From Curtobacterium sp. MCBA15_009 (lineage in GTDB: Bacteria > Actinomycetota > Actinomycetes > Actinomycetales > Microbacteriaceae): a stretch of DNA of 64,000 bases. Position numbers and translations under genes: made by a program. The notes beneath the pieces were generated by a model. The model was given only the letters and a program-made list of their open reading frames with translations, did no database searches and was not told the DNA's origin. How positions within the stretch are numbered: position 1 is the stretch's first letter; every line of letters begins with the position of its first letter. The stretch spans positions 147,129 to 211,128 of the forward strand of contig NZ_MJGO01000012.1 of assembly GCF_001864895.1 (NCBI RefSeq), given 5' to 3'. Below are positions 1 through 64,000 of the stretch, piece after piece.

Positions 1-815
1 TCGGCGCGGTCGTCCTGCTTCTGCTGGCCGCCGTTCTGCTGGCCACCGTTCTGCTGACCGGCGCCCTGGTCGGTGTTCTGCTGCTCGCCGTTCTCGGCGT
101 TCTGCCCACGGCCGCGACCGCGTCCGCGGCTGCGACGACCGCGGCGCTGGCCGCCCTCGCCCTGCTCGCCGTTCTGGTCCTGCTGCTCGCCGTTCTGGTC
201 CTGCTGGTCGCCGGTCTCGGCGCCGGACTGCTCCGCCTGGTCAGCCGACGTCGGCGACTGCTGGCCCTGCTGCTCCGGTTGGGCAGCGGCCTGGGCCTGC
301 TGGTCGGCACCGCGCTGACCGCGCCCGCGGCGCTGGCCACCGGCTTGCGCTGCTTCCTGTGCGTCCTTCTCGGCGCGCACCTGGTCGAGGCCCGCGAGCA
401 GGTCCTCGGTACCGGTGTGCGCGTGGTTCGTGTGCTCGGCGGCCGAGGTCGGCGCGGCGTTCACGGTGCCGCCCGACGAGGCACGGCGCGAGCGACGGGC
501 ACGCGACGGCGCGGCCGAGGCGTCGGCGGCGGGAGCGTCGGTGGCGTCGGCGACGGGCGCGTCGGTGGCCGGGGTGGACGCGGCGGGCGTCGCGTCGGCG
601 GTCGGCTCGGGCAGCGTCGGCTGCGTGGTCGCCGGGGCGGCCGGGGTCTCGTCGGCGACGGGGCGCTTGTCCTCGATCGAGGCGATGAGGTCGCCCTTGC
701 GGAGCTTCGAGAGCCCGGTGATGCCGAGCGAGGAGGCGATGCGCTGGAGCTCCGGGAGCCGGAGGGCGCGCAGGTCGGCGGGGATCTCCACCTGGGCGGA
801 GTTGTTGTCGGTCAC
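1..815 (-). CDS. rho: Transcription termination factor Rho, N-terminal part (runs off left edge)
   Basis: This is the first ~271 residues of Rho, the RNA-dependent ATPase helicase that ends transcription. The GTG start at 815 follows an AAAGGAAA ribosome site. Residues ~8-48 form the small SAP-like Rho_N domain (IPADLRALRLPELQRIASSL, then KGDLIASI). A long low-complexity insertion follows: first Ala/Thr/Pro-rich, then rich in Gln, Asn, Gly and Arg, with QDQNGEQ and NGGQQ repeats and an RGRSRGRGRGR patch. Such Arg/Gln/Asn-rich insertions before the RNA-binding core are typical of actinobacterial Rho. The RNA-binding and ATPase domains lie outside the window. The gene follows thrB, as in other actinobacteria. 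Confidence 0.93.
   Translation of the reverse strand, partial: MTDNNSAQVEIPADLRALRLPELQRIASSLGITGLSKLRKGDLIASIEDKRPVADETPAAPATTQPTLPEPTADATPAASTPATDAPVADATDAPAADASAAPSRARRSRRASSGGTVNAAPTSAAEHTNHAHTGTEDLLAGLDQVRAEKDAQEAAQAGGQRRGRGQRGADQQAQAAAQPEQQGQQSPTSADQAEQSGAETGDQQDQNGEQQDQNGEQGEGGQRRGRRSRGRGRGRGQNAENGEQQNTDQGAGQQNGGQQNGGQQKQDDRA
162..203. repeat. 21-bp perfect tandem duplication inside rho
   Basis: CTGCTCGCCGTTCTGGTCCTG is present twice head to tail (162-182 and 183-203). Read on the minus strand it encodes the QDQNGEQ repeat of the Rho insertion. A looser 15-bp repeat (TTCTGCTGGCCNCCG, three copies near 18-60) encodes the NGGQQ repeats. The in-frame unit lengths suggest the disordered tract grows and shrinks by slippage. 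Confidence 0.9.
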
Positions 816-950
816 GGTCGGTGTTTCCTTTCGAACCGCAGAACGCGGAGAGTTTCCACCGTCCCGGACGCACGGGTGTGCGTCGACCGCCGTTCAGACG
901 ACGGACCGGGATTCGGTGATCAGAAAGAGATGTGCCCCCGCGCACCGGAC

Positions 951-966
951 CCTGCGACGTCGCAGG
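951..966. terminator. Perfect 16-bp palindrome between thrB and rho
   Basis: CCTGCGACGTCGCAGG is self-complementary and lies 33 bp past the thrB stop on the minus strand, within the 183-bp gap before rho. It may be a terminator hairpin for the hom-thrC-thrB transcript. It has no T-run, so termination would not be classical intrinsic. An operator role upstream of rho cannot be excluded. Confidence 0.45.
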
Positions 967-998
967 AGCTGTCCAGGGGGACGGGGCGATCCGTGCGG

Positions 999-2036
999 TT
1001 ACGCGGGTTCGGCTTCGAGCGCCGAGTGCGCCCCCACTGTAGCACCACCCAGATCGACGGCCAGCATGAGCGCCCGCCAGTCGCTCTGCGCGTGTCGGTC
1101 GACCAGGTCGGCGGCCGTCAGGCGCTGCGCCGGGTCGCTGCCGAGCACGAGCAGACTCGGGCCGGCACCGGAGACCACGGCGGCGAGACCGTGCTGCCGC
1201 AGCACCCCGATGAGCACGTCCGTCTCCGGCATCGCGCTCGCCCGGTACGACTGGTGCAGTCGGTCCTCGGTGGCGGCGAGCAGCAGCTCCGGGCTCTGGA
1301 TGAGCGCCGCGACGAGCAGGGCCGAGCGCGAGACGTTGAACGCGGCGTCGGCGTGCGGGACGTGCTCCGGCTGCAGGGACCGTGCGAGCTTCGTCGACAG
1401 GGTCGACGTCGGTACGAACACCACCGGCGCGACACCGCGGTGCACGAGGAGCCGCTTGTACGCCGGCCCGTCGGCGGTCATCCACGCGATCGTGAGACCG
1501 CCGAAGAGCGCGGGCGCAACGTTGTCGGGGTGCCCCTCCATCTCGGTGGCGAGGGCGAGCAGCGTCGACGCGTCGAGGTCGACGACGCCCTCGAGGAGTC
1601 CGCGGGCCGCCATCAGCCCGGCGACGATCGCCGCGGCCGACGACCCGAGGCCGCGGCCGTGCGGGATCGCGTTCGTCGCGTGCAGCTCGAGGCCGGGCTG
1701 CGGCACGCCCGCGTGCTCGAGGCCGCGGCGCACGGCGCGGACGACGAGGTTCGTGTCGTCCGTCGGGACCTCGCCGGCGCCGACCCCCTCGACCGTGACG
1801 GTCGATCCGGGCTCGCGGCGCACGCTGACCGTGACCTCGTCGTACAGCGACAACGCGAGCCCGAGCGAGTCGAACCCCGGGCCGAGGTTCGCCGACGTCG
1901 CCGGCACGCGCACGCGGACCGCGCGCCCGGCAGGCAGGGGACCGGCGGCGGGACCGGCACTGACCACCCGTCCGGCCGGTGCAGCACTGTGGGCGGCGAC
2001 GCCCTCCCCCGGTCCGGACGAGCGGTCGGCGCTCAC
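999..2036 (-). CDS. thrB: Homoserine kinase
   Basis: Phosphorylates L-homoserine with ATP to O-phosphohomoserine, the penultimate step of threonine synthesis in the cytoplasm. The 345-aa product is a GHMP kinase: an N-terminal [19 protein letters not shown] segment, the ATP loop [18 protein letters not shown], and the C-terminal GAGPSLLVL motif. The GTG start at 2036 overlaps the thrC stop as GTGA, which predicts translational coupling. A further 110 codons are open upstream in the same frame but lie inside thrC and do not resemble the family. The ~25-residue N-terminal extension before the conserved core is weakly conserved. Confidence 0.95.
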
Positions 2037-3112
2037 TGCTCGCTGACCAGTCCGAGCACGTCGGCGATCGACTTCGTGTCGACCGGCACGCTCGTCGGGG
2101 TGACCTCGCCGCCGTCCTGCGTGCGGAGTGCCCACTGCGGGTCCTTCAGGCCGTGGCCGGTCACCGTGATGACGACCGTGGCGCCCTTCGGCACGGCGCC
2201 CGCGTCGGCGCGCTCGAGCAGCCCGGCGACACCGATGGCCGATGCCGGCTCGACGAAGACGCCGACCTCGGCGGACAGGATGTGGTGCGCCGCGAGGATC
2301 GCCTCGTCGGAGATCGCACCGAAGTAGCCGTCGGTCTCGTCGCGGGCCTCGAGCGCGTACTTCCACGACGCCGGGTTGCCGATGCGGATCGCCGACGCGA
2401 TGGTGTCCGGGTTCTTGACGACCTCACCGCGGACGATCGGGGCGGAGCCGGCAGCCTGGAAGCCGAACATGCGGGGCAGCTTCGTGCTGCGACCGGCGGC
2501 GACGTCCTCGCGGTAGCCGCGCGAGTACGCGGTGTAGTTGCCCGCGTTGCCGACGGGCAGGAAGTGGAAGTCCGGCGCGTCGCCGAGGACGTCGACGACC
2601 TCGAACGCGGCGGTCTTCTGCCCCTCGATGCGGTCGTTGTTGACCGAGTTGACGAGGTGCACCGGGTAGTTCGCCGCCAGGTCGCGGGCGATGTCGAGGC
2701 AGTCGTCGAAGTTGCCCTGCACCTGCAGCAGCTGGGCGTCGTGGGCGACGGCCTGGCTGAGCTTGCCCATGGCGATCTTGCCCTCGGGGACGAGCACCGC
2801 TGCGGTGATGCCGGCGTGGGTCGCGTACGCGGCGGCCGAGGCGCTCGTGTTGCCCGTCGAAGCACAGATGACGGCCTTCGCGCCGTGCTCGACGGCCTTC
2901 GAGATCGCCATCGTCATGCCGCGGTCCTTGAAGGACCCGGTCGGGTTCATGCCCTCGAACTTGACGTAGACCTGGGCGCCGGTGCGCTCGGACAGTCGAC
3001 GGGCCGGGATGAGGGGCGTGCCGCCCTCGCCGAGGGTGACGATCGGCGTCGCCGCCGTCACGTCGAGTCGGTCGGCGTACTCGCGCAGGACACCCTGCCA
3101 CTGGTGGGCCAT
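2033..3112 (-). CDS. thrC: Threonine synthase
   Basis: PLP enzyme converting O-phosphohomoserine to L-threonine. The 359-aa length fits the short bacterial/actinobacterial class. Visible motifs are the Schiff-base lysine in [10 protein letters not shown] (K62), the [14 protein letters not shown] cofactor-phosphate loop, and GNAGNYTA. The ATG start sits just downstream of a GAGAGAGAAG purine run. It lies 69 bp after hom and overlaps thrB by 4 bp, so the three genes are very probably one operon fed by Hom. Confidence 0.96.
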
Positions 3113-3181
3113 CAGGCTTCTCTCTCTGTCCGGTGGGTCGGTCTGGTGGTGGTGCGGGTCGGTCGGGAGGCCCGTGGTGCG

Positions 3182-4489
3182 TCAGGCGCCGACGAAGCGC
3201 AGGACACTGGTCACGTCCAGGACGACGTCCTCGCCGCGGAGGGCCGCGACGGTGTCCGCCAGGTCCGACTCCCGGGCCAGGTGGGTCCCGATGACGAGCG
3301 CGGCGGTCTGCTCCGCGGCGCCCTCGGTCGTCTGCTCGACGGTCTCGACGCTCACGCCGTGCTTCGCGAGCACCCCGGCGACGGTCGACAGCACGCCGGG
3401 GGCGTCGGCGACCTGCAGGGCGATCTGGTAGCGGGTGCGCACCGTGCCGATCGGGAAGACCGGCAGCGCCGACTGCGTCGACTCGGCGACGCCGGGGCCG
3501 CCGATGACGTGCCGACGGGCGGCGGACACGAGGTCGCCGAGCACGGCCGAGGCCGTCTCGACGCCGCCGGCACCGGCGCCGTAGAACATGAGGTCGCCGG
3601 CGGCCTCGGCCTCGACGAAGACGGCGTTCTTCGCGCCGTGCACGCTCGCGAGCGGGTGCGACACGGGGACGAGCGCGGGGTAGACGCGGGCGCTGACGCC
3701 CTCGCGGCCGTCCGCGTCGGTCAGGCGCTCCGCGGTCGCGAGGATCTTCACGACGTAGCCGGCCTTGCGGGCGGCGCGGACCTGGTCGATGGTCACGTGG
3801 GTGATGCCCTCGCGGTGCACGGCGGCGAGCGGCACCGAGGTGTGGAACGCCAGCGACGCCAGGATCGCGGCCTTCTGCGCGGCGTCGTAGCCCTCGACGT
3901 CGGCCGTCGGGTCGGCCTCGGCGTACCCGAGCTCGGTCGCGGTCGCCAGGGCGTCCTCGAACGTGGCGCCCTCGCGGTCCATCAGGTCGAGGATGAAGTT
4001 CGTGGTGCCGTTGACGATGCCCATGATCCGCTCGATGCGGTCGCCCGCGAGCGAGTCGTGCAGCGGACGGATGATCGGGATCGCCCCGGCGACGGCCGCC
4101 TCGTAGTACAGCTGCGCGCCGACCTGCTCGGCCGCGGCGAACAGCTCCGGACCGTGGGTCGCGAGGAGCGCCTTGTTGCCGGTGACGACGTCGGCCCCGG
4201 ACTGCAGCGCCTGCAGGACGAGCGTGCGCGCCGGCTCGATGCCGCCGATGAGCTCCACGACGATGTCGGCGCCGAGGATGAGCGACTCGGCGTCGGTGGT
4301 GAAGAGGTCCTTCGGCAGGTCGACGTCGCGCGCGGCGTCGACGTCCCGCACGGCGATCCCGACGAGCTCGAGCCCGGCACCCGCGCGTGAGGCGAGCTCG
4401 TCACCGTGCTCGAGGAGGAGCCGCGCGACCTGGGATCCGACCGAGCCGGCTCCGAGCAGCGCGACGCGGACGTTGCGGTATTCGATCAT
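3182..4489 (-). CDS. hom: Homoserine dehydrogenase
   Basis: NAD(P)H-dependent reduction of aspartate semialdehyde to homoserine, the branch point for threonine and methionine. The 435-aa protein has an N-terminal Rossmann motif GAGSVGSQVA (residues ~11-20), a catalytic domain with GIVNGTTNFILDLM and GYAEADPTADVEGYDAAQK, and a C-terminal ACT domain (~355-430, starting TRYQIALQVADAPGVL) typical of the threonine-inhibited form. The ATG at 4489 is chosen because MIEYRNVRVALLG begins the family; codons upstream in this frame overlap lysA. It lies 43 bp after lysA. Confidence 0.96.
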   Translation of the reverse strand: MIEYRNVRVALLGAGSVGSQVARLLLEHGDELASRAGAGLELVGIAVRDVDAARDVDLPKDLFTTDAESLILGADIVVELIGGIEPARTLVLQALQSGADVVTGNKALLATHGPELFAAAEQVGAQLYYEAAVAGAIPIIRPLHDSLAGDRIERIMGIVNGTTNFILDLMDREGATFEDALATATELGYAEADPTADVEGYDAAQKAAILASLAFHTSVPLAAVHREGITHVTIDQVRAARKAGYVVKILATAERLTDADGREGVSARVYPALVPVSHPLASVHGAKNAVFVEAEAAGDLMFYGAGAGGVETASAVLGDLVSAARRHVIGGPGVAESTQSALPVFPIGTVRTRYQIALQVADAPGVLSTVAGVLAKHGVSVETVEQTTEGAAEQTAALVIGTHLARESDLADTVAALRGEDVVLDVTSVLRFVGA

Positions 4490-4532
4490 CTGGTGGTTCC
4501 TGTCATCGGGCCGCGGCCCGTCGGGTCGGGGG

Positions 4533-6023
4533 TCAGTGGCCGCTGCCGTCGAGGGGCACGGGCACGACCCCGGTGTCACGGGCGAGGAGGTCGTCGATCG
4601 ACTCGCCCCGCACGAGGATACGGGCTGCGCCGTCGGCGACCGCGACGACCGGCGGGCGTCCGACGTGGTTGTAGTTGCTCGAGAGCGCCCAGCAGTACGC
4701 ACCGGTGGCGGCGACGGCGAGCAGGTCGCCGCGCTGCACGTCGCCGGGCAGGTACTCGTCCTGCACCACGACGTCGCCGCTCTCGCAGTGCTTGCCGACG
4801 ACCCGGGTGAGCACCGCCGGCGCCTCGGACGCCCGGGCGAGCCGGGCCGTGTAGTCGGCGCCGTACAGGGCGGGGCGGGCGTTGTCGCTCATCCCGCCGT
4901 CGACCGAGACGTAGGTGCGGGTCGCGGCGTGATCGGTCGGCGCGTCGGCGGCGAGGGCGTGGCCCTCGGTCGCGAGCACCTGCTCGGTCCCGTCGGACAC
5001 GGGCGGCTCGAGCTCCAGCGTCACGGGCTTGATCGTGCCGACGGAGTACAGCGTGATGCCGGCCGGGCCGACGATGTAGCGGCCGGGCTCGACCGCGATC
5101 TCCGGCACCGGGATGTCGCGTTCGGCGCACGCTTCAGCGACGATCGTGGCGAGTGCCTCGGCGACGTCCTCCGGCGCGAAGGCCGCGTCGGCCTCGGTGT
5201 AGTCGATGCCCCAGCCGCCGCCGAGGTTGAGCTCCGGCACCGGGCCGGACGCGACCAGCGTGGCGTGCACGTCCACGAGGCGCCGTGCGGCCTCGCGGAA
5301 GCCCGACTCGTCGAAGATCTGCGACCCGATGTGCGAGTGCAGGCCGACGAACGCGAGCGAGGGCTCGGCGCGGACGGCCTCGGCAGCGGCGACGGCCTCG
5401 GACAGCGGGATGCCGAACTTCTGGTCCTCGCGCGCCGTGGCGAGGTACTCGTGGGTCGAGGCGTGCACCCCGCTGTTGATCCGGATGCGGACGCGCTGCA
5501 CGACCCCGGCGTCGGCGGCGGCGCGGGCGACGCGCTGCACCTCCTCGTGGCTGTCGAGCACGATGGTGCCGACGCCGACCTCGACAGCTCGGGCGATCTC
5601 GGCGTCCGACTTGTCGTTGCCGTGGAACCCGAGCCGGGCCGCGTCGATGCCGCCGGCCAGGGCGACCGCGAGCTCGCCACCGGTGCAGACGTCGACCCGG
5701 AGGTCGGCCTCGGCCATCCACGCCACGACCTGCGTCGTCAGGAAGGCCTTGCCGGCGTAGTAGACGTGTGCCCGGGTGCCGATCCGGCCGAAGGCCTCGG
5801 CGAAGGCGTCGCGGACCCGCACGGCGCGGGACTGCACGTCGCGCTCGTCGACCACGTAGAGCGGCGTACCGAACTGCGCGACGAGGTCCGTCGCGGTGAC
5901 ACCGCCCACGACCAGCGTGCCGTCGTCCGTCCGCGTGGCGGACGCGGGCCAGATGCGGTCCACCAGTTCGGAGGCGTCCGTCGGGAACCGCAGTCGCTGC
6001 GGGGCAAGGGGGTTCTCGCTCAC
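4533..6023 (-). CDS. lysA: Diaminopimelate decarboxylase
   Basis: PLP enzyme of the alanine racemase fold that decarboxylates meso-diaminopimelate to L-lysine. At 496 aa it is slightly longer than many homologues, with an actinobacterial N-terminal arm. The PLP lysine is in HVYYAGKAFL (K92). The LGGGWGI and EPGRYIVGPAG glycine loops and the active-site CESGDVVVQDEYLP of the partner subunit are present. It heads the lysA-hom-thrC-thrB series and is the only lysine-forming enzyme in the window, which matters for the Pls-like synthetase at 9747. Confidence 0.96.
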   Translation of the reverse strand: MSENPLAPQRLRFPTDASELVDRIWPASATRTDDGTLVVGGVTATDLVAQFGTPLYVVDERDVQSRAVRVRDAFAEAFGRIGTRAHVYYAGKAFLTTQVVAWMAEADLRVDVCTGGELAVALAGGIDAARLGFHGNDKSDAEIARAVEVGVGTIVLDSHEEVQRVARAAADAGVVQRVRIRINSGVHASTHEYLATAREDQKFGIPLSEAVAAAEAVRAEPSLAFVGLHSHIGSQIFDESGFREAARRLVDVHATLVASGPVPELNLGGGWGIDYTEADAAFAPEDVAEALATIVAEACAERDIPVPEIAVEPGRYIVGPAGITLYSVGTIKPVTLELEPPVSDGTEQVLATEGHALAADAPTDHAATRTYVSVDGGMSDNARPALYGADYTARLARASEAPAVLTRVVGKHCESGDVVVQDEYLPGDVQRGDLLAVAATGAYCWALSSNYNHVGRPPVVAVADGAARILVRGESIDDLLARDTGVVPVPLDGSGH

Positions 6024-6081
6024 GGGACCCGATCCTAGCGAGCCGAGCCGCGCCTCCTCGTCGTGTGACGGAACCGCGTCG

Positions 6082-6837
6082 TCAGCCGCAGCTGCCGACG
6101 GTGCGGAGCCCCTGCTCGGTGAGGGGCAGGGCGTCGGCGGTGATGCGCACCGTGGCCTGCCGCTGCGAGACGTCGAAGGAGCGGACGCGGAGCGCCTCCG
6201 GCAGGAACGTCGCCGTGCACACCTGCACGGGCACGTTCGTGACGCCGGGGATCTTCTCGAGTTGCAGGCCGAGGGCCGAGTTCGTGATGCGCACCGTCTT
6301 CGGCGTGATCGTGACGCCCTTGCCGTCGTCCTGCGCGACGACCTGGCCGCGGGCGGCGTAGGTGATGTCGTAGCCGAGCACGGCCGTCGAGCCGGAGAGC
6401 TCGACGCCGCCGTCCACCAGGGTCATCCGGTCGAACAGCGGGCTGTACTTCGCCAGGGCCTTGATGCTCGACGCCGCGAGCGTGACGTGTCCGTCGACGT
6501 CGTGCACGTCGCCCTTCCCGTCGACCGGGACGTCCTCGGCGGTGACCTCGGCGGCGAGCGGGACGCCGTCGACGGTGAGCTTCGACGACGAGATCTCCAC
6601 CCGGTCGAGCGTGCCGCGGAGGAGCTGCGGGATGACGACGCCGTCGGCGTGGGCGTCCACCTGGCCGGTCGTGCCGTCGGGCAGCGCCTGCTCGACCTGC
6701 TCGGCGATGATGCGGTCGACGACCCCGCGGAGCACGAACTCGGCGACGACGACGAGCCCGGCGAGCACGACGAGCACCACGACGAGGACGACGGGCCAGC
6801 GACGGCGTTTCCGGGGGGTCTCGGTGGCGGCGGACAT
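6082..6837 (-). CDS. LmeA-like (DUF2993) membrane-anchored lipid-binding protein
   Basis: The 251-aa protein has a basic N-terminus (PRKRRRW) followed by one strong hydrophobic helix (residues ~14-34) that probably anchors it with the rest outside. The remainder resembles DUF2993/LmeA-family proteins, which in mycobacteria bind phosphoinositides and help mature lipomannan; that link is from family knowledge. The ATG at 6837 places the start just before the basic-hydrophobic anchor. It sits between argS and lysA in the same orientation, an insertion into the otherwise conserved argS-lysA order. Confidence 0.75.
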   Translation of the reverse strand: MSAATETPRKRRRWPVVLVVVLVVLAGLVVVAEFVLRGVVDRIIAEQVEQALPDGTTGQVDAHADGVVIPQLLRGTLDRVEISSSKLTVDGVPLAAEVTAEDVPVDGKGDVHDVDGHVTLAASSIKALAKYSPLFDRMTLVDGGVELSGSTAVLGYDITYAARGQVVAQDDGKGVTITPKTVRITNSALGLQLEKIPGVTNVPVQVCTATFLPEALRVRSFDVSQRQATVRITADALPLTEQGLRTVGSCG

Positions 6838-6910
6838 GCGTCCCACCCTGCCAGGCGCTCCCGGCAGCCCGCCGGGAGGCGCGGGGTGGCGGTCGTGCAC
6901 ACCGTGGGAC

Positions 6911-6946
6911 GGACACAGCACCGCGGGAAGCTGCGGTGCTGTGTCC
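6911..6946. terminator. Strong hairpin downstream of argS
   Basis: GGACACAGCACCGC (6911-6924) pairs perfectly with GCGGTGCTGTGTCC (6933-6946) around an 8-nt loop. It lies 50 bp past the argS stop on the minus strand and before the LmeA-like gene, so it probably ends or attenuates argS transcription. Confidence 0.7.
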
Positions 6947-6996
6947 GGAACCTGGTTCCTGCGCGCCGCGCCGGAACCTGGTTCCTGCGCGCCGCG
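6945..6996. repeat. 26-bp perfect tandem repeat abutting the argS stop
   Basis: Two identical 26-bp units (6945-6970 and 6971-6996) each contain the palindrome GGAACCTGGTTCC. The second copy ends exactly at the argS TAG codon. The repeat overlaps the right end of the 6911-6946 hairpin by two bases. Confidence 0.9.
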
Positions 6997-8667
6997 CTAC
7001 ATGCGCGAGGGGGCGCTCACGCCGAGCAGCCCGAGGCCGTTGCGCACGACCTGGCCGGTGGCGTCGTTCACCCAGAGGCGGGTGCGGTGCAGGTCGGTCA
7101 CCGGCTCGTCGCCGAGGGGCGTCACGCGGCAGGAGTCGTACCAGCGGTGGTAGAGCCCGGCGAGCTGCTCGATGTACCGGGCGATGCGGTGCGGCTCGCG
7201 CAGTTCGGCGGCCTGGCGCACCACGCGCGGGTACTCGGCGAGGGCCCCGAGCAGCGCGCCCTCGGACTCGTGCGTCAGCAGCGAGGCGTCGAAGGCGGAG
7301 CGGTCGACCCCGGCGGCAGCGGCGTTGCGCGCGACCGACTGCGTGCGGGCGTGGGCGTACTGCACGTAGAAGACAGGGTTGTCGTTCGTGCGCTTGGTGA
7401 GCAGGTCGAGGTCGATGTCGATCGAGGTGTCGCTCGCGAACCGTACGAGGGCGTAGCGGCCGGCGTCCACGCCGACAGCGTCGACGAGGTCCTCCATCGA
7501 CACGATCGTGCCGTTGCGCTTCGACATCCGGAACGGCTGCCCGTCCTTGAGCAGGTTGACCATCTGCCCGATGAGGATCTCGAGGTTCTTGCCGGGCTCG
7601 TCACCGAACGCGGCGCACATCGCCATCATGCGGCCGACGTAGCCGTGGTGGTCGGCGCCGAGCATGATGAGGTTGCGCTCGAACCCGCGCTCGCGCTTGT
7701 CGAGGTAGTACGCCAGGTCGCCGGCGATGTACGCGGGCTCCCCGTCGGACTTGATGACGACGCGGTCGCGGTCGTCGCCGAAGTCGGTCGTGCGGAGCCA
7801 GAGCGCCCCCTCGGCCTCGTACATCATGCCGAGCGACCGCAGCCGCTCGATCGCGCGGTCGACCGCCTTCGACTCGTGCAGGGCGTTCTCGTGGAAGTAG
7901 ACGTCGAAGTCCACGCCGAAGTCGTGCAGCGACGACTTGATGTCGGCGAACATGAAGTCGACGCCCTCGCGGCGGAAGAGCTCCTGCGCCTCGTCGCGCG
8001 GCATGTCGCTGACGTCGGTGCCAGCGGGCAGCGTCGCGATGACACGGGCGGCGATCTCGGCGATGTAGGCGCCGCCGTAGCCGTCCTCCGGGGTCGGCTC
8101 GCCGAGCGCGCTCGCGACGAGCGACCGGGCGAAGCGGTCGATCTGCGCGCCGTGGTCGTTGAAGTAGTACTCCCGGGTGACCAGGCCGCCCTGCGCCTGG
8201 AACACGCGGGCCAGCGAGTCGCCGACGGCCGCCCAACGCACGCCGCCCATGTGGATGGGGCCGGTCGGGTTCGCGGACACGAACTCCAGGTCGATGCGGA
8301 CGCCGTCGTACAGGTCGCCGTGCCCGAAGGACTCGCCGCCGTCGACGATCGTGCGGGCGATCTCCCCCGCAGCCGCCGCGTCGAGCGTGATGTTGATGAA
8401 GCCCGGGCCGGCGATGTCCACCGAGGCCACGCCGTCGAGCTCGGTCAGCTCGCCCGCGATCTCGGTCGCGAGGTCGCGGGGGTTCGTACCGAGCCGCTTC
8501 GCGAGCTGCATGGCGGCGTTCGACGCCCAGTCGCCGTGCGCCCGGTTCTTCGGCCGCTCGAGCGCCACGTGGGACTCCCCGATCGTCACGGTCTCGGACG
8601 CGCCTCGTCGCTCGACGATCCCGGTCAGGATCGACAGGTACGCGGCGGAGAGTTCGGCAGGAGTCAC
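6997..8667 (-). CDS. argS: Arginine-tRNA ligase
   Basis: Class I synthetase charging tRNA-Arg. The 556-aa product has the N-terminal additional domain, the HIGH-like signature in [18 protein letters not shown], the KMSKS-like FRMSKRNG, and the C-terminal anticodon-binding helical domain ([12 protein letters not shown] onward). I place the start at GTG 8667 ([14 protein letters not shown]), which matches the usual actinobacterial N-terminus; an ATG 33 bp upstream is possible but adds an atypical tail. A tRNA-Arg(CCG) gene lies about 0.9 kb away on the other strand. Confidence 0.95.
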
Positions 8668-8726
8668 GGCGGACGAGTCTACCGGGACACCCAGGTGCAC
8701 GCCGGACGATGCACCATCATGTCGGG

Positions 8727-9296
8727 ATGACGACCCGTAGCCGTGCCCGGGCGATCACCCTCGCCGTCGCCGCCTCCGTCGCCGCGCTCGTGCTGACGGG
8801 CTGCTCGGGCGGCGGGGACCGCGCTCCGTCGGCCAGCGCGACCCCGGTCGGGACGCCGGTGTCGCAGTCCTGCGCCGCCCTCCTGCCGACCGCCGCCCTG
8901 TCCGTCTACGGCGAGACCTTCGCGCTCGACGAGTCGTACCGACCGGCCGCGCGGACCCCGGCCGCGACGATCGCCGCCCAGCGCGGTCGCGTCTGCCAGT
9001 TCCGCAGTACGGGCGACGACGCCACGACGATCACGCTGGCCGTCGCCGACCTGCCTGAAAAGTCGCTCACGAACCTGAAGGACGCCCTGTTCGAGCGCGG
9101 CGGTTCCGTGCCGACCTACCGGGTCGAGGGCTACTTCTCGTTCGCCGACGGGGTCGGTCGGGCCGACGCGTTCGCCGACCCGTACTGGATCACCGCGCAG
9201 TCGACGCTCTTCACCGAGCCGGGAGGCGCCCAGCCCGTCATCGACGCCGCCCGCTCCGCCCTGCAGGCGTCCGCCTCCGCCACGCCGGCGGGCTGA
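8727..9296 (+). CDS. Putative secreted lipoprotein, unknown function
   Basis: The 189-aa protein starts with a lipoprotein signal: basic MTTRSRARA, a hydrophobic stretch and the lipobox LTGC with the lipidated cysteine at residue 26, then a Ser/Gly/Ala linker. The mature part (~160 aa) has two further cysteines (SQSCAALLP and GRVCQF) that could form a disulfide. I do not recognise a family; it resembles many small actinobacterial lipoproteins. The ATG at 8727 is preferred over the in-frame ATG at 8709, which would precede the signal with HHHVG. It is divergent from argS with ~60 bp between starts. Confidence 0.75.
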
Positions 9297-9394
9297 CGGG
9301 CGGCGTCCACGCTGCGGACACCGACGGCAGCGGCCGGCGAGCAACGGGCAGGGCGCAGCGGGCTGGGAACTGCGGGCAGGGCGCAGCGGGAGGC

Positions 9395-9442
9395 GACGGA
9401 CGGGAGGCGCAGTGCCAGGCCGCCACGGGCCTCCCGTCCGTC
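9395..9442. terminator. GGGAGGC-type hairpin between lipoprotein and tRNA-Arg
   Basis: GACGGACGGGAGGC (9395-9408) pairs perfectly over 14 bp with GCCTCCCGTCCGTC (9429-9442) across a 20-nt loop. It could terminate lipoprotein transcription. The same 14-bp arm recurs at 58700 and, with small changes, at 51797 and 56478, so it belongs to a dispersed palindrome family in this genome. Confidence 0.75.
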
Positions 9443-9523
9443 ACCTGCCCCGTCCTGCGCCGCACGCGACACGCGCTGTCCGGAAGCGCTCCCGGGACCT
9501 GCTACGGTTGGTGACACCCCTCG

Positions 9524-9595
9524 GCCCCCATAGCTCAGGGGATAGAGCACTGCCCTCCGGAGGCAGGGGCGGAGGTTCGAATCCTCCTGGGGGCA
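9524..9595 (+). tRNA. tRNA-Arg (anticodon CCG)
   Basis: A full cloverleaf can be drawn. The acceptor GCCCCCA pairs with TGGGGGC and is followed by discriminator A. The D-arm is GCTC/GAGC, the anticodon stem CTGCC/GGCAG with loop CTCCGGA gives anticodon CCG, and the T-arm is GGAGG-TTCGAAT-CCTCC. It decodes CGG, a common Arg codon at this GC content. No CCA is encoded. The Pls-like synthetase gene starts 151 bp downstream; I saw no duplicated tRNA 3' end that would mark an attachment site. Confidence 0.97.
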
Positions 9596-9746
9596 CACTT
9601 CTCTTCCTCTCGCGGCTGCGCATCCCGCCGGCTCGTCGTGCCACCGAGCCACGCATCGTCGTGACACCCCGTGTTTCCCTGCGCGTCACCTCGGGTCACT
9701 ACGCTCCTGGGCCGGTCGTCCCGCACGCGACCGGGAAACGAGCACG

Positions 9747-12700
9747 ATGACCCCCGACGCCCCCGCCGGCACCGTGCAGCAGGAGCTCGCGCGCGCGGCC
9801 CATGCGCCCGCGCCCCGCACCCTGCTCGACGTCCTCGCCGCGACGGCCGCCGCGCACCCCGACGCCACCGCGCTCGAGGACCCCGACGGCACTCTCGACT
9901 ACGCCGCCCTGCTCCGCACCGTGCACGATCGGGCCGACGACCTGGCCCGGCGGGGCGTCCGGCGGGGTGACCGGGTCGGGGTGCGGATCCCCTCCGGTGG
10001 GCGCGACCTGTACCTGTCGATCCTCGCCGTGCTCGCCGCCGGGGCGGCGTACGTGCCGGTCGACGCCGACGACCCCGAGGAACGCGCCACCCTGGTGTTC
10101 GGCGAGGCCGGTGTCGTCGGCGTGATCGGTGCGGGCGGCGTCCTGCGGGACCGTGCCGGCGCCGAGCTGCCGGTGACGGACCCTGCGGCGAGCGCCGGAC
10201 TCCCCCGCGAGACCGACGACGCGTGGATCATCTTCACGTCCGGGTCGACGGGTGTGCCGAAGGGCGTGGCGGTCACCCACCGCAGTGCTGCGGCGTTCGT
10301 GGACGCCGAGGCCCGGATGTTCCTGCAGACGGCGCCGATCGGTCCGGGTGACCGGGTGCTGGCGGGGCTGAGCGTGGCGTTCGACGCGTCGTGCGAGGAG
10401 ATGTGGCTGGCGTGGGGGCACGGCGCGGCGCTGGTGCCGGCGCCGCGGTCGTTGGTGCGGACGGGGGTGGACCTCGGGCCGTGGCTCATCGCGCACACCA
10501 TCACGGTGGTGTCGACGGTGCCCACGCTGGCGGCGTTGTGGCCGGACGACGCGCTGGAGCAGGTGCGGCTCGTGATCTTCGGTGGCGAGGCGTGCCCGCC
10601 GGAGCTGGCGGCGCGCATCGCCTCGCGCGATCGGGAGCTCTGGAACACGTACGGTCCGACCGAGGCCACCGTCGTCGCGTGCGGCGCGCTGGTGGACGGC
10701 GGGTCACCGGTGCGGATCGGGCTGCCGCTGGACGGGTGGGACCTGGCCGTCGTCGATGCGTCGGGGGCCCGTGTTGCGCCCGGTGGTGTCGGGGAGCTGG
10801 TGATCGGTGGTGTCGGGCTGGGGCGGTACCTGGACCCGGCGAAGGACGCCGAGAAGTACGCACCGTTCCCCGAGCTCGGGTGGGAGCGGGCGTACCGGAG
10901 TGGGGACCTGGTGCGGTACGAGCCCGAGGGGCTGGTGTTCCAGGGGCGTGCGGACGACCAGGTGAAGCTCGGTGGCCGGCGGATCGAGCTCGGCGAGGTC
11001 GACGCGGCGCTGCAGGCCCTGGACGACGTGGCGGGTGGAGCCGCGGTGGTGCAGCGGACCCCCGCGGGCAACCAGGTGCTGGTCGGCTACGTCGCCCCGG
11101 TGGCCGGCGCGACGGTGGACGTGGCCGCAGCGAACGCCCGGTTGCGCGAGGAGCTGCCGGCCGCCCTGGTGCCGCTGGTCGCGGTGGTGGAGTCGCTGCC
11201 GACGCGGACGTCGGGCAAGGTCGACCGCGCGGCGCTGCCGTGGCCGTTGCCCGGAGCATCGGACGCGGCGGTGCTGCCGGACACGGTGGCGTGGATCGCC
11301 GAGCGGTGGTCGGCGATCCTCGGGGTGCCGGTGGTGAGCGTCGACGACGACTTCTTCGCGCACGGCGGTGGGTCGCTGACGGCGGCGCAGCTCGTGTCGG
11401 CCATCCGGGAGCGGTTCCCGACGACCACGGTCGCGGACGTGTACGACCACCCGCGGATCGGGGCGTTGGCGGCGGCGCTCGACGAGTCCGGGCCGGTGTC
11501 GGCCTCGTCGCGCGACGTGGCTCCGGTCCCCCCGGCGACGGGCCTGCTGATGACGTTGCTCGGACTGCCGGTGCAGGTGCTCCGAGGGCTGCGGGTGCTG
11601 ACCTGGACGGCGCTGGTGGCGGCGGTGCTGCACGCGACGACGCTGCCGTTCCTGCCGGTGCTGCCCTGGCCGGTGCTGGTACTGGCGCTCCTGGTGTTCG
11701 TGACGCCGATCGGCAAGATGGCGCTGACGGTGGTGCTGGCGCGGCTGCTGCTCGCCGGGGTCCGGCCGGGGTCGTACCCGCGTGGCGGTTCGGTGCACCT
11801 GCGGGTGTGGCTGGCCGAGCGCATCGCCGAGGCGGTGGACGGTCCGTCGACGGCGGGCGCCCCGTGGATCAGCTACTACGCCCGGGCGCTCGGTGCGCGG
11901 ATCGGCCGGGACGTCGACCTGCACACGCTGCCGCCGGTGACGGGGATGCTCACGATCGGCAGGCGGGCGTCGATCGAGCCCGAGGTGGACCTGGCCGGGC
12001 ACTGGCTCGACGGCGACGTGTTCCACCTGGGGCACGTGCGCGTCGACGAGGACGCCGTGGTGCGCAGCCGGACGACGCTGCTGCCGGGGGCGCACGTGGG
12101 TGCGGGTGCCGAGGTCACCGCCGGTTCCGCGGTCGGCGGCCCGGTCCCGGCGGGCGAACGCTGGGCAGGGGCGCCGGCGGAGCGTGTCGGGTCGGCCCGT
12201 GACGACCGGGAGGCCCGCCCCGCCGCCCGTCGGCGCTGGCTGCTCGCGTACGGGGCCGGGTCCCTGGCCGTGGCCGGCTTGCCGGTGGTCGGCGTCGCGG
12301 TCGGACTGCTCGTCGCGGTCGCTCTGGTCGGGCGGGCGCCGACCCTGGGCGACGCGCTGCTCCGCGCGCTGCTGACGGTCCCCCTGGCGACCGTCGTCGC
12401 CGGTGCGGTGTACGCGCTGCTGGTGGTGGTCGCGGTGCGGCTGCTCGGCCTCGGCCTGCACGAGGGGCGGCACCCGGTGCGCTCCCGGATCGGCTGGCAG
12501 GTGTGGTCGACCGAGCGGGTGCTCGACGCGGCGCGCACCCTGCTGTTCCCGCTGTACGCCTCGCTCGTGACCCCGGTGTGGCTGCGGCTGCTCGGTGCGC
12601 GGGTCGGTCGGGACACCGAGATCTCGACGGTGCTGCTCATCCCGGCGCTGACGCAGATCGCGTCGGGGGCGTTCCTGGCCGACGACACGATGGTGGCGAC

Positions 12701-13628
12701 GTACGAGCTCGGCGGCGGTCGGGTGCGGATCGGGCGCTCGAAGGTCGGCCGTCGGGCGTTCCTCGGCAACAGCGGGATGACGGGCGCCGGGCGCTCGGTG
12801 CCGCGCGAGGCCCTGGTGGCGGTGCTGTCCGCGGTACCGAAGAAGGCCAAGCGCGGGTCGTCGTGGCTCGGGACCCCGCCGGTGCGGCTGCGGCGTGCGG
12901 CGACGGAGTTCGACGAGGCGCGGACCTTCCGCCCGTCCAGGCGGCTCAAGGTCGCCCGCGGCTGCTGGGAGCTGCTGCGCCTGATCGCCCCGATGGTCTC
13001 CGCCGCCGTCGCGCTCGGCGTGGCCGGGGCACTGCTGGCGCTGTGGTCGGCCGTCGGGATCGGGTGGACGGTGCTGCTCGCCGGGCCGGTGCTCATCGCC
13101 GCCGGTGCCGTCGCCGCCGTGGTGTCGACGATCGCGAAGTGGGCGTTCGTCGGCCGGATCACCGCCAGGGAGCACCCGCTGTGGTCGTCGTTCGTGTGGC
13201 GCAACGAGGTGCAGGACACCTTCGTCGAGACCGTCGCCCGACCGTGGTTCGCCGAGCAGGCAACCGGCACCCCCGCGCTGGCCGTCTGGCTGCGGAGCCT
13301 CGGTGCGACGATCGGCCGAGGGACCTGGCTCGAGACCTACTGGTTGCCGGAGGCCGACCTCGTGTCGATCGGTGCCGGCGCCTCGGTGGCGCGGGGCACC
13401 GTGGTGCAGACGCACCTGTTCCACGACCGGGTGATGCAGCTCGACGCCGTCCGGCTCGACGCCGGCGCGACACTCGGACCGCACAGCGTCGTCCTGCCGG
13501 CGGCGGGCATCGGCACCGGGGCGACGGTCGGGCCGGCCTCGCTCGTCATGCGGGGCGAGCAGGTGCCGGGCGGGTCCCGCTGGTCCGGCAACCCGATCGC
13601 GCCCTGGGCAGCGGACCGTCCGGCGTGA
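9747..13628 (+). CDS. Pls/PosA-type membrane NRPS, putative cationic homopoly(amino acid) synthetase
   Basis: Single-module 1293-aa synthetase. Residues ~25-500 are an adenylation domain: A3 IIFTSGSTGVPKG, A4 FDASCEEMW, A5 NTYGPTEATV, A8 near GRADDQVKLGGRRIE, A10 TSGKVDRA with K491. A carrier domain follows (DDFFAHGGGSLTAAQ; pantetheine site S543). From ~597 there are three pairs of membrane helices (~597-658, ~832-902, ~1075-1132), each followed by a soluble domain with hexapeptide/beta-helix-like repeats (~712-808, ~950-1020, ~1180-1285). There is no ordinary condensation (HHxxxDG) or thioesterase domain. This A-T-6TM-3-domain plan is that of epsilon-poly-L-lysine synthetase Pls and PosA. 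Aligned by eye to GrsA, the specificity residues read DAESIGTVVK, with the acidic E217 expected for a basic amino acid. Lysine is the best guess; ornithine or diaminobutyrate are possible. Confidence 0.85.
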   Translation: MTPDAPAGTVQQELARAAHAPAPRTLLDVLAATAAAHPDATALEDPDGTLDYAALLRTVHDRADDLARRGVRRGDRVGVRIPSGGRDLYLSILAVLAAGAAYVPVDADDPEERATLVFGEAGVVGVIGAGGVLRDRAGAELPVTDPAASAGLPRETDDAWIIFTSGSTGVPKGVAVTHRSAAAFVDAEARMFLQTAPIGPGDRVLAGLSVAFDASCEEMWLAWGHGAALVPAPRSLVRTGVDLGPWLIAHTITVVSTVPTLAALWPDDALEQVRLVIFGGEACPPELAARIASRDRELWNTYGPTEATVVACGALVDGGSPVRIGLPLDGWDLAVVDASGARVAPGGVGELVIGGVGLGRYLDPAKDAEKYAPFPELGWERAYRSGDLVRYEPEGLVFQGRADDQVKLGGRRIELGEVDAALQALDDVAGGAAVVQRTPAGNQVLVGYVAPVAGATVDVAAANARLREELPAALVPLVAVVESLPTRTSGKVDRAALPWPLPGASDAAVLPDTVAWIAERWSAILGVPVVSVDDDFFAHGGGSLTAAQLVSAIRERFPTTTVADVYDHPRIGALAAALDESGPVSASSRDVAPVPPATGLLMTLLGLPVQVLRGLRVLTWTALVAAVLHATTLPFLPVLPWPVLVLALLVFVTPIGKMALTVVLARLLLAGVRPGSYPRGGSVHLRVWLAERIAEAVDGPSTAGAPWISYYARALGARIGRDVDLHTLPPVTGMLTIGRRASIEPEVDLAGHWLDGDVFHLGHVRVDEDAVVRSRTTLLPGAHVGAGAEVTAGSAVGGPVPAGERWAGAPAERVGSARDDREARPAARRRWLLAYGAGSLAVAGLPVVGVAVGLLVAVALVGRAPTLGDALLRALLTVPLATVVAGAVYALLVVVAVRLLGLGLHEGRHPVRSRIGWQVWSTERVLDAARTLLFPLYASLVTPVWLRLLGARVGRDTEISTVLLIPALTQIASGAFLADDTMVATYELGGGRVRIGRSKVGRRAFLGNSGMTGAGRSVPREALVAVLSAVPKKAKRGSSWLGTPPVRLRRAATEFDEARTFRPSRRLKVARGCWELLRLIAPMVSAAVALGVAGALLALWSAVGIGWTVLLAGPVLIAAGAVAAVVSTIAKWAFVGRITAREHPLWSSFVWRNEVQDTFVETVARPWFAEQATGTPALAVWLRSLGATIGRGTWLETYWLPEADLVSIGAGASVARGTVVQTHLFHDRVMQLDAVRLDAGATLGPHSVVLPAAGIGTGATVGPASLVMRGEQVPGGSRWSGNPIAPWAADRPA

Positions 13629-14968
13629 TGGGGTTGACTGGCACCGTGCCGACCTCCGCGACCACCGACCCGTACACCCCGCACAGCGGCGACCGTCGGT
13701 GGAGCGCCGAGCACTACGAGCTCCGGCTCGACTACCGCGTCGCGACGAACCGGCTCGACGCCACGGCGACCATCACGGCGCGGGCGGTCGAGCCGCTCGA
13801 CCGGGTCGTCCTCGACCTGCACGGGCTGCACGTGGAGCGCGTCGACGTCGACGGGCACCGCGCGAAGAAGGTCGCCACGGCGACGCACAAGACCACGGTC
13901 ACCCCGCACAGGCCCATCCCGGCGGGTGCCGCGTTCACCGTGCACGTGCGGTACCGGGGCACCCCGCGACCGGTGCGGAGCGCCTGGGGGCACCTCGGGT
14001 GGGAGGAGCTGACCGACGGCGTCATCGTCGCCGCACAGCCGACCGGTGCCCCGACGTGGTTCCCCTGCAACGACCGGCCGGACGACAAGGCGACGTACCG
14101 CTTCGAGATCGCCACCGAGGACGCCTACGACGTCGTGGCGAACGGCGACCTGCTCGCGAAGGAGCGGGACCGCGCCGGGACCCGCTGGACGTTCGCGACG
14201 GTCGAGCCGATGGCGACGTACCTGGCGACCGTGCAGATCGGTCGGTACCGCACGACCCGGCTCCGCGGCGGCGACGTCCCGGTGACCCTGCACCACCCGG
14301 CCGACCTGGCGGTCGCGGCGCGGACCGACTTCGGCCAGGTGCCGGAGATGCTCGCGCTGTTCGGCGACCGCTTCGGCCCGTACCCGTTCGCGGCGTACGG
14401 GGTCGTGGTCACCGACGACGAGCTCGAGATCCCGCTCGAGGCCCACGGACTCGCCGTGTTCGGCCGGAACCACGTCGACGGCGAGCACGGCACCGACCGG
14501 CTCATCGCGCACGAGCTCGCGCACCAGTGGTTCGGGAACTCGGTGACCCTCACCCGGTGGCGGGACATCTGGCTGCACGAGGGGTTCGCCTGCTACGCCG
14601 AGTGGCTGTGGTCCGAGGAGCGCGGCGGTGACACCGCGGACGACCTCGCCGAGCAGTACCGGCAGGGGCTCCTCGACCAGCCGGAGGACCTGGTGGTCGG
14701 CGACCCGGGCGCGGCGGACATGTTCGACGACCGCGTCTACAAGCGCGGCGCCCTCGCCCTGCACGCCGTCCGCCGCACGCTCGGCGACGACGCCTTCTTC
14801 GCCGGACTGCGGCGCGTCACCGAACGGCACCGGCACGGCTCGGTGACGGTGCCGGACGTCCTCGACGCGTTCGCGCACGCGGCCGGCACCACGTCCGACG
14901 CCGTGCACGCGGTCACCGCCCCGTGGATCGACAGGACGGCAGTGCCCGGCGCGGTCGGACCGCGCTAG
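13628..14968 (+). CDS. M1 family zinc aminopeptidase (short form)
   Basis: The 446-aa protein has the M1 zinc site HELAHQ (H295, E296, H299) with the third ligand E318 in WLHEGF, preceded by EIPLEAHG in place of the GAMEN exopeptidase motif. It consists of the N-terminal beta domain and catalytic domain only, without the C-terminal helical domain of long M1 enzymes. No signal peptide is visible. The ATG start overlaps the stop of the Pls-like synthetase (TGATG), so the two are co-translated. In that context a role in trimming or degrading the polymer, or in self-protection, is a plausible inference. A GTG 18 bp downstream is an alternative start. Confidence 0.88.
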   Translation: MGLTGTVPTSATTDPYTPHSGDRRWSAEHYELRLDYRVATNRLDATATITARAVEPLDRVVLDLHGLHVERVDVDGHRAKKVATATHKTTVTPHRPIPAGAAFTVHVRYRGTPRPVRSAWGHLGWEELTDGVIVAAQPTGAPTWFPCNDRPDDKATYRFEIATEDAYDVVANGDLLAKERDRAGTRWTFATVEPMATYLATVQIGRYRTTRLRGGDVPVTLHHPADLAVAARTDFGQVPEMLALFGDRFGPYPFAAYGVVVTDDELEIPLEAHGLAVFGRNHVDGEHGTDRLIAHELAHQWFGNSVTLTRWRDIWLHEGFACYAEWLWSEERGGDTADDLAEQYRQGLLDQPEDLVVGDPGAADMFDDRVYKRGALALHAVRRTLGDDAFFAGLRRVTERHRHGSVTVPDVLDAFAHAAGTTSDAVHAVTAPWIDRTAVPGAVGPR

Positions 14969-15237
14969 CCCGCCAGTTCCCCGACGTCGGTCGGGGTGCT
15001 GCTGACCTCGGCCCACACGGCGTCGAGCGAGACGCCGACGACCCCGGCGACGGACGCGATGGTCGAGAACGCCGGCGTCGCGATGCGGCCGGTCTCGATC
15101 TTCCGGAGCGTCTCGGGCGAGATGCCCGCCCGCAGTGCGGTGTCGACGATCGACCGCGGACCACGGGCCGCACGCAGCAGTGCGCCGAGTCGGCGACCGC
15201 GGGCGAGTTCGTCGGGGGTGAGGGGCAGTCGGACCAT
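14965..15237 (-). CDS. Small XRE-family helix-turn-helix regulator
   Basis: The 90-aa protein is almost only a Cro/CI-type DNA-binding domain: GRRLGALLRAARGPRSIVDT, then the recognition region ALRAGISPETLRKIETGR (the IETGR ending is typical of XRE proteins). It overlaps the 3' end of the M1 gene by 4 bp in convergent orientation and is divergent from the M24 gene, with starts only 32 bp apart. Two palindromes fill that spacer, so autoregulation and control of the M24 gene are likely. Confidence 0.85.
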   Translation of the reverse strand: MVRLPLTPDELARGRRLGALLRAARGPRSIVDTALRAGISPETLRKIETGRIATPAFSTIASVAGVVGVSLDAVWAEVSSTPTDVGELAG

Positions 15238-15249
15238 GGCGTCATGGTA

Positions 15250-15275
15250 ATACCGGTATGATCATCCGGATGATC
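15250..15275. promoter_or_regulatory. Paired palindromes in the XRE/M24 divergent spacer (candidate operator)
   Basis: ATACCGGTAT (15250-15259) and GATCATCCGGATGATC (15260-15275) are both perfect palindromes lying side by side between the divergent starts. TATGAT at 15257-15262 is a good -10 element for the plus strand. It would place initiation at about the ATG at 15270, implying a leaderless M24 mRNA. A repressor bound here would cover both promoters. Confidence 0.6.
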
Positions 15276-16037
15276 GAGATCCTCACCCCGGCCGAGGTCG
15301 ACCGGGCCCGCGCCACCGGCGCCCTGGTCGGCACGATCCTGCAGACCCTCCGCGAACGCACCCGGGTCGGCACGAACCTGCTCGACGTCGACCGGTGGGC
15401 GAAGGCCATGATCGAGGACGCCGGGGCCGACTCCTGCTACGTCGACTACGCCCCCTCGTTCGGACGCGGCCCCTTCGGGCACCACATCTGCACCGCCGTC
15501 AACGACGCCGTCCTGCACGGGCTCCCCCACGACCGCGCCCTGGCCGACGGGGACCTGCTCACACTGGACCTCGCGGTCTCCCTCGACGGCATCGCGGCCG
15601 ACGCCGCCGTCAGCTTCGTCGTCGGCACCCCGCGCGACGAGGACCTCGCACTCATCGACGCGACCGAGCGTGCCCTGGCGGCGGGCATCGCCGCGGCCGG
15701 ACCCGGCGCGCGCACCGGCGACCTGTCGCACGCCATCGGCACCGTCCTCGAGTCCGCCGGCTTCCCGGTGAACGTCGAGTTCGGCGGCCACGGCATCGGC
15801 TCGACCATGCACCAGGACCCGCACGTGTCGAACACCGGTCGCCCCGGCCGCGGCTACACCCTGCGGCCGGGTCTGCTGCTCGCCCTCGAACCCTGGGTGA
15901 TGGCGGACACCGACCGGCTCGTCACCGACGCCGACGGCTGGACCCTGCGGAGCGCCACCGGCGCCCGGACGGCCCACACGGAGCACACCATCGCGATCAC
16001 CCAGGACGGCGCCGAGGTGCTCACGCTGCCACGGTGA
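15270..16037 (+). CDS. Methionine aminopeptidase-like M24 metallopeptidase
   Basis: The 255-aa protein has a pita-bread fold with all five metal ligands recognisable: the two aspartates in LTLDLAVSLDGIAADAAV, H in GGHGIG, and glutamates in LALEPWVM and TEHTIAI. The length and the VNDAVLHGLP loop match type I methionine aminopeptidase. It may be the housekeeping enzyme, an accessory copy, or a peptidase dedicated to the neighbouring cluster; the sequence does not settle this. The start is set at ATG 15270 (MIEILTPAEV) because the -10 at 15257 predicts a leaderless message; an ATG at 15258 is in frame. Confidence 0.88.
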   Translation: MIEILTPAEVDRARATGALVGTILQTLRERTRVGTNLLDVDRWAKAMIEDAGADSCYVDYAPSFGRGPFGHHICTAVNDAVLHGLPHDRALADGDLLTLDLAVSLDGIAADAAVSFVVGTPRDEDLALIDATERALAAGIAAAGPGARTGDLSHAIGTVLESAGFPVNVEFGGHGIGSTMHQDPHVSNTGRPGRGYTLRPGLLLALEPWVMADTDRLVTDADGWTLRSATGARTAHTEHTIAITQDGAEVLTLPR

Positions 16038-16587
16038 CGCGGACCCCGCCCGCCGCCACCGCGAGCACCGTGTCGGCGGCGGGGAACAACACCGTCACCG
16101 GGTGCTCGGTCCCCTCGAGGACGGCGGTGGCGCGGCGGAGGTCGACCTCGACGTTCCGCGGGTCGACGCGCAGCCCCCGACCGTCGCGCTTCAGCACGGC
16201 CTCCTTGACGGCCCACAGCGCGGCGAGCTGCGTCGTGTCGCCACGTGCAGCGGCCAGCTCGCGCACCGTGAAGGCGTCGAGCGGCGCGGCGGCCACCCGC
16301 GACGCGCGCTCGACGTCGACACCGAGCGGTCCGGGGCCGACGGCGATCGCGACCACACCGGTCGTGCGCGACAGGCTCACCCCGACGTCGGTGCCGTGCA
16401 CCGTCGCCACGGGCCGTCCGTGGTCGGTCCCCGCGCAGTGCGGACAGACGCGCCCCGCGCGCACCGCGTCCACGTCGACGGCCGCAGCGGACGCGACGGC
16501 GGCGACCAGGGCCTCCCGGTCGGCGTCGCGGTCCCGACCCGGCGCTCGGAGCGTCACCGTGACGTCACGGAGGCGCGGCTCAGCCAT
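16021..16587 (-). CDS. Sfp-type 4'-phosphopantetheinyl transferase
   Basis: Transfers phosphopantetheine from CoA to a carrier-domain serine. The 188-aa product carries the two family motifs LGVDVER (Mg/CoA site) and WAVKEAVLKRDGRGL, plus the N-terminal CPHCAGTDHGRP (usually CxxCGxxxHGKP). It converges on the M24 gene with a 17-bp overlap. The only carrier domain in the window is S543 of the Pls-like protein, so this is its likely activating enzyme. An in-frame ATG at 16617 could add ten residues. Confidence 0.92.
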   Translation of the reverse strand: MAEPRLRDVTVTLRAPGRDRDADREALVAAVASAAAVDVDAVRAGRVCPHCAGTDHGRPVATVHGTDVGVSLSRTTGVVAIAVGPGPLGVDVERASRVAAAPLDAFTVRELAAARGDTTQLAALWAVKEAVLKRDGRGLRVDPRNVEVDLRRATAVLEGTEHPVTVLFPAADTVLAVAAGGVRVTVAA

Positions 16588-16625
16588 GCGGGCAGCCTCC
16601 GACCGCCGAGCGGCCATCCGTGCGC

Positions 16626-16829
16626 TCAGGCGTGCGTCAGCGCGATGAGCGCGACGTTCATGGTGCTGTAGAGCCCTTCGGACCGCGTCGCCTGGCGGAC
16701 GCGTCCGCGCAGGACCTCGTAGCGGCCGTCGTGCTCGCGCACGAAGCCGATGACGCCGGTGGCCGGCGTCGACACGCGGTGGTAGCCGTCCTCGAGCGGG
16801 ACGACCTCGGTACTCGTGGTGCGCTCCAT
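16626..16829 (-). CDS. Small conserved-looking protein, unknown function
   Basis: A 67-aa protein with a clear ribosome site (GGAAGGGGAACAGCAATG). It is soluble, with no signal or membrane segment, and contains a compact central pattern (TPATGVIGFVREHDGRYEVLRG). I do not recognise a family. It lies 38 bp upstream of the PPTase in the same direction and could be co-transcribed with it. The AT-richer sequence around its start and the proper ribosome site make it more credible than a chance ORF. Confidence 0.6.
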   Translation of the reverse strand: MERTTSTEVVPLEDGYHRVSTPATGVIGFVREHDGRYEVLRGRVRQATRSEGLYSTMNVALIALTHA

Positions 16830-17037
16830 TGCTGTTCCCCTTCCCGTTCGTCGTCGAACAGATCCCCCAGCATACCCCGGACCGGGGGACAAGACGCTCA
16901 CGATCACGCTCGTCCACAGGGTTGCCCGGGAGTCTGTCCGCGCTCGGATCGGCCTGGATAGACTCCGGGCGAAAGCGCTGCGGTGGCGCGGTTCCTGGCG
17001 ACGTCGACGGCGTCGACCGGTGACGGACGGAGGACGG

Positions 17038-19056
17038 ATGCGAGCGGTCCCACACGGATCGACCACGGGCGGGACGAGCACACGGAGGGGGACAGCGCGC
17101 CTCCTCGGACGACTCACCGCGGCGCTGCTCGCGACCCTGGTCGTCCTGGCGCCCGCCGCGACCGCGCACGCCACCGCACCCGTCGAGATCGGCAGCGCCT
17201 ACGTCCTCGACGAGGCCGACGCGCTCACCCCCGCACAGCAGACCTCGGTCGAGCGCGCGGTCTCCGACCTGTACGCCGACACCAGCACGCAGCTCTTCGT
17301 CGTCTTCGTCCCGACCTTCACGAACCCCTCCGACCACACGGCGTGGGGCACGGCCGTGCTCGAGCGGAACCAGATCGAGTCCGACAGCATCCTGCTCGCC
17401 GTCGCCGTGCAGGACCGCGACTACGACGTCCAGCAGACGAACGAGACCGCGATCAGCAGCTCCGACGTGCAGACCGCCGTGCAGGACGACCTGCTCCCCG
17501 CGCTGAAGCAGGACGACTGGGCCGGCGCCGCGACCGCCTTCGCGAGCGGCCTGACCGACTCCCAGGCGCCCGCGGACCTGACCTGGCTGTGGATCCTGCT
17601 GCTCGTCGTCGTCGTCGGGCTCGTCGTCGTCGTGCTCGTCGTGCGGACGCGCAACAAGCGGCGCACCGCAGCCGCCACCCGCGCGCAGCAGGCGTCGCTG
17701 GCCGACCTCGAGCGGACCGCGGGCGGCGCGCTCGTCACGATCGACGACGAGCTCCGCACCGCCGAACAAGAGGTCGGGTTCGCGACCGCGCAGTTCGGCG
17801 CGGACGCCGCGAAGCCCTTCGCCGACGCCGTCGCAGCCGCGCAGCGGTCCGTCCGCACCGCCTTCACGTACCAGCAGCAACTCGACGACGAGGTCCCGGA
17901 CAGCCCGCAGCAGCGTGCCGAGTGGGCGAACCAGATCATCGTGATCTGCGAACAGGCGCACGCCGCGATCGACGAGCAGACCGAGGCGTTCGACCGGCTC
18001 CGCGCCCTCGAGGACGGCGTCGAGGACGCCGCCGCCGCGCTGACCCGCGCGGTCGCCGCCGCGCCGGCATCGGTCGACACCGCAGCGGCCGCCCTCGACC
18101 GGCTCCGCTCGGACTACACCGGGCGCACGCTCGCGACCGTGGCGGACAACGTCGACCAGGCCCGGCAGGTCCTCGCCTACGCGTCCGAGCGGTCCGCCGC
18201 GGCGGACCAGGCACTCCGTTCCGGCGCCAAGGGCGAGGCCGTGGTCGCCGTGCGCGACGCCCAGCACGCCCTGGCCCAGGTGGAGCAGCTGACGAACGGC
18301 GCCGTCGGCGCCGAGCGCACCTTCGCCGAGGCGACCGCACGCGCCGGCGCGATGCGCGCCGACATCGAGGGCGACATCGCGGCAGCGCGCACCCTGTCCC
18401 CCGCCGGCCCGGACCTCGCCGCAGCCGTGACGACCGCCGAGACCGTGCTGCGGCAGGACCTCGACCCACGCGACCCGCTCACCGCGGTCGACGCCCTGAC
18501 CCGCGCGAACACCGAGATCGACCGTGCGATCGCCGCGGCCCGCGGCGCACAGGAGCAGCAGCAGCGCGCGGCGCGGGCGCTCGACGACGCCCTGCGGGAC
18601 GCGCGGAACCGCATCAGCCAGGCGCGGGAGTTCGTCTCCCTGCACCGCGGCGGTGTCGGACCGGTCGCCAGGACCCGGCTCTCCGAGGCCGAGCGGGCGC
18701 TCGACGACGCCGTCCAGCTCGCCACCACCGACCCGGGGCAGGCCCTGCAGGCCGCCCGGGCGGCCGAGCAGTACGCCGCCGCGGCGATGGACGCCGCGAA
18801 CGACGACCTGGGCGGCTGGGGCGGCGGCGGCGGTGGCGGCGGCTTCGGCGGTCGCGGCGGCGGCCCGCAGCTCGGCGGCCTCGTCACCGGCATCGTGCTC
18901 GGCGGACTCCTCGGCGGCCGCGGCGGCAGCTACGGCGGCGGCTCCTTCGGGGGCGGCGGCTTCGGCGGCGGCGGAGGCTTCAGCGGCGGCGGAGGCTTCG
19001 GCGGGGGCGGCGGGGGCGGCGGGGGCGGCGGCTTCTCCGGCGGCGGACGCTTCTGA
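17038..19056 (+). CDS. TPM-domain membrane protein with glycine-rich tail
   Basis: The 672-aa protein has a signal peptide (~1-45, ending ATAHA), a TPM domain (~50-170; begins VLDEADALTPAQQTSVERAV), one membrane helix (~183-204) and a long Ala-rich coiled-coil region. A C-terminal tail (~590-672) is almost pure glycine with Phe, Ser and Arg. TPM proteins of this layout (YgcG-like) often sit beside PspA-type membrane-stress proteins, as here. The ATG at 17038 follows a GGAGG site. Function is probably in envelope or membrane maintenance; no enzyme activity can be inferred. Confidence 0.85.
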   Translation: MRAVPHGSTTGGTSTRRGTARLLGRLTAALLATLVVLAPAATAHATAPVEIGSAYVLDEADALTPAQQTSVERAVSDLYADTSTQLFVVFVPTFTNPSDHTAWGTAVLERNQIESDSILLAVAVQDRDYDVQQTNETAISSSDVQTAVQDDLLPALKQDDWAGAATAFASGLTDSQAPADLTWLWILLLVVVVGLVVVVLVVRTRNKRRTAAATRAQQASLADLERTAGGALVTIDDELRTAEQEVGFATAQFGADAAKPFADAVAAAQRSVRTAFTYQQQLDDEVPDSPQQRAEWANQIIVICEQAHAAIDEQTEAFDRLRALEDGVEDAAAALTRAVAAAPASVDTAAAALDRLRSDYTGRTLATVADNVDQARQVLAYASERSAAADQALRSGAKGEAVVAVRDAQHALAQVEQLTNGAVGAERTFAEATARAGAMRADIEGDIAAARTLSPAGPDLAAAVTTAETVLRQDLDPRDPLTAVDALTRANTEIDRAIAAARGAQEQQQRAARALDDALRDARNRISQAREFVSLHRGGVGPVARTRLSEAERALDDAVQLATTDPGQALQAARAAEQYAAAAMDAANDDLGGWGGGGGGGGFGGRGGGPQLGGLVTGIVLGGLLGGRGGSYGGGSFGGGGFGGGGGFSGGGGFGGGGGGGGGGGFSGGGRF

Positions 19057-19144
19057 CGCGACCCAGTCCGACCACGACGACCTCCCCACCACAGACCACG
19101 ACCTGCCCCATCACCAGTCACACCTCTCTCGAAAGGACCACGAC

Positions 19145-19870
19145 ATGGCCAAGCAGACGATCTTCGGACGCATCTCCACCCTCGTGCGGGCGAACATCAA
19201 CCAGCTCATCGACGACGCCGAGGACCCGCAGAAGATGCTGGACCAGCTCGTGCGCGACTACACGAACAACATCGCCGACGCGAAGACCGCCATCGCGCAG
19301 ACCATCGGCAACGTGCGCCTGCTCGAGCAGGACCACGAGGAGGACAAGCGCGCCGCGGTCGAGTGGGGGCAGAAGGCCGCCAACGCGTCCAGCGCCGCCG
19401 ACCGCTACCGCGCCGAGGGCAAGACCGCCGAGGCGGACAAGTTCGACAACCTCGCCAAGATCGCGATCGGCAAGCAGATCGCCGCCGAGCAGGAGGTCTC
19501 CGACGCCGAGCCGAACCTCGCCTCGCAGAACGAGGCCGTCGAGAAGCTCAAGACCGGCCTCGCCGGGATGGAGCAGAAGCTCGAGCAGCTCCGTGCCAAG
19601 CGCGACAACCTCGTCGCCCGTGCCAAGACCGCCGAGGCGCAGTCGAAGGTCAACGACGCACTCGGCAACATCGACGTGCTCGACCCGACGAGCGACCTCG
19701 GCCGCTTCGAGGAGAAGGTCCGCCGCGAGGAGGCCAAGGTCCTCGGCCAGCAGGAGCTGCAGTCGTCGAGCCTCGACGCCCAGTTCGAGAGCCTCGAGGA
19801 CGTCGGCAAGGACGCCGAGGTCGAGGCGCGCCTCGCCGCGCTGAAGTCGGGCGGCTCGCCGACCATCTGA
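19145..19870 (+). CDS. pspA: PspA/IM30 family membrane-stress protein
   Basis: A 241-aa, almost wholly coiled-coil PspA/Vipp1-type protein. The N-terminal FGRISTLVRANINQLIDDAEDP is the amphipathic membrane-binding helix of the family, followed by DQLVRDYTNNIADAK. These ESCRT-III-like proteins assemble on stressed membranes. The gene lies 88 bp after the TPM gene, with a GAAAGGA ribosome site, and probably shares its operon. Confidence 0.93.
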   Translation: MAKQTIFGRISTLVRANINQLIDDAEDPQKMLDQLVRDYTNNIADAKTAIAQTIGNVRLLEQDHEEDKRAAVEWGQKAANASSAADRYRAEGKTAEADKFDNLAKIAIGKQIAAEQEVSDAEPNLASQNEAVEKLKTGLAGMEQKLEQLRAKRDNLVARAKTAEAQSKVNDALGNIDVLDPTSDLGRFEEKVRREEAKVLGQQELQSSSLDAQFESLEDVGKDAEVEARLAALKSGGSPTI

Positions 19871-19914
19871 CGATCGCCCTGACGGCGCCGGACCCCACCT
19901 GACAGACTGAGACG

Positions 19915-20736
19915 ATGCACTTCCTCGTGGTCGGTCAGTGGCAGGGTTCGGCGTCGTCCCGCGCGATGCGGCTGGGCGACGGGGCATCGGCGATCGCCGC
20001 CGACCTGCCCCGGGCGTCGACGACGGTGGTCGAGGTCCCGGCGGGTGCCGGCGACCGGCTCGAGACCGCCGTCGCCCGCTACACCGCCGTCCTCGGCGTC
20101 GCCGAGCGCGTCGCCGAGGAGACGAGCGTCGCCTCCGAGCCCGTCCTCGTGGTCGGGGGCGACGGCGCGAGCGTGCTCGGCGCCACCGTCGCGCTCGACG
20201 TCGACACCGCGTTCGTCCGCGTCGCCGGGTCGAGCGGCTACCGCCCGCTGAACCGCGCCCAGCCGGTCGCCGCCGAGACCGCGGTCCTGCGGCTCCTCGT
20301 CGACCGACCGGACGACCTGTTCCCCCGCCTGCCCCGCCCGTCGGCCGGCTCCGTCGTGCTCGCCGGCGTCCGCGGCCTCGAGGACGCCGAGCGCTCCGCC
20401 CTCGACCGGGCCGGCATCGCCCACCTCGACGTCGACGCGGCGACGCCCGACGCCCTCGGCGCGGCGGTCGACGCCACCGGCGCGTCGTCGGTGTTCGTGC
20501 ACGTGGACCTCGACGTCCTGGACCCGTCCGAGGTCGACGGACTGCTCGAACCCGTCCCCTTCGGTCTCGACGGTGCGGGCCTCGTCGAACGCATCCAGGC
20601 CGCCACCCGCGGACGCCGTCTCGCCGGTGCCGCACTGACCGGCTTCGCGCCGGTCGACCCGGACCGCGCGGTCGACGACCTCGGCGTCATCCTGCGCGTC
20701 GTGGGCGCCCTGACGAGCGCGGCGCGGATCGGCTGA
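19915..20736 (+). CDS. Arginase/agmatinase-fold protein with degenerate metal site
   Basis: The 273-aa length and the late motif HVDLDVLDPSEV match the ureohydrolase superfamily. Other metal-binding motifs are lost: the expected GGDHS is GGDGAS (no His), and the expected DAHxD is replaced by VRVAGSSGYR. Only the two late aspartates remain, so a dinuclear manganese centre seems impossible. It may be a non-catalytic relative or have another activity. It stands 44 bp after pspA and 43 bp before the flavin reductase, in the same direction. Confidence 0.75.
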   Translation: MHFLVVGQWQGSASSRAMRLGDGASAIAADLPRASTTVVEVPAGAGDRLETAVARYTAVLGVAERVAEETSVASEPVLVVGGDGASVLGATVALDVDTAFVRVAGSSGYRPLNRAQPVAAETAVLRLLVDRPDDLFPRLPRPSAGSVVLAGVRGLEDAERSALDRAGIAHLDVDAATPDALGAAVDATGASSVFVHVDLDVLDPSEVDGLLEPVPFGLDGAGLVERIQAATRGRRLAGAALTGFAPVDPDRAVDDLGVILRVVGALTSAARIG

Positions 20737-20779
20737 CCACCCGGGGCCGTCCCATGCCGCCCCGCGTACGCTCGGCGGC

Positions 20780-22183
20780 ATGACGGACTACGACCTCATC
20801 GTGATCGGCGCCGGCGCAGTCGGCGAGAACGTGGCGGACTACGCCCACAAGCGCGGCCTGTCGGTCGCCGTCGTCGAGGCGGAACTCGTCGGTGGGGAAT
20901 GCTCCTACTGGGCGTGCATGCCGTCGAAGGCCCTGCTCCGGAGCGGACACGCCCTCGCCGCCGCGAAGCGCCTCGACGGTGCCGCACAGGCGGTCACCGG
21001 CACGCTCGACGCGGCGCACGTGCTCGCCCGCCGCAACTCGTTCACCTCGGACTGGAAGGACGACTCACAGGTCTCCTGGCTCGAGTCGGCCGGCATCGCC
21101 CTGATCCGCGGCCACGCCCGCATCACCGGCCCGAAGACCATCGAGGTCGCCGGCGAGACGCACACCGCCCGCGCGGCCGTCGCCGTCGTCACCGGTTCCC
21201 TGCACGCGCTGCCGGACGTGCCCGGCCTCGCCGACGCGAAGCCGTGGGGCACACGTGAGGGCACGAGCGCACAGCAGGTCCCGGAGAGCCTGCTCGTCAT
21301 CGGCGGCGGCGTCGCCGGTTCCGAGCTCGCCACCGCCTGGGCCTCGCTCGGCGCGAAGGTCACGCTCGTGGCACGCGGCGGCCTGCTCGGCGGCATGGAG
21401 CCGTTCGCCGGCGAGCTCGTCGGCGACGCCCTGCGTGCGCTCGGCGTCGACGTCCGCACCGGCGTCAGCCCCGTCCGCGTCGACCGCGACGAGCACGGTC
21501 TCGTGACGACCACGCTCGACGACGGCACGACGGTCATCACCAGCGAGGTCCTCGCCGCCACCGGCCGCTCGCCGCACACCGCCGAACTCGGGCTCGAGTC
21601 GGTCGGACTCACCGCGGGCGACTGGCTCGAGGTCGACGACACCATGCTCGTGCACGGCACCGACTGGCTCTACGCCGTCGGCGACGCCAACCACCGCGCG
21701 CTCCTGACGCACCAGGGCAAGTACCAGGCCCGTGCCGCCGGCGAGGCCATCGCCGCCCGCTTCCAGGGCACCACGCTGCAGACCGAGCCGTGGGGCGCGC
21801 ACGTCGCGACCGCCGACCACGCCGCGGTCCCCCAGGTCACCTTCACCGACCCGGAGGTCGCCAGCGTCGGCCTCACCGAGCGGGCCGCCCGCGAGCAGGG
21901 CCTGAACGTCCGCGCCGTCGAGTACGACCTCGGCAGCGTCGCGGGCTCCGCGCTGCAGGCCGACGGCTACACCGGACGCGCCAAGATGGTCGTCGACGAG
22001 GACCGCGGGGTCGTCGTCGGGGTCACCTTCGTCGGACAGGACGTCGCCGAGATGCTCCACGCGGCGACCGTCGCCGTCGTCGGCGAGGTCCCGGTCGCCC
22101 GGCTCTGGCACGCCGTGCCGGCCTACCCGACCATGAACGAGATCTGGCTCCGCCTGCTCGAGACCTACGGCCGCCCGGTGTGA
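20780..22183 (+). CDS. FAD-dependent pyridine nucleotide-disulfide oxidoreductase
   Basis: The 467-aa protein follows the dihydrolipoamide dehydrogenase/mercuric reductase plan: an N-terminal FAD motif IGAGAVGENVADYA, the redox disulfide GGECSYWACMPSK (C41-C46, CX4C), the NAD(P) motif IGGGVAGSELA, and a C-terminal dimer domain with WHAVPAYPTMNE. The SYWA spacer between the cysteines marks a group usually annotated only as NAD(P)/FAD oxidoreductase, not the lipoamide enzyme of 2-oxo acid complexes. The substrate is unknown. Confidence 0.9.
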   Translation: MTDYDLIVIGAGAVGENVADYAHKRGLSVAVVEAELVGGECSYWACMPSKALLRSGHALAAAKRLDGAAQAVTGTLDAAHVLARRNSFTSDWKDDSQVSWLESAGIALIRGHARITGPKTIEVAGETHTARAAVAVVTGSLHALPDVPGLADAKPWGTREGTSAQQVPESLLVIGGGVAGSELATAWASLGAKVTLVARGGLLGGMEPFAGELVGDALRALGVDVRTGVSPVRVDRDEHGLVTTTLDDGTTVITSEVLAATGRSPHTAELGLESVGLTAGDWLEVDDTMLVHGTDWLYAVGDANHRALLTHQGKYQARAAGEAIAARFQGTTLQTEPWGAHVATADHAAVPQVTFTDPEVASVGLTERAAREQGLNVRAVEYDLGSVAGSALQADGYTGRAKMVVDEDRGVVVGVTFVGQDVAEMLHAATVAVVGEVPVARLWHAVPAYPTMNEIWLRLLETYGRPV

Positions 22184-22554
22184 CCGGCCACGGCGTCGTC
22201 CGGCGGTCGGTGCTCGACTCCCCCGTGTCGCGCGCCGGCTGGCTCGCCGCGACGGCGCTCGGCCTGGCGATCGGCGTCCCGCTGTCCACCGGCCGGATCC
22301 GCGTCGTCGACGGCCTCGTCGTCTGCACGGGGTTGCCGCGCTGGGTCTTCCGGCGCGGCGGCACCTGTGTCGGCTCGGTCTACCTGACCCGCGACAACGA
22401 CGGCGACCGGGTGCTCCGGCACGAGCGCGTGCACGTCGACCAGTGGCGGCGCTACGGCGTGCTCATGCCGGTGCTCTACGCCGTGGCCGGGCGCGACCCG
22501 CTCCGCAACCGGTTCGAGGTCGAGGCGGGCCTGGAGGACGGCGGCTACCGCTGA
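22180..22554 (+). CDS. Small protein with HExxH motif, unknown function
   Basis: The 124-aa product starts at a GTG overlapping the preceding stop as GTGA. After one hydrophobic segment (~18-33) it has RGGTCVGSVYL, then RHERVHVDQW, which is a formal HExxH zinc signature, and ends FEVEAGLEDGGYR with a possible downstream Glu ligand. Similar short actinobacterial proteins carry misleading iron-sulfur oxidoreductase names; I see no cysteine cluster to support that. It could be a minimal membrane metalloprotein. Confidence 0.7.
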   Translation: MTGHGVVRRSVLDSPVSRAGWLAATALGLAIGVPLSTGRIRVVDGLVVCTGLPRWVFRRGGTCVGSVYLTRDNDGDRVLRHERVHVDQWRRYGVLMPVLYAVAGRDPLRNRFEVEAGLEDGGYR

Positions 22555-22590
22555 CTCCGGCCCTGCGGCGGCAGCGCTGCAGGGCCCACC

Positions 22591-22819
22591 GAGGTCGCAC
22601 GACACGCCACACGCCGACCGCCGAGGTCGCACTTCGTGCCGCTTCCGCCCAGTGCAAACGGCCCGTAGTGCGATCTCACCGTGGCGACGGCGGTCGGCAG
22701 CGGCCGTCCCTGCAGGCGAGAGGCCCGACGCCGGGGTCGCACGACACGCCGCGCACGGTGCGCCGAGGTCGCACGTCGTGCCGCTTCCGGAGCGTGCGAG
22801 CGGCACGTCGTGCGACCTC
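22591..22819. repeat. Two diverged ~86-bp hairpin repeats (GAGGTCGCAC family)
   Basis: Copies at 22591-22676 and 22733-22819 share a GRGGTCGCACGACACGCC start and a hairpin half. The second hairpin is striking: GAGGTCGCACGTCGTGCCGC pairs, with one mismatch, with the sequence ending TCGTGCGACCTC. They fill the 350-bp gap between convergent genes; no gene is seen there. They could act as bidirectional terminators. Confidence 0.8.
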
Positions 22820-22831
22820 GGGGACCAGCCC

Positions 22832-22883
22832 GACGGCCCGCCCGCCCGACGGCCCGCCCGCCCGCCCGACGGCCCGCCCGCCC
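22832..22883. repeat. GACGGCCCGCCCGCCC short tandem repeat
   Basis: Three head-to-tail units of 16, 20 and 16 bp, differing by one extra GCCC, lie just downstream of the ABC ATPase gene's stop (minus strand). This is a slippage-type repeat. Confidence 0.9.
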
Positions 22884-22904
22884 GACGCGCACGCGCCCCG
22901 CGCG

Positions 22905-23711
22905 TCAGGCCGCGCGGCGGCGCGGGACGATGAGCGGCGTGCCGGTCTCCGGGTCGGGGACGACGACGCACGGCAGGCCGAAGACGTCCTCGACGAGGTC
23001 GGCGGTGAGCACCGAGGCTGGCGCCCCGGAGGCGACGATCGACCCCTGGCGCATGGCGATGACGTGGGTGGCGTAGCGCGCCGCCTGGTTCAGGTCGTGC
23101 AGCACCGCGACGACCGTGCGGCCGGCCGCGTGCAGTGCCGAGGCGAGTTCGAGCACGTCGTACTGGTGCGCGATGTCGAGGAACGTCGTCGGCTCGTCGA
23201 GCAGGACGATGTCGGTCTCCTGGGCGAGCACCATCGCGATCCACACCCGCTGGCGCTGGCCGCCGGACAGCTCGTCGACGCTCCGGTCCGCCAGCTCCAC
23301 GGTCTCCGTCTGCTCGAGCGCGGCGAGCACGGCACGGCGGTCGGAGCCGGACGACGGGTGCAGCAGGTCCTGGTGCGGGAAGCGGCCGCGCGACACGAGG
23401 TCGCGCACGGTGATGCCGTCCGGGGCGATCGGTGTCTGGGGCAGCATGCCGATCCGGCGGGCGACGGCCTTCGGCCGCAGCGACGTGATCGGGACGCCGT
23501 CGAGGTACACCGTGCCGGCGGTCGGCTTGAGGGTGCGGGCGAAGGACCGCAGCAGCGTCGACTTGCCGCAGGCGTTCGGACCGACGATGACGGTCAGCTC
23601 ACCGTCCGGCACGTCGACGTCGAGGGCGTCGACCACGACCCGGTCGTCGTACGCCAGGGTCAGGCCGCGCGCACCGAGGGCGGTCGAGGGCGCACCGCCC
23701 GGAGCGGTCAA
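22905..23711 (-). CDS. ABC transporter ATPase, iron-siderophore (FecE/FepC) type
   Basis: The 268-aa ATPase has Walker A GPNACGKSTLL, Q-loop MLPQTPIAP, signature LSGGQRQRVWIAM, Walker B DIVLLDEPTTFLDIAHQ and a switch His in VLHDLNQAARY. The TTFLDIAHQ pattern is typical of siderophore/cobalamin importers. The predicted TTG start overlaps the stop of the siderophore-interacting protein (TTGA), implying coupling; the exact start is uncertain. No permease or binding protein is nearby, so it must serve a transporter encoded elsewhere. Confidence 0.88.
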   Translation of the reverse strand: MTAPGGAPSTALGARGLTLAYDDRVVVDALDVDVPDGELTVIVGPNACGKSTLLRSFARTLKPTAGTVYLDGVPITSLRPKAVARRIGMLPQTPIAPDGITVRDLVSRGRFPHQDLLHPSSGSDRRAVLAALEQTETVELADRSVDELSGGQRQRVWIAMVLAQETDIVLLDEPTTFLDIAHQYDVLELASALHAAGRTVVAVLHDLNQAARYATHVIAMRQGSIVASGAPASVLTADLVEDVFGLPCVVVPDPETGTPLIVPRRRAA

Positions 23712-24604
23712 TGCTCGGCCTTGCCGTGCCGCCAGTAGCCCATGAACGCGACCTGCTTGCGGTCGATGCCGACGCCGCGCACCAGGTGGCGACGGAGTTC
23801 CTTGACGCAGCCGGCCTCGCCCGCGATCCACGCGTAGACCGGGCGCTCCTCGGCGGGTGGCGGCACGTCCCACAGGACCTGCTCGTCGACGTCGACGTCG
23901 GTCAGCTCGGCGGAGGGCGCGCACGCGGCGGCCGGGGCGACCGACGACGCCCAGGCGTGCACCTGGTCGGTCATCCGCACGCCGTGCGTCGCGCCGTTGC
24001 GGGCGATCCAGCGGACCTCGACCCCGGCGGGCGCGGTGACGGGCAGCCGGTCGGCGTCGGTGGGGACCTCGATGAAGACGTGACCGACGGTGGAGACGTC
24101 GAGGGCCTCGAGGATGGCGCAGATGGCGGGAGCGGCGGTCTCGTCACCGGCGAGCAGGATCCGGTTCGCGTGGCCTGGTGCGAACTCCGCGGCACCGGTC
24201 GGCAGGTCGGCAGGCGACTCGGGCACGCGCGGCCCGACGATGCGGATCTCGTCGCCGACACGGCAGGACGACACCCAGCGCGAGGCGGGGCCGGCGTCGC
24301 CGTGCGCGACGAAGTCGATGTCGAGCTCGTGGGCGTCGGGCCGGAACGAGCGCACCGTGTAGGTGCGCAGCGGGTTCCGCGCCTCGTCGGGCAGTGCCCG
24401 CCAGGCGGCGTACCAGTCGTCGTCCTCCGGCAGTTCGGAGAAGCCGCCGTCGGGCAGCGGCAGCACGATCTTGATCCGCTGGTCCAGGCCCACCGACGAG
24501 AAGTCGGCGAGCGCGTCGCCCGTCAGCGTCACCCGGACGAAGTGCGGGGTGAGCGAGGTGACGGCCGCCACGCGGACGGGGAAGACGCGGTACCGGGTTG
24601 CCAC
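23708..24604 (-). CDS. Siderophore-interacting protein (FAD ferric reductase)
   Basis: The 298-aa protein belongs to the ViuB/SIP flavoprotein family, which reduces ferric siderophores in the cytoplasm to release iron. Visible are the FAD-binding region LRTYTVRSFRPDAHELDIDF and HGDAGPASRWVSS, and the C-terminal YAWIAGEAGCVKELRRHL with MGYWRHGKAEH, all family hallmarks. Translation starts at GTG; upstream spacing to GGAG is short, so the mRNA may be leaderless. A candidate iron box lies directly upstream, and the ABC ATPase follows with a 4-bp overlap. Confidence 0.93.
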   Translation of the reverse strand: MATRYRVFPVRVAAVTSLTPHFVRVTLTGDALADFSSVGLDQRIKIVLPLPDGGFSELPEDDDWYAAWRALPDEARNPLRTYTVRSFRPDAHELDIDFVAHGDAGPASRWVSSCRVGDEIRIVGPRVPESPADLPTGAAEFAPGHANRILLAGDETAAPAICAILEALDVSTVGHVFIEVPTDADRLPVTAPAGVEVRWIARNGATHGVRMTDQVHAWASSVAPAAACAPSAELTDVDVDEQVLWDVPPPAEERPVYAWIAGEAGCVKELRRHLVRGVGIDRKQVAFMGYWRHGKAEH

Positions 24605-24613
24605 GTCTCCGAG

Positions 24614-24632
24614 TATGGCATGCCTTACCTAA
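24614..24632 (-). promoter_or_regulatory. Candidate DtxR/IdeR-type iron box
   Basis: Read towards the siderophore-interacting protein the 19 bp are TTAGGTAAGGCATGCCATA, an imperfect inverted repeat with a strong TTAGGTAAGG half. It agrees at about 12-13 positions with the recalled DtxR consensus TTAGGTTAGSCTAACCTAA. It lies 10-28 bp before the start codon, where it would block the promoter under iron repletion. Confidence 0.65.
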
Positions 24633-24669
24633 CGTCTCCAGAGGTGCCGACGGTGCGAGGATCGTCCCC

Positions 24670-25620
24670 GTGTCCGATGCCCCCGACGACGAATTCGCCG
24701 ACCTCGCCACGCTCGCGGCGGCGAGCGGCGTGCCGGAGCCGCTCCGCGCCTCCCGGCAGCTGGTCCGCACCGACGACGGACAGGAGACGTCCGCGATCCG
24801 GTGGGACACGACGGACGGGAGGGAGGCCCGGGTCACCTACCTGCACGGGCTCGGCATCGACGCACACAGCTTCGACCAGACGGCGCTCGCCCTGGGCGAG
24901 CCGGCGGTCGCCCTCGACCTGCCGGGCCACGGTCGGTCGAGCTGGCGGGACGACGCCGACTACGGGGCCGCCGTCACGGCGCCGGGCGTGCTCGCCGCGC
25001 TCGATGCCCTCGGTGTCGGACCGGGCGTCGTCGTCGGGCACTCGCTCGGTGCGATCCTCGCCGCGCGACTCGCGGCGGCGGCACCGGAGCGGGTGACCGG
25101 GCTCGTGCTCGTCGACATGTCGCCGGACTTCGCGCAGCGCGCCGTGGACCGGATCGCCCGCGCCCTCGAGACCGAGCCGGCGTTCGAGTCGCTCGAGCAG
25201 GTCGTCGACCGCGCGGTCGAGGCGCGGGTCGGCGACGACCGCTCGGTGCTCCTCCGCGAGGCCCGGCACACCACGCGGCTCGGTGCCGACGGGCGGCTCG
25301 TGCGCCGTCACCACTTCCCCCACCTGCCGGCCGGACGGACGTCGTCGGTCGGGCGCTTCGCCGACGCGTGGCCGGACCTCGAGGCGCTCCGCGTGCCGCT
25401 CCTGCTCGTCCGGGGCGACCGCGGCTACGTGTCCCCGAAGCTGCACGCCGGGTTCGTCGAGCGCCTGCCGGACGCCGAGGTCGTCACGGTCACCGCGCGG
25501 CACGCCGTGCAGAACCAGGCACCCCTCGAACTGGCCGCGGCGATCCGGGCATGGGGCGAGCGGCACGGATTGTTGCACCCGATCGAGGAACCGTCGCCGG
25601 ACGGTACCGACCGCCGGTAA
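24670..25620 (+). CDS. Alpha/beta hydrolase
   Basis: The 316-aa protein has the alpha/beta hydrolase pattern: oxyanion strand LHGLGIDAHSF, GHGRSSW, nucleophile elbow VVGHSLGAILAA, an acid region near LLLVRGDRGYVSP and a candidate catalytic His in VTARHAVQNQAP. The substrate cannot be deduced. The GTG at 24670 is preferred because the upstream codons of this frame overlap the divergent iron-box promoter. It precedes the peptide ABC importer by 58 bp in the same orientation and might act on imported compounds. Confidence 0.82.
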   Translation: MSDAPDDEFADLATLAAASGVPEPLRASRQLVRTDDGQETSAIRWDTTDGREARVTYLHGLGIDAHSFDQTALALGEPAVALDLPGHGRSSWRDDADYGAAVTAPGVLAALDALGVGPGVVVGHSLGAILAARLAAAAPERVTGLVLVDMSPDFAQRAVDRIARALETEPAFESLEQVVDRAVEARVGDDRSVLLREARHTTRLGADGRLVRRHHFPHLPAGRTSSVGRFADAWPDLEALRVPLLLVRGDRGYVSPKLHAGFVERLPDAEVVTVTARHAVQNQAPLELAAAIRAWGERHGLLHPIEEPSPDGTDRR

Positions 25621-25678
25621 CCTCGTGCGAGCGCGAGGTCCGACCACCGTCCCCGCGCCCGGAAGGAACCCACAACCC

Positions 25679-27211
25679 ATGAGTCCGCTCCTCCGCCGCA
25701 CCAGCCGCACCGGCCGCGCGGCCCTCGCCGCCACCGCGGTCGCCGTCGTGTCCGCCCTCGCGCTGACCGGCTGCTCCGGTTCGTCCGGCCCGACGGGTGG
25801 CCCCGACGCCACCGTCCGCGTGGGCCTGGTGCTCGAACCGACGAGCCTCGACATCCGGACGCAGTCCGGAGCCGCGCTCGACCAGGTGCTCATCGACAAC
25901 GTGTACCAGGGGCTCGTCGGACGGACCGCCGAGGGCGACATCCGCGACGTGCTCGCGTCCTCGCACGAGGTCTCCGACGACGGTCTCACCTACACGTTCA
26001 CGTTGCGGAAGGGCACGACGTTCCAGGACGGCGAGCCGGTCACCGCCGCCGACGTCGTGTGGTCGCTCGAGCAGGTCAAGGCGAACGACTCCTACATCGA
26101 CTCGGCCGCGCTCGCGAAGGTGCGGTCGATCTCCTCCCCCGCCGACGACACCGTCGTGCTCCGCCTGCGCCAGCCCGACTCCGACCTGCTCTTCAACCTG
26201 ACCGGTCGGGCCGGCCTGGTGCTCGAGGAGGCCGCGGAGAACGACCGCTCGGACAGCGCGAACGGCACCGGCCCCTTCGAGGTCGCGAGCTGGAAGCAGG
26301 GCGACTCGCTCACCTTCGAGCGCAACGACGACTACTGGGGCACGAAGGCGAAGGTCGCGAAGATCGTCTTCCGCTACATCACCGACCCCTCCACCGCGGT
26401 GAACGCGATGGCCGAGGGCGACATCGACGTGCTCAACCCCGTCGACGGCACCCTGAAGAGCCAGCTCGAGGGCAACGCCGACATCGCGCTGCACTCCGGC
26501 AAGACCACCGACAAGTACACGCTCGCCTTCAACGACCAGAAGGCGCCGTTCACCGACAAGCGCGTGCGCCAGGCGATCCGGCAGGCCATCGACCCGAAGG
26601 CCCTCATCAAGGCCGTCGGCGGCACCGGTGTCGAGCAGGGCGGGCCGATCCCGGAGCTCGACCCGGGCTACGAGGACCTGACCGACGTCGACGCGTACGA
26701 CCCCGCGAACGCGAAGAAGCTGCTGGCGGCCGCCGGCGCCCGGGACCTCGACCTGACGCTGACGTACGCCAACGTCTACCCGGCCGTGATCGGCGACGTG
26801 CTCAAGTCGCAGCTCGCCGAGGTCGGCATCACCCTGACCGTGGACCGCGTCGACTTCGCCACCTGGCTGTCGACCGTGTTCCAGGCGCCGAAGAAGGGCC
26901 CACGCGACTTCGACCTGTCGATGGTCGACCACGTCGAGGCCCGCGACTTCGGCAACTGGGCGAACCCGGAGTACTACTTCGGGTACGACAACCCCGAGGT
27001 GCAGGCGCTCTACGCCGAGTCGATCGCCGCCACGACCGAGTCCGACAAGGTCGACGCGCTCCGGAAGGCCGCGCGCATCGTGAGCGAGGACGCCGCCGGC
27101 GAGTGGCTGTACACGGCGACCGAGATCACCGCCGTGCGCTCCGGCGTGACCGGCTTCCCGGTGGACGGCGGCAACTCGCGACTCGACCTGTCGCGGCTCG
27201 CGGTCAAGTGA
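25679..27211 (+). CDS. Peptide/nickel-type ABC substrate-binding lipoprotein
   Basis: The 510-aa SBP_bac_5 (DppA/OppA) family protein has signal MSPLLRRTSRTGRAA, lipobox LTGC with C32, and the family signature region EPVTAADVVWSLEQVK. Later family landmarks are ANGTGPFEVASWKQGD and KRVRQAIRQAIDPKAL. It captures an oligopeptide or other small solute outside the membrane. It is the first gene of a complete importer: two permeases and two ATPases follow without large gaps. Confidence 0.93.
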   Translation: MSPLLRRTSRTGRAALAATAVAVVSALALTGCSGSSGPTGGPDATVRVGLVLEPTSLDIRTQSGAALDQVLIDNVYQGLVGRTAEGDIRDVLASSHEVSDDGLTYTFTLRKGTTFQDGEPVTAADVVWSLEQVKANDSYIDSAALAKVRSISSPADDTVVLRLRQPDSDLLFNLTGRAGLVLEEAAENDRSDSANGTGPFEVASWKQGDSLTFERNDDYWGTKAKVAKIVFRYITDPSTAVNAMAEGDIDVLNPVDGTLKSQLEGNADIALHSGKTTDKYTLAFNDQKAPFTDKRVRQAIRQAIDPKALIKAVGGTGVEQGGPIPELDPGYEDLTDVDAYDPANAKKLLAAAGARDLDLTLTYANVYPAVIGDVLKSQLAEVGITLTVDRVDFATWLSTVFQAPKKGPRDFDLSMVDHVEARDFGNWANPEYYFGYDNPEVQALYAESIAATTESDKVDALRKAARIVSEDAAGEWLYTATEITAVRSGVTGFPVDGGNSRLDLSRLAVK

Positions 27212-27245
27212 CGGTGATCCGTTCCGTCCCCGGGGCACGGGCGTC

Positions 27246-28199
27246 GTGACCCGGTTCCTCATCGGGCGGGTGCTGCTGCTCGTCGTCGGCCTGCTCGTGG
27301 CGAGCGTCATCGTCTTCGCCGTGCTGCGCGTGCTGCCCGGCGACGTCGCCCAGGTCGTCGCCGGCACCGAGTCCACCCCGGCCCAGGTCGAACGGCTCCG
27401 CCAGGAACTCGGGCTGGACCGCCCCGTGGTCGTGCAGTACCTCGACTGGATCGGCGGGGTGTTCCGCGGCGACCTCGGCACCTCGCTCGTCACGAACGGT
27501 CGGGTCGGGCCGGAGATCGCACAGAAGCTCGCGGTGACGCTGCCGCTCGCCGGGATGTCGTTGCTGGCGGCCCTCGTCATCGGGGTCCCGCTCGGCGTCC
27601 TCGCCGCGGTGCTCCGTCGGCGCCCCGGCGGCGCAGTGATCGCCTTCGCCGCCCAGGCCGTCGCCGCGGTGCCGATCGTGTGGGCCGGCATGCTCCTCGT
27701 GGCCCTGTTCGCCGTGACGCTCCACTGGCTGCCCGCGCAGGGCTTCCCGCTCGACGGCTGGTCGGAACCCGGACGGGCGTTCGCCGCGCTCGTGCTGCCC
27801 GCGCTGACGATCGGCGCCGTCGAGGGTGCCGTCATCCTCCGCTTCACCCGCTCCGCGACGCTGTCCGTGCTCGACGCCGACCACCTGCGCACCGCGGCCG
27901 CGATCGGCCTCACCCGGACCGGGGCGCTGCTCCGGCACGGGCTGCCGTCGGTCGCGCTGACCGTGCTCGCGGTGCTCGGCGTGCAGATCGCCGGGCTGCT
28001 GGTCGGCGCCGTCGTGGTCGAGCAGGTCTTCTCGCTCCCCGGTGTCGGACGCATGCTCGTGACCGACGTCGGCCGCCGCGACGTCACGAAGGTGCAGTCC
28101 GAGCTCCTCGTCCTGACCGGGCTCGTCCTGCTCGTCGGGTTCGCCGTCGACGTCGTGCACCGGGCCCTCGACCCCCGCCAGCGAGAGGCACACGAGTGA
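27246..28199 (+). CDS. ABC peptide permease, DppB/OppB type
   Basis: The 317-aa inner-membrane protein has an N-terminal membrane helix (FLIGRVLLLVVGLLVASVIV), the DppB-type LPGD motif, an extracellular loop, and the cytoplasmic EAA loop DADHLRTAAAIGLTRTGALLRHGLP that docks the ATPases. It ends with EQVFSLPGVGRMLVTDV. It starts at GTG and overlaps the next permease by 4 bp (GTGA). Confidence 0.93.
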   Translation: MTRFLIGRVLLLVVGLLVASVIVFAVLRVLPGDVAQVVAGTESTPAQVERLRQELGLDRPVVVQYLDWIGGVFRGDLGTSLVTNGRVGPEIAQKLAVTLPLAGMSLLAALVIGVPLGVLAAVLRRRPGGAVIAFAAQAVAAVPIVWAGMLLVALFAVTLHWLPAQGFPLDGWSEPGRAFAALVLPALTIGAVEGAVILRFTRSATLSVLDADHLRTAAAIGLTRTGALLRHGLPSVALTVLAVLGVQIAGLLVGAVVVEQVFSLPGVGRMLVTDVGRRDVTKVQSELLVLTGLVLLVGFAVDVVHRALDPRQREAHE

Positions 28200-29110
28200 T
28201 CCGCCGCCTGGTCTCCCGCCCCACCGGACTCTTCGCCGTCGTCGTGCTCGGGCTGCTCGTCGTGCTCGCCGTCGTGTCGCTCGTCTGGACGCCCCAGGAC
28301 CCGTTCCGCACGGACCCGTTCCACCAGTGGGAACGCCCGAGCGGCGCGCACTGGTTCGGCACCGACGCCGCCGGCCGCGACATCGCGAGCTACCTGCTCG
28401 CCGGCACCCGCACGACGGTGCTCGTCGCCGTCGGGTCCGGGGTCATCGCGAGCATCGTCGGGGTCCTGCTCACCGCGGTCGGCTCGCTCACCGCCCGCTG
28501 GGTCCGCGAGGGCACGGCGGTCCTGCTCGACATCCTGGTGGCGTTCCCCACTCTGCTCACCGCGATGCTCCTGACGGCGGTGTTCGGCGGCTCGCTCGGG
28601 GTGGTGGTCGTCAGCGTCGGGCTGTCCTTCGGCGTGACGATCGCCCGGGTCGCCCGCGGCGAGATCCGCCGCATCGCCCGGAGCGACTACGTCACCGCTG
28701 CCCGCGCCTCGGGCGTCGGGGGCGCCGGGGTGCTGTTCCGCCACCTCGTGCCGAACGCGGCGCCGCTGTTCACCGTGCAGCTGTCGCTCGCGATGGCGAC
28801 CGCCGTCCTCGCCGAGGCCGGCCTGTCCTACCTGGGCTACGGCGCCGGCTCGGACACCGCGTCGTGGGGCAGCCTGCTGTCCGACCTGCAGACCTACATC
28901 GGCGTGCACCCGTGGAGCGCCACCTGGCCCGGCGCCGCGATCGCCCTCGTCGTCGCCGCGCTCTCCCTGCTCGGCGACGCGGTGCGCGACGCGACCGACC
29001 CGCGCCTGACCACGGGCGACCGCCGGTCCGTGGCGCCCGGTCCGGGTGCGGGGCCGGGCACGGGGCGAGCCGACGACGCCGCGACGACCACTCCCGGGGT
29101 GACCGCATGA
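28196..29110 (+). CDS. ABC peptide permease, DppC/OppC type
   Basis: The 304-aa membrane protein of the DppC group has an N-terminal helix, the TPQDPFRTDPFHQWERPSGAHWFGTDAAGRDI block that defines the family (shown here only in part: HWFGTDAAGRD), and an EAA loop with RSDYVTAARASGVGGAGVLF. It starts at GTG inside the previous stop and ends inside the next start (ATGA). The last ~30 residues are a low-complexity Gly/Ala/Thr tail. Confidence 0.93.
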   Translation: MIRRLVSRPTGLFAVVVLGLLVVLAVVSLVWTPQDPFRTDPFHQWERPSGAHWFGTDAAGRDIASYLLAGTRTTVLVAVGSGVIASIVGVLLTAVGSLTARWVREGTAVLLDILVAFPTLLTAMLLTAVFGGSLGVVVVSVGLSFGVTIARVARGEIRRIARSDYVTAARASGVGGAGVLFRHLVPNAAPLFTVQLSLAMATAVLAEAGLSYLGYGAGSDTASWGSLLSDLQTYIGVHPWSATWPGAAIALVVAALSLLGDAVRDATDPRLTTGDRRSVAPGPGAGPGTGRADDAATTTPGVTA

Positions 29111-29928
29111 CCGACCACACCGCCCGGGCCGGGCACCCCGCCGCCGCGACCGGCGGCCTCGAGGTGACCGGGCTGTCGGTCCGCATCACGGGACGGACGG
29201 TCCTGGACGAGGTGACGTTCACCGTGCCTCCCGGCCGGCGCGTCGGCGTGATCGGCGCGTCCGGGTCCGGCAAGTCGATGACCTCGCTCGCCCTGATGGG
29301 CCTGGAACCCGCGGGCGCGACCGTCACCGGCAGCATCCGCCTCGACGGCACCGAACTCGTCGGCCTGTCCGACCGCGAACGTGCCCGGCACCGCGGCGCT
29401 GGCATCGGGATGGTGTTCCAGGAGCCCGGCACCGCCCTCGACCCGCTCCGTCGCGTCGGCGCGCAGATCGCCGAACCGCTCCGGCTGCACCGCGGCCTGG
29501 ACCGCCGGGGAGCCCGCGCGGCCGCGGTCGACCTCGCCGCGTCGGTGGGGCTGCCCGACCCGGCGTCGCTGCTGCGGCAGTACCCGCACCAGCTCTCCGG
29601 TGGGCAGCGGCAGCGCGTCTGCATCGCGATGGCGATGGCCGGCGAGCCGTCGTACCTCGTCGCCGACGAGCCGACCACGGCGCTCGACGTCACCACCGAG
29701 GCACGCATCCTCGACCTGTTCGAGGGCCTGTCGGCGGGCATGGTCTTCGTCACCCACGACCTCGCCGTGCTCGCCCGCATCGCCGACACCGCGGTGGTGC
29801 TCGACGCCGGCCGGGTGGTCGAGCAGGGTCGCGTCGCCGACCTGCTCGCGGCACCGCGGCACCCCGCCACCGTCGCACTCGTCGACGCCGCCCGCGCCAC
29901 CGCCCGCCGCCCTGGAGGCACCGCGTGA
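29107..29928 (+). CDS. ABC importer ATPase 1, DppD/OppD type
   Basis: The 273-aa ATPase has Walker A GASGSGKSMTS, signature LSGGQRQRVCIAM, Walker B LVADEPTTALDVTTEA and switch region VTHDLAVL. The DppD-type C-terminal zinc/Fe-S extension (C-rich) is absent, giving a shorter protein than E. coli DppD. It energises the permeases at 27246 and 28196 together with the following ATPase. Confidence 0.92.
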   Translation: MTDHTARAGHPAAATGGLEVTGLSVRITGRTVLDEVTFTVPPGRRVGVIGASGSGKSMTSLALMGLEPAGATVTGSIRLDGTELVGLSDRERARHRGAGIGMVFQEPGTALDPLRRVGAQIAEPLRLHRGLDRRGARAAAVDLAASVGLPDPASLLRQYPHQLSGGQRQRVCIAMAMAGEPSYLVADEPTTALDVTTEARILDLFEGLSAGMVFVTHDLAVLARIADTAVVLDAGRVVEQGRVADLLAAPRHPATVALVDAARATARRPGGTA

Positions 29929-30707
29929 CCGACGTCCTGCACGCCACCGGCCTGCACCGCACCTACCGGCTCCCCCGCCGCGGACCCTTCGAGCCCGGCC
30001 CGGTCCGCACCGCGGTCGACGGTGTCGACCTGACGGTCGCCCCCGGCGCCCGCCTCGGCATCGTCGGCGAGTCCGGGTCGGGCAAGTCGACCCTGGTCCG
30101 CCTGCTCGCCGGACTGGAGGCCCCTTCCACCGGCACCGTCACCGCCTCCGGCCGTCAGGTGGACGCGTCCGGCTCCGCTGCCGCGATGCGCTGGTTCCGC
30201 CGCGAGACCGGCATCGTCTTCCAGGACCCGTACGCCTCGCTCGACCCGCGGATGCGCGTCGGTGCGATCGTCGCCGAACCCCTCCGGGCGCTCCGGGTCG
30301 ACGGCTCGCACGCGTCGCTCGTGCGCGAGGTGCTGGAGCGGGTGGACCTGCCCGCCGACGCCGCAGACCGGTACCCGCACGAGTTCTCCGGCGGCCAACG
30401 GCAGCGCATCGCGATCGCCCGGGCCGTCGTGCACTCCCCCCGCATCCTGTTCGGCGACGAGCCGATGAGCGCCCTCGACGTGGTCGTCCGCGCCCGCGTG
30501 ATCGAGCTGTTCCGCTCCCTCGCCGACGACCTCGGACTGACGCTCGTGCTCGTCTCGCACGACATCGGGGTCGTGCAGCGCCTGTGCGACACCGTCGCGG
30601 TCATGTCGGCGGGGCGCATCGTCGAGCAGGGGCCGGTGTCGCTGCTCGACGCACCGCAGCACCCGGTGACCCAGGCGTTGGTCGCGGCGGCGCCGACGTT
30701 GCCGTAG
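29925..30707 (+). CDS. ABC importer ATPase 2, DppF/OppF type
   Basis: The 260-aa ATPase has Walker A GESGSGKSTLVRLL, Q-loop VFQDPYASLDPRMRVG (typical of OppF), signature FSGGQRQRIAIAR, Walker B ILFGDEPMSALDVVVRA and switch His in VSHDIGVV. The GTG start overlaps the preceding stop. It is the last gene of the importer operon; a repeat-filled 849-bp region follows. Confidence 0.93.
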   Translation: MTDVLHATGLHRTYRLPRRGPFEPGPVRTAVDGVDLTVAPGARLGIVGESGSGKSTLVRLLAGLEAPSTGTVTASGRQVDASGSAAAMRWFRRETGIVFQDPYASLDPRMRVGAIVAEPLRALRVDGSHASLVREVLERVDLPADAADRYPHEFSGGQRQRIAIARAVVHSPRILFGDEPMSALDVVVRARVIELFRSLADDLGLTLVLVSHDIGVVQRLCDTVAVMSAGRIVEQGPVSLLDAPQHPVTQALVAAAPTLP

Positions 30708-30784
30708 GGGCGCGGGCGCCGGACGCGGGGGCGGCGGCTCGGTCGGCCGGGGCGGCGGGCGCCGGGCGCCGGAGCGCCGGGACG

Positions 30785-31016
30785 TGCGACAACGTCGACG
30801 TCGTGCGACATCGACCCTGTCGCGCGGGCCCACACGGCGCGGGCTCGGGCGGGTCGAGGTGGCGCGCACGACAACATCGACGTCGTACGACAGCGACATT
30901 GTCGCGCGGGCCCACACGGCGCGGGGCCGGGCGGGTCGGGGCGGCGCGCACGACAACATCGACGTCGTACGACAGCGACATTGTCGCGCGAGCCCACACG
31001 GCGCGGGCTCGGGCGG
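30785..31016. repeat. Three tandem ~82-bp hairpin repeats
   Basis: Units begin near 30787, 30869 and 30951 (period 82 bp; the third is partial). Each carries an imperfect hairpin, in copies 2 and 3 CGACAACATCG with CGACATTGTCG around ACGTCGTACGACAG, then CGCGNGCCCACACGGCGCGGG. They follow the importer operon in the gap between convergent genes. No gene is supported anywhere in 30708-31556. Confidence 0.85.
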
Positions 31017-31021
31017 CTCGC

Positions 31022-31055
31022 GGCTCGGGGCTCGGGGCTCGGGGCTCGGGGCTCG
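31022..31055. repeat. 8-bp microsatellite (GCTCGGGG)n
   Basis: GCTCGGGG is repeated four times without change, a slippage-prone run between the 82-bp hairpin repeats and the first long direct repeat. Confidence 0.9.
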
Positions 31056-31437
31056 ATGCACGCGCATCCTGCGATAGACCACGCGACGATCGACGCGTGC
31101 TCCGTCGGGACATGCACACGCAGGCAATGCGAGCGCATGGTGCGACGGGACACCGGTCGAACGTGGGGTGTTCGGTCGGAAGGTGCGCACACATCGAACT
31201 CGGCGAGCGGCACCGGTCCTCCGCCGTGCGTCAGCCGGTCGCGCCAGGGTCCCCGGAGCCGCGCGACCTCGGCCCGCTCGGCGGTGGCGGCGGAGCGCCC
31301 CGACGGGTCGATGCACGCGCATCCTGCGACAAGTCACGCGACGATCGACAGGTGCTCCGTCGGAACATGCGCACGCAGACGATGCGAGCGCATGGTGCGT
31401 CAGAACACCGGTCGAACGACGCGTGTTCGGTCGCAGA
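31054..31437. repeat. ~130-bp direct repeat, two diverged copies
   Basis: Copies start at 31054 and 31309, 255 bp apart, with the shared opening CGATGCACGCGCATCCTGCG. Common later blocks are ACGCGACGATCGAC, GTGCTCCGTCGG, ATGCGAGCGCATGGTGCG and ACACCGGTCGAACG. The opening GATGC-ACGC-GCATC is itself a small hairpin. The intervening sequence shows no reading frame I would defend. Confidence 0.85.
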
Positions 31438-31461
31438 GCGCCCCAGCACCAGCGCGCACCG

Positions 31462-31512
31462 GCACCCACCGGCTCCCACCAGCACCCACCGGCTCCCACC
31501 AGCACCCACCGG
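31462..31512. repeat. 20-bp tandem repeat, ~2.5 copies
   Basis: GCACCCACCGGCTCCCACCA starts at 31462, 31482 and 31502 (last copy partial). It lies just downstream of the amidase stop on the minus strand. Confidence 0.9.
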
Positions 31513-31556
31513 CGCCCGCACCGCCCCGCACCGCACCGCCCGCACCGGCCCCCGCC

Positions 31557-33002
31557 TCAGGCCGTCCAGGCCCCCGGGTGCCGGCGCTGCCACCGCAGCC
31601 GCCGCTCGAGCTGGGCGCCGATGGCGAGCAGGACGCGCTCGCCGCCCGGTCGGCCGATCAGCTGCACGCCCATCGGCAGGCCGCCGCCGTCGGGGTGGTC
31701 CTCGGCGGTGACGCCGACGGGCAGCGTGATCGCGGGGAGCCCCGACACGTTCGCCATCGAGGTCCACGGCGAGTAGGCGCACTGGCGGCGGAAGTCCTCC
31801 TCCGGGTCGTCGCCGTACCAGCCGAGGGGCCGCGGGGTGAGCGCGAGCGTCGGTGTGAGCACCGCGTCGTACCGGTCGAACGCGCCGACGAGGGTCGCCG
31901 AGAACGTGTCGAGCGCGGTCATCGCGTCGAGCACCTGCGTGCCGGTGAGCCGCTGCCCGCGCTCCACGAGCCACGCCACGAGCGGGGTGAGTGCGGACAG
32001 GTCGATGCCGGGGACCGTCGGCAGCCGCGCCGCGGAGCTCTCCCACGCCGTGCGGAAGGCGTCGGCGTAGGGCACCCGGGGCATCCGCACGTCCTCGACG
32101 CCGTGCCCCAGTTCGCCGAGCACCCGCACGGCGGTCTCGACGACGGCACGCGCCGCGGGGTCGACGACGACGTCGACGGTGTCGTCCCACGGTGAGCCCT
32201 CGAGCAGCCCGACGACGAAGCGCCCCTCGCCGCGGACGGCCGCCGCGGTGAACGGCCCCTCGCCGACGTCCGGGGTGACGAGCGCGTACGGCGACGGCTC
32301 GGTCAGCCCGGTCGGTGCCACGAGGGCGTCGAGCAGCATGCCCGCGTCGGCGACGTTCCGGGTGAGCGGCCCCGCCACCGAGAGCCCGCCGACGCCGGAC
32401 CGCCCGGGCATCGACGGCACGCGTCCGCGGCTCGGCTTGAGGCCGACGAGTCCGGTCGCCGCGGCCGGGATCCGCACGGAACCCCCGCCGTCGGAACCGA
32501 CCGCCGCCGGCAGCAGCCCGGCGGCGACGGCCACCGCGGCACCGCTCGACGAGCCACCGGGCGCCCGCGCGGTGTCGTACGGGTTCCGGGTCACCCCGAG
32601 CCGTGTCTCCGACGACGACGACAGGCCGAACTCCGGCGACGCCGTCTTGCCGAGGCTCACCGTGCCGGCCGCGTCGAGCGCAGCGACGAGCGGGTGGTCG
32701 GCCCCGGCGGGGCGCTCCGGCAGGCTCGTGGTGCCGCTGCGCGTGGGGACCCCGGCGCGGTCGTACAGGTCCTTGTCGGCGGACGGGAGGCCCCACAACG
32801 GTCGCGACGTCGGCACCAGGTGGCCGAGACGGTCGGCACGCAGCCGTGCCGCGTCCGCCGTGACCGTCACGAAGGCGCCGAGTCCGGGATCGAGGCGTTC
32901 CACGCGGGTCAGGTAGTGCTCGGTCACCTCGCGGGCGGTCGCCTCCCCCCGGCGGATCCAGTCCCAGAGTTCCTGCGCGGAGAGGTGGTGGAGTTCGAAC
33001 AC
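31557..33002 (-). CDS. Amidase (amidase signature family)
   Basis: The 481-aa protein belongs to the amidase signature family with its Ser-cisSer-Lys triad. The catalytic lysine is in SADKDLYD, and the Gly/Ser-rich signature APGGSSSGAAVAVAAGLLPAAVGSD (shown in part: GGSSSGAAVAVA) supplies both serines with SVRIPAA. Length and domain order fit a general aryl/acyl amidase; it is not GatA by context, since gatB and gatC are absent. The GTG at 33002 (VFELHHLSAQELW) is taken as start. Confidence 0.88.
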   Translation of the reverse strand: MFELHHLSAQELWDWIRRGEATAREVTEHYLTRVERLDPGLGAFVTVTADAARLRADRLGHLVPTSRPLWGLPSADKDLYDRAGVPTRSGTTSLPERPAGADHPLVAALDAAGTVSLGKTASPEFGLSSSSETRLGVTRNPYDTARAPGGSSSGAAVAVAAGLLPAAVGSDGGGSVRIPAAATGLVGLKPSRGRVPSMPGRSGVGGLSVAGPLTRNVADAGMLLDALVAPTGLTEPSPYALVTPDVGEGPFTAAAVRGEGRFVVGLLEGSPWDDTVDVVVDPAARAVVETAVRVLGELGHGVEDVRMPRVPYADAFRTAWESSAARLPTVPGIDLSALTPLVAWLVERGQRLTGTQVLDAMTALDTFSATLVGAFDRYDAVLTPTLALTPRPLGWYGDDPEEDFRRQCAYSPWTSMANVSGLPAITLPVGVTAEDHPDGGGLPMGVQLIGRPGGERVLLAIGAQLERRLRWQRRHPGAWTA

Positions 33003-33068
33003 GGTTCCCGAGCCTAGGCGTCCCCGACGCACGCCGACCGGCGGGCGCACGCCGGGCCTCCCGTCAGG

Positions 33069-33968
33069 TCAGCGGCCCACGTGGGCCGCCAGCACGTCGT
33101 GCACCGTCGTCCAGGCGTGCGGACCCCAGCGGTCGTCGTCGACGTGGTGCAGCTCGGCCTCGCCGCTGAACATGCTCACGAAGTACTGCATGCCCTGCCA
33201 GGCCGGGAACGGCGCGTCGTCGTCCTTCGACAGGCGCCGACCGACCCGGGCCATCGCGGACAGGGTGCCGGCGGTGCCGGCCCACTGCAGCCGGAAGGTG
33301 GTGCCGGTCAGGCGGGACATCGTGGCGGCGATGGTCCGCGAGGTGACGCGGTCCCCCGCGACCTCGACGTACCGGGGTGCGTCCGGGTCGAGGGCGGCGA
33401 GCGCCGTCACCCGTGCGACGTCGTCCTTCGTGGTGAAGTCGAGGACCTGGTCCGGCGACGACCAGTACAGGACGCGGCGCCGGTCGAAGAGCACGAGCGG
33501 CGCCTGGCCGGTGAGCATGTCGGCGAACGCCCCGTTCAGGATCGACGTCGCACGGATCGGCGCGGCGTCGACGGCCGCGGCGAACTCGCGCCGGAGCTCG
33601 AAGTTGCGGTTCGTCCCGGGGGTGATCGACCGGTAGTCGGCGCTGTAGTCGGACGGCACGAAGCGGGGCACGCCCGCCTCGACCGCGGCGTCGAGCAGGG
33701 CGCGCTGCGCGTCGACGATCACCGCACGGGTCCCGCTGACCGCGGAGACGACGACGTCGACGCCGGACGCGGCGGCCACGAGCGCGGGGTGATCGGTGTA
33801 GGCGGCGGTGACGACGTCGACGTGCTCCTCGTCGCCGAAGTGCTGGCGGGCGCTGTCGCTGCCCGGTCGGGTGAGGACGCGGACACGGGTGTCGTGCTGC
33901 AGGAGCTCGCGGACGATGCGGCGGCCGAGGTCTCCGGTGGCGCCTGCGACGAGGACGGTGGTGGTCAT
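33069..33968 (-). CDS. NmrA-like NAD(P)-binding protein
   Basis: The 299-aa protein has an N-terminal Rossmann motif VLVAGATGDLGRRIV and the atypical SDR pattern with SDYSADY and an NmrA/isoflavone reductase-like substrate half. No canonical YxxxK dyad stands out, so it may be a redox-sensing or reductase protein. It is divergent from the small gene at 34032; starts lie about 63 bp apart. Confidence 0.8.
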   Translation of the reverse strand: MTTTVLVAGATGDLGRRIVRELLQHDTRVRVLTRPGSDSARQHFGDEEHVDVVTAAYTDHPALVAAASGVDVVVSAVSGTRAVIVDAQRALLDAAVEAGVPRFVPSDYSADYRSITPGTNRNFELRREFAAAVDAAPIRATSILNGAFADMLTGQAPLVLFDRRRVLYWSSPDQVLDFTTKDDVARVTALAALDPDAPRYVEVAGDRVTSRTIAATMSRLTGTTFRLQWAGTAGTLSAMARVGRRLSKDDDAPFPAWQGMQYFVSMFSGEAELHHVDDDRWGPHAWTTVHDVLAAHVGR

Positions 33969-34031
33969 GGCGACCACGCTACGGACGGCGGGGTCACCGG
34001 GGCACAGGTCCGGCGGCCGTACCCTGTCGGC

Positions 34032-34334
34032 ATGGACACGCCTGCTGCCTCCGGCACGACGAAGCGCCGGGTCGGCCTGCGGCTGGTGCGGCCGCTGCTG
34101 ACCTGGGGCGCACGGCCCACCGTCACGATCGACGGCGTCGGGCACCCGGCGCAGTGGGGCACGGGGACGTGGGCGGTCGCCGACGACGGGGACACCGTCG
34201 TCGGGGTCTTCCTGTTCAACCGGCTGTGGCGGTCCGGGGCCGCCGCGGCGCGGGTCGGCGACGCGGACGAGCTCGAGTACCGGGTCGGGTCGCTGCCCTT
34301 CCTGCCCGGACGGTTGGTCGTCCCCCACCGCTGA
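34032..34334 (+). CDS. Hypothetical 100-aa protein
   Basis: A small soluble protein with a basic N-terminus (TTKRRVGLRLVRPLL) followed by a pattern suggesting beta strands (TVTIDGVGHPAQWGTGTWAVADDGDTVVGVFLFNR is described here by its edges TVTIDGVG and VVGVFLFNR). I do not recognise a family. It precedes the ABC-F gene by 35 bp in the same direction, and could be its operon partner. Confidence 0.6.
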   Translation: MDTPAASGTTKRRVGLRLVRPLLTWGARPTVTIDGVGHPAQWGTGTWAVADDGDTVVGVFLFNRLWRSGAAAARVGDADELEYRVGSLPFLPGRLVVPHR

Positions 34335-34369
34335 CGGTCGGCGCTCCCGCAGCGTGGGACGATTGCGGG

Positions 34370-36034
34370 ATGACCGCCACGCTCGTCGCCAAGGGCCTGT
34401 CCGGCGGGTACGCCGCACGCACGCTGTTCGACTCCCTCGACCTCACGGTGGCCCCCGGTGACGTCATCGGCGTCGTCGGGGTGAACGGCGCCGGCAAGTC
34501 CACGCTGCTGCGGCTGCTCGCCGGCGTCGACCAGCCCCTCGCCGGCACGGTGTCCACCGCCCCGGCCGACGCCTTCGTCGGGTGGCTGCCGCAGGAGCAC
34601 GAACGCGTCGCGGGCGAGACCGTCGCGGGCTACATCGCCCGGCGCACCGGTTCGGCGGAGGCGACCGAGGCGATGGACACGGCCGCGGCGGCGCTCGCCG
34701 ATCCCGACGCCGGTGACGCGGCCGCCGACCGGTACTCCGCCGCGCTCGACCGTTGGCTCGCCGCCGGTGCCGCCGACCTGGACGACCGGATCCCGGCGGT
34801 GCTCGCCGACCTCGGGCTCGCCGTCGGCTCCGACGAGGACGGCGTCGGTCCGGAGTCGCTCATGACCGCGCTGTCCGGCGGCCAGGCCGCACGGGTCGGG
34901 CTCGCCGCGCTGCTGCTGTCGCGGTTCGACGTGGTCCTGCTCGACGAGCCGACGAACGACCTCGACCTGGACGGCCTCGACCGGCTCGAGGCGTTCGTGA
35001 AGGGCCTGCGCGGCGGGGTGGTGCTCGTCAGCCACGACCGCGAGTTCCTGGCGCGCTCGGTGACGTCGGTGCTCGAGCTCGACCTGGCACAGTCCTCGCA
35101 CCGGCTGTTCGGCGGCGGGTACGACTCGTTCTTCGAGGAGCGCGAGATCGCCCGGCAGCACAAGCGCGACGCCTACGACGAGTTCGCGTCGACGAAGGCC
35201 GACCTCGTCTCGCGTGCCCGGACGCAGCGGGAGTGGTCGAGCCAGGGCGTCCGGAACGCGATGAAGAAGAACCCGGACAACGACAAGATCCGCCGCCGGG
35301 CCGCCTCGGAGTCGAGCGAGAAGCAGGCGCAGAAGGTCCGGCAGATGGAGTCGCGCATCGCCCGCCTCGACGAGGTCGAGGAGCCGCGCAAGGAGTGGCA
35401 GCTCGAGTTCACCATCGGCAGCGCACCCCGGTCGTCGGCGGTCGTCGCGACGCTGTCCGACGCCACCTTCACCCAGGGCGACTTCACGCTCGGTCCGGTG
35501 TCGCTGCAGGTCGACGGCGGCGACCGCATCGGCATCACCGGGCCGAACGGCGCCGGCAAGTCGACGCTGCTCCGCGCGCTGCTCGGCGCGCAGTCCCCCA
35601 CGACCGGCACCGCCTCGACCGGGTCGAGCGTCGCGATCGGCGAGATCGACCAGGCCCGGGCGGCCTTCACCGGCGACCAGCCCCTGGCCGCGGCGTTCGA
35701 GGCGATCGTGCCCGAGTACACCACGGCGGACGTGCGGACCCTGCTCGCGAAGTTCGGGCTGAAGGCGGACCACGTCGGTCGTCCCGCGTCCGCGCTCTCG
35801 CCCGGTGAGCGCACCCGCGCGGGCCTCGCGCTGCTCCAGGCACGCGGCGTCAACGTGCTCGTGCTCGACGAGCCGACGAACCACCTCGACCTCGCCGCCA
35901 TCGAGCAGCTCGAGCAGGCACTCGAGTCGTACGACGGCACGCTCCTGCTCGTCACCCACGACCGCCGTATGCTCGAGACCGTGCGGCTGGACCGCCAGTG
36001 GCGGGTGGAGGCCGGGCGGGTCACCGAACGCTGA
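34370..36034 (+). CDS. ABC-F family ATPase (translation factor type)
   Basis: The 554-aa protein carries two ABC ATPase domains and no membrane segment. Domain 1 has GVNGAGKSTLLRLLAG, signature LSGGQAARVGLAA and LLDEPTNDLDLDG. Domain 2 has GPNGAGKSTLLRALLG, signature LSPGERTRAGLAL and LDEPTNHLDLAAIEQ. The linker between them (~285-345) is charged and helical, as in ABC-F proteins acting at the ribosomal E site. It could be a housekeeping factor or give antibiotic resistance; the linker does not decide. The start is ATG 34370. Confidence 0.93.
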   Translation: MTATLVAKGLSGGYAARTLFDSLDLTVAPGDVIGVVGVNGAGKSTLLRLLAGVDQPLAGTVSTAPADAFVGWLPQEHERVAGETVAGYIARRTGSAEATEAMDTAAAALADPDAGDAAADRYSAALDRWLAAGAADLDDRIPAVLADLGLAVGSDEDGVGPESLMTALSGGQAARVGLAALLLSRFDVVLLDEPTNDLDLDGLDRLEAFVKGLRGGVVLVSHDREFLARSVTSVLELDLAQSSHRLFGGGYDSFFEEREIARQHKRDAYDEFASTKADLVSRARTQREWSSQGVRNAMKKNPDNDKIRRRAASESSEKQAQKVRQMESRIARLDEVEEPRKEWQLEFTIGSAPRSSAVVATLSDATFTQGDFTLGPVSLQVDGGDRIGITGPNGAGKSTLLRALLGAQSPTTGTASTGSSVAIGEIDQARAAFTGDQPLAAAFEAIVPEYTTADVRTLLAKFGLKADHVGRPASALSPGERTRAGLALLQARGVNVLVLDEPTNHLDLAAIEQLEQALESYDGTLLLVTHDRRMLETVRLDRQWRVEAGRVTER

Positions 36035-36050
36035 CCACCGAGGGGGACGG

Positions 36051-36962
36051 ATGCGCCGCAGGACCGGGATCGCCGCGACCGTCGTCGGCGCGCTGCTCGT
36101 CGCCGCCGGTGCCGTCGTCGTCGTGACGGCACGCTCCGACGCCCCCGCGGACGCCCCGACCCGGGCGGCGGCGACCGCGCGGCCGACGCCGACCCCCACG
36201 GCCGAGCCGCCCGCCGCCGTCCCCGCGGCGCCGACGCCGGCCGAGCTCGCCGCCCTGCCGCTGGCCTTCCACGACGCCGTCGTCCCGCGCCTGCTCGACG
36301 GGTCGACCGTCACCCCCGAGGACACCTTCCGGATCGCCACCCCGCGGCACGACCTCGTCGCCCTGTACGCGAGCCCGTCGTCGCGGGCCCGTCCGGTGGC
36401 GACGCTGTCCCACCGCGTCTCCACGATCGACCTGCCCGCCGCGACGGCCGTCTGGGGACGGTCACCGGGGGTCGACGGCGGCATGCTCCTCGTGTCGACG
36501 CCGGCGCGGAACCGCACCCCCGGGGACGGCGGCACCGCCGAGGCCCCGAGCGCAACCTTCGCGTGGGCACGGGCTGCGGACTTCACCGTCCGCCCCACCG
36601 ACCGCATGATCCGGGTGGACGTCGCGACGAGCGAGGTGTCCGTCGTCACGCGGGACGGCTCCGTCAGGGCCAGCGAGGCCGCTCGGCTCGGGACCCCGGA
36701 GGACCCCACCCCGATCGACACCGCCACCTACGTCCAGGCGGCCTACGTCGACACCCGGGTCGCGTACACGCAGGGCAACCCGATCATCCTGACCGGCGCG
36801 CACTCGTCGCGCATCCCGTCCTACGGCGGCAACGCAGCACTCACCGCGCTGCACTACTACCCCGACCCGACGGGCAGCTCGCACGGGTGCGTCCGGGTCT
36901 CGGCGGAGATGACCCGCACGCTCGCGGCGCTGCCCGTCGGCACCCCGATCCGGTTCAGCTGA
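36051..36962 (+). CDS. L,D-transpeptidase (YkuD family), membrane-anchored
   Basis: The 303-aa protein has an N-terminal membrane anchor (~8-28), a Thr/Pro/Ala-rich linker (~30-65), and a C-terminal YkuD domain ending TGAHSSRIPSYGG and SSHGCVRVS, with catalytic C280. The middle part may be an SH3-like cell-wall binding unit. Such enzymes form 3-3 cross-links in peptidoglycan or attach proteins to it. It lies 16 bp after the ABC-F gene and its end overlaps the convergent gntK by 8 bp. Confidence 0.9.
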   Translation: MRRRTGIAATVVGALLVAAGAVVVVTARSDAPADAPTRAAATARPTPTPTAEPPAAVPAAPTPAELAALPLAFHDAVVPRLLDGSTVTPEDTFRIATPRHDLVALYASPSSRARPVATLSHRVSTIDLPAATAVWGRSPGVDGGMLLVSTPARNRTPGDGGTAEAPSATFAWARAADFTVRPTDRMIRVDVATSEVSVVTRDGSVRASEAARLGTPEDPTPIDTATYVQAAYVDTRVAYTQGNPIILTGAHSSRIPSYGGNAALTALHYYPDPTGSSHGCVRVSAEMTRTLAALPVGTPIRFS

Positions 36963-37494
36963 CGGGCCGCAGACCCAGGCGCTCCAGGACCTCCACGCTC
37001 TCCTGCTCCGGGGTGCGGTCGGCGGCGATCGTCAGGTGCGCTTCGTCGGCCTCCGGCGGCTCGAGCGTGTCGAGCTGGGACCGGAGCAGCGACGTCGGCA
37101 TGAAGTGCCCGGACCGCTGCGACATCCGCTCCTCGATGAGCGCGCCGTCGCCCGCGACGTGGACGAACACCACCCCGGGCGCCCGCAGCACGTCGCGGTA
37201 GGCGCGCTTCAGTGCCGAGCAGGTCACCACCCCGTGCGTTCCGGCGTCCAGGTGCCCGCGGATCCACCCGGCGACGACGTCGAGCCAGGGCCAGCGGTCC
37301 TCGTCGGTCAGCGGGGTGCCGGCGTGCATCTTGTCGACGTTCGCCTGCGGGTGCATGGCATCGCCCTCGGCGAAGTCCCACCCGAGGCGTTCCGCGACCA
37401 TCGCGGCGACGGTGGACTTGCCCGAGCCGGACACCCCCATCACCACCAGGACACGGGCATCGAGCGCATCGGTCTCCGCTGTCGGTCCGCTCAT
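36955..37494 (-). CDS. gntK: Gluconokinase
   Basis: Phosphorylates D-gluconate to 6-phosphogluconate. The 179-aa P-loop kinase has VMGVSGSGKSTVAAMVAERLGW, GDAMHPQANVDKM and CSALKRAYRDVLR, hallmarks of the GntK family (motif parts quoted: GVSGSGKST, CSALKRAYRD). The ATG start overlaps the gntP stop (ATGA), so uptake and phosphorylation are coupled. Confidence 0.95.
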   Translation of the reverse strand: MSGPTAETDALDARVLVVMGVSGSGKSTVAAMVAERLGWDFAEGDAMHPQANVDKMHAGTPLTDEDRWPWLDVVAGWIRGHLDAGTHGVVTCSALKRAYRDVLRAPGVVFVHVAGDGALIEERMSQRSGHFMPTSLLRSQLDTLEPPEADEAHLTIAADRTPEQESVEVLERLGLRPVS

Positions 37495-39014
37495 CGGATG
37501 AACACCCCGGCGAGCAGCACACCGAGCAGGCCGAGCACCGAGATGAGGCACTCGAGCACCGTCCACGTCTTGAAGGTCTGCCCCACCGTCGTGTTGAGGT
37601 AGCCCTTGACGAGCCAGAACCCGGCGTCGTTCACGTGCGACAGGAACACCGACCCGGCGCCGATCGCGAGCACGAGCAGCGACGTCATCGGCGAGGACAG
37701 GTCTGCGGCGATCGGCGCCATGATGCCCGCGGCGGTCACGGTCGCGACCGTCGCCGACCCCGTGGCGACCCGCACCAGGGCGGAGACGAGCCACGCGACG
37801 AGCAGCACCGAGATGCCGGACTCCTTGACGGCGTCGGCGATCACGCCGCCGATGCCCGTGTCGATGAGCACCTGCTTGAACCCGCCGCCGGCGCCGACGA
37901 TGAGCAGGACGCCGGCCACCGGGGGCAGCGCGCTCTCGAGCGACTTCGACACCGCGGACCGGTCCATCCCGCCGCCGATCGCGAAGAACACCATGGCGTA
38001 GACCGCGGCGATCCCGATCGCGATCATCGGCGACCCGAGGAAGTCGAGCAGGCTCACCCACGAGCCGGCGGCGTCGGGCATCGTCGCCTCGCGGACCGCC
38101 TGGGCCAGCATGAGCACCACGGGCAGCAGGATGCCGACGAGGGCGACCGCGAACGACGGGCTGCGCGGCTCGCTGATGACGCGCGTGAAGTCGCTCTTGC
38201 CGTTGGGCAGGGACGCGGTGTCCTGCGTTGCGGGGCCGCGCCGTGCCTCCCGTCCGGCGTGTGCCGGGTCGTCGCCACCGGTGGCCGACCCGCGCGACCC
38301 GAACATGTCGGGGACCGGGATGTCGACCCAGCGCGCCGCGAAGCGGGCGAAGACCGGGCCGGCAAGCACGATGACCGGGATCGCCAGCACGATGCCGAAG
38401 GCCAGGGTCGTGCCGAGGTCCGCGCCGACCGTCGAGATCGCGACGAGCGGGCCGGGGTGCGGCGGCACGAAGGCGTGCATCGTCGACAGGCCGACCAGCG
38501 CGGGCACGGCGATCTTCATGATCGGCACGCCGCTGCGCTTCGCGACGAGGACGATGATCGGGATGAGGAGCACGAGGCCGACCTCGAAGAACATCGGCAG
38601 GCCGATGAGCGCGCCGATGAGTGCCATCGTCCACGGCAGCATCGCCTTCGACGACCTGCGGACCAGGGTGTCGACGACACGGTCGGCTGCGCCGGAGTCG
38701 ACGAGCATCTTGCCGAACATCGACCCGAGGCCGACCAGGATGCCGACGCTCGTCATCGTCGCACCGAAGCCGTTGCCGAAGCTCGTCACCGCCTTGTCCG
38801 GCGCGAGCCCTGCCCCGATGCCGACACCGAGCGCGCCGATGACGAGCGCGATGAACGGGTGCACCTTCAGCCAGGTGATGAGCGCGATGATCACGACGAT
38901 GCCGAGCAGCGCCGCGATGATCAGCTGCGGGATCGGGCCGGACGGGTCGACCGTCTCCGTGCCGCCGGTCTCGGCCGCGAGCACGGTTCCGAGGTGGACT
39001 GGAGCGTGAGGCAT
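37491..39014 (-). CDS. gntP: Gluconate permease (GntP family)
   Basis: The 507-aa integral membrane protein has about 12-14 hydrophobic helices. GntP-family blocks are visible: GMFFEVG-like LPMFFEVGLVLLIP, AFVPPHPGPLVA, and the C-terminal LSHVNDAGFWLVKGYL. It imports gluconate by proton symport. The start is ATG 39014, preceded by AGGAAGGGG. Cytoplasmic loops near residues 250-280 are Arg/Ala-rich. It forms an operon with gntK and faces the divergent GntR regulator. Confidence 0.95.
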   Translation of the reverse strand: MPHAPVHLGTVLAAETGGTETVDPSGPIPQLIIAALLGIVVIIALITWLKVHPFIALVIGALGVGIGAGLAPDKAVTSFGNGFGATMTSVGILVGLGSMFGKMLVDSGAADRVVDTLVRRSSKAMLPWTMALIGALIGLPMFFEVGLVLLIPIIVLVAKRSGVPIMKIAVPALVGLSTMHAFVPPHPGPLVAISTVGADLGTTLAFGIVLAIPVIVLAGPVFARFAARWVDIPVPDMFGSRGSATGGDDPAHAGREARRGPATQDTASLPNGKSDFTRVISEPRSPSFAVALVGILLPVVLMLAQAVREATMPDAAGSWVSLLDFLGSPMIAIGIAAVYAMVFFAIGGGMDRSAVSKSLESALPPVAGVLLIVGAGGGFKQVLIDTGIGGVIADAVKESGISVLLVAWLVSALVRVATGSATVATVTAAGIMAPIAADLSSPMTSLLVLAIGAGSVFLSHVNDAGFWLVKGYLNTTVGQTFKTWTVLECLISVLGLLGVLLAGVFIR

Positions 39015-39101
39015 CGGTGCCCCTTCCTGGAGCCGCTGCCGCGCGGCTCCGTCGCCTTGGTGTCGAGGGCGGGTGGCGTGGTACACGCCCGCCCGCAATA
39101 A

Positions 39102-39115
39102 TCTGATTAATCAGA
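39102..39115. promoter_or_regulatory. Palindromic operator of the gluconate genes (candidate)
   Basis: TCTGATTAATCAGA is a perfect 14-bp palindrome, and is strikingly AT-rich against its surroundings. It lies ~90 bp before gntP and ~120 bp before the divergent GntR gene, an ideal site for the adjacent FadR-type dimer to repress both until gluconate or a derivative binds. Confidence 0.72.
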
Positions 39116-39232
39116 CTACACGGCGATCTGCCGCGCGCCTCCCGCTGTGCGTCGCAGTATGCCGTTTCGATGAGGATCGCGTTCCGCACCGTGCTGGTCG
39201 CGTCCGTCCAGCCCATCCCGTCCGGAGGTCCC

Positions 39233-39931
39233 ATGCCCCCCGCCCGCGGTCTCCACGCCCACGTGCTCGACACCATCGGGCAGCGCATCGTCGACGGCGA
39301 CCTCGCGCCCGGCACCGTTCTGCGGCCCGAGCACGTCGCGGACGAGTTCGGCGTGTCGCGGTCCGTCGTCCGTGAGGCGCTCCGGGTCCTGCAGTCGCTC
39401 GGCCTCGTCGAACCACGGCAACGCGTCGGGACGCAGGTGCTCGGGACCACGTCGTGGGAACTGCTCGCGCCGACCGTCATCCGCTGGCGCGGCGCATCGC
39501 CGGCGTACTTCGTGCAACAGCGGGAGCTCCTCGAACTCCGACTCGGCGTGGAGCCCGTCGCGGCGTCGCTCACCGCCACCGGCCCCGGCGGCACGGACGT
39601 CCTCGACGCGGCGCAGGACATGCTCGCCGCCTGCGCCGCGGAGGACAGCCGCGCCTACCTCGAGGCCGACGTCCGCTTCCACCGGGCACTGCTCACCGGC
39701 TCCGGCAACGCCGTGTTCGCCCACTTCGCCGGCACCGTCGAGGCCCTGCTGCGCACCCGCACCTCGGAGTCGCGGGACACCATCACCCGGTGGACGCGCT
39801 CGGCGGCGATCCGGCACGAGGCCGTCGGGCGTGCGGTCGTCGCGGGCGACGGGGCCGCTGCGTCGGCCGCGATGACTGCACTCGTGCAGGTCACCCACGA
39901 CGAGTTCACGGCGGAGGCCCCGCGGGGCTGA
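39233..39931 (+). CDS. GntR-family (FadR/FCD type) transcriptional regulator
   Basis: The 232-aa protein has an N-terminal winged helix (IVDGDLAPGTVLRPEHVADEFGVSRSVVREALRVL; key parts GDLAPGT and VSRSVVREALR) and a C-terminal FCD ligand domain with RxxLE-like ELLELRLGVEP and metal-site histidines in FHRALL and RHEAVG. Divergent position to gntP-gntK and the palindrome at 39102 point to control of gluconate use. ATG 39233 follows a GGAGG site; an ATG at 39170 is in frame but adds an atypical leader. Confidence 0.9.
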   Translation: MPPARGLHAHVLDTIGQRIVDGDLAPGTVLRPEHVADEFGVSRSVVREALRVLQSLGLVEPRQRVGTQVLGTTSWELLAPTVIRWRGASPAYFVQQRELLELRLGVEPVAASLTATGPGGTDVLDAAQDMLAACAAEDSRAYLEADVRFHRALLTGSGNAVFAHFAGTVEALLRTRTSESRDTITRWTRSAAIRHEAVGRAVVAGDGAAASAAMTALVQVTHDEFTAEAPRG

Positions 39932-40128
39932 GGGAGCCGGGGCTGAGGGAGCCGGGGCTGCGGCCGGCCGGGGTTGAGGGGCCGGGGTGGTCGGGGGTAT
40001 CGGGACTATCGGGCGCCGTCGCTGTCAGCTGCCGGGGCTGGCGGGCGCCGGTGCGCGCACGGTTCGTCCCATCGCGCGTGGCATGGGAAGCGAGATCGCG
40101 CGTCGGAGGGCGGAACGACGGGCTTCCT

Positions 40129-40310
40129 ACGCGCGGAAGACCCTCCTACGCGCGAAACGACCTCCTACGCGCGGGGCTGTTACGCGCGGAAGACCCTCCT
40201 ACGCGCGAAACGACCTCGTACGCGCGGGGCTGTTCCGCGCGGAACACCCTCCTACGCGCGGAACGACCTCCTCCGCGCGGAACGACCCCCTCCGCGCGGA
40301 ACAATCCCGC
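40129..40310. repeat. Ten-unit minisatellite with 19-19-15 bp higher-order pattern
   Basis: Units start with (A/C)CGCGCG at 40129, 40148, 40167, 40182, 40201, 40220, 40235, 40254, 40273 and 40292. The block of 19, 19 and 15 bp at 40129-40181 is repeated almost exactly at 40182-40234, then four looser 19-bp units follow. A separate 15-bp tandem (GGGGCTGAGGGAGCC) overlaps the regulator's end near 39925. The 391-bp gap between convergent genes contains no credible gene. Confidence 0.9.
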
Positions 40311-40322
40311 GCCGCCCGCCCC

Positions 40323-40925
40323 CTACCGCCGCGCGAAGAGCCGGGGGCCGCGCAGGCGCAGGCGCATCGTCACGGTGCCGAGCCAGCGGTCGTACTTGTA
40401 GCCGACCTTGCCCATCCGGCCGACCTCCTCGAAGCCGAGCCGCTCGTGCAACCGGATCGACGCCTCGGCCTGCCGGTCCGCGATGACCGCCACCACCTCG
40501 CGCACCCCCGCCGAGCGGCACTCGTCGAGCAGGGCCTCCATGAGCGCCCGGCCGAGGCCCTTGCCGCCGGAGGCCGCCCCGAGGTAGATCGAGTCCTCGA
40601 CGACGCGGTTCGAGCGGTCGCGGGGGTTCCACGGGTCGACCAGGGCGTAGCCGAGGATCTGACCGGCGGGGTTCTCCGCCACCAGGAACGGCAGCGCCCG
40701 GCGGCGGATCTCGTCGTAGCGCTGCTTCCAGCCGGCGAAGGTCAGCACCGACGGGTCGAAGGTCACCGACGAGTTGCGGACGTAGTGCGCGTGGATCTCG
40801 CGCACGTGGGGCAGGTCGCCGGGCTCGGCCGCACGGATGCGGTAGGTGAAGGCGGTCTCGGTCGGTGCCGGAGCACGCAGGTGTCGCGGCAGGACACGCC
40901 GTCGCTGGTATTCCTCCTCGAGCAC
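40323..40925 (-). CDS. GNAT acetyltransferase, phosphinothricin acetyltransferase-like
   Basis: The 200-aa protein has a GNAT fold with YRIRAAEPGDLPHVREIHAHYV at the domain start, VEDSIYLGAASGGKGLGRALM as the acetyl-CoA loop (core GGKGLGRALM), and a late LHERLGFEEVGRMGKVGYKYDRWLGTV (core LGFEEVGRM). That last block is characteristic of the Pat/Bar/MddA group, which acetylates phosphinothricin or methionine analogues. The actual substrate is unknown. A GTG start at 40925 gives a 25-residue leader before the domain; no better start codon is in frame. Confidence 0.87.
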   Translation of the reverse strand: MLEEEYQRRRVLPRHLRAPAPTETAFTYRIRAAEPGDLPHVREIHAHYVRNSSVTFDPSVLTFAGWKQRYDEIRRRALPFLVAENPAGQILGYALVDPWNPRDRSNRVVEDSIYLGAASGGKGLGRALMEALLDECRSAGVREVVAVIADRQAEASIRLHERLGFEEVGRMGKVGYKYDRWLGTVTMRLRLRGPRLFARR

Positions 40926-40935
40926 GACGTCGAGC

Positions 40936-41619
40936 CTACTGAGCGGGCAGGGACCAGTCGACGGGCGTCGCGCCCTGTTCCTCGAGCAGCGTGTTCACCT
41001 GCGAGAACGGTCGGCTGCCGAAGAACCCCCGCGAGGCGCTGAGCGGGCTCGGGTGGGCCGACGCCACCACCGGGGTGTCGCCGAGCAGCGGGCGGACGGA
41101 TGCCGCCTGGGCGCCCCAGAGGACGGCGACGAGCGGCTTGCCCCGGCCGACCAGGGCACGCACGGCCTGGTCGGTGACGGCCTCCCAGCCCTTGCCGCGG
41201 TGACTGCCGGCCTCGCCCGCCCGGACGGTGAGCACACGGTTGAGCAGCAGGACGCCCTGGTCGGCCCAGGCCCGCAGGTCCCCGTGCGGCGGCGGGGTCA
41301 CGCCGAGGTCGGACTCGAGCTCGCGGTAGACGTTCGCCAGGCTGCGCGGCACGGGCCGCACCGCGGGGTCGACGGCGAAGGACAGGCCGATCGGGTGCCC
41401 GGGCGTCGGGTACGGGTCCTGGCCGACGACCAGGACCTTGACGGCGTCGAACGGGGCGGTGAAGGCACGGAGGACGTCGCCGCCGGCGGGCAGGGTCTGC
41501 CGGCCGGCCGCGTGCTCGTCGCGGAGCCAGTCGCCCATGCGGTGGACGTCGTCCTCGACGGGGCCGAGCGCGGTGGCCCAGCCGGGGTCGACGAGCTCGG
41601 CGAGGGGCCGCGGCTCCAC
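40936..41619 (-). CDS. ung: Uracil-DNA glycosylase (family 1)
   Basis: Removes uracil from DNA in base-excision repair. The 227-aa product has the catalytic water-activating motif GQDPYP (D68), the uracil-binding LLNRVLTVR, and the minor-groove loop [11 protein letters not shown]. Length and motifs are standard for Ung. It ends 10 bp before the GNAT gene in the same direction and 5 bp after the peptidase E-like gene. Confidence 0.97.
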
Positions 41620-41624
41620 GGCGG

Positions 41625-42344
41625 CTACGCGCCCATGGTCGCGACGGCCACCGACTCGTCGCCGGCGACGACTCGCCAGACGCTGCCGGTGCCGCGGACC
41701 TCGAGGGCGCCCTCGCCGACGACCAGGGCGGTGTCCTCGTCGATGGCCAGGCCGGCGGTGACGAACTCGGCCTCCGCGCTGGCGACGAGCCGGGCGAGCG
41801 TGCCCGCCTGGACCGCGTGCACGTCGATCGTCAGGTCGACGAGTCCGAGTCCTTCGCGGAGCTCGACCTCGTCGAGGCCCTCCGAGGCGCCCTCGGGGCA
41901 GACCTCGACGCCGCCGATGCGCCAGCCGCCGACCAGGGCTCGGTCGGCCGCGATCATCGCGCCCGCCGAGTAGCCGAGGTACGGCAGGCCGTCGGCGACG
42001 AGCAGGCGGACCTGGTCGACGAGCGGCGCGACGGCGGCCAGGTAGTCGGGCGTGAGCCCGCCGGCGACCACGAGGGCGTCGACGTCGCTCAGGACCGTGG
42101 TGTCGAAGGCCTGACCGGACGCGACCTCGGTGGTGACGACCTCGGCGGCGCGTGCGCCGCCCAGGACCTCGGCGATGTCCGCGGTGGACGACGGGCTGGT
42201 GCCGTCCGCGCGGCAGACCGAGAGCAGTGCGATGCGCGGGACGGTGCGCCCCACGGCGGCCGAGCGCGCGGTGGCCTCGGCGAGGAACGGGGCGGCGGCG
42301 TCCGAGGCGGCGAAGGGACCGCCGCCGACGAGGTGGATGCTCAC
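41625..42344 (-). CDS. Peptidase E (S51)/class I glutamine amidotransferase-like protein
   Basis: The 239-aa protein has LVGGGPFA at the N-terminus, a glycine-rich [14 protein letters not shown], and a nucleophile elbow [16 protein letters not shown] with serine in the position of S51 peptidases. This group includes dipeptidase E and cyanophycinase. The GTG start overlaps the stop of the phosphoribosyltransferase (GTGA). Substrate unknown; an Asp-X dipeptide or related isopeptide is possible by family. Confidence 0.8.
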
Positions 42345-42874
42345 GACTCGGCCGTCACCGGTGCGAGGGCGCTCCAGGGGAACGTGATCCAGCCGTCGAC
42401 CCGACGCCACACGTGGTCGGGTTCGAGCACGGTGCCGGGCTTCGAGTACAGGCAGGCGCTGCGGACGTCGGCCCCAGCGTCGCGGATGATGTCGACGACC
42501 AGGCGCAGGGTCCGGCCGGAGTCGGAGACGTCGTCGACGACCAGGACGCGCTTGCCGGCGAGGCTCGGCGCGTCGAGCGCCGGCGCGAGCACGACCGGTT
42601 CGTCCAGCCGCTGCTCGACGTCGGTGTAGAACTCGACGTTGATCGAGCCGCACTCCTTGGTGCCGAGCGCGTAGGCCACGGCGCCGGCGATGATGAGGCC
42701 GCCGCGGGCGACCGCCACGACGACCTCGGGCTCGAAGCCGGAGGACAGCACGTCCTTCGCCAGCAGGCGGGCGGCGTCGCCGAACTCCAGCCATCCGAGC
42801 ACCTCGGGCCCGCTCGTCACGGTCACGGTCGACTGAGCCGGTGCCGTGGGCCCGGGCTCGCTGCTGATCGGCAT
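42341..42874 (-). CDS. Phosphoribosyltransferase domain protein
   Basis: The 177-aa type I PRTase has the PRPP-binding loop [17 protein letters not shown] and an upstream [20 protein letters not shown]. It resembles xanthine/hypoxanthine-type enzymes of actinobacteria (Gpt-like), but the base specificity is not evident. It overlaps the peptidase E-like gene by 4 bp. Four 25-bp repeats lie directly upstream of its start region. Confidence 0.88.
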
Positions 42875-42945
42875 CCGACAACGGTACCGGCACCGACCCC
42901 GCGCCCGCGACCCGCGACCGGACCCCGGGCGCTGCGCGCGGCAGG

Positions 42946-43045
42946 GCGGCCAGTGGCCGAGCAGCGATCAGCGGCCAGTGGCCGAGCAGCGGTCAGCGGC
43001 CAGTGGCCGAGCAGCGGTCAGCGGCCAGTGGCCGAGCAGCGATCA
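42946..43045. repeat. Four head-to-tail 25-bp repeats
   Basis: Units at 42946, 42971, 42996 and 43021 read GCGGCCAGTGGCCGAGCAGC followed by GATCA or GGTCA. They differ only at one position (A,G,G,A). Each contains the palindrome GGCCAGTGGCC. They fill the space between the SDR stop and the phosphoribosyltransferase start (both genes on the minus strand), so they could be upstream binding sites or a slippage array. Confidence 0.95.
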
Positions 43046-43064
43046 GCGGCCCGGACCGGGTGCG

Positions 43065-43841
43065 TCAGCCCTTCGGCGCCAGCGTGCCCCGGGCGAGCTT
43101 GTGCTGCGCGGACTGGGCGACCGGCCGGATCGTGACCAGGTCGAGGTTGACGTGCGCCGGCAGTTCCACCGCGTGCACGATCGCCTCGGCGACGTCCTCG
43201 GCCACGAGCGGACCCGGCACGTCGTCGTAGACCGCAGCGGCCTTCTCGGCGTCGCCGCGGAAGCGGGTGAGCGCGAACTCGTCGGTCTTCACCAGGCCGG
43301 GGGCGACCTCGACCACGCGGATCGGTTCGCCGTTCAGCTCGAGCCGGAGCGCGCCGACGAGGGCGTGCTCGGCGAACTTCGCCGCGTTGTAGCCGCCGCC
43401 GTTCTCGTACGCCACGAAGCCCGCGGTGCTCGTCACGGTGACGATGTCCGCACCCCCGCCGGCGCGCGCCCGCTCCCGCAGGTGCGGCAGCAGCGCTGCG
43501 ACGACGCGCTTCGTGCCGATCACGTTGACCTCGAACATGGCGCGCCAGTCCTCGACGTCGGACTCCTCGACCGACGCGGACCCGAACGCACCGCCGGCGT
43601 TGTTGACGAGCACGTCCGCTCCCCCGAGCTCCCCGACGCGGGCGGCGAGCGCCTCGACGTCGGACGCGCTCGTGATGTCGGCGACCAGGACGTCGGCACC
43701 GGTGGACGCGGCGAGCGCCTCGAGCTTCTCGGCGCGGCGGGCGACCGCGAGGACGTCCCACCCCCGCGACCGGAACAGCCGGACGGTGGCCGCCCCGATG
43801 CCCGAGCTCGCTCCGGTGACGACTGCGCGTCGTGCTGCCAT
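43065..43841 (-). CDS. Short-chain dehydrogenase/reductase
   Basis: The 258-aa classical SDR has the cofactor motif TGASSGIGAATV, NNAGG, the catalytic Ser in TVTSTAGF and the dyad YNAAKFA. It is close to the serine 3-dehydrogenase/YdfG type (GSASVEESDVEDWRAMFEVNV pattern). Its substrate cannot be told from sequence. It is divergent from the acyltransferase gene with 139 bp between starts. Confidence 0.92.
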   Translation of the reverse strand: MAARRAVVTGASSGIGAATVRLFRSRGWDVLAVARRAEKLEALAASTGADVLVADITSASDVEALAARVGELGGADVLVNNAGGAFGSASVEESDVEDWRAMFEVNVIGTKRVVAALLPHLRERARAGGGADIVTVTSTAGFVAYENGGGYNAAKFAEHALVGALRLELNGEPIRVVEVAPGLVKTDEFALTRFRGDAEKAAAVYDDVPGPLVAEDVAEAIVHAVELPAHVNLDLVTIRPVAQSAQHKLARGTLAPKG

Positions 43842-43980
43842 GTGATCTGCCTCCTGGGTGGGTGGACGTCCACCGTACCGAGCAGCACCACGGGCACCAC
43901 ACCGACCCGGCCCACCCGAGCGACACGACCCGCGTCCGCACCCGGACCGGGAAGGTCACGGTCCGGTAACGTGACCCGGG

Positions 43981-45069
43981 ATGACGACGGACGCCGCTCC
44001 CCCCGCTCCCTCGGCCCCGGCGACGAAGCTCGAACCCGGCCGGGCACCGCGCCGTATCCCGATGTGGGACACCGCGCGGTTCGTCGCGGTCACGCTCGTG
44101 GTCATCGGCCACGCGATCCAGCGGCAGACGCCGGCGAGCGAACACGCCCTGGCGCTGTACACGTTCATCTACGCGTTCCACATGCCCGCGTTCGGCGTGA
44201 TCAGCGGGTACTTCTCGTCGGCGGACACCCCGACCGCCAAGCGGATGCGCCGGACGATCACCGACATCGTCGTGCCGTACATCATCATGCAGACGATCTG
44301 GACCGTGGTGCAGGGCATCGTCGAGGGCGGGAAGGACTTCAACCCGACGAAGCCGACCTGGACCCTGTGGTTCCTGTTGGCCCTGGGGATCTTCAAGCTG
44401 ATCCTGCCGTACCTGGCGCAGCTGCGGTGGCCGCTGTTCTGGGCGGTCGTGTTCAGCATCGGTGTCGGCTACTTCGACAACGTCGACTCCACGCTGTCGC
44501 TGTCCCGCGCGATCAGCCTGCTGCCGTTCTTCCTGCTCGGCTGGCAGGTCAAGCAGTGGGGCGTGTTCGACCGCTGGTACGAGGCACCGCGCCGCACCGT
44601 CGTGCGGGTGCGGATCGCCGCCGCGGCGGTCTTCGCGGCGTGGGCGGTGTCGTGTGCGATCTGGATCCCGCAGTTCAAGCAGTTCGACCTGCACCACTGG
44701 TTCTTCTACGACGACTCGTACTCGGGTCTCGGCGAGGACGCCTGGTGGGCGGGCGGCGTGCGCTTCGGCCTGATGCTGCTCGCGACGCTGCTCACCGCGT
44801 CGTTCCTGCTGCTCATCCCCAGGCGGACGGTGTGGATCACGCGTTTCGGCGCCGCCACGATGTACGTGTACCTGCTGCACACGTTCGTGCTCTACCCGAT
44901 CCGCGAGTCCGGCGTGCTCGCCGGGGAGCACTCGGCCTGGCCCTACGTGCTCCTGATGGTCGTCATCGCCTGCGCGGTGACCCTGTTCCTCGCGCAGCCG
45001 TTCGTGCGGCGCGGCATGCGCTGGCTGCTCGAGCCCCGGGTCGACTGGTTGTTCCGCCGCGACGCGTGA
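43981..45069 (+). CDS. Membrane acyltransferase (acyltransferase 3 family)
   Basis: The 362-aa protein has about ten membrane helices and the family's N-terminal motif WDTARFVAVTLVVIGHAIQ with the conserved His, followed by FHMPAFGVISGYF. It probably transfers an acyl group (for example acetyl or succinyl) to an envelope glycan. The first ~30 residues are Ala/Pro-rich and cytoplasmic. The start at 43981 is ATG. Context gives no substrate. Confidence 0.9.
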   Translation: MTTDAAPPAPSAPATKLEPGRAPRRIPMWDTARFVAVTLVVIGHAIQRQTPASEHALALYTFIYAFHMPAFGVISGYFSSADTPTAKRMRRTITDIVVPYIIMQTIWTVVQGIVEGGKDFNPTKPTWTLWFLLALGIFKLILPYLAQLRWPLFWAVVFSIGVGYFDNVDSTLSLSRAISLLPFFLLGWQVKQWGVFDRWYEAPRRTVVRVRIAAAAVFAAWAVSCAIWIPQFKQFDLHHWFFYDDSYSGLGEDAWWAGGVRFGLMLLATLLTASFLLLIPRRTVWITRFGAATMYVYLLHTFVLYPIRESGVLAGEHSAWPYVLLMVVIACAVTLFLAQPFVRRGMRWLLEPRVDWLFRRDA

Positions 45070-45326
45070 CGTCCCCGCGCGAGCAGCCGTCCCGCCGCGC
45101 TCCCGGACCGGTCCCCGTGGTCGCCGCCGTCAGCCGCAGGCACCGTCCTGGCCCGGCCTGGAGGCACGGGTCACCCCCGGTGCGCGCGTTACGTCGCGAG
45201 GCGGTCGCGCTGGTACCGGCGCGACCACCTGCGTACCGTGGCCTCCGTCGCAGCGCCGCACCGTGCCTCCCGGCCGGACGCACCGCGACCCGAACCCCAC
45301 CACCCGCACCGGACAGGAGCACCGAG

Positions 45327-46658
45327 ATGACCGAGCACGACGCCGAGCAGTGGCGGTTCGAGACCACGCAGGTGCACGCGGGTGCGCAGCCCGACCCGAC
45401 CACGGGGGCCCGGGCGACGCCGATCTACAAGACGACGTCGTACGTGTTCGCGAACTCGGACGAGGCCCGCGACCTGTTCGCGTTGGCGAAGCCGGGCAAC
45501 ATCTACTCCCGGATCATGAACCCGACGAACGACGTCGTCGAGCAGCGCATCGCCGCGCTCGAGGGCGGGTCCGGCGCCCTGCTCGTGTCGAGCGGCCAGG
45601 CGGCCGAGACGTACGCGGTGCTCAACATCGCGGGCGCCGGTGACCACATCGTGTCGTCGTCGTCGATCTACGGCGGCACGTACAACCTGTTCAAGTACAC
45701 GCTCGCGAAGCTCGGCATCGAGACGACCTTCGTCGAGGACCAGGACGACCTCGAGGAGTGGCGGCGCGCCGTCCGCCCGAACACGAAGCTGTTCTTCGCC
45801 GAGACCATCGGCAACCCGCGCATCAACGTGCTCGACATCACGGGCGTCAGCGACGTCGCCCACGAGTCCGGCGTGCCGCTCATCGTCGACAACACGATCG
45901 CGACGCCGTACCTCATCCGCCCGTTCGAGCACGGGGCCGACGTCGTCGTGCACTCCGCGACGAAGTTCCTGGGCGGCCACGGCACCGTCATCGGCGGGAT
46001 CATCGTCGACAGCGGCCGGTTCCCCTGGTCGCAGCACGCGGACCGGTTCCCGGAGTTCAACACGCCCGACCCGTCGTACCACGGCGCGGTCTTCGCCGAG
46101 GCGGTCGGCAACGAGCTCGCCTACATCGTGAAGGCCCGCGTGCAGCTGCTCCGCGACCTCGGCGCCTCGAACTCGGCGGACACCGCGTTCGCGCTGCTGC
46201 AGGGCATCGAGACGCTGTCCCTCCGCATCGAGCGGCACGTGTCGAACGCGCAGGAGGTCGCCGAGTGGCTCGACCAGCACCCCGACGTCGCCACGGTCGC
46301 CTACGCCGGGCTGCCGACGTCGCCCTGGTACGCCGCCGCGAACCGCTACGCGCCGAAGGGCGTCGGTGCGGTGCTGTCGTTCGAGCTGAAGGGCGGCGTG
46401 CCCGCCGGAAAGGCGTTCGTGGACAACCTGCGCCTGTTCTCGCACCTGGCGAACATCGGTGACGTGCGCTCGCTCGTCATCCACCCGGCGTCGACCACGC
46501 ACTCGCAGCTCACGCCCGAGCAGCAGCTGACGACGGGTGTGACGCCGGGCCTGGTGCGCCTGTCGGTCGGCATCGAGAACGTCGAGGACCTGAAGGCGGA
46601 CCTCGAGGCGGGGCTCGCCGCGGCACGCGCGGTCGCGCAGCAGGGGCAGCGGGCGTAG
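45327..46658 (+). CDS. metY: O-acetylhomoserine sulfhydrylase
   Basis: PLP enzyme of the Cys/Met metabolism class that makes homocysteine from O-acetylhomoserine and sulfide. The 443-aa length and the long insertion (NTPDPSYHGAVFAEAVGN) are those of MetY rather than cystathionine enzymes. The PLP lysine is in HSATKFLGGHG (K213); YSRIMNPTNDVVEQRI and SHLANIGDVRSLVIHPASTTH are family blocks (partial quotes). The start follows ACAGGAGC. The 257 bp upstream show no gene and no SAM-riboswitch pattern I recognise. Confidence 0.96.
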   Translation: MTEHDAEQWRFETTQVHAGAQPDPTTGARATPIYKTTSYVFANSDEARDLFALAKPGNIYSRIMNPTNDVVEQRIAALEGGSGALLVSSGQAAETYAVLNIAGAGDHIVSSSSIYGGTYNLFKYTLAKLGIETTFVEDQDDLEEWRRAVRPNTKLFFAETIGNPRINVLDITGVSDVAHESGVPLIVDNTIATPYLIRPFEHGADVVVHSATKFLGGHGTVIGGIIVDSGRFPWSQHADRFPEFNTPDPSYHGAVFAEAVGNELAYIVKARVQLLRDLGASNSADTAFALLQGIETLSLRIERHVSNAQEVAEWLDQHPDVATVAYAGLPTSPWYAAANRYAPKGVGAVLSFELKGGVPAGKAFVDNLRLFSHLANIGDVRSLVIHPASTTHSQLTPEQQLTTGVTPGLVRLSVGIENVEDLKADLEAGLAAARAVAQQGQRA

Positions 46659-46687
46659 CGCTCGCCCCCCCCGGGCATCGACTCGGA

Positions 46688-46725
46688 ACGACAAGGTCGA
46701 CGTCGCACGACGTCGACCTTGTCGT
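46688..46725. terminator. Perfect 18-bp stem between metY and metX
   Basis: ACGACAAGGTCGACGTCG (46688-46705), a CA spacer, then its exact complement (46708-46725). It begins 30 bp after the metY stop and probably works as a terminator or attenuator between the two methionine genes. Confidence 0.75.
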
Positions 46726-46757
46726 CTACCCGCCCGTGCGACGGTTGCCGACGGGGC

Positions 46758-46801
46758 GGTGCGACTTCCTGGATGTCGTACGACGTCGACGATGTCGCAC
46801 C
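46758..46801. repeat. Second, imperfect 44-bp palindrome upstream of metX
   Basis: The outer arms GGTGCGAC and GTCGCACC are perfect, the centre is GTCGTACGAC, and 18 of 22 positions pair overall. Its CGACGTCG and GTGCGAC words are shared with the 46688 stem and with the hairpins near 22760 and 30790. Confidence 0.75.
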
Positions 46802-46927
46802 CACCCACACACCGACCCACAGACACCCGAGCAGCACAACGCGAGCGCGGCCGCGGACCCGACCACAGGACGGGCGCGACGTAACACGGCGGCGGCGAGC
46901 CGTGCCTCCCGGCAGACTGGACGCACC

Positions 46928-48130
46928 ATGGACTGGCAGACGACCCCCGAGGACTCCGTGCCGTCCACCCTGGTGCCCGGCTCCGAACTCGGCACCCTCG
47001 GCGGGCCGCCCGTGACCGGGGCCTGGCGGCCGGGCGACCACCCCGGCGAGCGGGCGTTCGAACCGCTCGGCGAGCAGTGGGTTCGTGGCGGACGGTTGCC
47101 GTCCGTCCGCGTGGCCTACGAGTCGTGGGGCACCCTCAACGCTGCGCGCGACAACGCCGTGCTCCTGTTCCACGCGATGACGGGCGACTCGCACGTCACC
47201 GGCGAGGCCGGCCCCGGGCACCGCACCGCCGGCTGGTGGGGCGACGTCGTCGGGCCGGGGCGCGCGATCGACACCGACCGGTGGTTCGTGCTCGTGCCGA
47301 ACATGCTCGGGGGCTGCCAGGGCACGACGGGGCCGTCCTCGGTGTCGCCGTCCGGGGCGGAGTGGGGCTCGCGCTTCCCCTTCGTCACGATCCGCGACCA
47401 GGTCGCCGTGCAGGTGCAGCTCGCCGACCGGCTCGGCATCGACGTGTTCGCGGCGGTCGTCGGCGGGTCGATGGGCGGCATGCACGCCCTCGAGCTCGCG
47501 GCGACCCACCCGGAGCGCGTCGAGCGGCTGGCGGTCCTCGCCACCACGGCGCAGACCACCGCGGACCAGATCGCGGCGAACTCGCTGCAGCGTGCGGCCA
47601 TCCAGATGGACCCGGGCTTCGCCGGCGGGGACTACTACGAGGCGCACGCCGGCGAAGGCCCGCACCGCGGGCTGGCGCTGGCCCGTCGGATGGCGCTCAT
47701 GACCTACCGGGCACCGGACGAGCTGAACGGCCGGTTCGCGCGGTCCTGGCAGAGCGACGTCTCCCCGCTCGGCGACGACGGCCGGTTCTCGGTGGAGAGC
47801 TACCTCGACTTCCACGGCAACAAGTTCACCCGCCGCTTCGACGCGTCGAGCTACGTGACCCTGACGCAGGCGATGGACTCGCACGACGTCGGGGCCGGCC
47901 GCGGTGGCGTGTCGGCGGCGCTCGGGCGGATCACCGCTCGGACGCTCGTGCTCGGGGTCTCGAGCGACCGGCTGTTCCCCCTCGAGGACCAGCACCGGAT
48001 CGCCGCCGGGGTGCCCGACACGCTCGACGGGGACGACGCCGCGGTCATCGAGAGCGAGTACGGGCACGACGGGTTCCTCATCGAGCACGAGCAGGTCGGG
48101 GACCACCTGCGTCGGCTGTTCGACAGCTGA
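46928..48130 (+). CDS. metXA: Homoserine O-acetyltransferase
   Basis: Acetylates L-homoserine with acetyl-CoA, giving the substrate of MetY. The 400-aa alpha/beta-hydrolase fold enzyme has the nucleophile elbow VVGGSMGGMHAL (S181), the family block NMLGGCQGTTGPSS, and the late acid and His in VSSDRLFPLEDQ and EYGHDGFL. Homoserine would come from Hom at 3182. ATG 46928 is the start; it shares direction with metY but two hairpins separate them. Confidence 0.96.
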   Translation: MDWQTTPEDSVPSTLVPGSELGTLGGPPVTGAWRPGDHPGERAFEPLGEQWVRGGRLPSVRVAYESWGTLNAARDNAVLLFHAMTGDSHVTGEAGPGHRTAGWWGDVVGPGRAIDTDRWFVLVPNMLGGCQGTTGPSSVSPSGAEWGSRFPFVTIRDQVAVQVQLADRLGIDVFAAVVGGSMGGMHALELAATHPERVERLAVLATTAQTTADQIAANSLQRAAIQMDPGFAGGDYYEAHAGEGPHRGLALARRMALMTYRAPDELNGRFARSWQSDVSPLGDDGRFSVESYLDFHGNKFTRRFDASSYVTLTQAMDSHDVGAGRGGVSAALGRITARTLVLGVSSDRLFPLEDQHRIAAGVPDTLDGDDAAVIESEYGHDGFLIEHEQVGDHLRRLFDS

Positions 48131-48309
48131 CGTCCGGGGCTCGCGTGGGGCGGTCAAGTGACGCGCCGTAACGATCCGGCAGCCATCCGACACGACCGGG
48201 CGCGCCGAACACCCCCCAACGGGTGCCTCCCGTGGAATGATGGCGGAGAGCTCGGCTGACCGACGCTCGCTTTCCCTGCCACACCAGAACGTCACCAACC
48301 AGGACACCG

Positions 48310-49464
48310 ATGGAACTCATCGCACAGGAACGCGACCGTTTGCTACGGTCGACGACCCGTGTCGTGGGCATCGTCTGCGCGCTCGTGAGCATCGTCGGCG
48401 TCGCCTCGGCACTCGCGGTCCCCCCGCTGCCGTTCGTCGTCGCGCTCCTGTGCATCGCCGCGATGGTCGCCGCCCTCGTCGTCTTCGGTCGCAGCGGCAG
48501 CGAGTGGTGGACCGCCGCCGCACTGCTCGCGGGGCTCGCCGCGATGACGGTGCTGTTCACCGGCGTCGACGCGGACACCCGACCGATCATCGCCAGCGCC
48601 CTCGTGCCGCTCGCCGGCGGGATGGCCGCACCGCTCATGGCGCAGCGCGGCAAGCCCGTCGGGCTCGGCATCACCGTCGCCGCCGGGGCCGGTGTCGTCG
48701 CCCTCATGGTCTGGGCGACGGGCGACCCGCTGTCGACGCCGGTCGGCGTCGCCGTCCTGGTCTGGATCCTCATCGCGGTGGTCGCCGTCTGGATCGCCCG
48801 GAGCATCCCCCGGGTGGCCCGCCGCATCTACAGCATCGGCAACGCTCACCGCGCCGAGCGACAGGCGAGCGAGACCGAGGCGCAGCGTCGCCAGGGTGCC
48901 CGCCTGCTGCACGACACCGTGCTGGCGACCCTGACCCTCCTCGCGCACTCCGGCGTCGGCGTCTCGGAGCAGGCCATGCGCGAGCAGGCCGCCGAGGACG
49001 CCCGGCTCCTGCGCCACCTGCGACTCGGCGCGACCCCGCAGCCGTCGCAGTCCGGCGACTACTCGCTCACACGCGAGGAAGAGTCGCCCCTCGGGCAGAC
49101 CCTCGAGTCGGTCAAGCAGCGCTTCGGCCGGATGGGCCTCGAGGTGAGCTGGCACGGCACCGGCCAGGTGCTCCTGCCGTCGAACGTCCTCGACGCCTTC
49201 CTGCTGGCCCTCGGCGAGTGCCTCGAGAACGTCCGTCGGCACGCCGGCGTCGGCGAGGCGCACGTCACGATCGTGCACGACAACGAGATGGTGCGCGCCA
49301 TGGTGACCGACTCCGGCGTCGGGTTCGACCTCACCCACGTCAGCGCGGAACGCCTCGGCTTCAAGGAGAGCGTCGTGAGCCGCTTGCGCGAGGTCGGCGG
49401 GGACGCCAAGCTCTTCTCGGCGCCGGGTTCCGGCACCACCGTCGTCCTGGAGGCACCGCGATGA
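48310..49464 (+). CDS. Membrane sensor histidine kinase (NarL/HPK7-like)
   Basis: The 384-aa kinase has about six N-terminal membrane helices (~17-165) with almost no extracellular domain, then a dimerisation/phosphoacceptor helix GARLLHDTVLATL (H201). A C-terminal HATPase domain shows ECLENVRRHAG (N box) and TDSGVGFD. It probably senses a membrane-linked signal and phosphorylates the response regulator at 50866. Its stop overlaps the start of the next gene (ATGA). Confidence 0.9.
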   Translation: MELIAQERDRLLRSTTRVVGIVCALVSIVGVASALAVPPLPFVVALLCIAAMVAALVVFGRSGSEWWTAAALLAGLAAMTVLFTGVDADTRPIIASALVPLAGGMAAPLMAQRGKPVGLGITVAAGAGVVALMVWATGDPLSTPVGVAVLVWILIAVVAVWIARSIPRVARRIYSIGNAHRAERQASETEAQRRQGARLLHDTVLATLTLLAHSGVGVSEQAMREQAAEDARLLRHLRLGATPQPSQSGDYSLTREEESPLGQTLESVKQRFGRMGLEVSWHGTGQVLLPSNVLDAFLLALGECLENVRRHAGVGEAHVTIVHDNEMVRAMVTDSGVGFDLTHVSAERLGFKESVVSRLREVGGDAKLFSAPGSGTTVVLEAPR

Positions 49465-50783
49465 CCCGGGTCCCCGAGGACACCATCGGCCGCGGCCTGC
49501 CCGGCGAGATCACGTCGTCCGCGCCGCGCACCCGCCGTGAGGCCCGCGAACGCACCCGTTCGAGCGAGCGCCGGCAGGCCCGTGGCCTCCCGTCGACGTC
49601 CACCGGCGCACGGTCGCTCCGCCAGGCTGCGAAGCCCGGCGCCTCGCTCGGTGCTGGCTACCTCGGCCTCGGCGCCGCGATCCTCACCGCCATCGAGGCG
49701 GTCGCCGGCATCGCGTTCTTCCTGGCGCGCTGGCCGGACGCGGCCAACCCGTGGCTGACGACCGCCGCGTGGGGGCTCTACGTCCTGGCGGCCGTCGGGG
49801 TGGGGCTCAGCGTCCTGACCTACGGCGAACGGCTCACCGGACCGGCCTTCGCGCTCATCTGCGTGGTCCTGGCCGGTGTGGTGACCCTCGACTTCGCCGC
49901 CGTGTGGGCCGAACACGACATCGCGGCCACCGCTTCGGCCTCGGTCGCCGCGGGGTTCGCGCTGCTGCCCATCACGACACTGCGGCCCGCCCGCGAGGTC
50001 GCTGCGGCCATCGCCGTCCTCGGCGTCGCGTTCGTCGTCATGGCGGCGCTGTCGACGCCCATCACGCCCGAGACCCTGCCCGGGATCGTGACGCTCCTGG
50101 CGCTCGTGGTCGCGCCGCCGGCGATCTCCCTGCACGTGGTGCACCGCTTCCGCCAGTTCGTGCAGCGCGAACTCGACCGCGTGCTCGTGCAGAGCAACGT
50201 GCAGGCGCCGCAGTTCGCCGTCGGCATGCTCGCCTCGGACGAGCTCGCCCGCCTCGACCTGGCCGCCGAGAAGCTCCTCGACGCCGTCGCGAACGGCACC
50301 GACCCGCTGCCGCTGTCCGACGCCTCGAGCTCCGTCGCCGCCTCGCTCGCCACCGAGCTCCGCCTGCACCTCATCGAGGGCCGCCGCGAGACCTGGCTCT
50401 ACCACGCCATCACCGAGTCCGACCACCTCGGCCGCTCGGTGAGCGTCGCCGACCCGGCAGCCCTCGCCGGGCACCTGTCCCCCGCGCAGCGCGACGGTCT
50501 GCTGCAGGCGATCTGGCAGATGGTGGGCGACGGCCGGACCGCGCAGCCCGGCATGCCCGTCGTCTCGGTCACGCTCGGCCCCGTCGGCTCCGACGGCCAC
50601 CCGGTCAGCGACGAGACGATGGACGTGCCCGTCGTGATCGACTCGCGCGGCGTGCAGCGCCGTCGCCTCGGCCCGACCGCCTGGAGCGCCCTGGAACGCA
50701 TCGGCCCGTACACCGCGACGGTCCGCGAGAGCGTGCTGCACATCGTCGTGCACTGCGTCGTCAGCCGACATCCGTCCATGTAG
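49461..50783 (+). CDS. Polytopic membrane protein resembling a degenerate histidine kinase
   Basis: The 440-aa protein begins with ~55 basic, disordered residues (RTRREARERTRSSERR), then about six membrane helices (~65-235). A cytoplasmic domain of ~200 residues follows. Its layout copies that of the preceding kinase, but no phosphoacceptor His-Asp pair or glycine-rich ATP box is visible; a stretch LSPAQRDGLLQAIWQMVGDG sits where an N box would be. It is probably a signalling partner or pseudo-kinase; this reading is tentative. Confidence 0.7.
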   Translation: MTRVPEDTIGRGLPGEITSSAPRTRREARERTRSSERRQARGLPSTSTGARSLRQAAKPGASLGAGYLGLGAAILTAIEAVAGIAFFLARWPDAANPWLTTAAWGLYVLAAVGVGLSVLTYGERLTGPAFALICVVLAGVVTLDFAAVWAEHDIAATASASVAAGFALLPITTLRPAREVAAAIAVLGVAFVVMAALSTPITPETLPGIVTLLALVVAPPAISLHVVHRFRQFVQRELDRVLVQSNVQAPQFAVGMLASDELARLDLAAEKLLDAVANGTDPLPLSDASSSVAASLATELRLHLIEGRRETWLYHAITESDHLGRSVSVADPAALAGHLSPAQRDGLLQAIWQMVGDGRTAQPGMPVVSVTLGPVGSDGHPVSDETMDVPVVIDSRGVQRRRLGPTAWSALERIGPYTATVRESVLHIVVHCVVSRHPSM

Positions 50784-50865
50784 CGGACACCCGTCCGACC
50801 TGCCCGTGCCCGGTACGCGCTCCTCCTAGGATCGACTCGTACAGCCCCCGAGAAAGGACGCCAGC

Positions 50866-51537
50866 ATGGCGACTCCAGAGGAACCCATCCGACTCGCACT
50901 CGTCGACGACCACAGGATGCTCCTCGGGGCCCTCACCGAGTGGATCCGCAGCGCAGCCGACGACATCACCCTGGTCGCCGCGGTCACCACCTGGCCGGAG
51001 CTGCTCACCAGCCCGGCGTTCCCGGTGGACGTGGTGCTGCTCGACCTGGACCTCAAGGACTCCATCCCGGTGTCGCTGAAGATCTCGACGCTCAAGACCG
51101 CCGGCGTGAAGACCGTCGTGATGAGCACCTACTCCGAGCCGAACGTCGTGCGCGAGGCCCTGGCCTCCGGCGCACTCGGCTACCTGGTGAAGAGCGAGGA
51201 CGCCGACATGATCGTCGAGGCGATCCGCTCGGCCCAGCGCGGCGAGCAGTACGTCTCCGCCGAGCTCGACCTGGCGATCAACAGCGGCGACGTCGGCGGC
51301 GTACCGAAGCTCAGCGCACAGGAGCGTCGCGTCATGGCCCTCTACGGCGGCGGCGAACCGGTGAAGAGCGTCGCGTACCAGCTCGGCATCTCGGAGGAGA
51401 CCGCCAAGAGCTACCTCAAGCGCATCCGCGAGAAGTACCGTGTCGCCGGCTTCGACGTCGGCACGAAGGTCGCGCTGCGGAAGCGCGCCATCACCGACGG
51501 CATCATCGTGCAGGACGGCAGCCCGCTGGGGCTGTAG
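50866..51537 (+). CDS. Response regulator, REC plus LuxR-type HTH
   Basis: The 223-aa protein has a receiver domain with LALVDDH, phosphoacceptor D60 in VVLLDLDLKDS, VVMSTYSEP and the lysine of GYLVKSED. The LuxR/GerE output domain begins KLSAQERRVMALYGGGEPVKSVAYQLGISEETAKSYLKRI (key part LGISEETAKSYLKRI). It lies 82 bp after the kinase-like gene and completes a three-gene system. Targets are unknown. It ends before the 145-bp hairpin repeat. Confidence 0.93.
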   Translation: MATPEEPIRLALVDDHRMLLGALTEWIRSAADDITLVAAVTTWPELLTSPAFPVDVVLLDLDLKDSIPVSLKISTLKTAGVKTVVMSTYSEPNVVREALASGALGYLVKSEDADMIVEAIRSAQRGEQYVSAELDLAINSGDVGGVPKLSAQERRVMALYGGGEPVKSVAYQLGISEETAKSYLKRIREKYRVAGFDVGTKVALRKRAITDGIIVQDGSPLGL

Positions 51538-51570
51538 GGGCGCGAGGCGCGGCGCGCTCGGCGCGGCGTT

Positions 51571-51917
51571 CGCTTCGTGAGCAGAAGAGGTCGGGTCCGG
51601 CATCCGGATTCGACCTTTTCTGCTCACCATGCGCAGCCTGCCGCACCACACGACCCACGGGAGGCACGAGGCGGCCCCGCCACGAGCCTCCCGCCCGTCA
51701 GACGCGACGCATGCACGCTTCGTGAGCAGGAAAGGTCAGGTCCGGCGTTCGAACCCGACCTCTTCTGCTCACCATGCGCGACCTGCGGCGCCACACGACG
51801 GACGGGAGGCAGGGGTCGGCCCCGCCCCGTGCCTCCCGCCCGTCAGACGCACCGTCCCCGCGCCGAGTGAGCACAAGACGTCGGGTCCCGCCCCCACACC
51901 CGACGTCTTCTGCTCAC
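51571..51917. repeat. 145-bp tandem hairpin repeat, ~2.4 copies
   Basis: Units start at 51571 and 51716 (CGCTTCGTGAGCAG), and a third partial one near 51861. Each begins with a long GTGAGCA hairpin (51577-51627, 51722-51772, 51866-51917). The two full units also hold a GGGAGGC hairpin (51657-51698, 51797-51844). Stem 1 pairs over 23 bp with three G-U wobbles. Stem 3 changed GAGGTC to GACGTC on both arms. The array fills the 412-bp gap between the convergent response regulator and MFS genes, which has no gene. Confidence 0.93.
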
Positions 51918-51949
51918 TCGACGCAGCCGACCGCACCCGGCGAGGCGCC

Positions 51950-53209
51950 TCAGACGGTCGGGACCGGCGCCGTGATCGGGCCGGTCGACGCCTTCCGCAG
52001 CGAGGCGCGACGGGTGGTCCGCCGCTCGACGGCGTAGCTGATCATCGTGACGACGACACCGAGCAGCGCGAGGCCGATGCCGAGCCAGCCCGGCGCGAGG
52101 AAGCCGAAGCCGGCGGCGATGACCGCTCCACCGAGGGCGGCGCCGATCGAGTTGCCGATGTTGAACGCCGAGTGGTTGAGTGCCGCGGCGATCGTGCGGG
52201 CGTCCCCGGCGACGTCCATCAGGCGGGACTGCACCGCGGGCGGGATCGCCGACGAGGTCGCACCGAGCAGGAAGGCCCCGGCGAGGACACCCCAGACCCA
52301 CTGCGCGGTCAGGACTGTGAAGAGCAGCGCGCCGATGAGGGCGAACATGCCGACGTAGATCGTGCGCTTGACGCTGTGGTCGGCGAGGTGGCCGCCGAGG
52401 ACCCCTCCGACGACCATGCCGAGGCCGACGAGCACGAGGACGACCGGCACGAAGGACTCCGGCATGCCGGTGACGTTCTGCACCAGCGGCGAGATGTACG
52501 AGTAGACGGCGAAGAACCCGCCGAAGCCGACCGCTCCGAGGCCCATCACGATCCACACCTGGGGCACGCGGAAGGCGCTGAGCTCGCGGCCGATCGTCGC
52601 GTGCTCGTCGCGGGGGCTCGTCGGCACGAACGCCGCCACCGCGAGGAAGGTGAGCGCGAACAGGGCCGCGACCACCGCGTAGGCGACGCGCCACCCGGCG
52701 ACCTGCCCGACCCACGTGATGGCCGGGACGCCGACGACGTTCGCGACGCTGAGGCCGAGCAGCACCATCGCGATGCCCTTGCCGCGCTTGCCCGGCCCCA
52801 TCATGTCGCCCGCGACGATGGACGCGATGCCGAAGTAGGCCCCGTGCGGCAGCCCGGCGACGAAGCGGGCGACGAGCACCAGGCCGAACGACGGCAGCAG
52901 GGCGCTGGCAACCGTCGCCAGCACGAAGCCGACGAGGAGCACGAGGATCAGGCCCTTGCGCGGGAACCGAGCGGACACCGCGGCGATGGTCGGGGCACCG
53001 ACGACGACCCCGAGCGCGTAGGCGCTGACGAGCCAGCCGGCCTGCGCGATGCCGGCGTCGGGGTCCGCACCGTACTGCTGGGGCAGGAGCGCCTGCGCGA
53101 TGTTCGGCAGCAGGCCCATGGCGACGAACTCGGTCGAACCGATGGCGAAGCCACCGAGGGCGAGCGAGACGAGGGCGAGGGTGCGGCGCGCCGGCGTGAG
53201 GGTGGTCAT
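51950..53209 (-). CDS. MFS transporter, DHA1 drug/sugar efflux type
   Basis: The 419-aa protein has twelve membrane helices with the AraJ/SotB/CmlR-type N-terminus LALGGFAIGSTEFVAMGLLPNIA, motif B-like LVARFVAGLPHGAYFG, and GGHLADHSVKRTI in the central loop area. It probably exports a drug, sugar or arabinose-like compound by proton antiport. No adjacent regulator is evident. Confidence 0.92.
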   Translation of the reverse strand: MTTLTPARRTLALVSLALGGFAIGSTEFVAMGLLPNIAQALLPQQYGADPDAGIAQAGWLVSAYALGVVVGAPTIAAVSARFPRKGLILVLLVGFVLATVASALLPSFGLVLVARFVAGLPHGAYFGIASIVAGDMMGPGKRGKGIAMVLLGLSVANVVGVPAITWVGQVAGWRVAYAVVAALFALTFLAVAAFVPTSPRDEHATIGRELSAFRVPQVWIVMGLGAVGFGGFFAVYSYISPLVQNVTGMPESFVPVVLVLVGLGMVVGGVLGGHLADHSVKRTIYVGMFALIGALLFTVLTAQWVWGVLAGAFLLGATSSAIPPAVQSRLMDVAGDARTIAAALNHSAFNIGNSIGAALGGAVIAAGFGFLAPGWLGIGLALLGVVVTMISYAVERRTTRRASLRKASTGPITAPVPTV

Positions 53210-53428
53210 GGAGCCTGTTCTCGAGCGGGCGGAGCTGGACGGTCCGGGGTCCGCTGTCCGGGTGCTCCGCGCCGCCGATCGGGCTGCGCGGTCACGTGCG
53301 GGACGTGGATCCGGTCCGGGTTCAGCAGCGAACGGGGTGGCCCGGTCAGGGACCGACCGGTCCGAGCAGTGTAGACCGCTCCAACCACCGATCGGAAGTC
53401 CGGTGGCCGATCATCACCACCGACGCGG

Positions 53429-53617
53429 TCAGGCCGCGCGACGGTCCTGCTCGGCGGGGGCGCTCGACGCGGACCGCAGCTCGGGTAGCTCGTCGCGGTG
53501 CACCCACCCGGTGCCGCACTCGGCGCACGTCGCCCAGGCGTTCTCGCCGGTCTCGTCCGTGTCGATGACGACCGTCCGAAGGTCGCAGTCGGGGCACCAG
53601 CCGTCGTGCATCATCAC
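53429..53617 (-). CDS. Small zinc-ribbon protein
   Basis: The 62-aa protein has two CxxC pairs, WCPDCDLR (C8, C11) and TCAECGTGW (C31, C34 approximately), which should bind one zinc ion. The spacing suits a rubredoxin-like/zinc-ribbon knuckle. The tail is Ala/Ser-rich and disordered. Function unknown. A short inverted repeat (GATCGG with CCGATC, ~53393-53415) just past its stop may be its terminator. Confidence 0.72.
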   Translation of the reverse strand: MMMHDGWCPDCDLRTVVIDTDETGENAWATCAECGTGWVHRDELPELRSASSAPAEQDRRAA

Positions 53618-53742
53618 GCGCTCCTCGTCGTCTCGGGGCGGGCCACCCGTCGTGACCCGATGCGCCCATGAGACACCCGACCCCTGACATCCGGCGGGCC
53701 TCCGTCGGCGTGTCGCGGTCCGGCCTGCGGTTGGATGACGGC

Positions 53743-53940
53743 ATGCACACGACCATGACCGTGCTCGCTTCGTGCACGACAGGCGCGCCGGCGAACTGCG
53801 AGGACCGGACGGACCCGATCGGCATGCTCGTGGTCGGCGTCGTCGCCGTCGTGGTCGTCGTGACGCTCGTGGTGCTCCTGGTGGCCGGGCGGCAGGGCCG
53901 CCGCCGCGCGATCCCGGAACGTCGCCGCGGCCGGCGCTGA
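53743..53940 (+). CDS. Small single-pass membrane protein, hypothetical
   Basis: The 65-aa product has a ~20-residue N-terminal stretch with two cysteines (LASCTTGAPANCEDR), one strong membrane helix (GMLVVGVVAVVVVVTLVVLL) and a very basic tail (GRQGRRRAIPERRRGRR), giving an outside-in topology. ATG 53743 is chosen; 25 upstream codons are open but unconvincing. I do not recognise it. Confidence 0.5.
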   Translation: MHTTMTVLASCTTGAPANCEDRTDPIGMLVVGVVAVVVVVTLVVLLVAGRQGRRRAIPERRRGRR

Positions 53941-53971
53941 CCGACGACCACCGGACGCCGCGCGTGCGGGG

Positions 53972-54280
53972 CTACTCGCCGAGTGCTGCCTCGAGCCGGT
54001 CGAGCTTGCCGTCGATCTCGCCGGTGTGACCCGGCCGGATGTCGGCCTTCAGCACGAGGGACACCCGTGTGCCGTACTGCCCGACGGCCTCGGTGGCACG
54101 CTTGACGACGTCCATGACCGCGTCCCACTCCCCCTCGAGCTCGGTGAACATCGACGAGGTCCGGTTCGGCAGGCCACTCTCGCGGACGATGCGGACGGCG
54201 GCAGCGACGGCGTCGTGCACGGAGCCGTCCGACTGTGCAGCGGGCCCACCGGAGGGAGCGACGGAGAAGGCGACGATCAT
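53972..54280 (-). CDS. MTH1187/YkoF-like thiamine-binding domain protein
   Basis: The 102-aa protein matches the small MTH1187 (DUF77) family: opening IVAFSVAPSG, SVHDAVAAAVRIVRESGL, then SMFTELEGEWDAVMDVVKRATE and a final VSLVLKADIRPG. Members form tetramers and bind thiamine-like ligands; the cellular role is unsettled. It lies downstream of the glycosyltransferase in the same direction with a 56-bp gap. Confidence 0.85.
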   Translation of the reverse strand: MIVAFSVAPSGGPAAQSDGSVHDAVAAAVRIVRESGLPNRTSSMFTELEGEWDAVMDVVKRATEAVGQYGTRVSLVLKADIRPGHTGEIDGKLDRLEAALGE

Positions 54281-54336
54281 GCGCCCATCCTGCCCCGCCG
54301 ACCGTCGGCACGCGCGCCGTCGCCGCGTGGGCGCCG

Positions 54337-55668
54337 TCATCCCGCGAGCGAGCCGTCCCCCCGCGCGTCGACCGCGCCCGACCCACGCGCTCCGACGCGG
54401 CGCCCCGGCACCATAGCCACGTCGGGGCCGCGCAGTCCCATCCGCACGAGCACGACCACGGCCCAGACGAGCGCCGCGACCTCGAGGGCGTTCCGCACCG
54501 TGAGCACCACGAGGATCCAGGGCTGCAGCGTGAGCACCTGGTCGTAGAAGCCCGGGTAGACGAGCTGCGTCAGCACGGCGGTCGGCAGCGCGGCGATCGC
54601 CACCGGCACGAACCGCCGCGCGCTCGGCGATCCGGCCACCAGCCCCCAGACGACCGGCACGGCGAACCAGCCGATGTACTGCGGCGAACCGACCTTGTTC
54701 GTCGCGATGAGCGCGGCGACGAACAGCAGCGCGAGCACCGGCGCGAGCTCGACCCGTCGCGCGCCGCGGTGCGCTGCCCAGAGCGCGAGCGCGACGCCGG
54801 CGAGGACGACGACGGCCATCAGCGGTGTCGACACCGCCGCGGCCAGGTGGGTACCGGCTCCGGAGACGCCGAAGGTCAGGATGTCCTGGTCGTAGAACAC
54901 GGCGGCGCCGGGCTCCCCGGCGGCGGCCGCCCACAGGAAGGGGGTCGCGAGCGGAGCCTCGATCTGCAACCCGCGGCCGGTCTGCTCGGTCACGAAGGAC
55001 AGCAGGTACGGCGCGCCACCCCACAGCACGTCCACGAGCACGATGAGCCCGGTGACCACGAGGGCGCCGCTGAGCACCGGCCCGCGGTGTCCGCGGCGCA
55101 GCAGGAGCAGGACGACGACCAGGGCGGCGGGCCAGACCTTCGTCCAGGCCCCGGCGGTGAAGAGCGCGGAGGCGACGGCCGGCCGTGTGACGACGAACGC
55201 GACGCCGATCAGCGCGAGCACGGTCGCGACCGTGTCGATGCGGCCGAGCGCGATCGGCCCGAGCGCGAGCAGGAAGACGAGCCACCACCAGACGACGCGG
55301 ACACCGGGCGCCGCGCGACCGACCGGCCGGGAGCGCATCGGCACGCCCACCCGGAAGCGCCACAGGAACGCGCACGCCACCGCGTCGAGCAGCACCATGA
55401 GCAGCATCCAGCCCGTGGCGATCGAGGGGGTGCCACCGAGCGCGGCGGCGGCCATCGGCACGATCGCCAGGATCGGGTAGACCCACTCGCCGTCGATCCC
55501 GACCCAGAAGTGGGCCGAGTGGCCGGTCTCGATCCACCGTCGGTAGGTGATGGTGACGTCCCCGAGGGGCAGGTTCGCCGACGTCCAGGTGAGCCACCAC
55601 AGCACGGCGTGCACGAGGGCGAACGCGGCCACGAAGCCCCCGAGCTCGATCCACCGCGTCCTCTGCAC
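54337..55668 (-). CDS. GT87/DUF2029-type membrane mannosyltransferase-like protein
   Basis: The 443-aa integral membrane protein has about ten to twelve helices. Its first loop contains LPLGDVTITYRRWIETG, with the Asp expected of polyprenyl-phosphate-dependent GT-C enzymes, and later FTAGAWTKVWPAALVV and NKVGSPQYIGWF, typical of the family. It may add mannose to a lipoglycan of the envelope. The GTG at 55668 (VQRTRWIELGGFV) is taken as start; it is divergent from yceI with 63 bp between starts. Confidence 0.85.
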   Translation of the reverse strand: MQRTRWIELGGFVAAFALVHAVLWWLTWTSANLPLGDVTITYRRWIETGHSAHFWVGIDGEWVYPILAIVPMAAAALGGTPSIATGWMLLMVLLDAVACAFLWRFRVGVPMRSRPVGRAAPGVRVVWWWLVFLLALGPIALGRIDTVATVLALIGVAFVVTRPAVASALFTAGAWTKVWPAALVVVLLLLRRGHRGPVLSGALVVTGLIVLVDVLWGGAPYLLSFVTEQTGRGLQIEAPLATPFLWAAAAGEPGAAVFYDQDILTFGVSGAGTHLAAAVSTPLMAVVVLAGVALALWAAHRGARRVELAPVLALLFVAALIATNKVGSPQYIGWFAVPVVWGLVAGSPSARRFVPVAIAALPTAVLTQLVYPGFYDQVLTLQPWILVVLTVRNALEVAALVWAVVVLVRMGLRGPDVAMVPGRRVGARGSGAVDARGDGSLAG

Positions 55669-55731
55669 CGGACGAGCGTAGCGGCCGGGATCCACAGGTT
55701 CCCCCAACCATGACGTGTCACCGTTCTGCCC

Positions 55732-56442
55732 GTGACCACCGACACCCCGCGCAAGCGCCGCAAGGCCGTCATCTGGATCTCCGTCGTCGCCGCCGTCGTC
55801 GTCCTCGCCGTCGTCGGCGTGGTCGTCGGCACGAAGGTGTACACGAACAGCGAGAACGCGAAGGCCTCGGCCGCCCCGTCCGTCGCGGCCAGCCGTCAGG
55901 CCTCCACCCTCGACACAGCGGACCTGTCCGGGGCGTGGACCGTCGGCGGCGACTCCGAGGCCGGCTACCGCGTCCACGAGGTCCTCAACGGCTCGGACGT
56001 GACGGTCACCGGCCGCACCGACAGCGTCTCGGGCAGCGCCACCGTCGACGGCACGTCCATCACGAAGGCGACGATCACGGTGCAGGTCGCCGACATCGCC
56101 ACGGACTCCGACCAGCGCGACTCGTACTTCCGCGACTCGGCCCTGGACACCTCCGCCTTCCCGGAGGCGACCTTCACGCTCACCGAGCCCGTCGCCGACG
56201 CGGTGCCGAGCGGTTCGGACACCAAGACGGTCCGCGCTTCCGGCGAGCTGACGATGCACGGCGTCACGAAGGACGTCACCGCGGAGCTCCAGATCGGTCT
56301 GAACGGCGACGGCGTCGACATCTCCGGATCGATCCCGGTCACCTTCTCCGACTTCGACGTGCAGGCCCCGAGCCTCGGCTTCGTCACGGTCGACGACTCG
56401 GGCGCGGTCGAGTTCCTGGTGCACGCCACCCCCGCGAACTGA
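55732..56442 (+). CDS. YceI-family lipid-binding-like protein, membrane-anchored
   Basis: The 236-aa protein has an N-terminal helix (~12-34) after a basic PRKRRK, a Ser/Ala linker, and a YceI lipocalin-like beta domain (~62-234). That domain has SYFRDSALDTSAFPEATFTL (motif core DTSAFPEATF) and GELTMHGVTKDVTAEL. YceI proteins bind isoprenoid lipids in other bacteria. The start is GTG 55732. Confidence 0.9.
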   Translation: MTTDTPRKRRKAVIWISVVAAVVVLAVVGVVVGTKVYTNSENAKASAAPSVAASRQASTLDTADLSGAWTVGGDSEAGYRVHEVLNGSDVTVTGRTDSVSGSATVDGTSITKATITVQVADIATDSDQRDSYFRDSALDTSAFPEATFTLTEPVADAVPSGSDTKTVRASGELTMHGVTKDVTAELQIGLNGDGVDISGSIPVTFSDFDVQAPSLGFVTVDDSGAVEFLVHATPAN

Positions 56443-56477
56443 CGTCCGCGACGCACCGCACGTCCGTGCCGTGCGCA

Positions 56478-56529
56478 CCGGCGGACGGGAGGCCCGGCGC
56501 CAGCTGGCACCGGGCCTGCCGTCCGCCGG
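56478..56529. terminator. 52-bp near-perfect palindrome after yceI
   Basis: The arms 56478-56497 and 56510-56529 are complementary at 19 of 20 positions (CCGGCGGACGG, one mismatch, AGGCCCGG). The centre GCCAGCTGGC is itself a palindrome. It begins 36 bp past the yceI stop and resembles the GACGGGAGGC family. The rest of the 395-bp gap to 56837 holds nothing I can name. Confidence 0.8.
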
Positions 56530-56837
56530 GTGGTCGCGTCGACGGCACGTGACCCGTCTCCGGCGCCGGTCAGCGGTCCCGCTCCCCCGGATCCGCGGAC
56601 GCCCGGTTCGCCGGTGGCCCCTGCCGGAGGCGGTCCGCGTCCCCGCCCGACCCGAGCAGTGCGAGACGCCCCTGGTCACTTGGTCAGCCGGCAGTCGGGA
56701 GGCGAGCCGCCGGTCGGAGTGGCGTCATGACGACGTCGAAGCAGGGGCGACAGCCGGAATGCCCCCGGTTGCGGGTCGCGACGATGTGAACGCTGCTCAC
56801 ATGCTCAGCCGGTCCGCAGTCTGAACAGGGGAACCCG

Positions 56838-57540
56838 ATGACCGACTTCCAGCAAGCGCCCTACGCGCCTGGGTCTCACCGCCCTGATCGTCGGCATCGT
56901 CGCGATCGTCGGATGTGCCATCCCGTTCGTGAACTTCGTGTCGATCTTCCTCGGCCTCGTCGCGGTCGTTCTCGGCATCGTCGGACTCGTGCAGAAGAAC
57001 CGCACGCGCGGCCTCGCCATCGCCGGGACGATCATCGGCGGTCTCGCGCTCATCGTCGGCATCGCGACCGCTTCGATCTACGCGGCCGCGGTCGACTCGG
57101 TGTCGAAGTCGCTCGAGACGTCGGCACCGGTCGCGACCGAGGATGCCGCGTCAGAACCTGCCGCCGCCCCCACGGAGGAGCCGTCCGAGGAGCCGTCCGA
57201 GGAAACGTCGGAGAGCCAGGCGGCCGCTGACGTCCCGGCCGAGTACACGTCCGCGCTGAACTCGGCGCAGAGCTACTCCGAGATCATGCACATGTCGAAG
57301 GAAGGCATCCGGGCACAGTTGACGTCGGACGTCGCGGACAAGTTCTCCGACGAGGCCGCGGCGTACGCAGTCGACCACGTCGACGCTGACTGGAACGCGA
57401 ACGCGCTCGCCACGGCGAAGGACTACCAAACGACCATGAGCATGTCCCCGGAAGCGATCCGGGACCAGCTCACCAGTGACGTCGCCGACAAGTTCACCCA
57501 GTCGGAAGCGGACTACGCGGTCGCGCACCTCGACGACTGA
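56838..57540 (+). pseudogene. DUF4190-like membrane protein with two Ltp repeats; 5' end out of frame
   Basis: An ATG at 56838 with a good AGGGG ribosome site opens MTDFQQAPYAP, a normal start for such proteins. The rest is one frame over: from ~56869 the +1 frame reads LGLTALIVGIVAIVG and continues through a second helix (GLAIAGTIIGGLALIVGIA), a Glu/Ser/Pro linker and two Ltp repeats (YSEIMHMSKEGIRAQLTSDV and a copy near residue 160 of that frame) to the stop at 57540. In that frame a TGA overlaps the ATG. It may be a real frameshift, a sequence error, or start at GTG 56929, which would lose the first helix. Ltp domains block phage DNA entry in streptococci. Confidence 0.75.
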
Positions 57541-57555
57541 TCGTCCCAGCGTCCT

Positions 57556-57593
57556 GGAACGCCCCGCCCCTCCACCGAGGGGCGGGGCGTTCC
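57556..57593. terminator. Intrinsic-terminator-like hairpin
   Basis: GGAACGCCCCGCCCCTC (57556-57572) pairs perfectly over 17 bp with 57577-57593 around a CACC tetraloop. It lies 16 bp after the Ltp-repeat gene, the best-formed terminator in the window, though the T-tract is short. Confidence 0.88.
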
Positions 57594-57741
57594 TCGTCGG
57601 GGCTCGTGACGGACGATGGCGCCGCCGCGCGCACCTGTCGGAGCCGGACAGACGCCCTTCGAATGGCGACCTCGACGAGGAACAGGCGGAGCCGCGCCCC
57701 TCACGAGCGCGCGGCACGGGCGAGGTCGTAGCCTCGTCGGC

Positions 57742-58653
57742 ATGGACGAGACCGCTCCACAGACCGTCGAAGCCGCCGTCGCCGTCGTCGGGCCGGGCGC
57801 GATCGGTGCCACCGTCGCGGCGGTGCTGCACGAGGCCGGTCGGACGCCCTTCCTCGCCGGGCGGACGGCACGCGCGGAGCTCGTCGTCGACCTGGGCGGC
57901 ACCGAGGTGACCGTGCCCGGTCCGGTGCACACCGACCCCGTCGCACCGACCCCGACCGCCGACGTGGTGTTCCTCGCGGTGAAGGCGACGCAGAACCGGG
58001 CGGCCGCACCCTGGCTGGCGGCACTGTGCGGTCCGGACACCGTGGTCTGCGTCCTGCAGAACGGCATCGAACAGGTGTCGACGGTCGCGCCGCTCGTGCC
58101 GCGCGGCCGCGTCGTGCCGGCCGTCGTCTGGTTCCCCGCCCGGACCCGCCCGGACGGTTCGGTGGAGCTCCGGGCCACACCCCGGCTGACGCTGCCGCGC
58201 GGCACCGCGGGCGTCGACACCGTGCAGGCAGCGCTCGCGGGCACGCGCTGCACCGTCGAGGCCGCCGACGACTTCCGGACACTCGCCTGGCGGAAGCTGC
58301 TGCAGAACGCGGCGGCCGGGCTCATGGTCCTGACCGGCCGCCGGTCGGGCATGTACGCCCGTGACGACGTCGGCGCGCTGACGCTGGCCTACCTCGCCGA
58401 GGCCGCGGCGGTCGCCCGCGCCGACGGGGCAGTGCTCGACGACGACGAGCCCGGACGGATCCTGCAGGGCTTCCGCGACTCCCCGGCCGACGCGGGCACG
58501 TCGATCCTGACGGACCGCGAGGCCGGCCGGCCCCTGGAGTGGTCGGTGCGGAACGACGTCCTGCGCCGCCGCGCCCGCCGGTACGGCCTGCCCACCCCGA
58601 TCGGCGACGTCGTCGTGCCGCTGCTCGCCGCCGCGAGCGACGGGCCCGGCTGA
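57742..58653 (+). CDS. Ketopantoate reductase-like oxidoreductase (ApbA/PanE family)
   Basis: The 303-aa protein has the NADP motif VVGPGAIGATVAAVLHEAG, VFLAVKATQ, VLQNGIEQ and the catalytic-lysine region WRKLLQNAAAGLM. This fits 2-dehydropantoate 2-reductase. Several paralogues of this family exist in actinobacteria, so use in pantothenate synthesis is not certain. The stop lies ahead of a GGGAGGC hairpin and the convergent nnrD. Confidence 0.88.
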   Translation: MDETAPQTVEAAVAVVGPGAIGATVAAVLHEAGRTPFLAGRTARAELVVDLGGTEVTVPGPVHTDPVAPTPTADVVFLAVKATQNRAAAPWLAALCGPDTVVCVLQNGIEQVSTVAPLVPRGRVVPAVVWFPARTRPDGSVELRATPRLTLPRGTAGVDTVQAALAGTRCTVEAADDFRTLAWRKLLQNAAAGLMVLTGRRSGMYARDDVGALTLAYLAEAAAVARADGAVLDDDEPGRILQGFRDSPADAGTSILTDREAGRPLEWSVRNDVLRRRARRYGLPTPIGDVVVPLLAAASDGPG

Positions 58654-58699
58654 GCGTCGGTCGCGCGCGTCACGCCCGTGACGTGACCGGGGACGGACG

Positions 58700-58746
58700 G
58701 ACGGACGGGAGGCTGGTGCCAGCGGGCGCCGTGCCTCCCGTCCGTC
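58700..58746. terminator. GGGAGGC-type hairpin between convergent genes
   Basis: GACGGACGGGAGGC (58700-58713) pairs perfectly with GCCTCCCGTCCGTC (58733-58746) over 14 bp; the loop is 19 nt. It has the same arms as the hairpin at 9395 but a different loop. Position between two gene ends suggests a bidirectional terminator. Confidence 0.78.
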
Positions 58747-58798
58747 GGTGCGGACGTCCAGGGCACGCACCGGCGCGCTCGCCGGCGCGGGCGGAGCG

Positions 58799-59659
58799 CT
58801 ACCCGCGTGCGTCGCCGTCGACCACGAGGTCGCGGACGACGCCCGGCAGCGCCGCGACGAGTGCCGTCATCGGGAAGGGTCCCCCGCCGGACGCCCGCCG
58901 TGCGGCCAGGCCGTGCACCACCGCGGCGGAGGCCGCCAGGTGGGCGAGGTCGGACGGCGTCAGCGACGAGCCGGACGCCTCCGCCGCACCCTGCCGCGCG
59001 GCGACGAGCGCACCGACCACCCCGCCGAGCACGTCCCCGGCGCCGGCGGCCGCGAGCCACGGCGTCGCCGACGAGGCGACCAGGCGCACGGAACCGTCCG
59101 GGGTGACCACGTGGGTCCGCTCGCCCTTGAGGAGCACGACGCTGCCGGTCTGCTCGGCGGCACGGAGCGCCGCGGCGGGGGGGTCGGCCTCGACGGACTC
59201 GCGGGAGGCGCCGAGCAGCGTCGCGGCCTCGCCCGCGTGCGGGGTCAGCACGGCGAGCGGCCCGAGGTCGACGAGCGGGATCGCGCCGGCGTCGACGACC
59301 ACCGGGACACCGTCGTCGGACGCGTGACCGAAGGCGTCGGCGGTCGCCGGGTCGAGTTCGCCGAGGGACCCGGCCGAGATCCCGGAGCCCACCAGCCAGG
59401 CCTGCACGCGGCCGACGCCGACGACGCTCTCCGGGCGGCGGGTGAGCACGTGGTCGGACGCGCGGTCGGGTCCGACGTAGCGGACCATGCCGACGCCGGT
59501 GTGCACGGCGGCGTCGACGCCCAGCACCGCGGCGCCGGGGTACCGGTCCGAGCCCGTCGCCACGCCGAGCACCCCGCGGCGGTACTTGGTGGACTCCCCG
59601 GTCGGCGCGGTGACCCACGCGGCGGCATCGGACGGACGGACGGGCACGAAGTCGTTCAC
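58799..59659 (-). CDS. nnrD: ADP-dependent NAD(P)H-hydrate dehydratase
   Basis: Repairs damaged, hydrated NAD(P)H. The 286-aa ribokinase-like protein has the start STKYRRGVLGVATGSDRYPGAAVL (key part KYRRGVLGVATGS), NAD(P)HX-site VVVDAGAI and TPHAGEAATLL, and the catalytic GAGDVLGGVVGALVA. The NnrE epimerase half, fused in many bacteria, is not present here. The GTG at 59659 is the likely start; another GTG nine bases upstream is in frame. Confidence 0.92.
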   Translation of the reverse strand: MNDFVPVRPSDAAAWVTAPTGESTKYRRGVLGVATGSDRYPGAAVLGVDAAVHTGVGMVRYVGPDRASDHVLTRRPESVVGVGRVQAWLVGSGISAGSLGELDPATADAFGHASDDGVPVVVDAGAIPLVDLGPLAVLTPHAGEAATLLGASRESVEADPPAAALRAAEQTGSVVLLKGERTHVVTPDGSVRLVASSATPWLAAAGAGDVLGGVVGALVAARQGAAEASGSSLTPSDLAHLAASAAVVHGLAARRASGGGPFPMTALVAALPGVVRDLVVDGDARG

Positions 59660-59683
59660 CGCGCCCACGTTACGGTGGAGCGC

Positions 59684-60316
59684 ATGAGCCTGTTCCTGCC
59701 CGGTCGCGTGGTGGTCTTCGACTACGGCGAGGTGATCAGCCGGACGCCGCACGCCTCGCGCGACGCCCTCGTCGAGCTGACCGGCGTGCCGGCCGACGAG
59801 CTGTTCCCCGTGTACCAGGAGCTCCGGCACGACCTGGACCGCGGCGACCTGTCCGTCGTGGCGTACTGGCGTGCCATCGCCGAACGGACCGGACGGTCCT
59901 GGAGCATCTCCGAGATCCACCGGTTCTGGGCGGTCGACTTCACCGGGTGGTTCGAGGTCGAGCCGGCGACCCTCGAGGTCGTCGAGGAGCTGCACGACGC
60001 CGGCACCCGCCTGGCACTGCTCTCGAACGCGGGCTTCGACTTCGGCGACCCGTACCGCCGGTCGCCGATGGGCTCGTTGTTCGAGACCGTCGTGGTGAGC
60101 GCCGAGGAGCACGTCCTGAAGCCCGACGCATCCATCTACCGCGACACCTGCGCGCGACTGGGAATCGAACCCGCGCAGATGGTGTTCGTGGACAACAGGG
60201 CCGAGAACGCCGCCGGCGCGGAAGCGATCGGGGCGGTCGGCCACCACTACACGTCGTCGGCGTCACTGCGGTCGTTCCTGACGGAACTGGCCGAGCAGCC
60301 GGCGCCCGTCATCTGA
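59684..60316 (+). CDS. HAD-superfamily phosphatase, YihX-like
   Basis: The 210-aa protein has HAD motif I as FDYGEVI, in which the second Asp is replaced by Gly as in YihX-type and dehalogenase-like members. Motif II is LLSNAG, motif III K in LKPDASIY, and motif IV FVDNRAENAAGA. The cap is the small helical C1 type (residues ~20-80). It probably hydrolyses a sugar or nucleotide phosphate. It is divergent from nnrD and is followed 10 bp later by the flavin oxidoreductase. Confidence 0.88.
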   Translation: MSLFLPGRVVVFDYGEVISRTPHASRDALVELTGVPADELFPVYQELRHDLDRGDLSVVAYWRAIAERTGRSWSISEIHRFWAVDFTGWFEVEPATLEVVEELHDAGTRLALLSNAGFDFGDPYRRSPMGSLFETVVVSAEEHVLKPDASIYRDTCARLGIEPAQMVFVDNRAENAAGAEAIGAVGHHYTSSASLRSFLTELAEQPAPVI

Positions 60317-60326
60317 GGAGTCCCGC

Positions 60327-61409
60327 GTGACGCACGCCCTGTTCGAACCGATCACCATCCGCGACCTGACCGTCCGCAACCGCATCTGGGTCTCGCCGAT
60401 GTGCCAGTACTCGGTCGACGCGCAGGACGGCGTCCCGACGCCGTGGCACCTCGTGCACCTGGGCGGGTTCGCGAAGGGCGGGGCCGGCGCGGTCGTCGTC
60501 GAGGCCACGGGCGTCGTGCCGGAGGGACGGATCACCCCACAGGACCTCGGCCTCTGGAACGACCAGCAGCGTGACGCCTTCAGGCCGATCGTCGACTTCC
60601 TGCACGAGCAGGGCGCGGCGGCGGGCATCCAGCTCGCGCACGCCGGCCGCAAGGCGTCGACCTTCCGCCCGTGGGACTCCGAGCGCGGCACCGTCCCCGC
60701 CGACCGGGGCGGCTGGAGCACCGTCGCGCCGTCGGCCGAGGCGTTCGACGGCTACGACGTGCCGCGCGAGCTCGCGACCGAGGACATCCGCGTCGTCGGG
60801 CTCGCGTTCGCGCAGGCCGCCCGCCGCGCCGTCGAGGCCGGGTTCGACCTGGTCGAGCTGCACGCGGCGCACGGCTACCTGCTGCACCAGTTCCTGTCGC
60901 CGCTGAGCAACCACCGCACCGACTCGTACGGCGGCTCGCTCGAGAACCGCGCCCGCGCGCTCCTCGAGGTCGTCGACGCCGTCCGCGCCGAGGTCGGCGC
61001 AGGCTTCCCGATCGTCGTCCGCTTCTCGGCGACCGACTGGGTCGACGGCGGGCTGACGCTCGACGAGACCACGCAGGTCGCCCGCTGGGCCGCCGAGCAC
61101 GGCGCCGACCTGGCCGACGTCTCGACCGGTGGCAACGTCGCGAGCGCGCCGATCCCGGTCGGCCCCGGCTACCAGGTCCCGCACGCCGCCGCCGTCAAGC
61201 GCGACGCCGGCATCGGCACCATCGCCGTGGGCATGATCTCCGAGGCCTTCCAGGCCGAGCAGATCGTCGCGACCGGCCAGGCCGACGTCGTGATGATCGG
61301 GCGCGAGATGCTCCGCGACCCCGGCTTCGCCCTGCGCGCCGCCGTCGAGCTCGGGGTGTCGGTGGACTACGAGCCGCAGCAGTACCACCGCGCCCGGGTG
61401 ACGGCCTGA
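60327..61409 (+). CDS. Old yellow enzyme, NADH:flavin oxidoreductase (YqjM type)
   Basis: The 360-aa FMN TIM barrel has SPMCQYSVDAQDG with the redox-tuning cysteine of YqjM-like enzymes, QLAHAGRKAS, the substrate-binding HAAHGYLLHQFLSPLSN (core HAAHGYLL), and GMISEAFQAEQIV. Such enzymes reduce activated C=C bonds of enals and enones. The GTG start is 10 bp after the HAD stop, so the two are probably co-transcribed. Confidence 0.94.
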   Translation: MTHALFEPITIRDLTVRNRIWVSPMCQYSVDAQDGVPTPWHLVHLGGFAKGGAGAVVVEATGVVPEGRITPQDLGLWNDQQRDAFRPIVDFLHEQGAAAGIQLAHAGRKASTFRPWDSERGTVPADRGGWSTVAPSAEAFDGYDVPRELATEDIRVVGLAFAQAARRAVEAGFDLVELHAAHGYLLHQFLSPLSNHRTDSYGGSLENRARALLEVVDAVRAEVGAGFPIVVRFSATDWVDGGLTLDETTQVARWAAEHGADLADVSTGGNVASAPIPVGPGYQVPHAAAVKRDAGIGTIAVGMISEAFQAEQIVATGQADVVMIGREMLRDPGFALRAAVELGVSVDYEPQQYHRARVTA

Positions 61410-61458
61410 GCCCGGTTCCTGTACGGACTCTCGGCCGGGCGACGGAGCAGGCAGTACG

Positions 61459-61563
61459 ATGAGCAGCACTGTGGACGATCCCCCGAACAGTTCTTCGCCT
61501 CACTCATCCGTCGCTCACTCGGTGAGCTGCACTGCCTCGCGCCCGGCGGGAGGTGAATCATGA
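61459..61563 (+). CDS. Candidate 34-aa leader peptide overlapping the CNNM/CBS gene
   Basis: ATG at 61459 opens a 34-codon frame, MSSTVDDPPNSSSPHSSVAH then [14 protein letters not shown], whose TGA overlaps the downstream ATG as ATGA. A GGAG lies 12 bp upstream of the ATG. The peptide is Ser/Pro-rich with no fold. It could couple or attenuate translation of the next gene, or be a chance ORF; TACGAT at 61455 could instead be a -10 element. Confidence 0.35.
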   Translation: MSSTVDDPPNSSSPHSSVAHSVSCTASRPAGGES

Positions 61564-62957
61564 GTCCGATCGACGTCGTCATGCTGATCGGCGGCATCCT
61601 GCTGACGCTCGGCACCGGTGTGTTCGTCGCGTCCGAGTTCGCGCTCGTCAACCTCGACCGCGCCGAGGTCGAGGCACGTCGCGACCGCGGTGAGTCCGGT
61701 CTGTCGCCGGTCATCGGTGCGCTGAAGGTCACCTCGACGCACCTGTCGAGCGCGCAGCTCGGCATCACGCTCACCACGCTGCTGACCGGGTACCTGCTCG
61801 AGCCCTCGATCGCGAAACTGCTCGAGGCCCCGTTCCTCGCGATGGACCTGCCGCAGGGCGTCGTCGAGACCGTCGGCTCGATCGTGGCGCTCGTCATCGC
61901 GACCCTGCTGTCGATGATCCTCGGCGAGCTCGTGCCGAAGAACTTCGCGCTCGCGCTGCCACTGCAGACCGCGAAGCTCGTCGTGCCGCTGCAGATCGCG
62001 TTCACGACGGTCTTCAAGCCGGCGGTCGCGCTGCTCAACGGCACCGCGAACGCCGTGCTCCGGTCGATGGGCATCGAGCCGCAGGAAGAGCTGTCCGGTG
62101 CCCGCAGCGCCGAGGAGCTCACGTCGCTGCTGCGCCGGTCGGCGTCCGAGGGCTCCCTCGAACAGGACACCGCGACGCTGCTCGAACGCACGATCTCGTT
62201 CTCCGAGCTGAGCGCCAGCGACGTGATGACCCCGCGCCCCCGGCTCTCGACCATCCGGGTGTCCGAGTCCGCCGAGGACGTCATCGCACTGGCCCGCAAG
62301 ACCGGCTTCAGCCGCTTCCCCGTCATCGAGGAGGACGCTGACGACGTCGTCGGCATCGTGCACGTCAAGCAGGCCGTGGCGGTCCCGCGCGAGAAGCGCC
62401 CGGAGGTCCCCGTCGGCGCGCTCATGACCGACGCCGAGCGTGTGCCCGAGACGATGCCCGGCGACACCCTGCTCGCCGAGGTCCGCGGCCGCGGCTACCA
62501 GATGGTCATCGTCGTCGACGAGTACGGCGGCACCGCCGGGGTCGTCACGCTCGAGGACCTCATCGAGGAGATCGTCGGCGAGGTCTCGGACGAGCACGAC
62601 CGCGCCCGGATCGACGTCGTGCGCTCCCGTGACTGGCTGACCTTCCCCGGGCTGCTCCGTCCCGACGAGCTCGAGGACCGCGCCGGCGTGAAGGTCCCCG
62701 AGGACGGCCCCTACGAGACGGTCGGCGGCTTCGTGATGTCGACGCTCGGCCGGCTGCCCGTCGTCGGCGACGAGGTCCCGCTCGACGGCGGCGTGTTCCG
62801 CGTCGAACGGCTCGACGGCCGACGGATCGACCGCATCCGCTGGACCCCGACGCCCCCGTCCCAGGACACCGGAGCGACGGCGATCATCATCCCGTCCACC
62901 CGCAGCACCCCGAAGACCACGCCGGCGAAGGCCACGACGAAGGGCAGCACCCGATGA
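61560..62957 (+). CDS. CNNM/CBS-domain membrane protein with CorC_HlyC domain
   Basis: The 465-aa protein has a CNNM (DUF21) membrane domain (~1-190; [33 protein letters not shown]), paired CBS domains (~215-340, beginning [12 protein letters not shown] and ending [19 protein letters not shown]), and a CorC_HlyC domain (~360-435, [21 protein letters not shown] in part). Members export or transport magnesium; the name hemolysin is historical. A GGGAGGTG ribosome site precedes ATG 61560. It overlaps the next gene by 4 bp. Confidence 0.93.
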
Positions 62958-63991
62958 GCTCCGACTGGTGGGGCATCTTCTGGCTCGTCGTCCTGTTGCT
63001 GGGCAACGCCTACTTCGTCGCGGCCGAGTTCGCCGTCATCTCCGCGCGCCGTTCGCAGATCGAGCCCCGGGCCGAAGAGGGCTCGAAGGCCGCGCAGATG
63101 ACCCTGTGGGCGATGGAGCACGCGACCCGCATGCTCGCCACCACCCAGCTCGGCATCACGGTCTGCTCGCTGCTCATCCTGAACGTCTCCGAGCCGGCGA
63201 TCCACCACCTGCTCGAGGTGCCGCTGCACCTGACCGGCTGGAGCGTCGAGGTGATCGGCACCGTGGCCTTCGTGTTCACGCTGCTGCTCGTGTCGTTCCT
63301 GCACGTGGTGTTCGGCGAGATGGTCCCGAAGAACATCTCGTTCTCGATGCCGGACCGCGCCGCACTGCTGCTCGTGCCGACGCTCTGGTACATCGGTCAC
63401 GGCCTGCACTGGGTCATCGTCGGCCTGAACGAGGTCGCGAACGCCGTGCTCCGCGTGTTCCGGGTCGAGCCGAAGGACGAGGCCGTCAGCGCCTACACGG
63501 TGGAGGAGGTCCAGACCATCGTCGAGCAGTCCCGCCGCGAGGGCACGCTGACCGACGACGGCAAGCTCGCCCTGGCGTTCGAGTTCACCGAGAAGAAGGT
63601 CAAGGACGTCGCCGTGCCGATGGCCGAGCTCGTCACCCTGCCCGAGGACGCCACCCCCGGCGACGTCGAGCGTGCGGTGGCGCAGCGCGGGTTCTCGCGC
63701 TACGTGCTCGTCGGTGACGACGGCTCCCCCACCGGCTACGTGCACGTGAAGGACGTCATCGACCTGCGCCCGGACGAGTTCGACGACCCGGTGCCGCCGA
63801 AGCGCATCCGCCAGCTCATCTCGCTCTACACCGAGATGGACCTGGAGGACGCGCTCGCGACCATGCGGGCGGCCGGCCGCCACGTGGCGCGCGCCTTCGA
63901 CGCGGACGGCCGCACGACGGGCGTGCTCTTCCTCGAGGACATCCTCGAGGAACTCGTCGGCGAGGTCGAGGACGCGACCCGACGCCGGTAG
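62954..63991 (+). CDS. CNNM/CBS-domain membrane protein, short paralogue
   Basis: A 345-aa paralogue of the preceding protein: CNNM domain (AAEFAVISARRSQIEPRA, GEMVPKNISFSMPDRA) and two CBS repeats (ending TTGVLFLEDILEELVGEVED), but no CorC_HlyC domain. The ATG overlaps the previous stop. Tandem CNNM pairs with one short member are common in actinobacteria, and may work as a heterodimer. Confidence 0.92.
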   Translation: MSSDWWGIFWLVVLLLGNAYFVAAEFAVISARRSQIEPRAEEGSKAAQMTLWAMEHATRMLATTQLGITVCSLLILNVSEPAIHHLLEVPLHLTGWSVEVIGTVAFVFTLLLVSFLHVVFGEMVPKNISFSMPDRAALLLVPTLWYIGHGLHWVIVGLNEVANAVLRVFRVEPKDEAVSAYTVEEVQTIVEQSRREGTLTDDGKLALAFEFTEKKVKDVAVPMAELVTLPEDATPGDVERAVAQRGFSRYVLVGDDGSPTGYVHVKDVIDLRPDEFDDPVPPKRIRQLISLYTEMDLEDALATMRAAGRHVARAFDADGRTTGVLFLEDILEELVGEVEDATRRR

Positions 63992-64000
63992 ACGCGACCG

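Follow-up and report, generated by a model that had tools for sequence, protein, structure and literature searches.

A synthetase gene in Curtobacterium sp. MCBA15_009 (genome of 3.65 Mb, labelled G000) raises the question of what it makes and which of its neighbours take part. The window, which is the whole stretch of DNA analysed, is 64,000 nucleotides long. A first-pass annotation had read five of its genes as one set for a cationic homopolymer, namely a Pls-type synthetase, an overlapping M1 peptidase, an XRE regulator, an M24 peptidase and a PPTase. The evidence given below points to a smaller set, and the synthetase, the M1 peptidase and the PPTase very probably form a three-gene system for ε-linked poly-L-lysine (or oligo-lysine).

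The tRNA-Arg(CCG) gene (9524..9596, forward strand) lies upstream of pls. The ATG of the M1 gene and the TGA stop of pls have one base in common (TGATG). The XRE gene is convergent to the M1 gene and the M24 gene is divergent from the XRE gene. The PPTase gene is convergent to M24, and its end is situated inside the 3' end of M24.

Domain organization and distribution of the synthetase

The pls gene (9747..13628, forward strand) encodes an ε-poly-L-lysine-synthetase-like protein of 1293 aa. AMP-binding and PP-binding domains were identified in it by profile match, and domain analysis found no C or TE domain. The adenylation (A) domain covers residues 5-504 (9759..11258, forward strand), as placed by alignment with 7wew and by its pocket letters. 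The peptidyl carrier domain (11292..11480, forward strand; PF00550, 50.1 bits) contains Ser543 in a GGGSL motif as the predicted phosphopantetheine site. The C-terminal polymerisation region (NRPS_term_dom; 11553..13598, forward strand) matched the TIGR02353 terminal domain in full length at residues 603-1284, scoring 686.8 bits where the curated cut-off is 423.1. One A domain, one PCP and a TIGR02353 match over cut-off place the protein in the Pls/PosA family. Among solved structures the closest was 7wew, an ε-poly-L-lysine synthase (647.8 bits), and the second best was linear gramicidin synthetase (403 bits). The Pls-type domain plan claimed at first pass, and the likeness of its C-terminal region to the Pls/PosA terminal domain, are thus borne out.

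The six TM helices of the terminal region are paired into three hairpins, and an acyltransferase-like beta-helix region comes after each hairpin. The published model of this region consists of six TM helices with three left-handed beta-helices (excerpt of PMC10522769). An AlphaFold2 model of residues 592-1293, built from 20 sequences of alignment A2 (mean pLDDT 79.8, pTM 0.85), showed the same order of elements as that model. Hexapeptide acyltransferases topped the Foldseek and VIA-align 2 rankings for this region with modest scores.

TIGR02353 matches over cut-off were present in 59 of 66 Curtobacterium genomes (57 of the 62 good ones). For the family as a whole the figure was 80 of 199 genomes, representing 40 of its 85 genera. 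Corynebacterium glutamicum was the one genome among 14 named controls which matched TIGR02353 at E up to 1e-60. In 10 genus pairs, dN/dS was 0.06-0.12 for pls, 0.02-0.16 for argS, 0.12-0.26 for M1 and 0.31-0.44 for PPTase, and pls is under purifying selection within the genus. The PPTase (16021-16587) values exceeded those of pls, M1 and M24. A second TIGR02353 synthetase was observed in G212 (L221) with no M1 or PPTase match adjoining, and two TIGR02353 matches were also present in each of the genomes G150 and G264, which are congeneric with G212.

The M1 peptidase and its predicted location

The M1 metallopeptidase gene (13628..14968, forward strand) encodes 446 aa counted from the ATG and matched PF01433 and PF17900. 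An M1 gene followed pls in all 22 fetched loci of the genus, L055 being cut by a contig end. Outside the genus, 40 loci representing 39 genera of the family were compared, and a same-strand M1 was found behind pls in all of them except L221 (39 of 40). In other families of the order, five of eight loci had a same-strand M1 after pls. Of the remaining three, L058 showed a weak M1-like match on the opposite strand; L059 and L060, partial copies in one genome, were without M1.

The wider set of named loci was the best 80 of at least 583 relatives from a mixed A-domain alignment. In these best 80 of at least 583, 67 loci had an M1 gene no more than 600 bases behind pls and 13 did not. Among these 13 of the best 80, L069, L122 and L127 end at or inside pls, L133 has only 754 bases left and L090 has its M1 behind a split hit, and the other eight, which lack M1, are L073, L076, L077, L082, L100, L101, L113 and L114. 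All five Kitasatospora loci of the best 80 of at least 583 (L076, L077, L082, L101 and L113) showed no M1 match after pls. Overlap or near abutment of M1 and pls was general in the fetched loci, and the overlap was exactly 4 bases in 41 of 68 named loci drawn from the best 80 of at least 583.

The window M1 has HELAHQ at 295, E318 and Y371. HExxH was present in all 95 M1 proteins compared, and H295, E296, H299, E318 and Y371 were invariant. Among the 120 M1 homologues listed, those named down to P0072 came from Curtobacterium and lower ones from Cryobacterium and Herbiconiux. In Streptomyces albulus, pls and pldII make up an operon in which the two genes overlap by 4 bp (excerpt of PMC4361855), and PldII is located outside the membrane, is the main degrading enzyme and is needed for self-protection (excerpt of PMC9223678). 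The window locus resembles this pair, as far as excerpts of PMC4361855 and PMC9223678 describe it, in domain plan, in the pocket letters of 7wew and in an M1 gene directly behind and overlapping pls. With HExxH, a distal Glu and a gene overlapping the pls end, the window M1 is a putative PldII-type enzyme. The processing or self-protection role first assigned to it, which it would probably fill, is supported.

An RR pair with a hydrophobic N-terminus was found in eight of 95 M1 proteins, all from Streptomyces loci, and in one of these (L067) the A domain is 92% identical to 7wew. In the other 87, including those of other Streptomyces loci and the window M1, the hydrophobic N-terminus was missing; hydropathy gave no signal peptide, RR pair or hydrophobic N-terminus for the window protein. 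The M1 starts were taken nearest to the pls stop, therefore some N-termini may be wrong. The window M1 is without the export signal of the eight Streptomyces proteins, therefore its role may differ, and a cytosolic M1, as predicted here, would be a real difference from PldII.

This prediction also bears on the place of the polymer. It could be intracellular, acting in charge balancing, storage or stress with turnover by a cytosolic M1, rather than a secreted antimicrobial. The 87 M1 proteins without hydrophobic N-terminus are consistent with this, as are the occurrence of pls in most good genomes of the genus under purifying selection, as for a core function, and the silence of C. variabile in culture (excerpt of PMC8117764). 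But known ε-PL is secreted and antimicrobial, and a cytosolic M1 would fit self-protection against unfinished or returning polymer too; we regard an intracellular polymer as improbable. Just as improbable is the idea that Curtobacterium and its Micrococcales relatives run a near-core polymer cycle in the cytosol instead of making chiefly a secreted antibiotic. The same small chance is given to its steps, in which a membrane synthetase with its own PPTase would build the polycation and a signal-less M1 from the overlapping gene would recycle it. The preferred reading remains a poly-lysine system in which the M1 peptidase would protect the cell.

The substrate pocket

The pocket residues of Pls were located by motif and by GrsA-numbering offsets as we assume them. 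They read DAESIGTVVK at residues 213, 214, 217, 256, 277, 279, 301, 309, 310 and 491, and in the alignment the letters equal those of 7wew, with 67% identity between the two A domains. Among the 28 loci fetched from the genus and the order, 25 had the pocket unchanged, and two (L047 and L053) showed one I-to-V change. The third variant, L058, is 36% identical with the pocket DFEYNGTVTK. L058 (genome G033) represents a divergent synthetase with its M1-like match on the opposite strand, and possibly uses another diamino acid.

Alanine at pocket position two, which the window Pls has too, is a mark of lysine-activating members of the family (excerpt of PMC10522769). The lysine-type pocket, together with a Pls as the nearest enzyme with solved structure, makes lysine the best fit, and the cationic homopolymer proposed in the first-pass annotation is probable. 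Enzymes for other diamino acids are known within the Pls/PosA family (excerpts of PMC10522769 and PMC8117764), and pocket codes are predictions and no proof, so that polymerisation of ornithine, diaminobutyrate, diaminopropionate or β-lysine by the window enzyme was also considered. PosA, the δ-poly-L-ornithine synthetase of Acinetobacter, shares the terminal polymerisation region with its three-fold beta-helix model, but its pocket for ornithine is DMEHNGTVSK in contrast to DAESIGTVVK of the window Pls, and the β-lysine enzyme has DGESISVVNK (excerpt of PMC10522769). The peptidase operon is likewise the context of the lysine enzyme, unlike that of the other three synthetases (excerpt of PMC8117764). 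With a pocket equal to that of the lysine enzyme 7wew, another diamino acid is unlikely, slightly more so than an intracellular polymer, and the product of the window locus is most likely ε-poly-L-lysine.

The PPTase and its linkage with pls

The PPTase gene (16021..16587, reverse strand) encodes an Sfp-like 4'-phosphopantetheinyl transferase of 188 aa (PF01648), the presumed loader of Pls Ser543 by its linkage and joint absence with pls. It was found behind pls in all 21 genus loci with enough sequence. In the family outside the genus, a convergent PPTase occurred in 34 of the 40 loci compared (39 genera) and was not beside pls in the other six (L202, L205, L220, L221, L224 and L225). Within the family of the window, the family match and consistent occurrence with pls thus go together, and the activating role first proposed for this gene gains support. 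Farther away the linkage was found in two of eight loci from other families of the order, and in nine of the 80 named loci (best 80 of at least 583). Those nine of the best 80 belong to Arthrobacter, Pseudarthrobacter, Humibacillus, Brachybacterium or Rhodoglobus, all of which we take to be Micrococcales. In L132 the PPTase is on the other side of pls, and in L140 it is in the other orientation. No PPTase was found near pls in the eight Streptomyces loci, whereas it is present at the window locus.

The window genome has three PF01648 matches including the window PPTase. With gene names read from translations, the second is an AcpS-like protein of 123 aa between glmS- and alr-like genes, and the third is an AcpS-like protein of 125 aa, with a small carrier and an acyl-CoA-dehydrogenase-like gene alongside. 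The PP-binding matches are Pls, the fatty-acid ACP and the small carrier by the acyl-CoA-dehydrogenase-like gene. Since the other PPTases are AcpS-like and the carriers few, Pls would be the natural client of the window PPTase. On contig C23 of the same genome, outside the window, L062 and L066 represent a small AcpS-like PPTase with a carrier and an acyl-CoA-dehydrogenase-like gene directly after it, which form a separate mini carrier system.

The XRE/M24 pair and joint absence of the trio

The XRE regulator (14965..15237, reverse strand; 90 aa) and the M24 protein (15258..16037, forward strand; TIGR00500), a type I methionyl aminopeptidase paralogue, are neighbours which we judge to be outside the unit by their conservation across loci. 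Of the 21 genus loci that carry the trio and have enough sequence, 14 have the pair between the M1 and PPTase genes and seven are without it. Five of those seven genomes (G013, G014, G019, G020 and G021) have XRE beside M24 elsewhere, and the other two (G007 and G022) gave no XRE match at E up to 1e-10. No XRE or M24 match was found beside pls in any of the 40 loci that represent the 39 other family genera. The synteny across the family on which the five-gene set had been made to depend therefore held for M1 (39 of 40) and PPTase (34 of 40) and failed for XRE/M24 (0 of 40). As a divergent pair (14965-16037), XRE/M24 could, as a guess, be a resistance-type duplicate, a spare MetAP with its own regulator.

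Five good genomes of the genus gave no TIGR02353 match. In four of them (G045, G054, G071 and G072) the argS locus with tRNA-Arg(CCG) behind it was found. The pls-linked M1 was not found in any of the four, where a protein of only 28-30% identity was left, and a genome-wide search found no PPTase in any of them. Both M1 and PPTase were present in all five pls-bearing comparison genomes. The fifth pls-less genome, G078, was left out of this count. Its locus L190 showed a PPTase match to residues 2-78 only, with pls and M1 not found, which suggests either that the contig breaks there or that the loss is under way.

G054 is positioned within the pls-bearing clade and has kept XRE and M24, with pls/M1 and PPTase gone on either side. 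G045, G071 and G072, which are also without XRE, group together outside the trio clade under midpoint rooting. Since these three of the four pls-less genomes cluster together, the joint absence represents about two events, one of which is a loss if the tree is right. These three need not have lost XRE with pls, since they are outside the trio clade. Their being without XRE also leaves G054 as the single genome behind the argument that XRE stays when the trio goes. The pattern indicates that synthetase, M1 and PPTase are a unit and XRE/M24 a passenger. A set of five in which XRE would be the regulator and M24 a second processing enzyme gains some colour from the pair's place between M1 and PPTase in the window and two thirds of the genus loci and from the lack of XRE in three of four pls-less genomes. 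It is very unlikely given the loci without the pair, the XRE placed elsewhere by M24 or missing, and G054, and the control and second-peptidase roles first assigned to these two genes are not supported.

Proposed mechanism and relation to known systems

What the analysis shows is the family and architecture of Pls, its lysine-type pocket, the overlap of the genes, their conservation and the joint absence. The mechanism proposed is inferred as to the actual substrate, the polymer with its length and export, and the action of M1 and PPTase upon it. The PPTase would put 4'-phosphopantetheine on Ser543 of Pls. L-lysine would be activated by the A domain and then loaded on the carrier. The C-terminal region, embedded in the membrane and carrying three beta-helix units, would join the α-carboxyl of one lysine to the ε-amine of another until release, and the polymer would be trimmed or destroyed by M1, by which the cell would be protected. 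XRE and M24 would be a separate pair sitting between M1 and PPTase in a part of the genus.

Microbacterium, Agrococcus, Leifsonia and Plantibacter presumably belong to the same bacterial family as the window. Predictions of ε-PL clusters exist for Agrococcus and Microbacterium, compared there with Leifsonia (excerpt of PMC12067966), and for Plantibacter (excerpt of PMC13188922); the enzyme type is that of the window and the genera are different. The excerpts of these two papers contain no discussion of joint loss, PPTase linkage or M1 location. The Pls of Corynebacterium variabile produced ε-PL in S. coelicolor, but no ε-PL was detectable from C. variabile itself or from C. glutamicum carrying its gene (excerpt of PMC8117764). 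Its product is shown in that host, whereas the window Pls is known from sequence. Homologues in Microbacterium among others are given in the same excerpt, and the words PPTase and phosphopantethein- are absent from the main text of PMC8117764. The excerpt of PMC4361855 likewise has no description of a PPTase beside pls, and excerpts of PMC9606270, PMC10456417, PMC12689991 and PMC7438953 do not tie such a product to Curtobacterium. The literature searched gave no product, expression or enzyme test of any Curtobacterium locus. The remark at first pass that no product is described for this family stands for measured products in that literature, but has to be narrowed in view of the predicted ε-PL clusters and the Microbacterium homologues.

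What was already known is the prediction of ε-PL clusters in the same family and the proven Corynebacterium homologue. New here are the link of a PPTase with pls in Micrococcales, the joint absence of the trio, and an M1 that lacks the export signal of the eight Streptomyces loci. A probable poly-lysine synthetase is present in 57 of 62 good Curtobacterium genomes, and it is joint absence rather than nearness that tells which of its neighbours belong to it. The linked PPTase may be a missing part where such genes are silent in other hosts. Genomes without the trio, G054 among them, offer a natural comparison.
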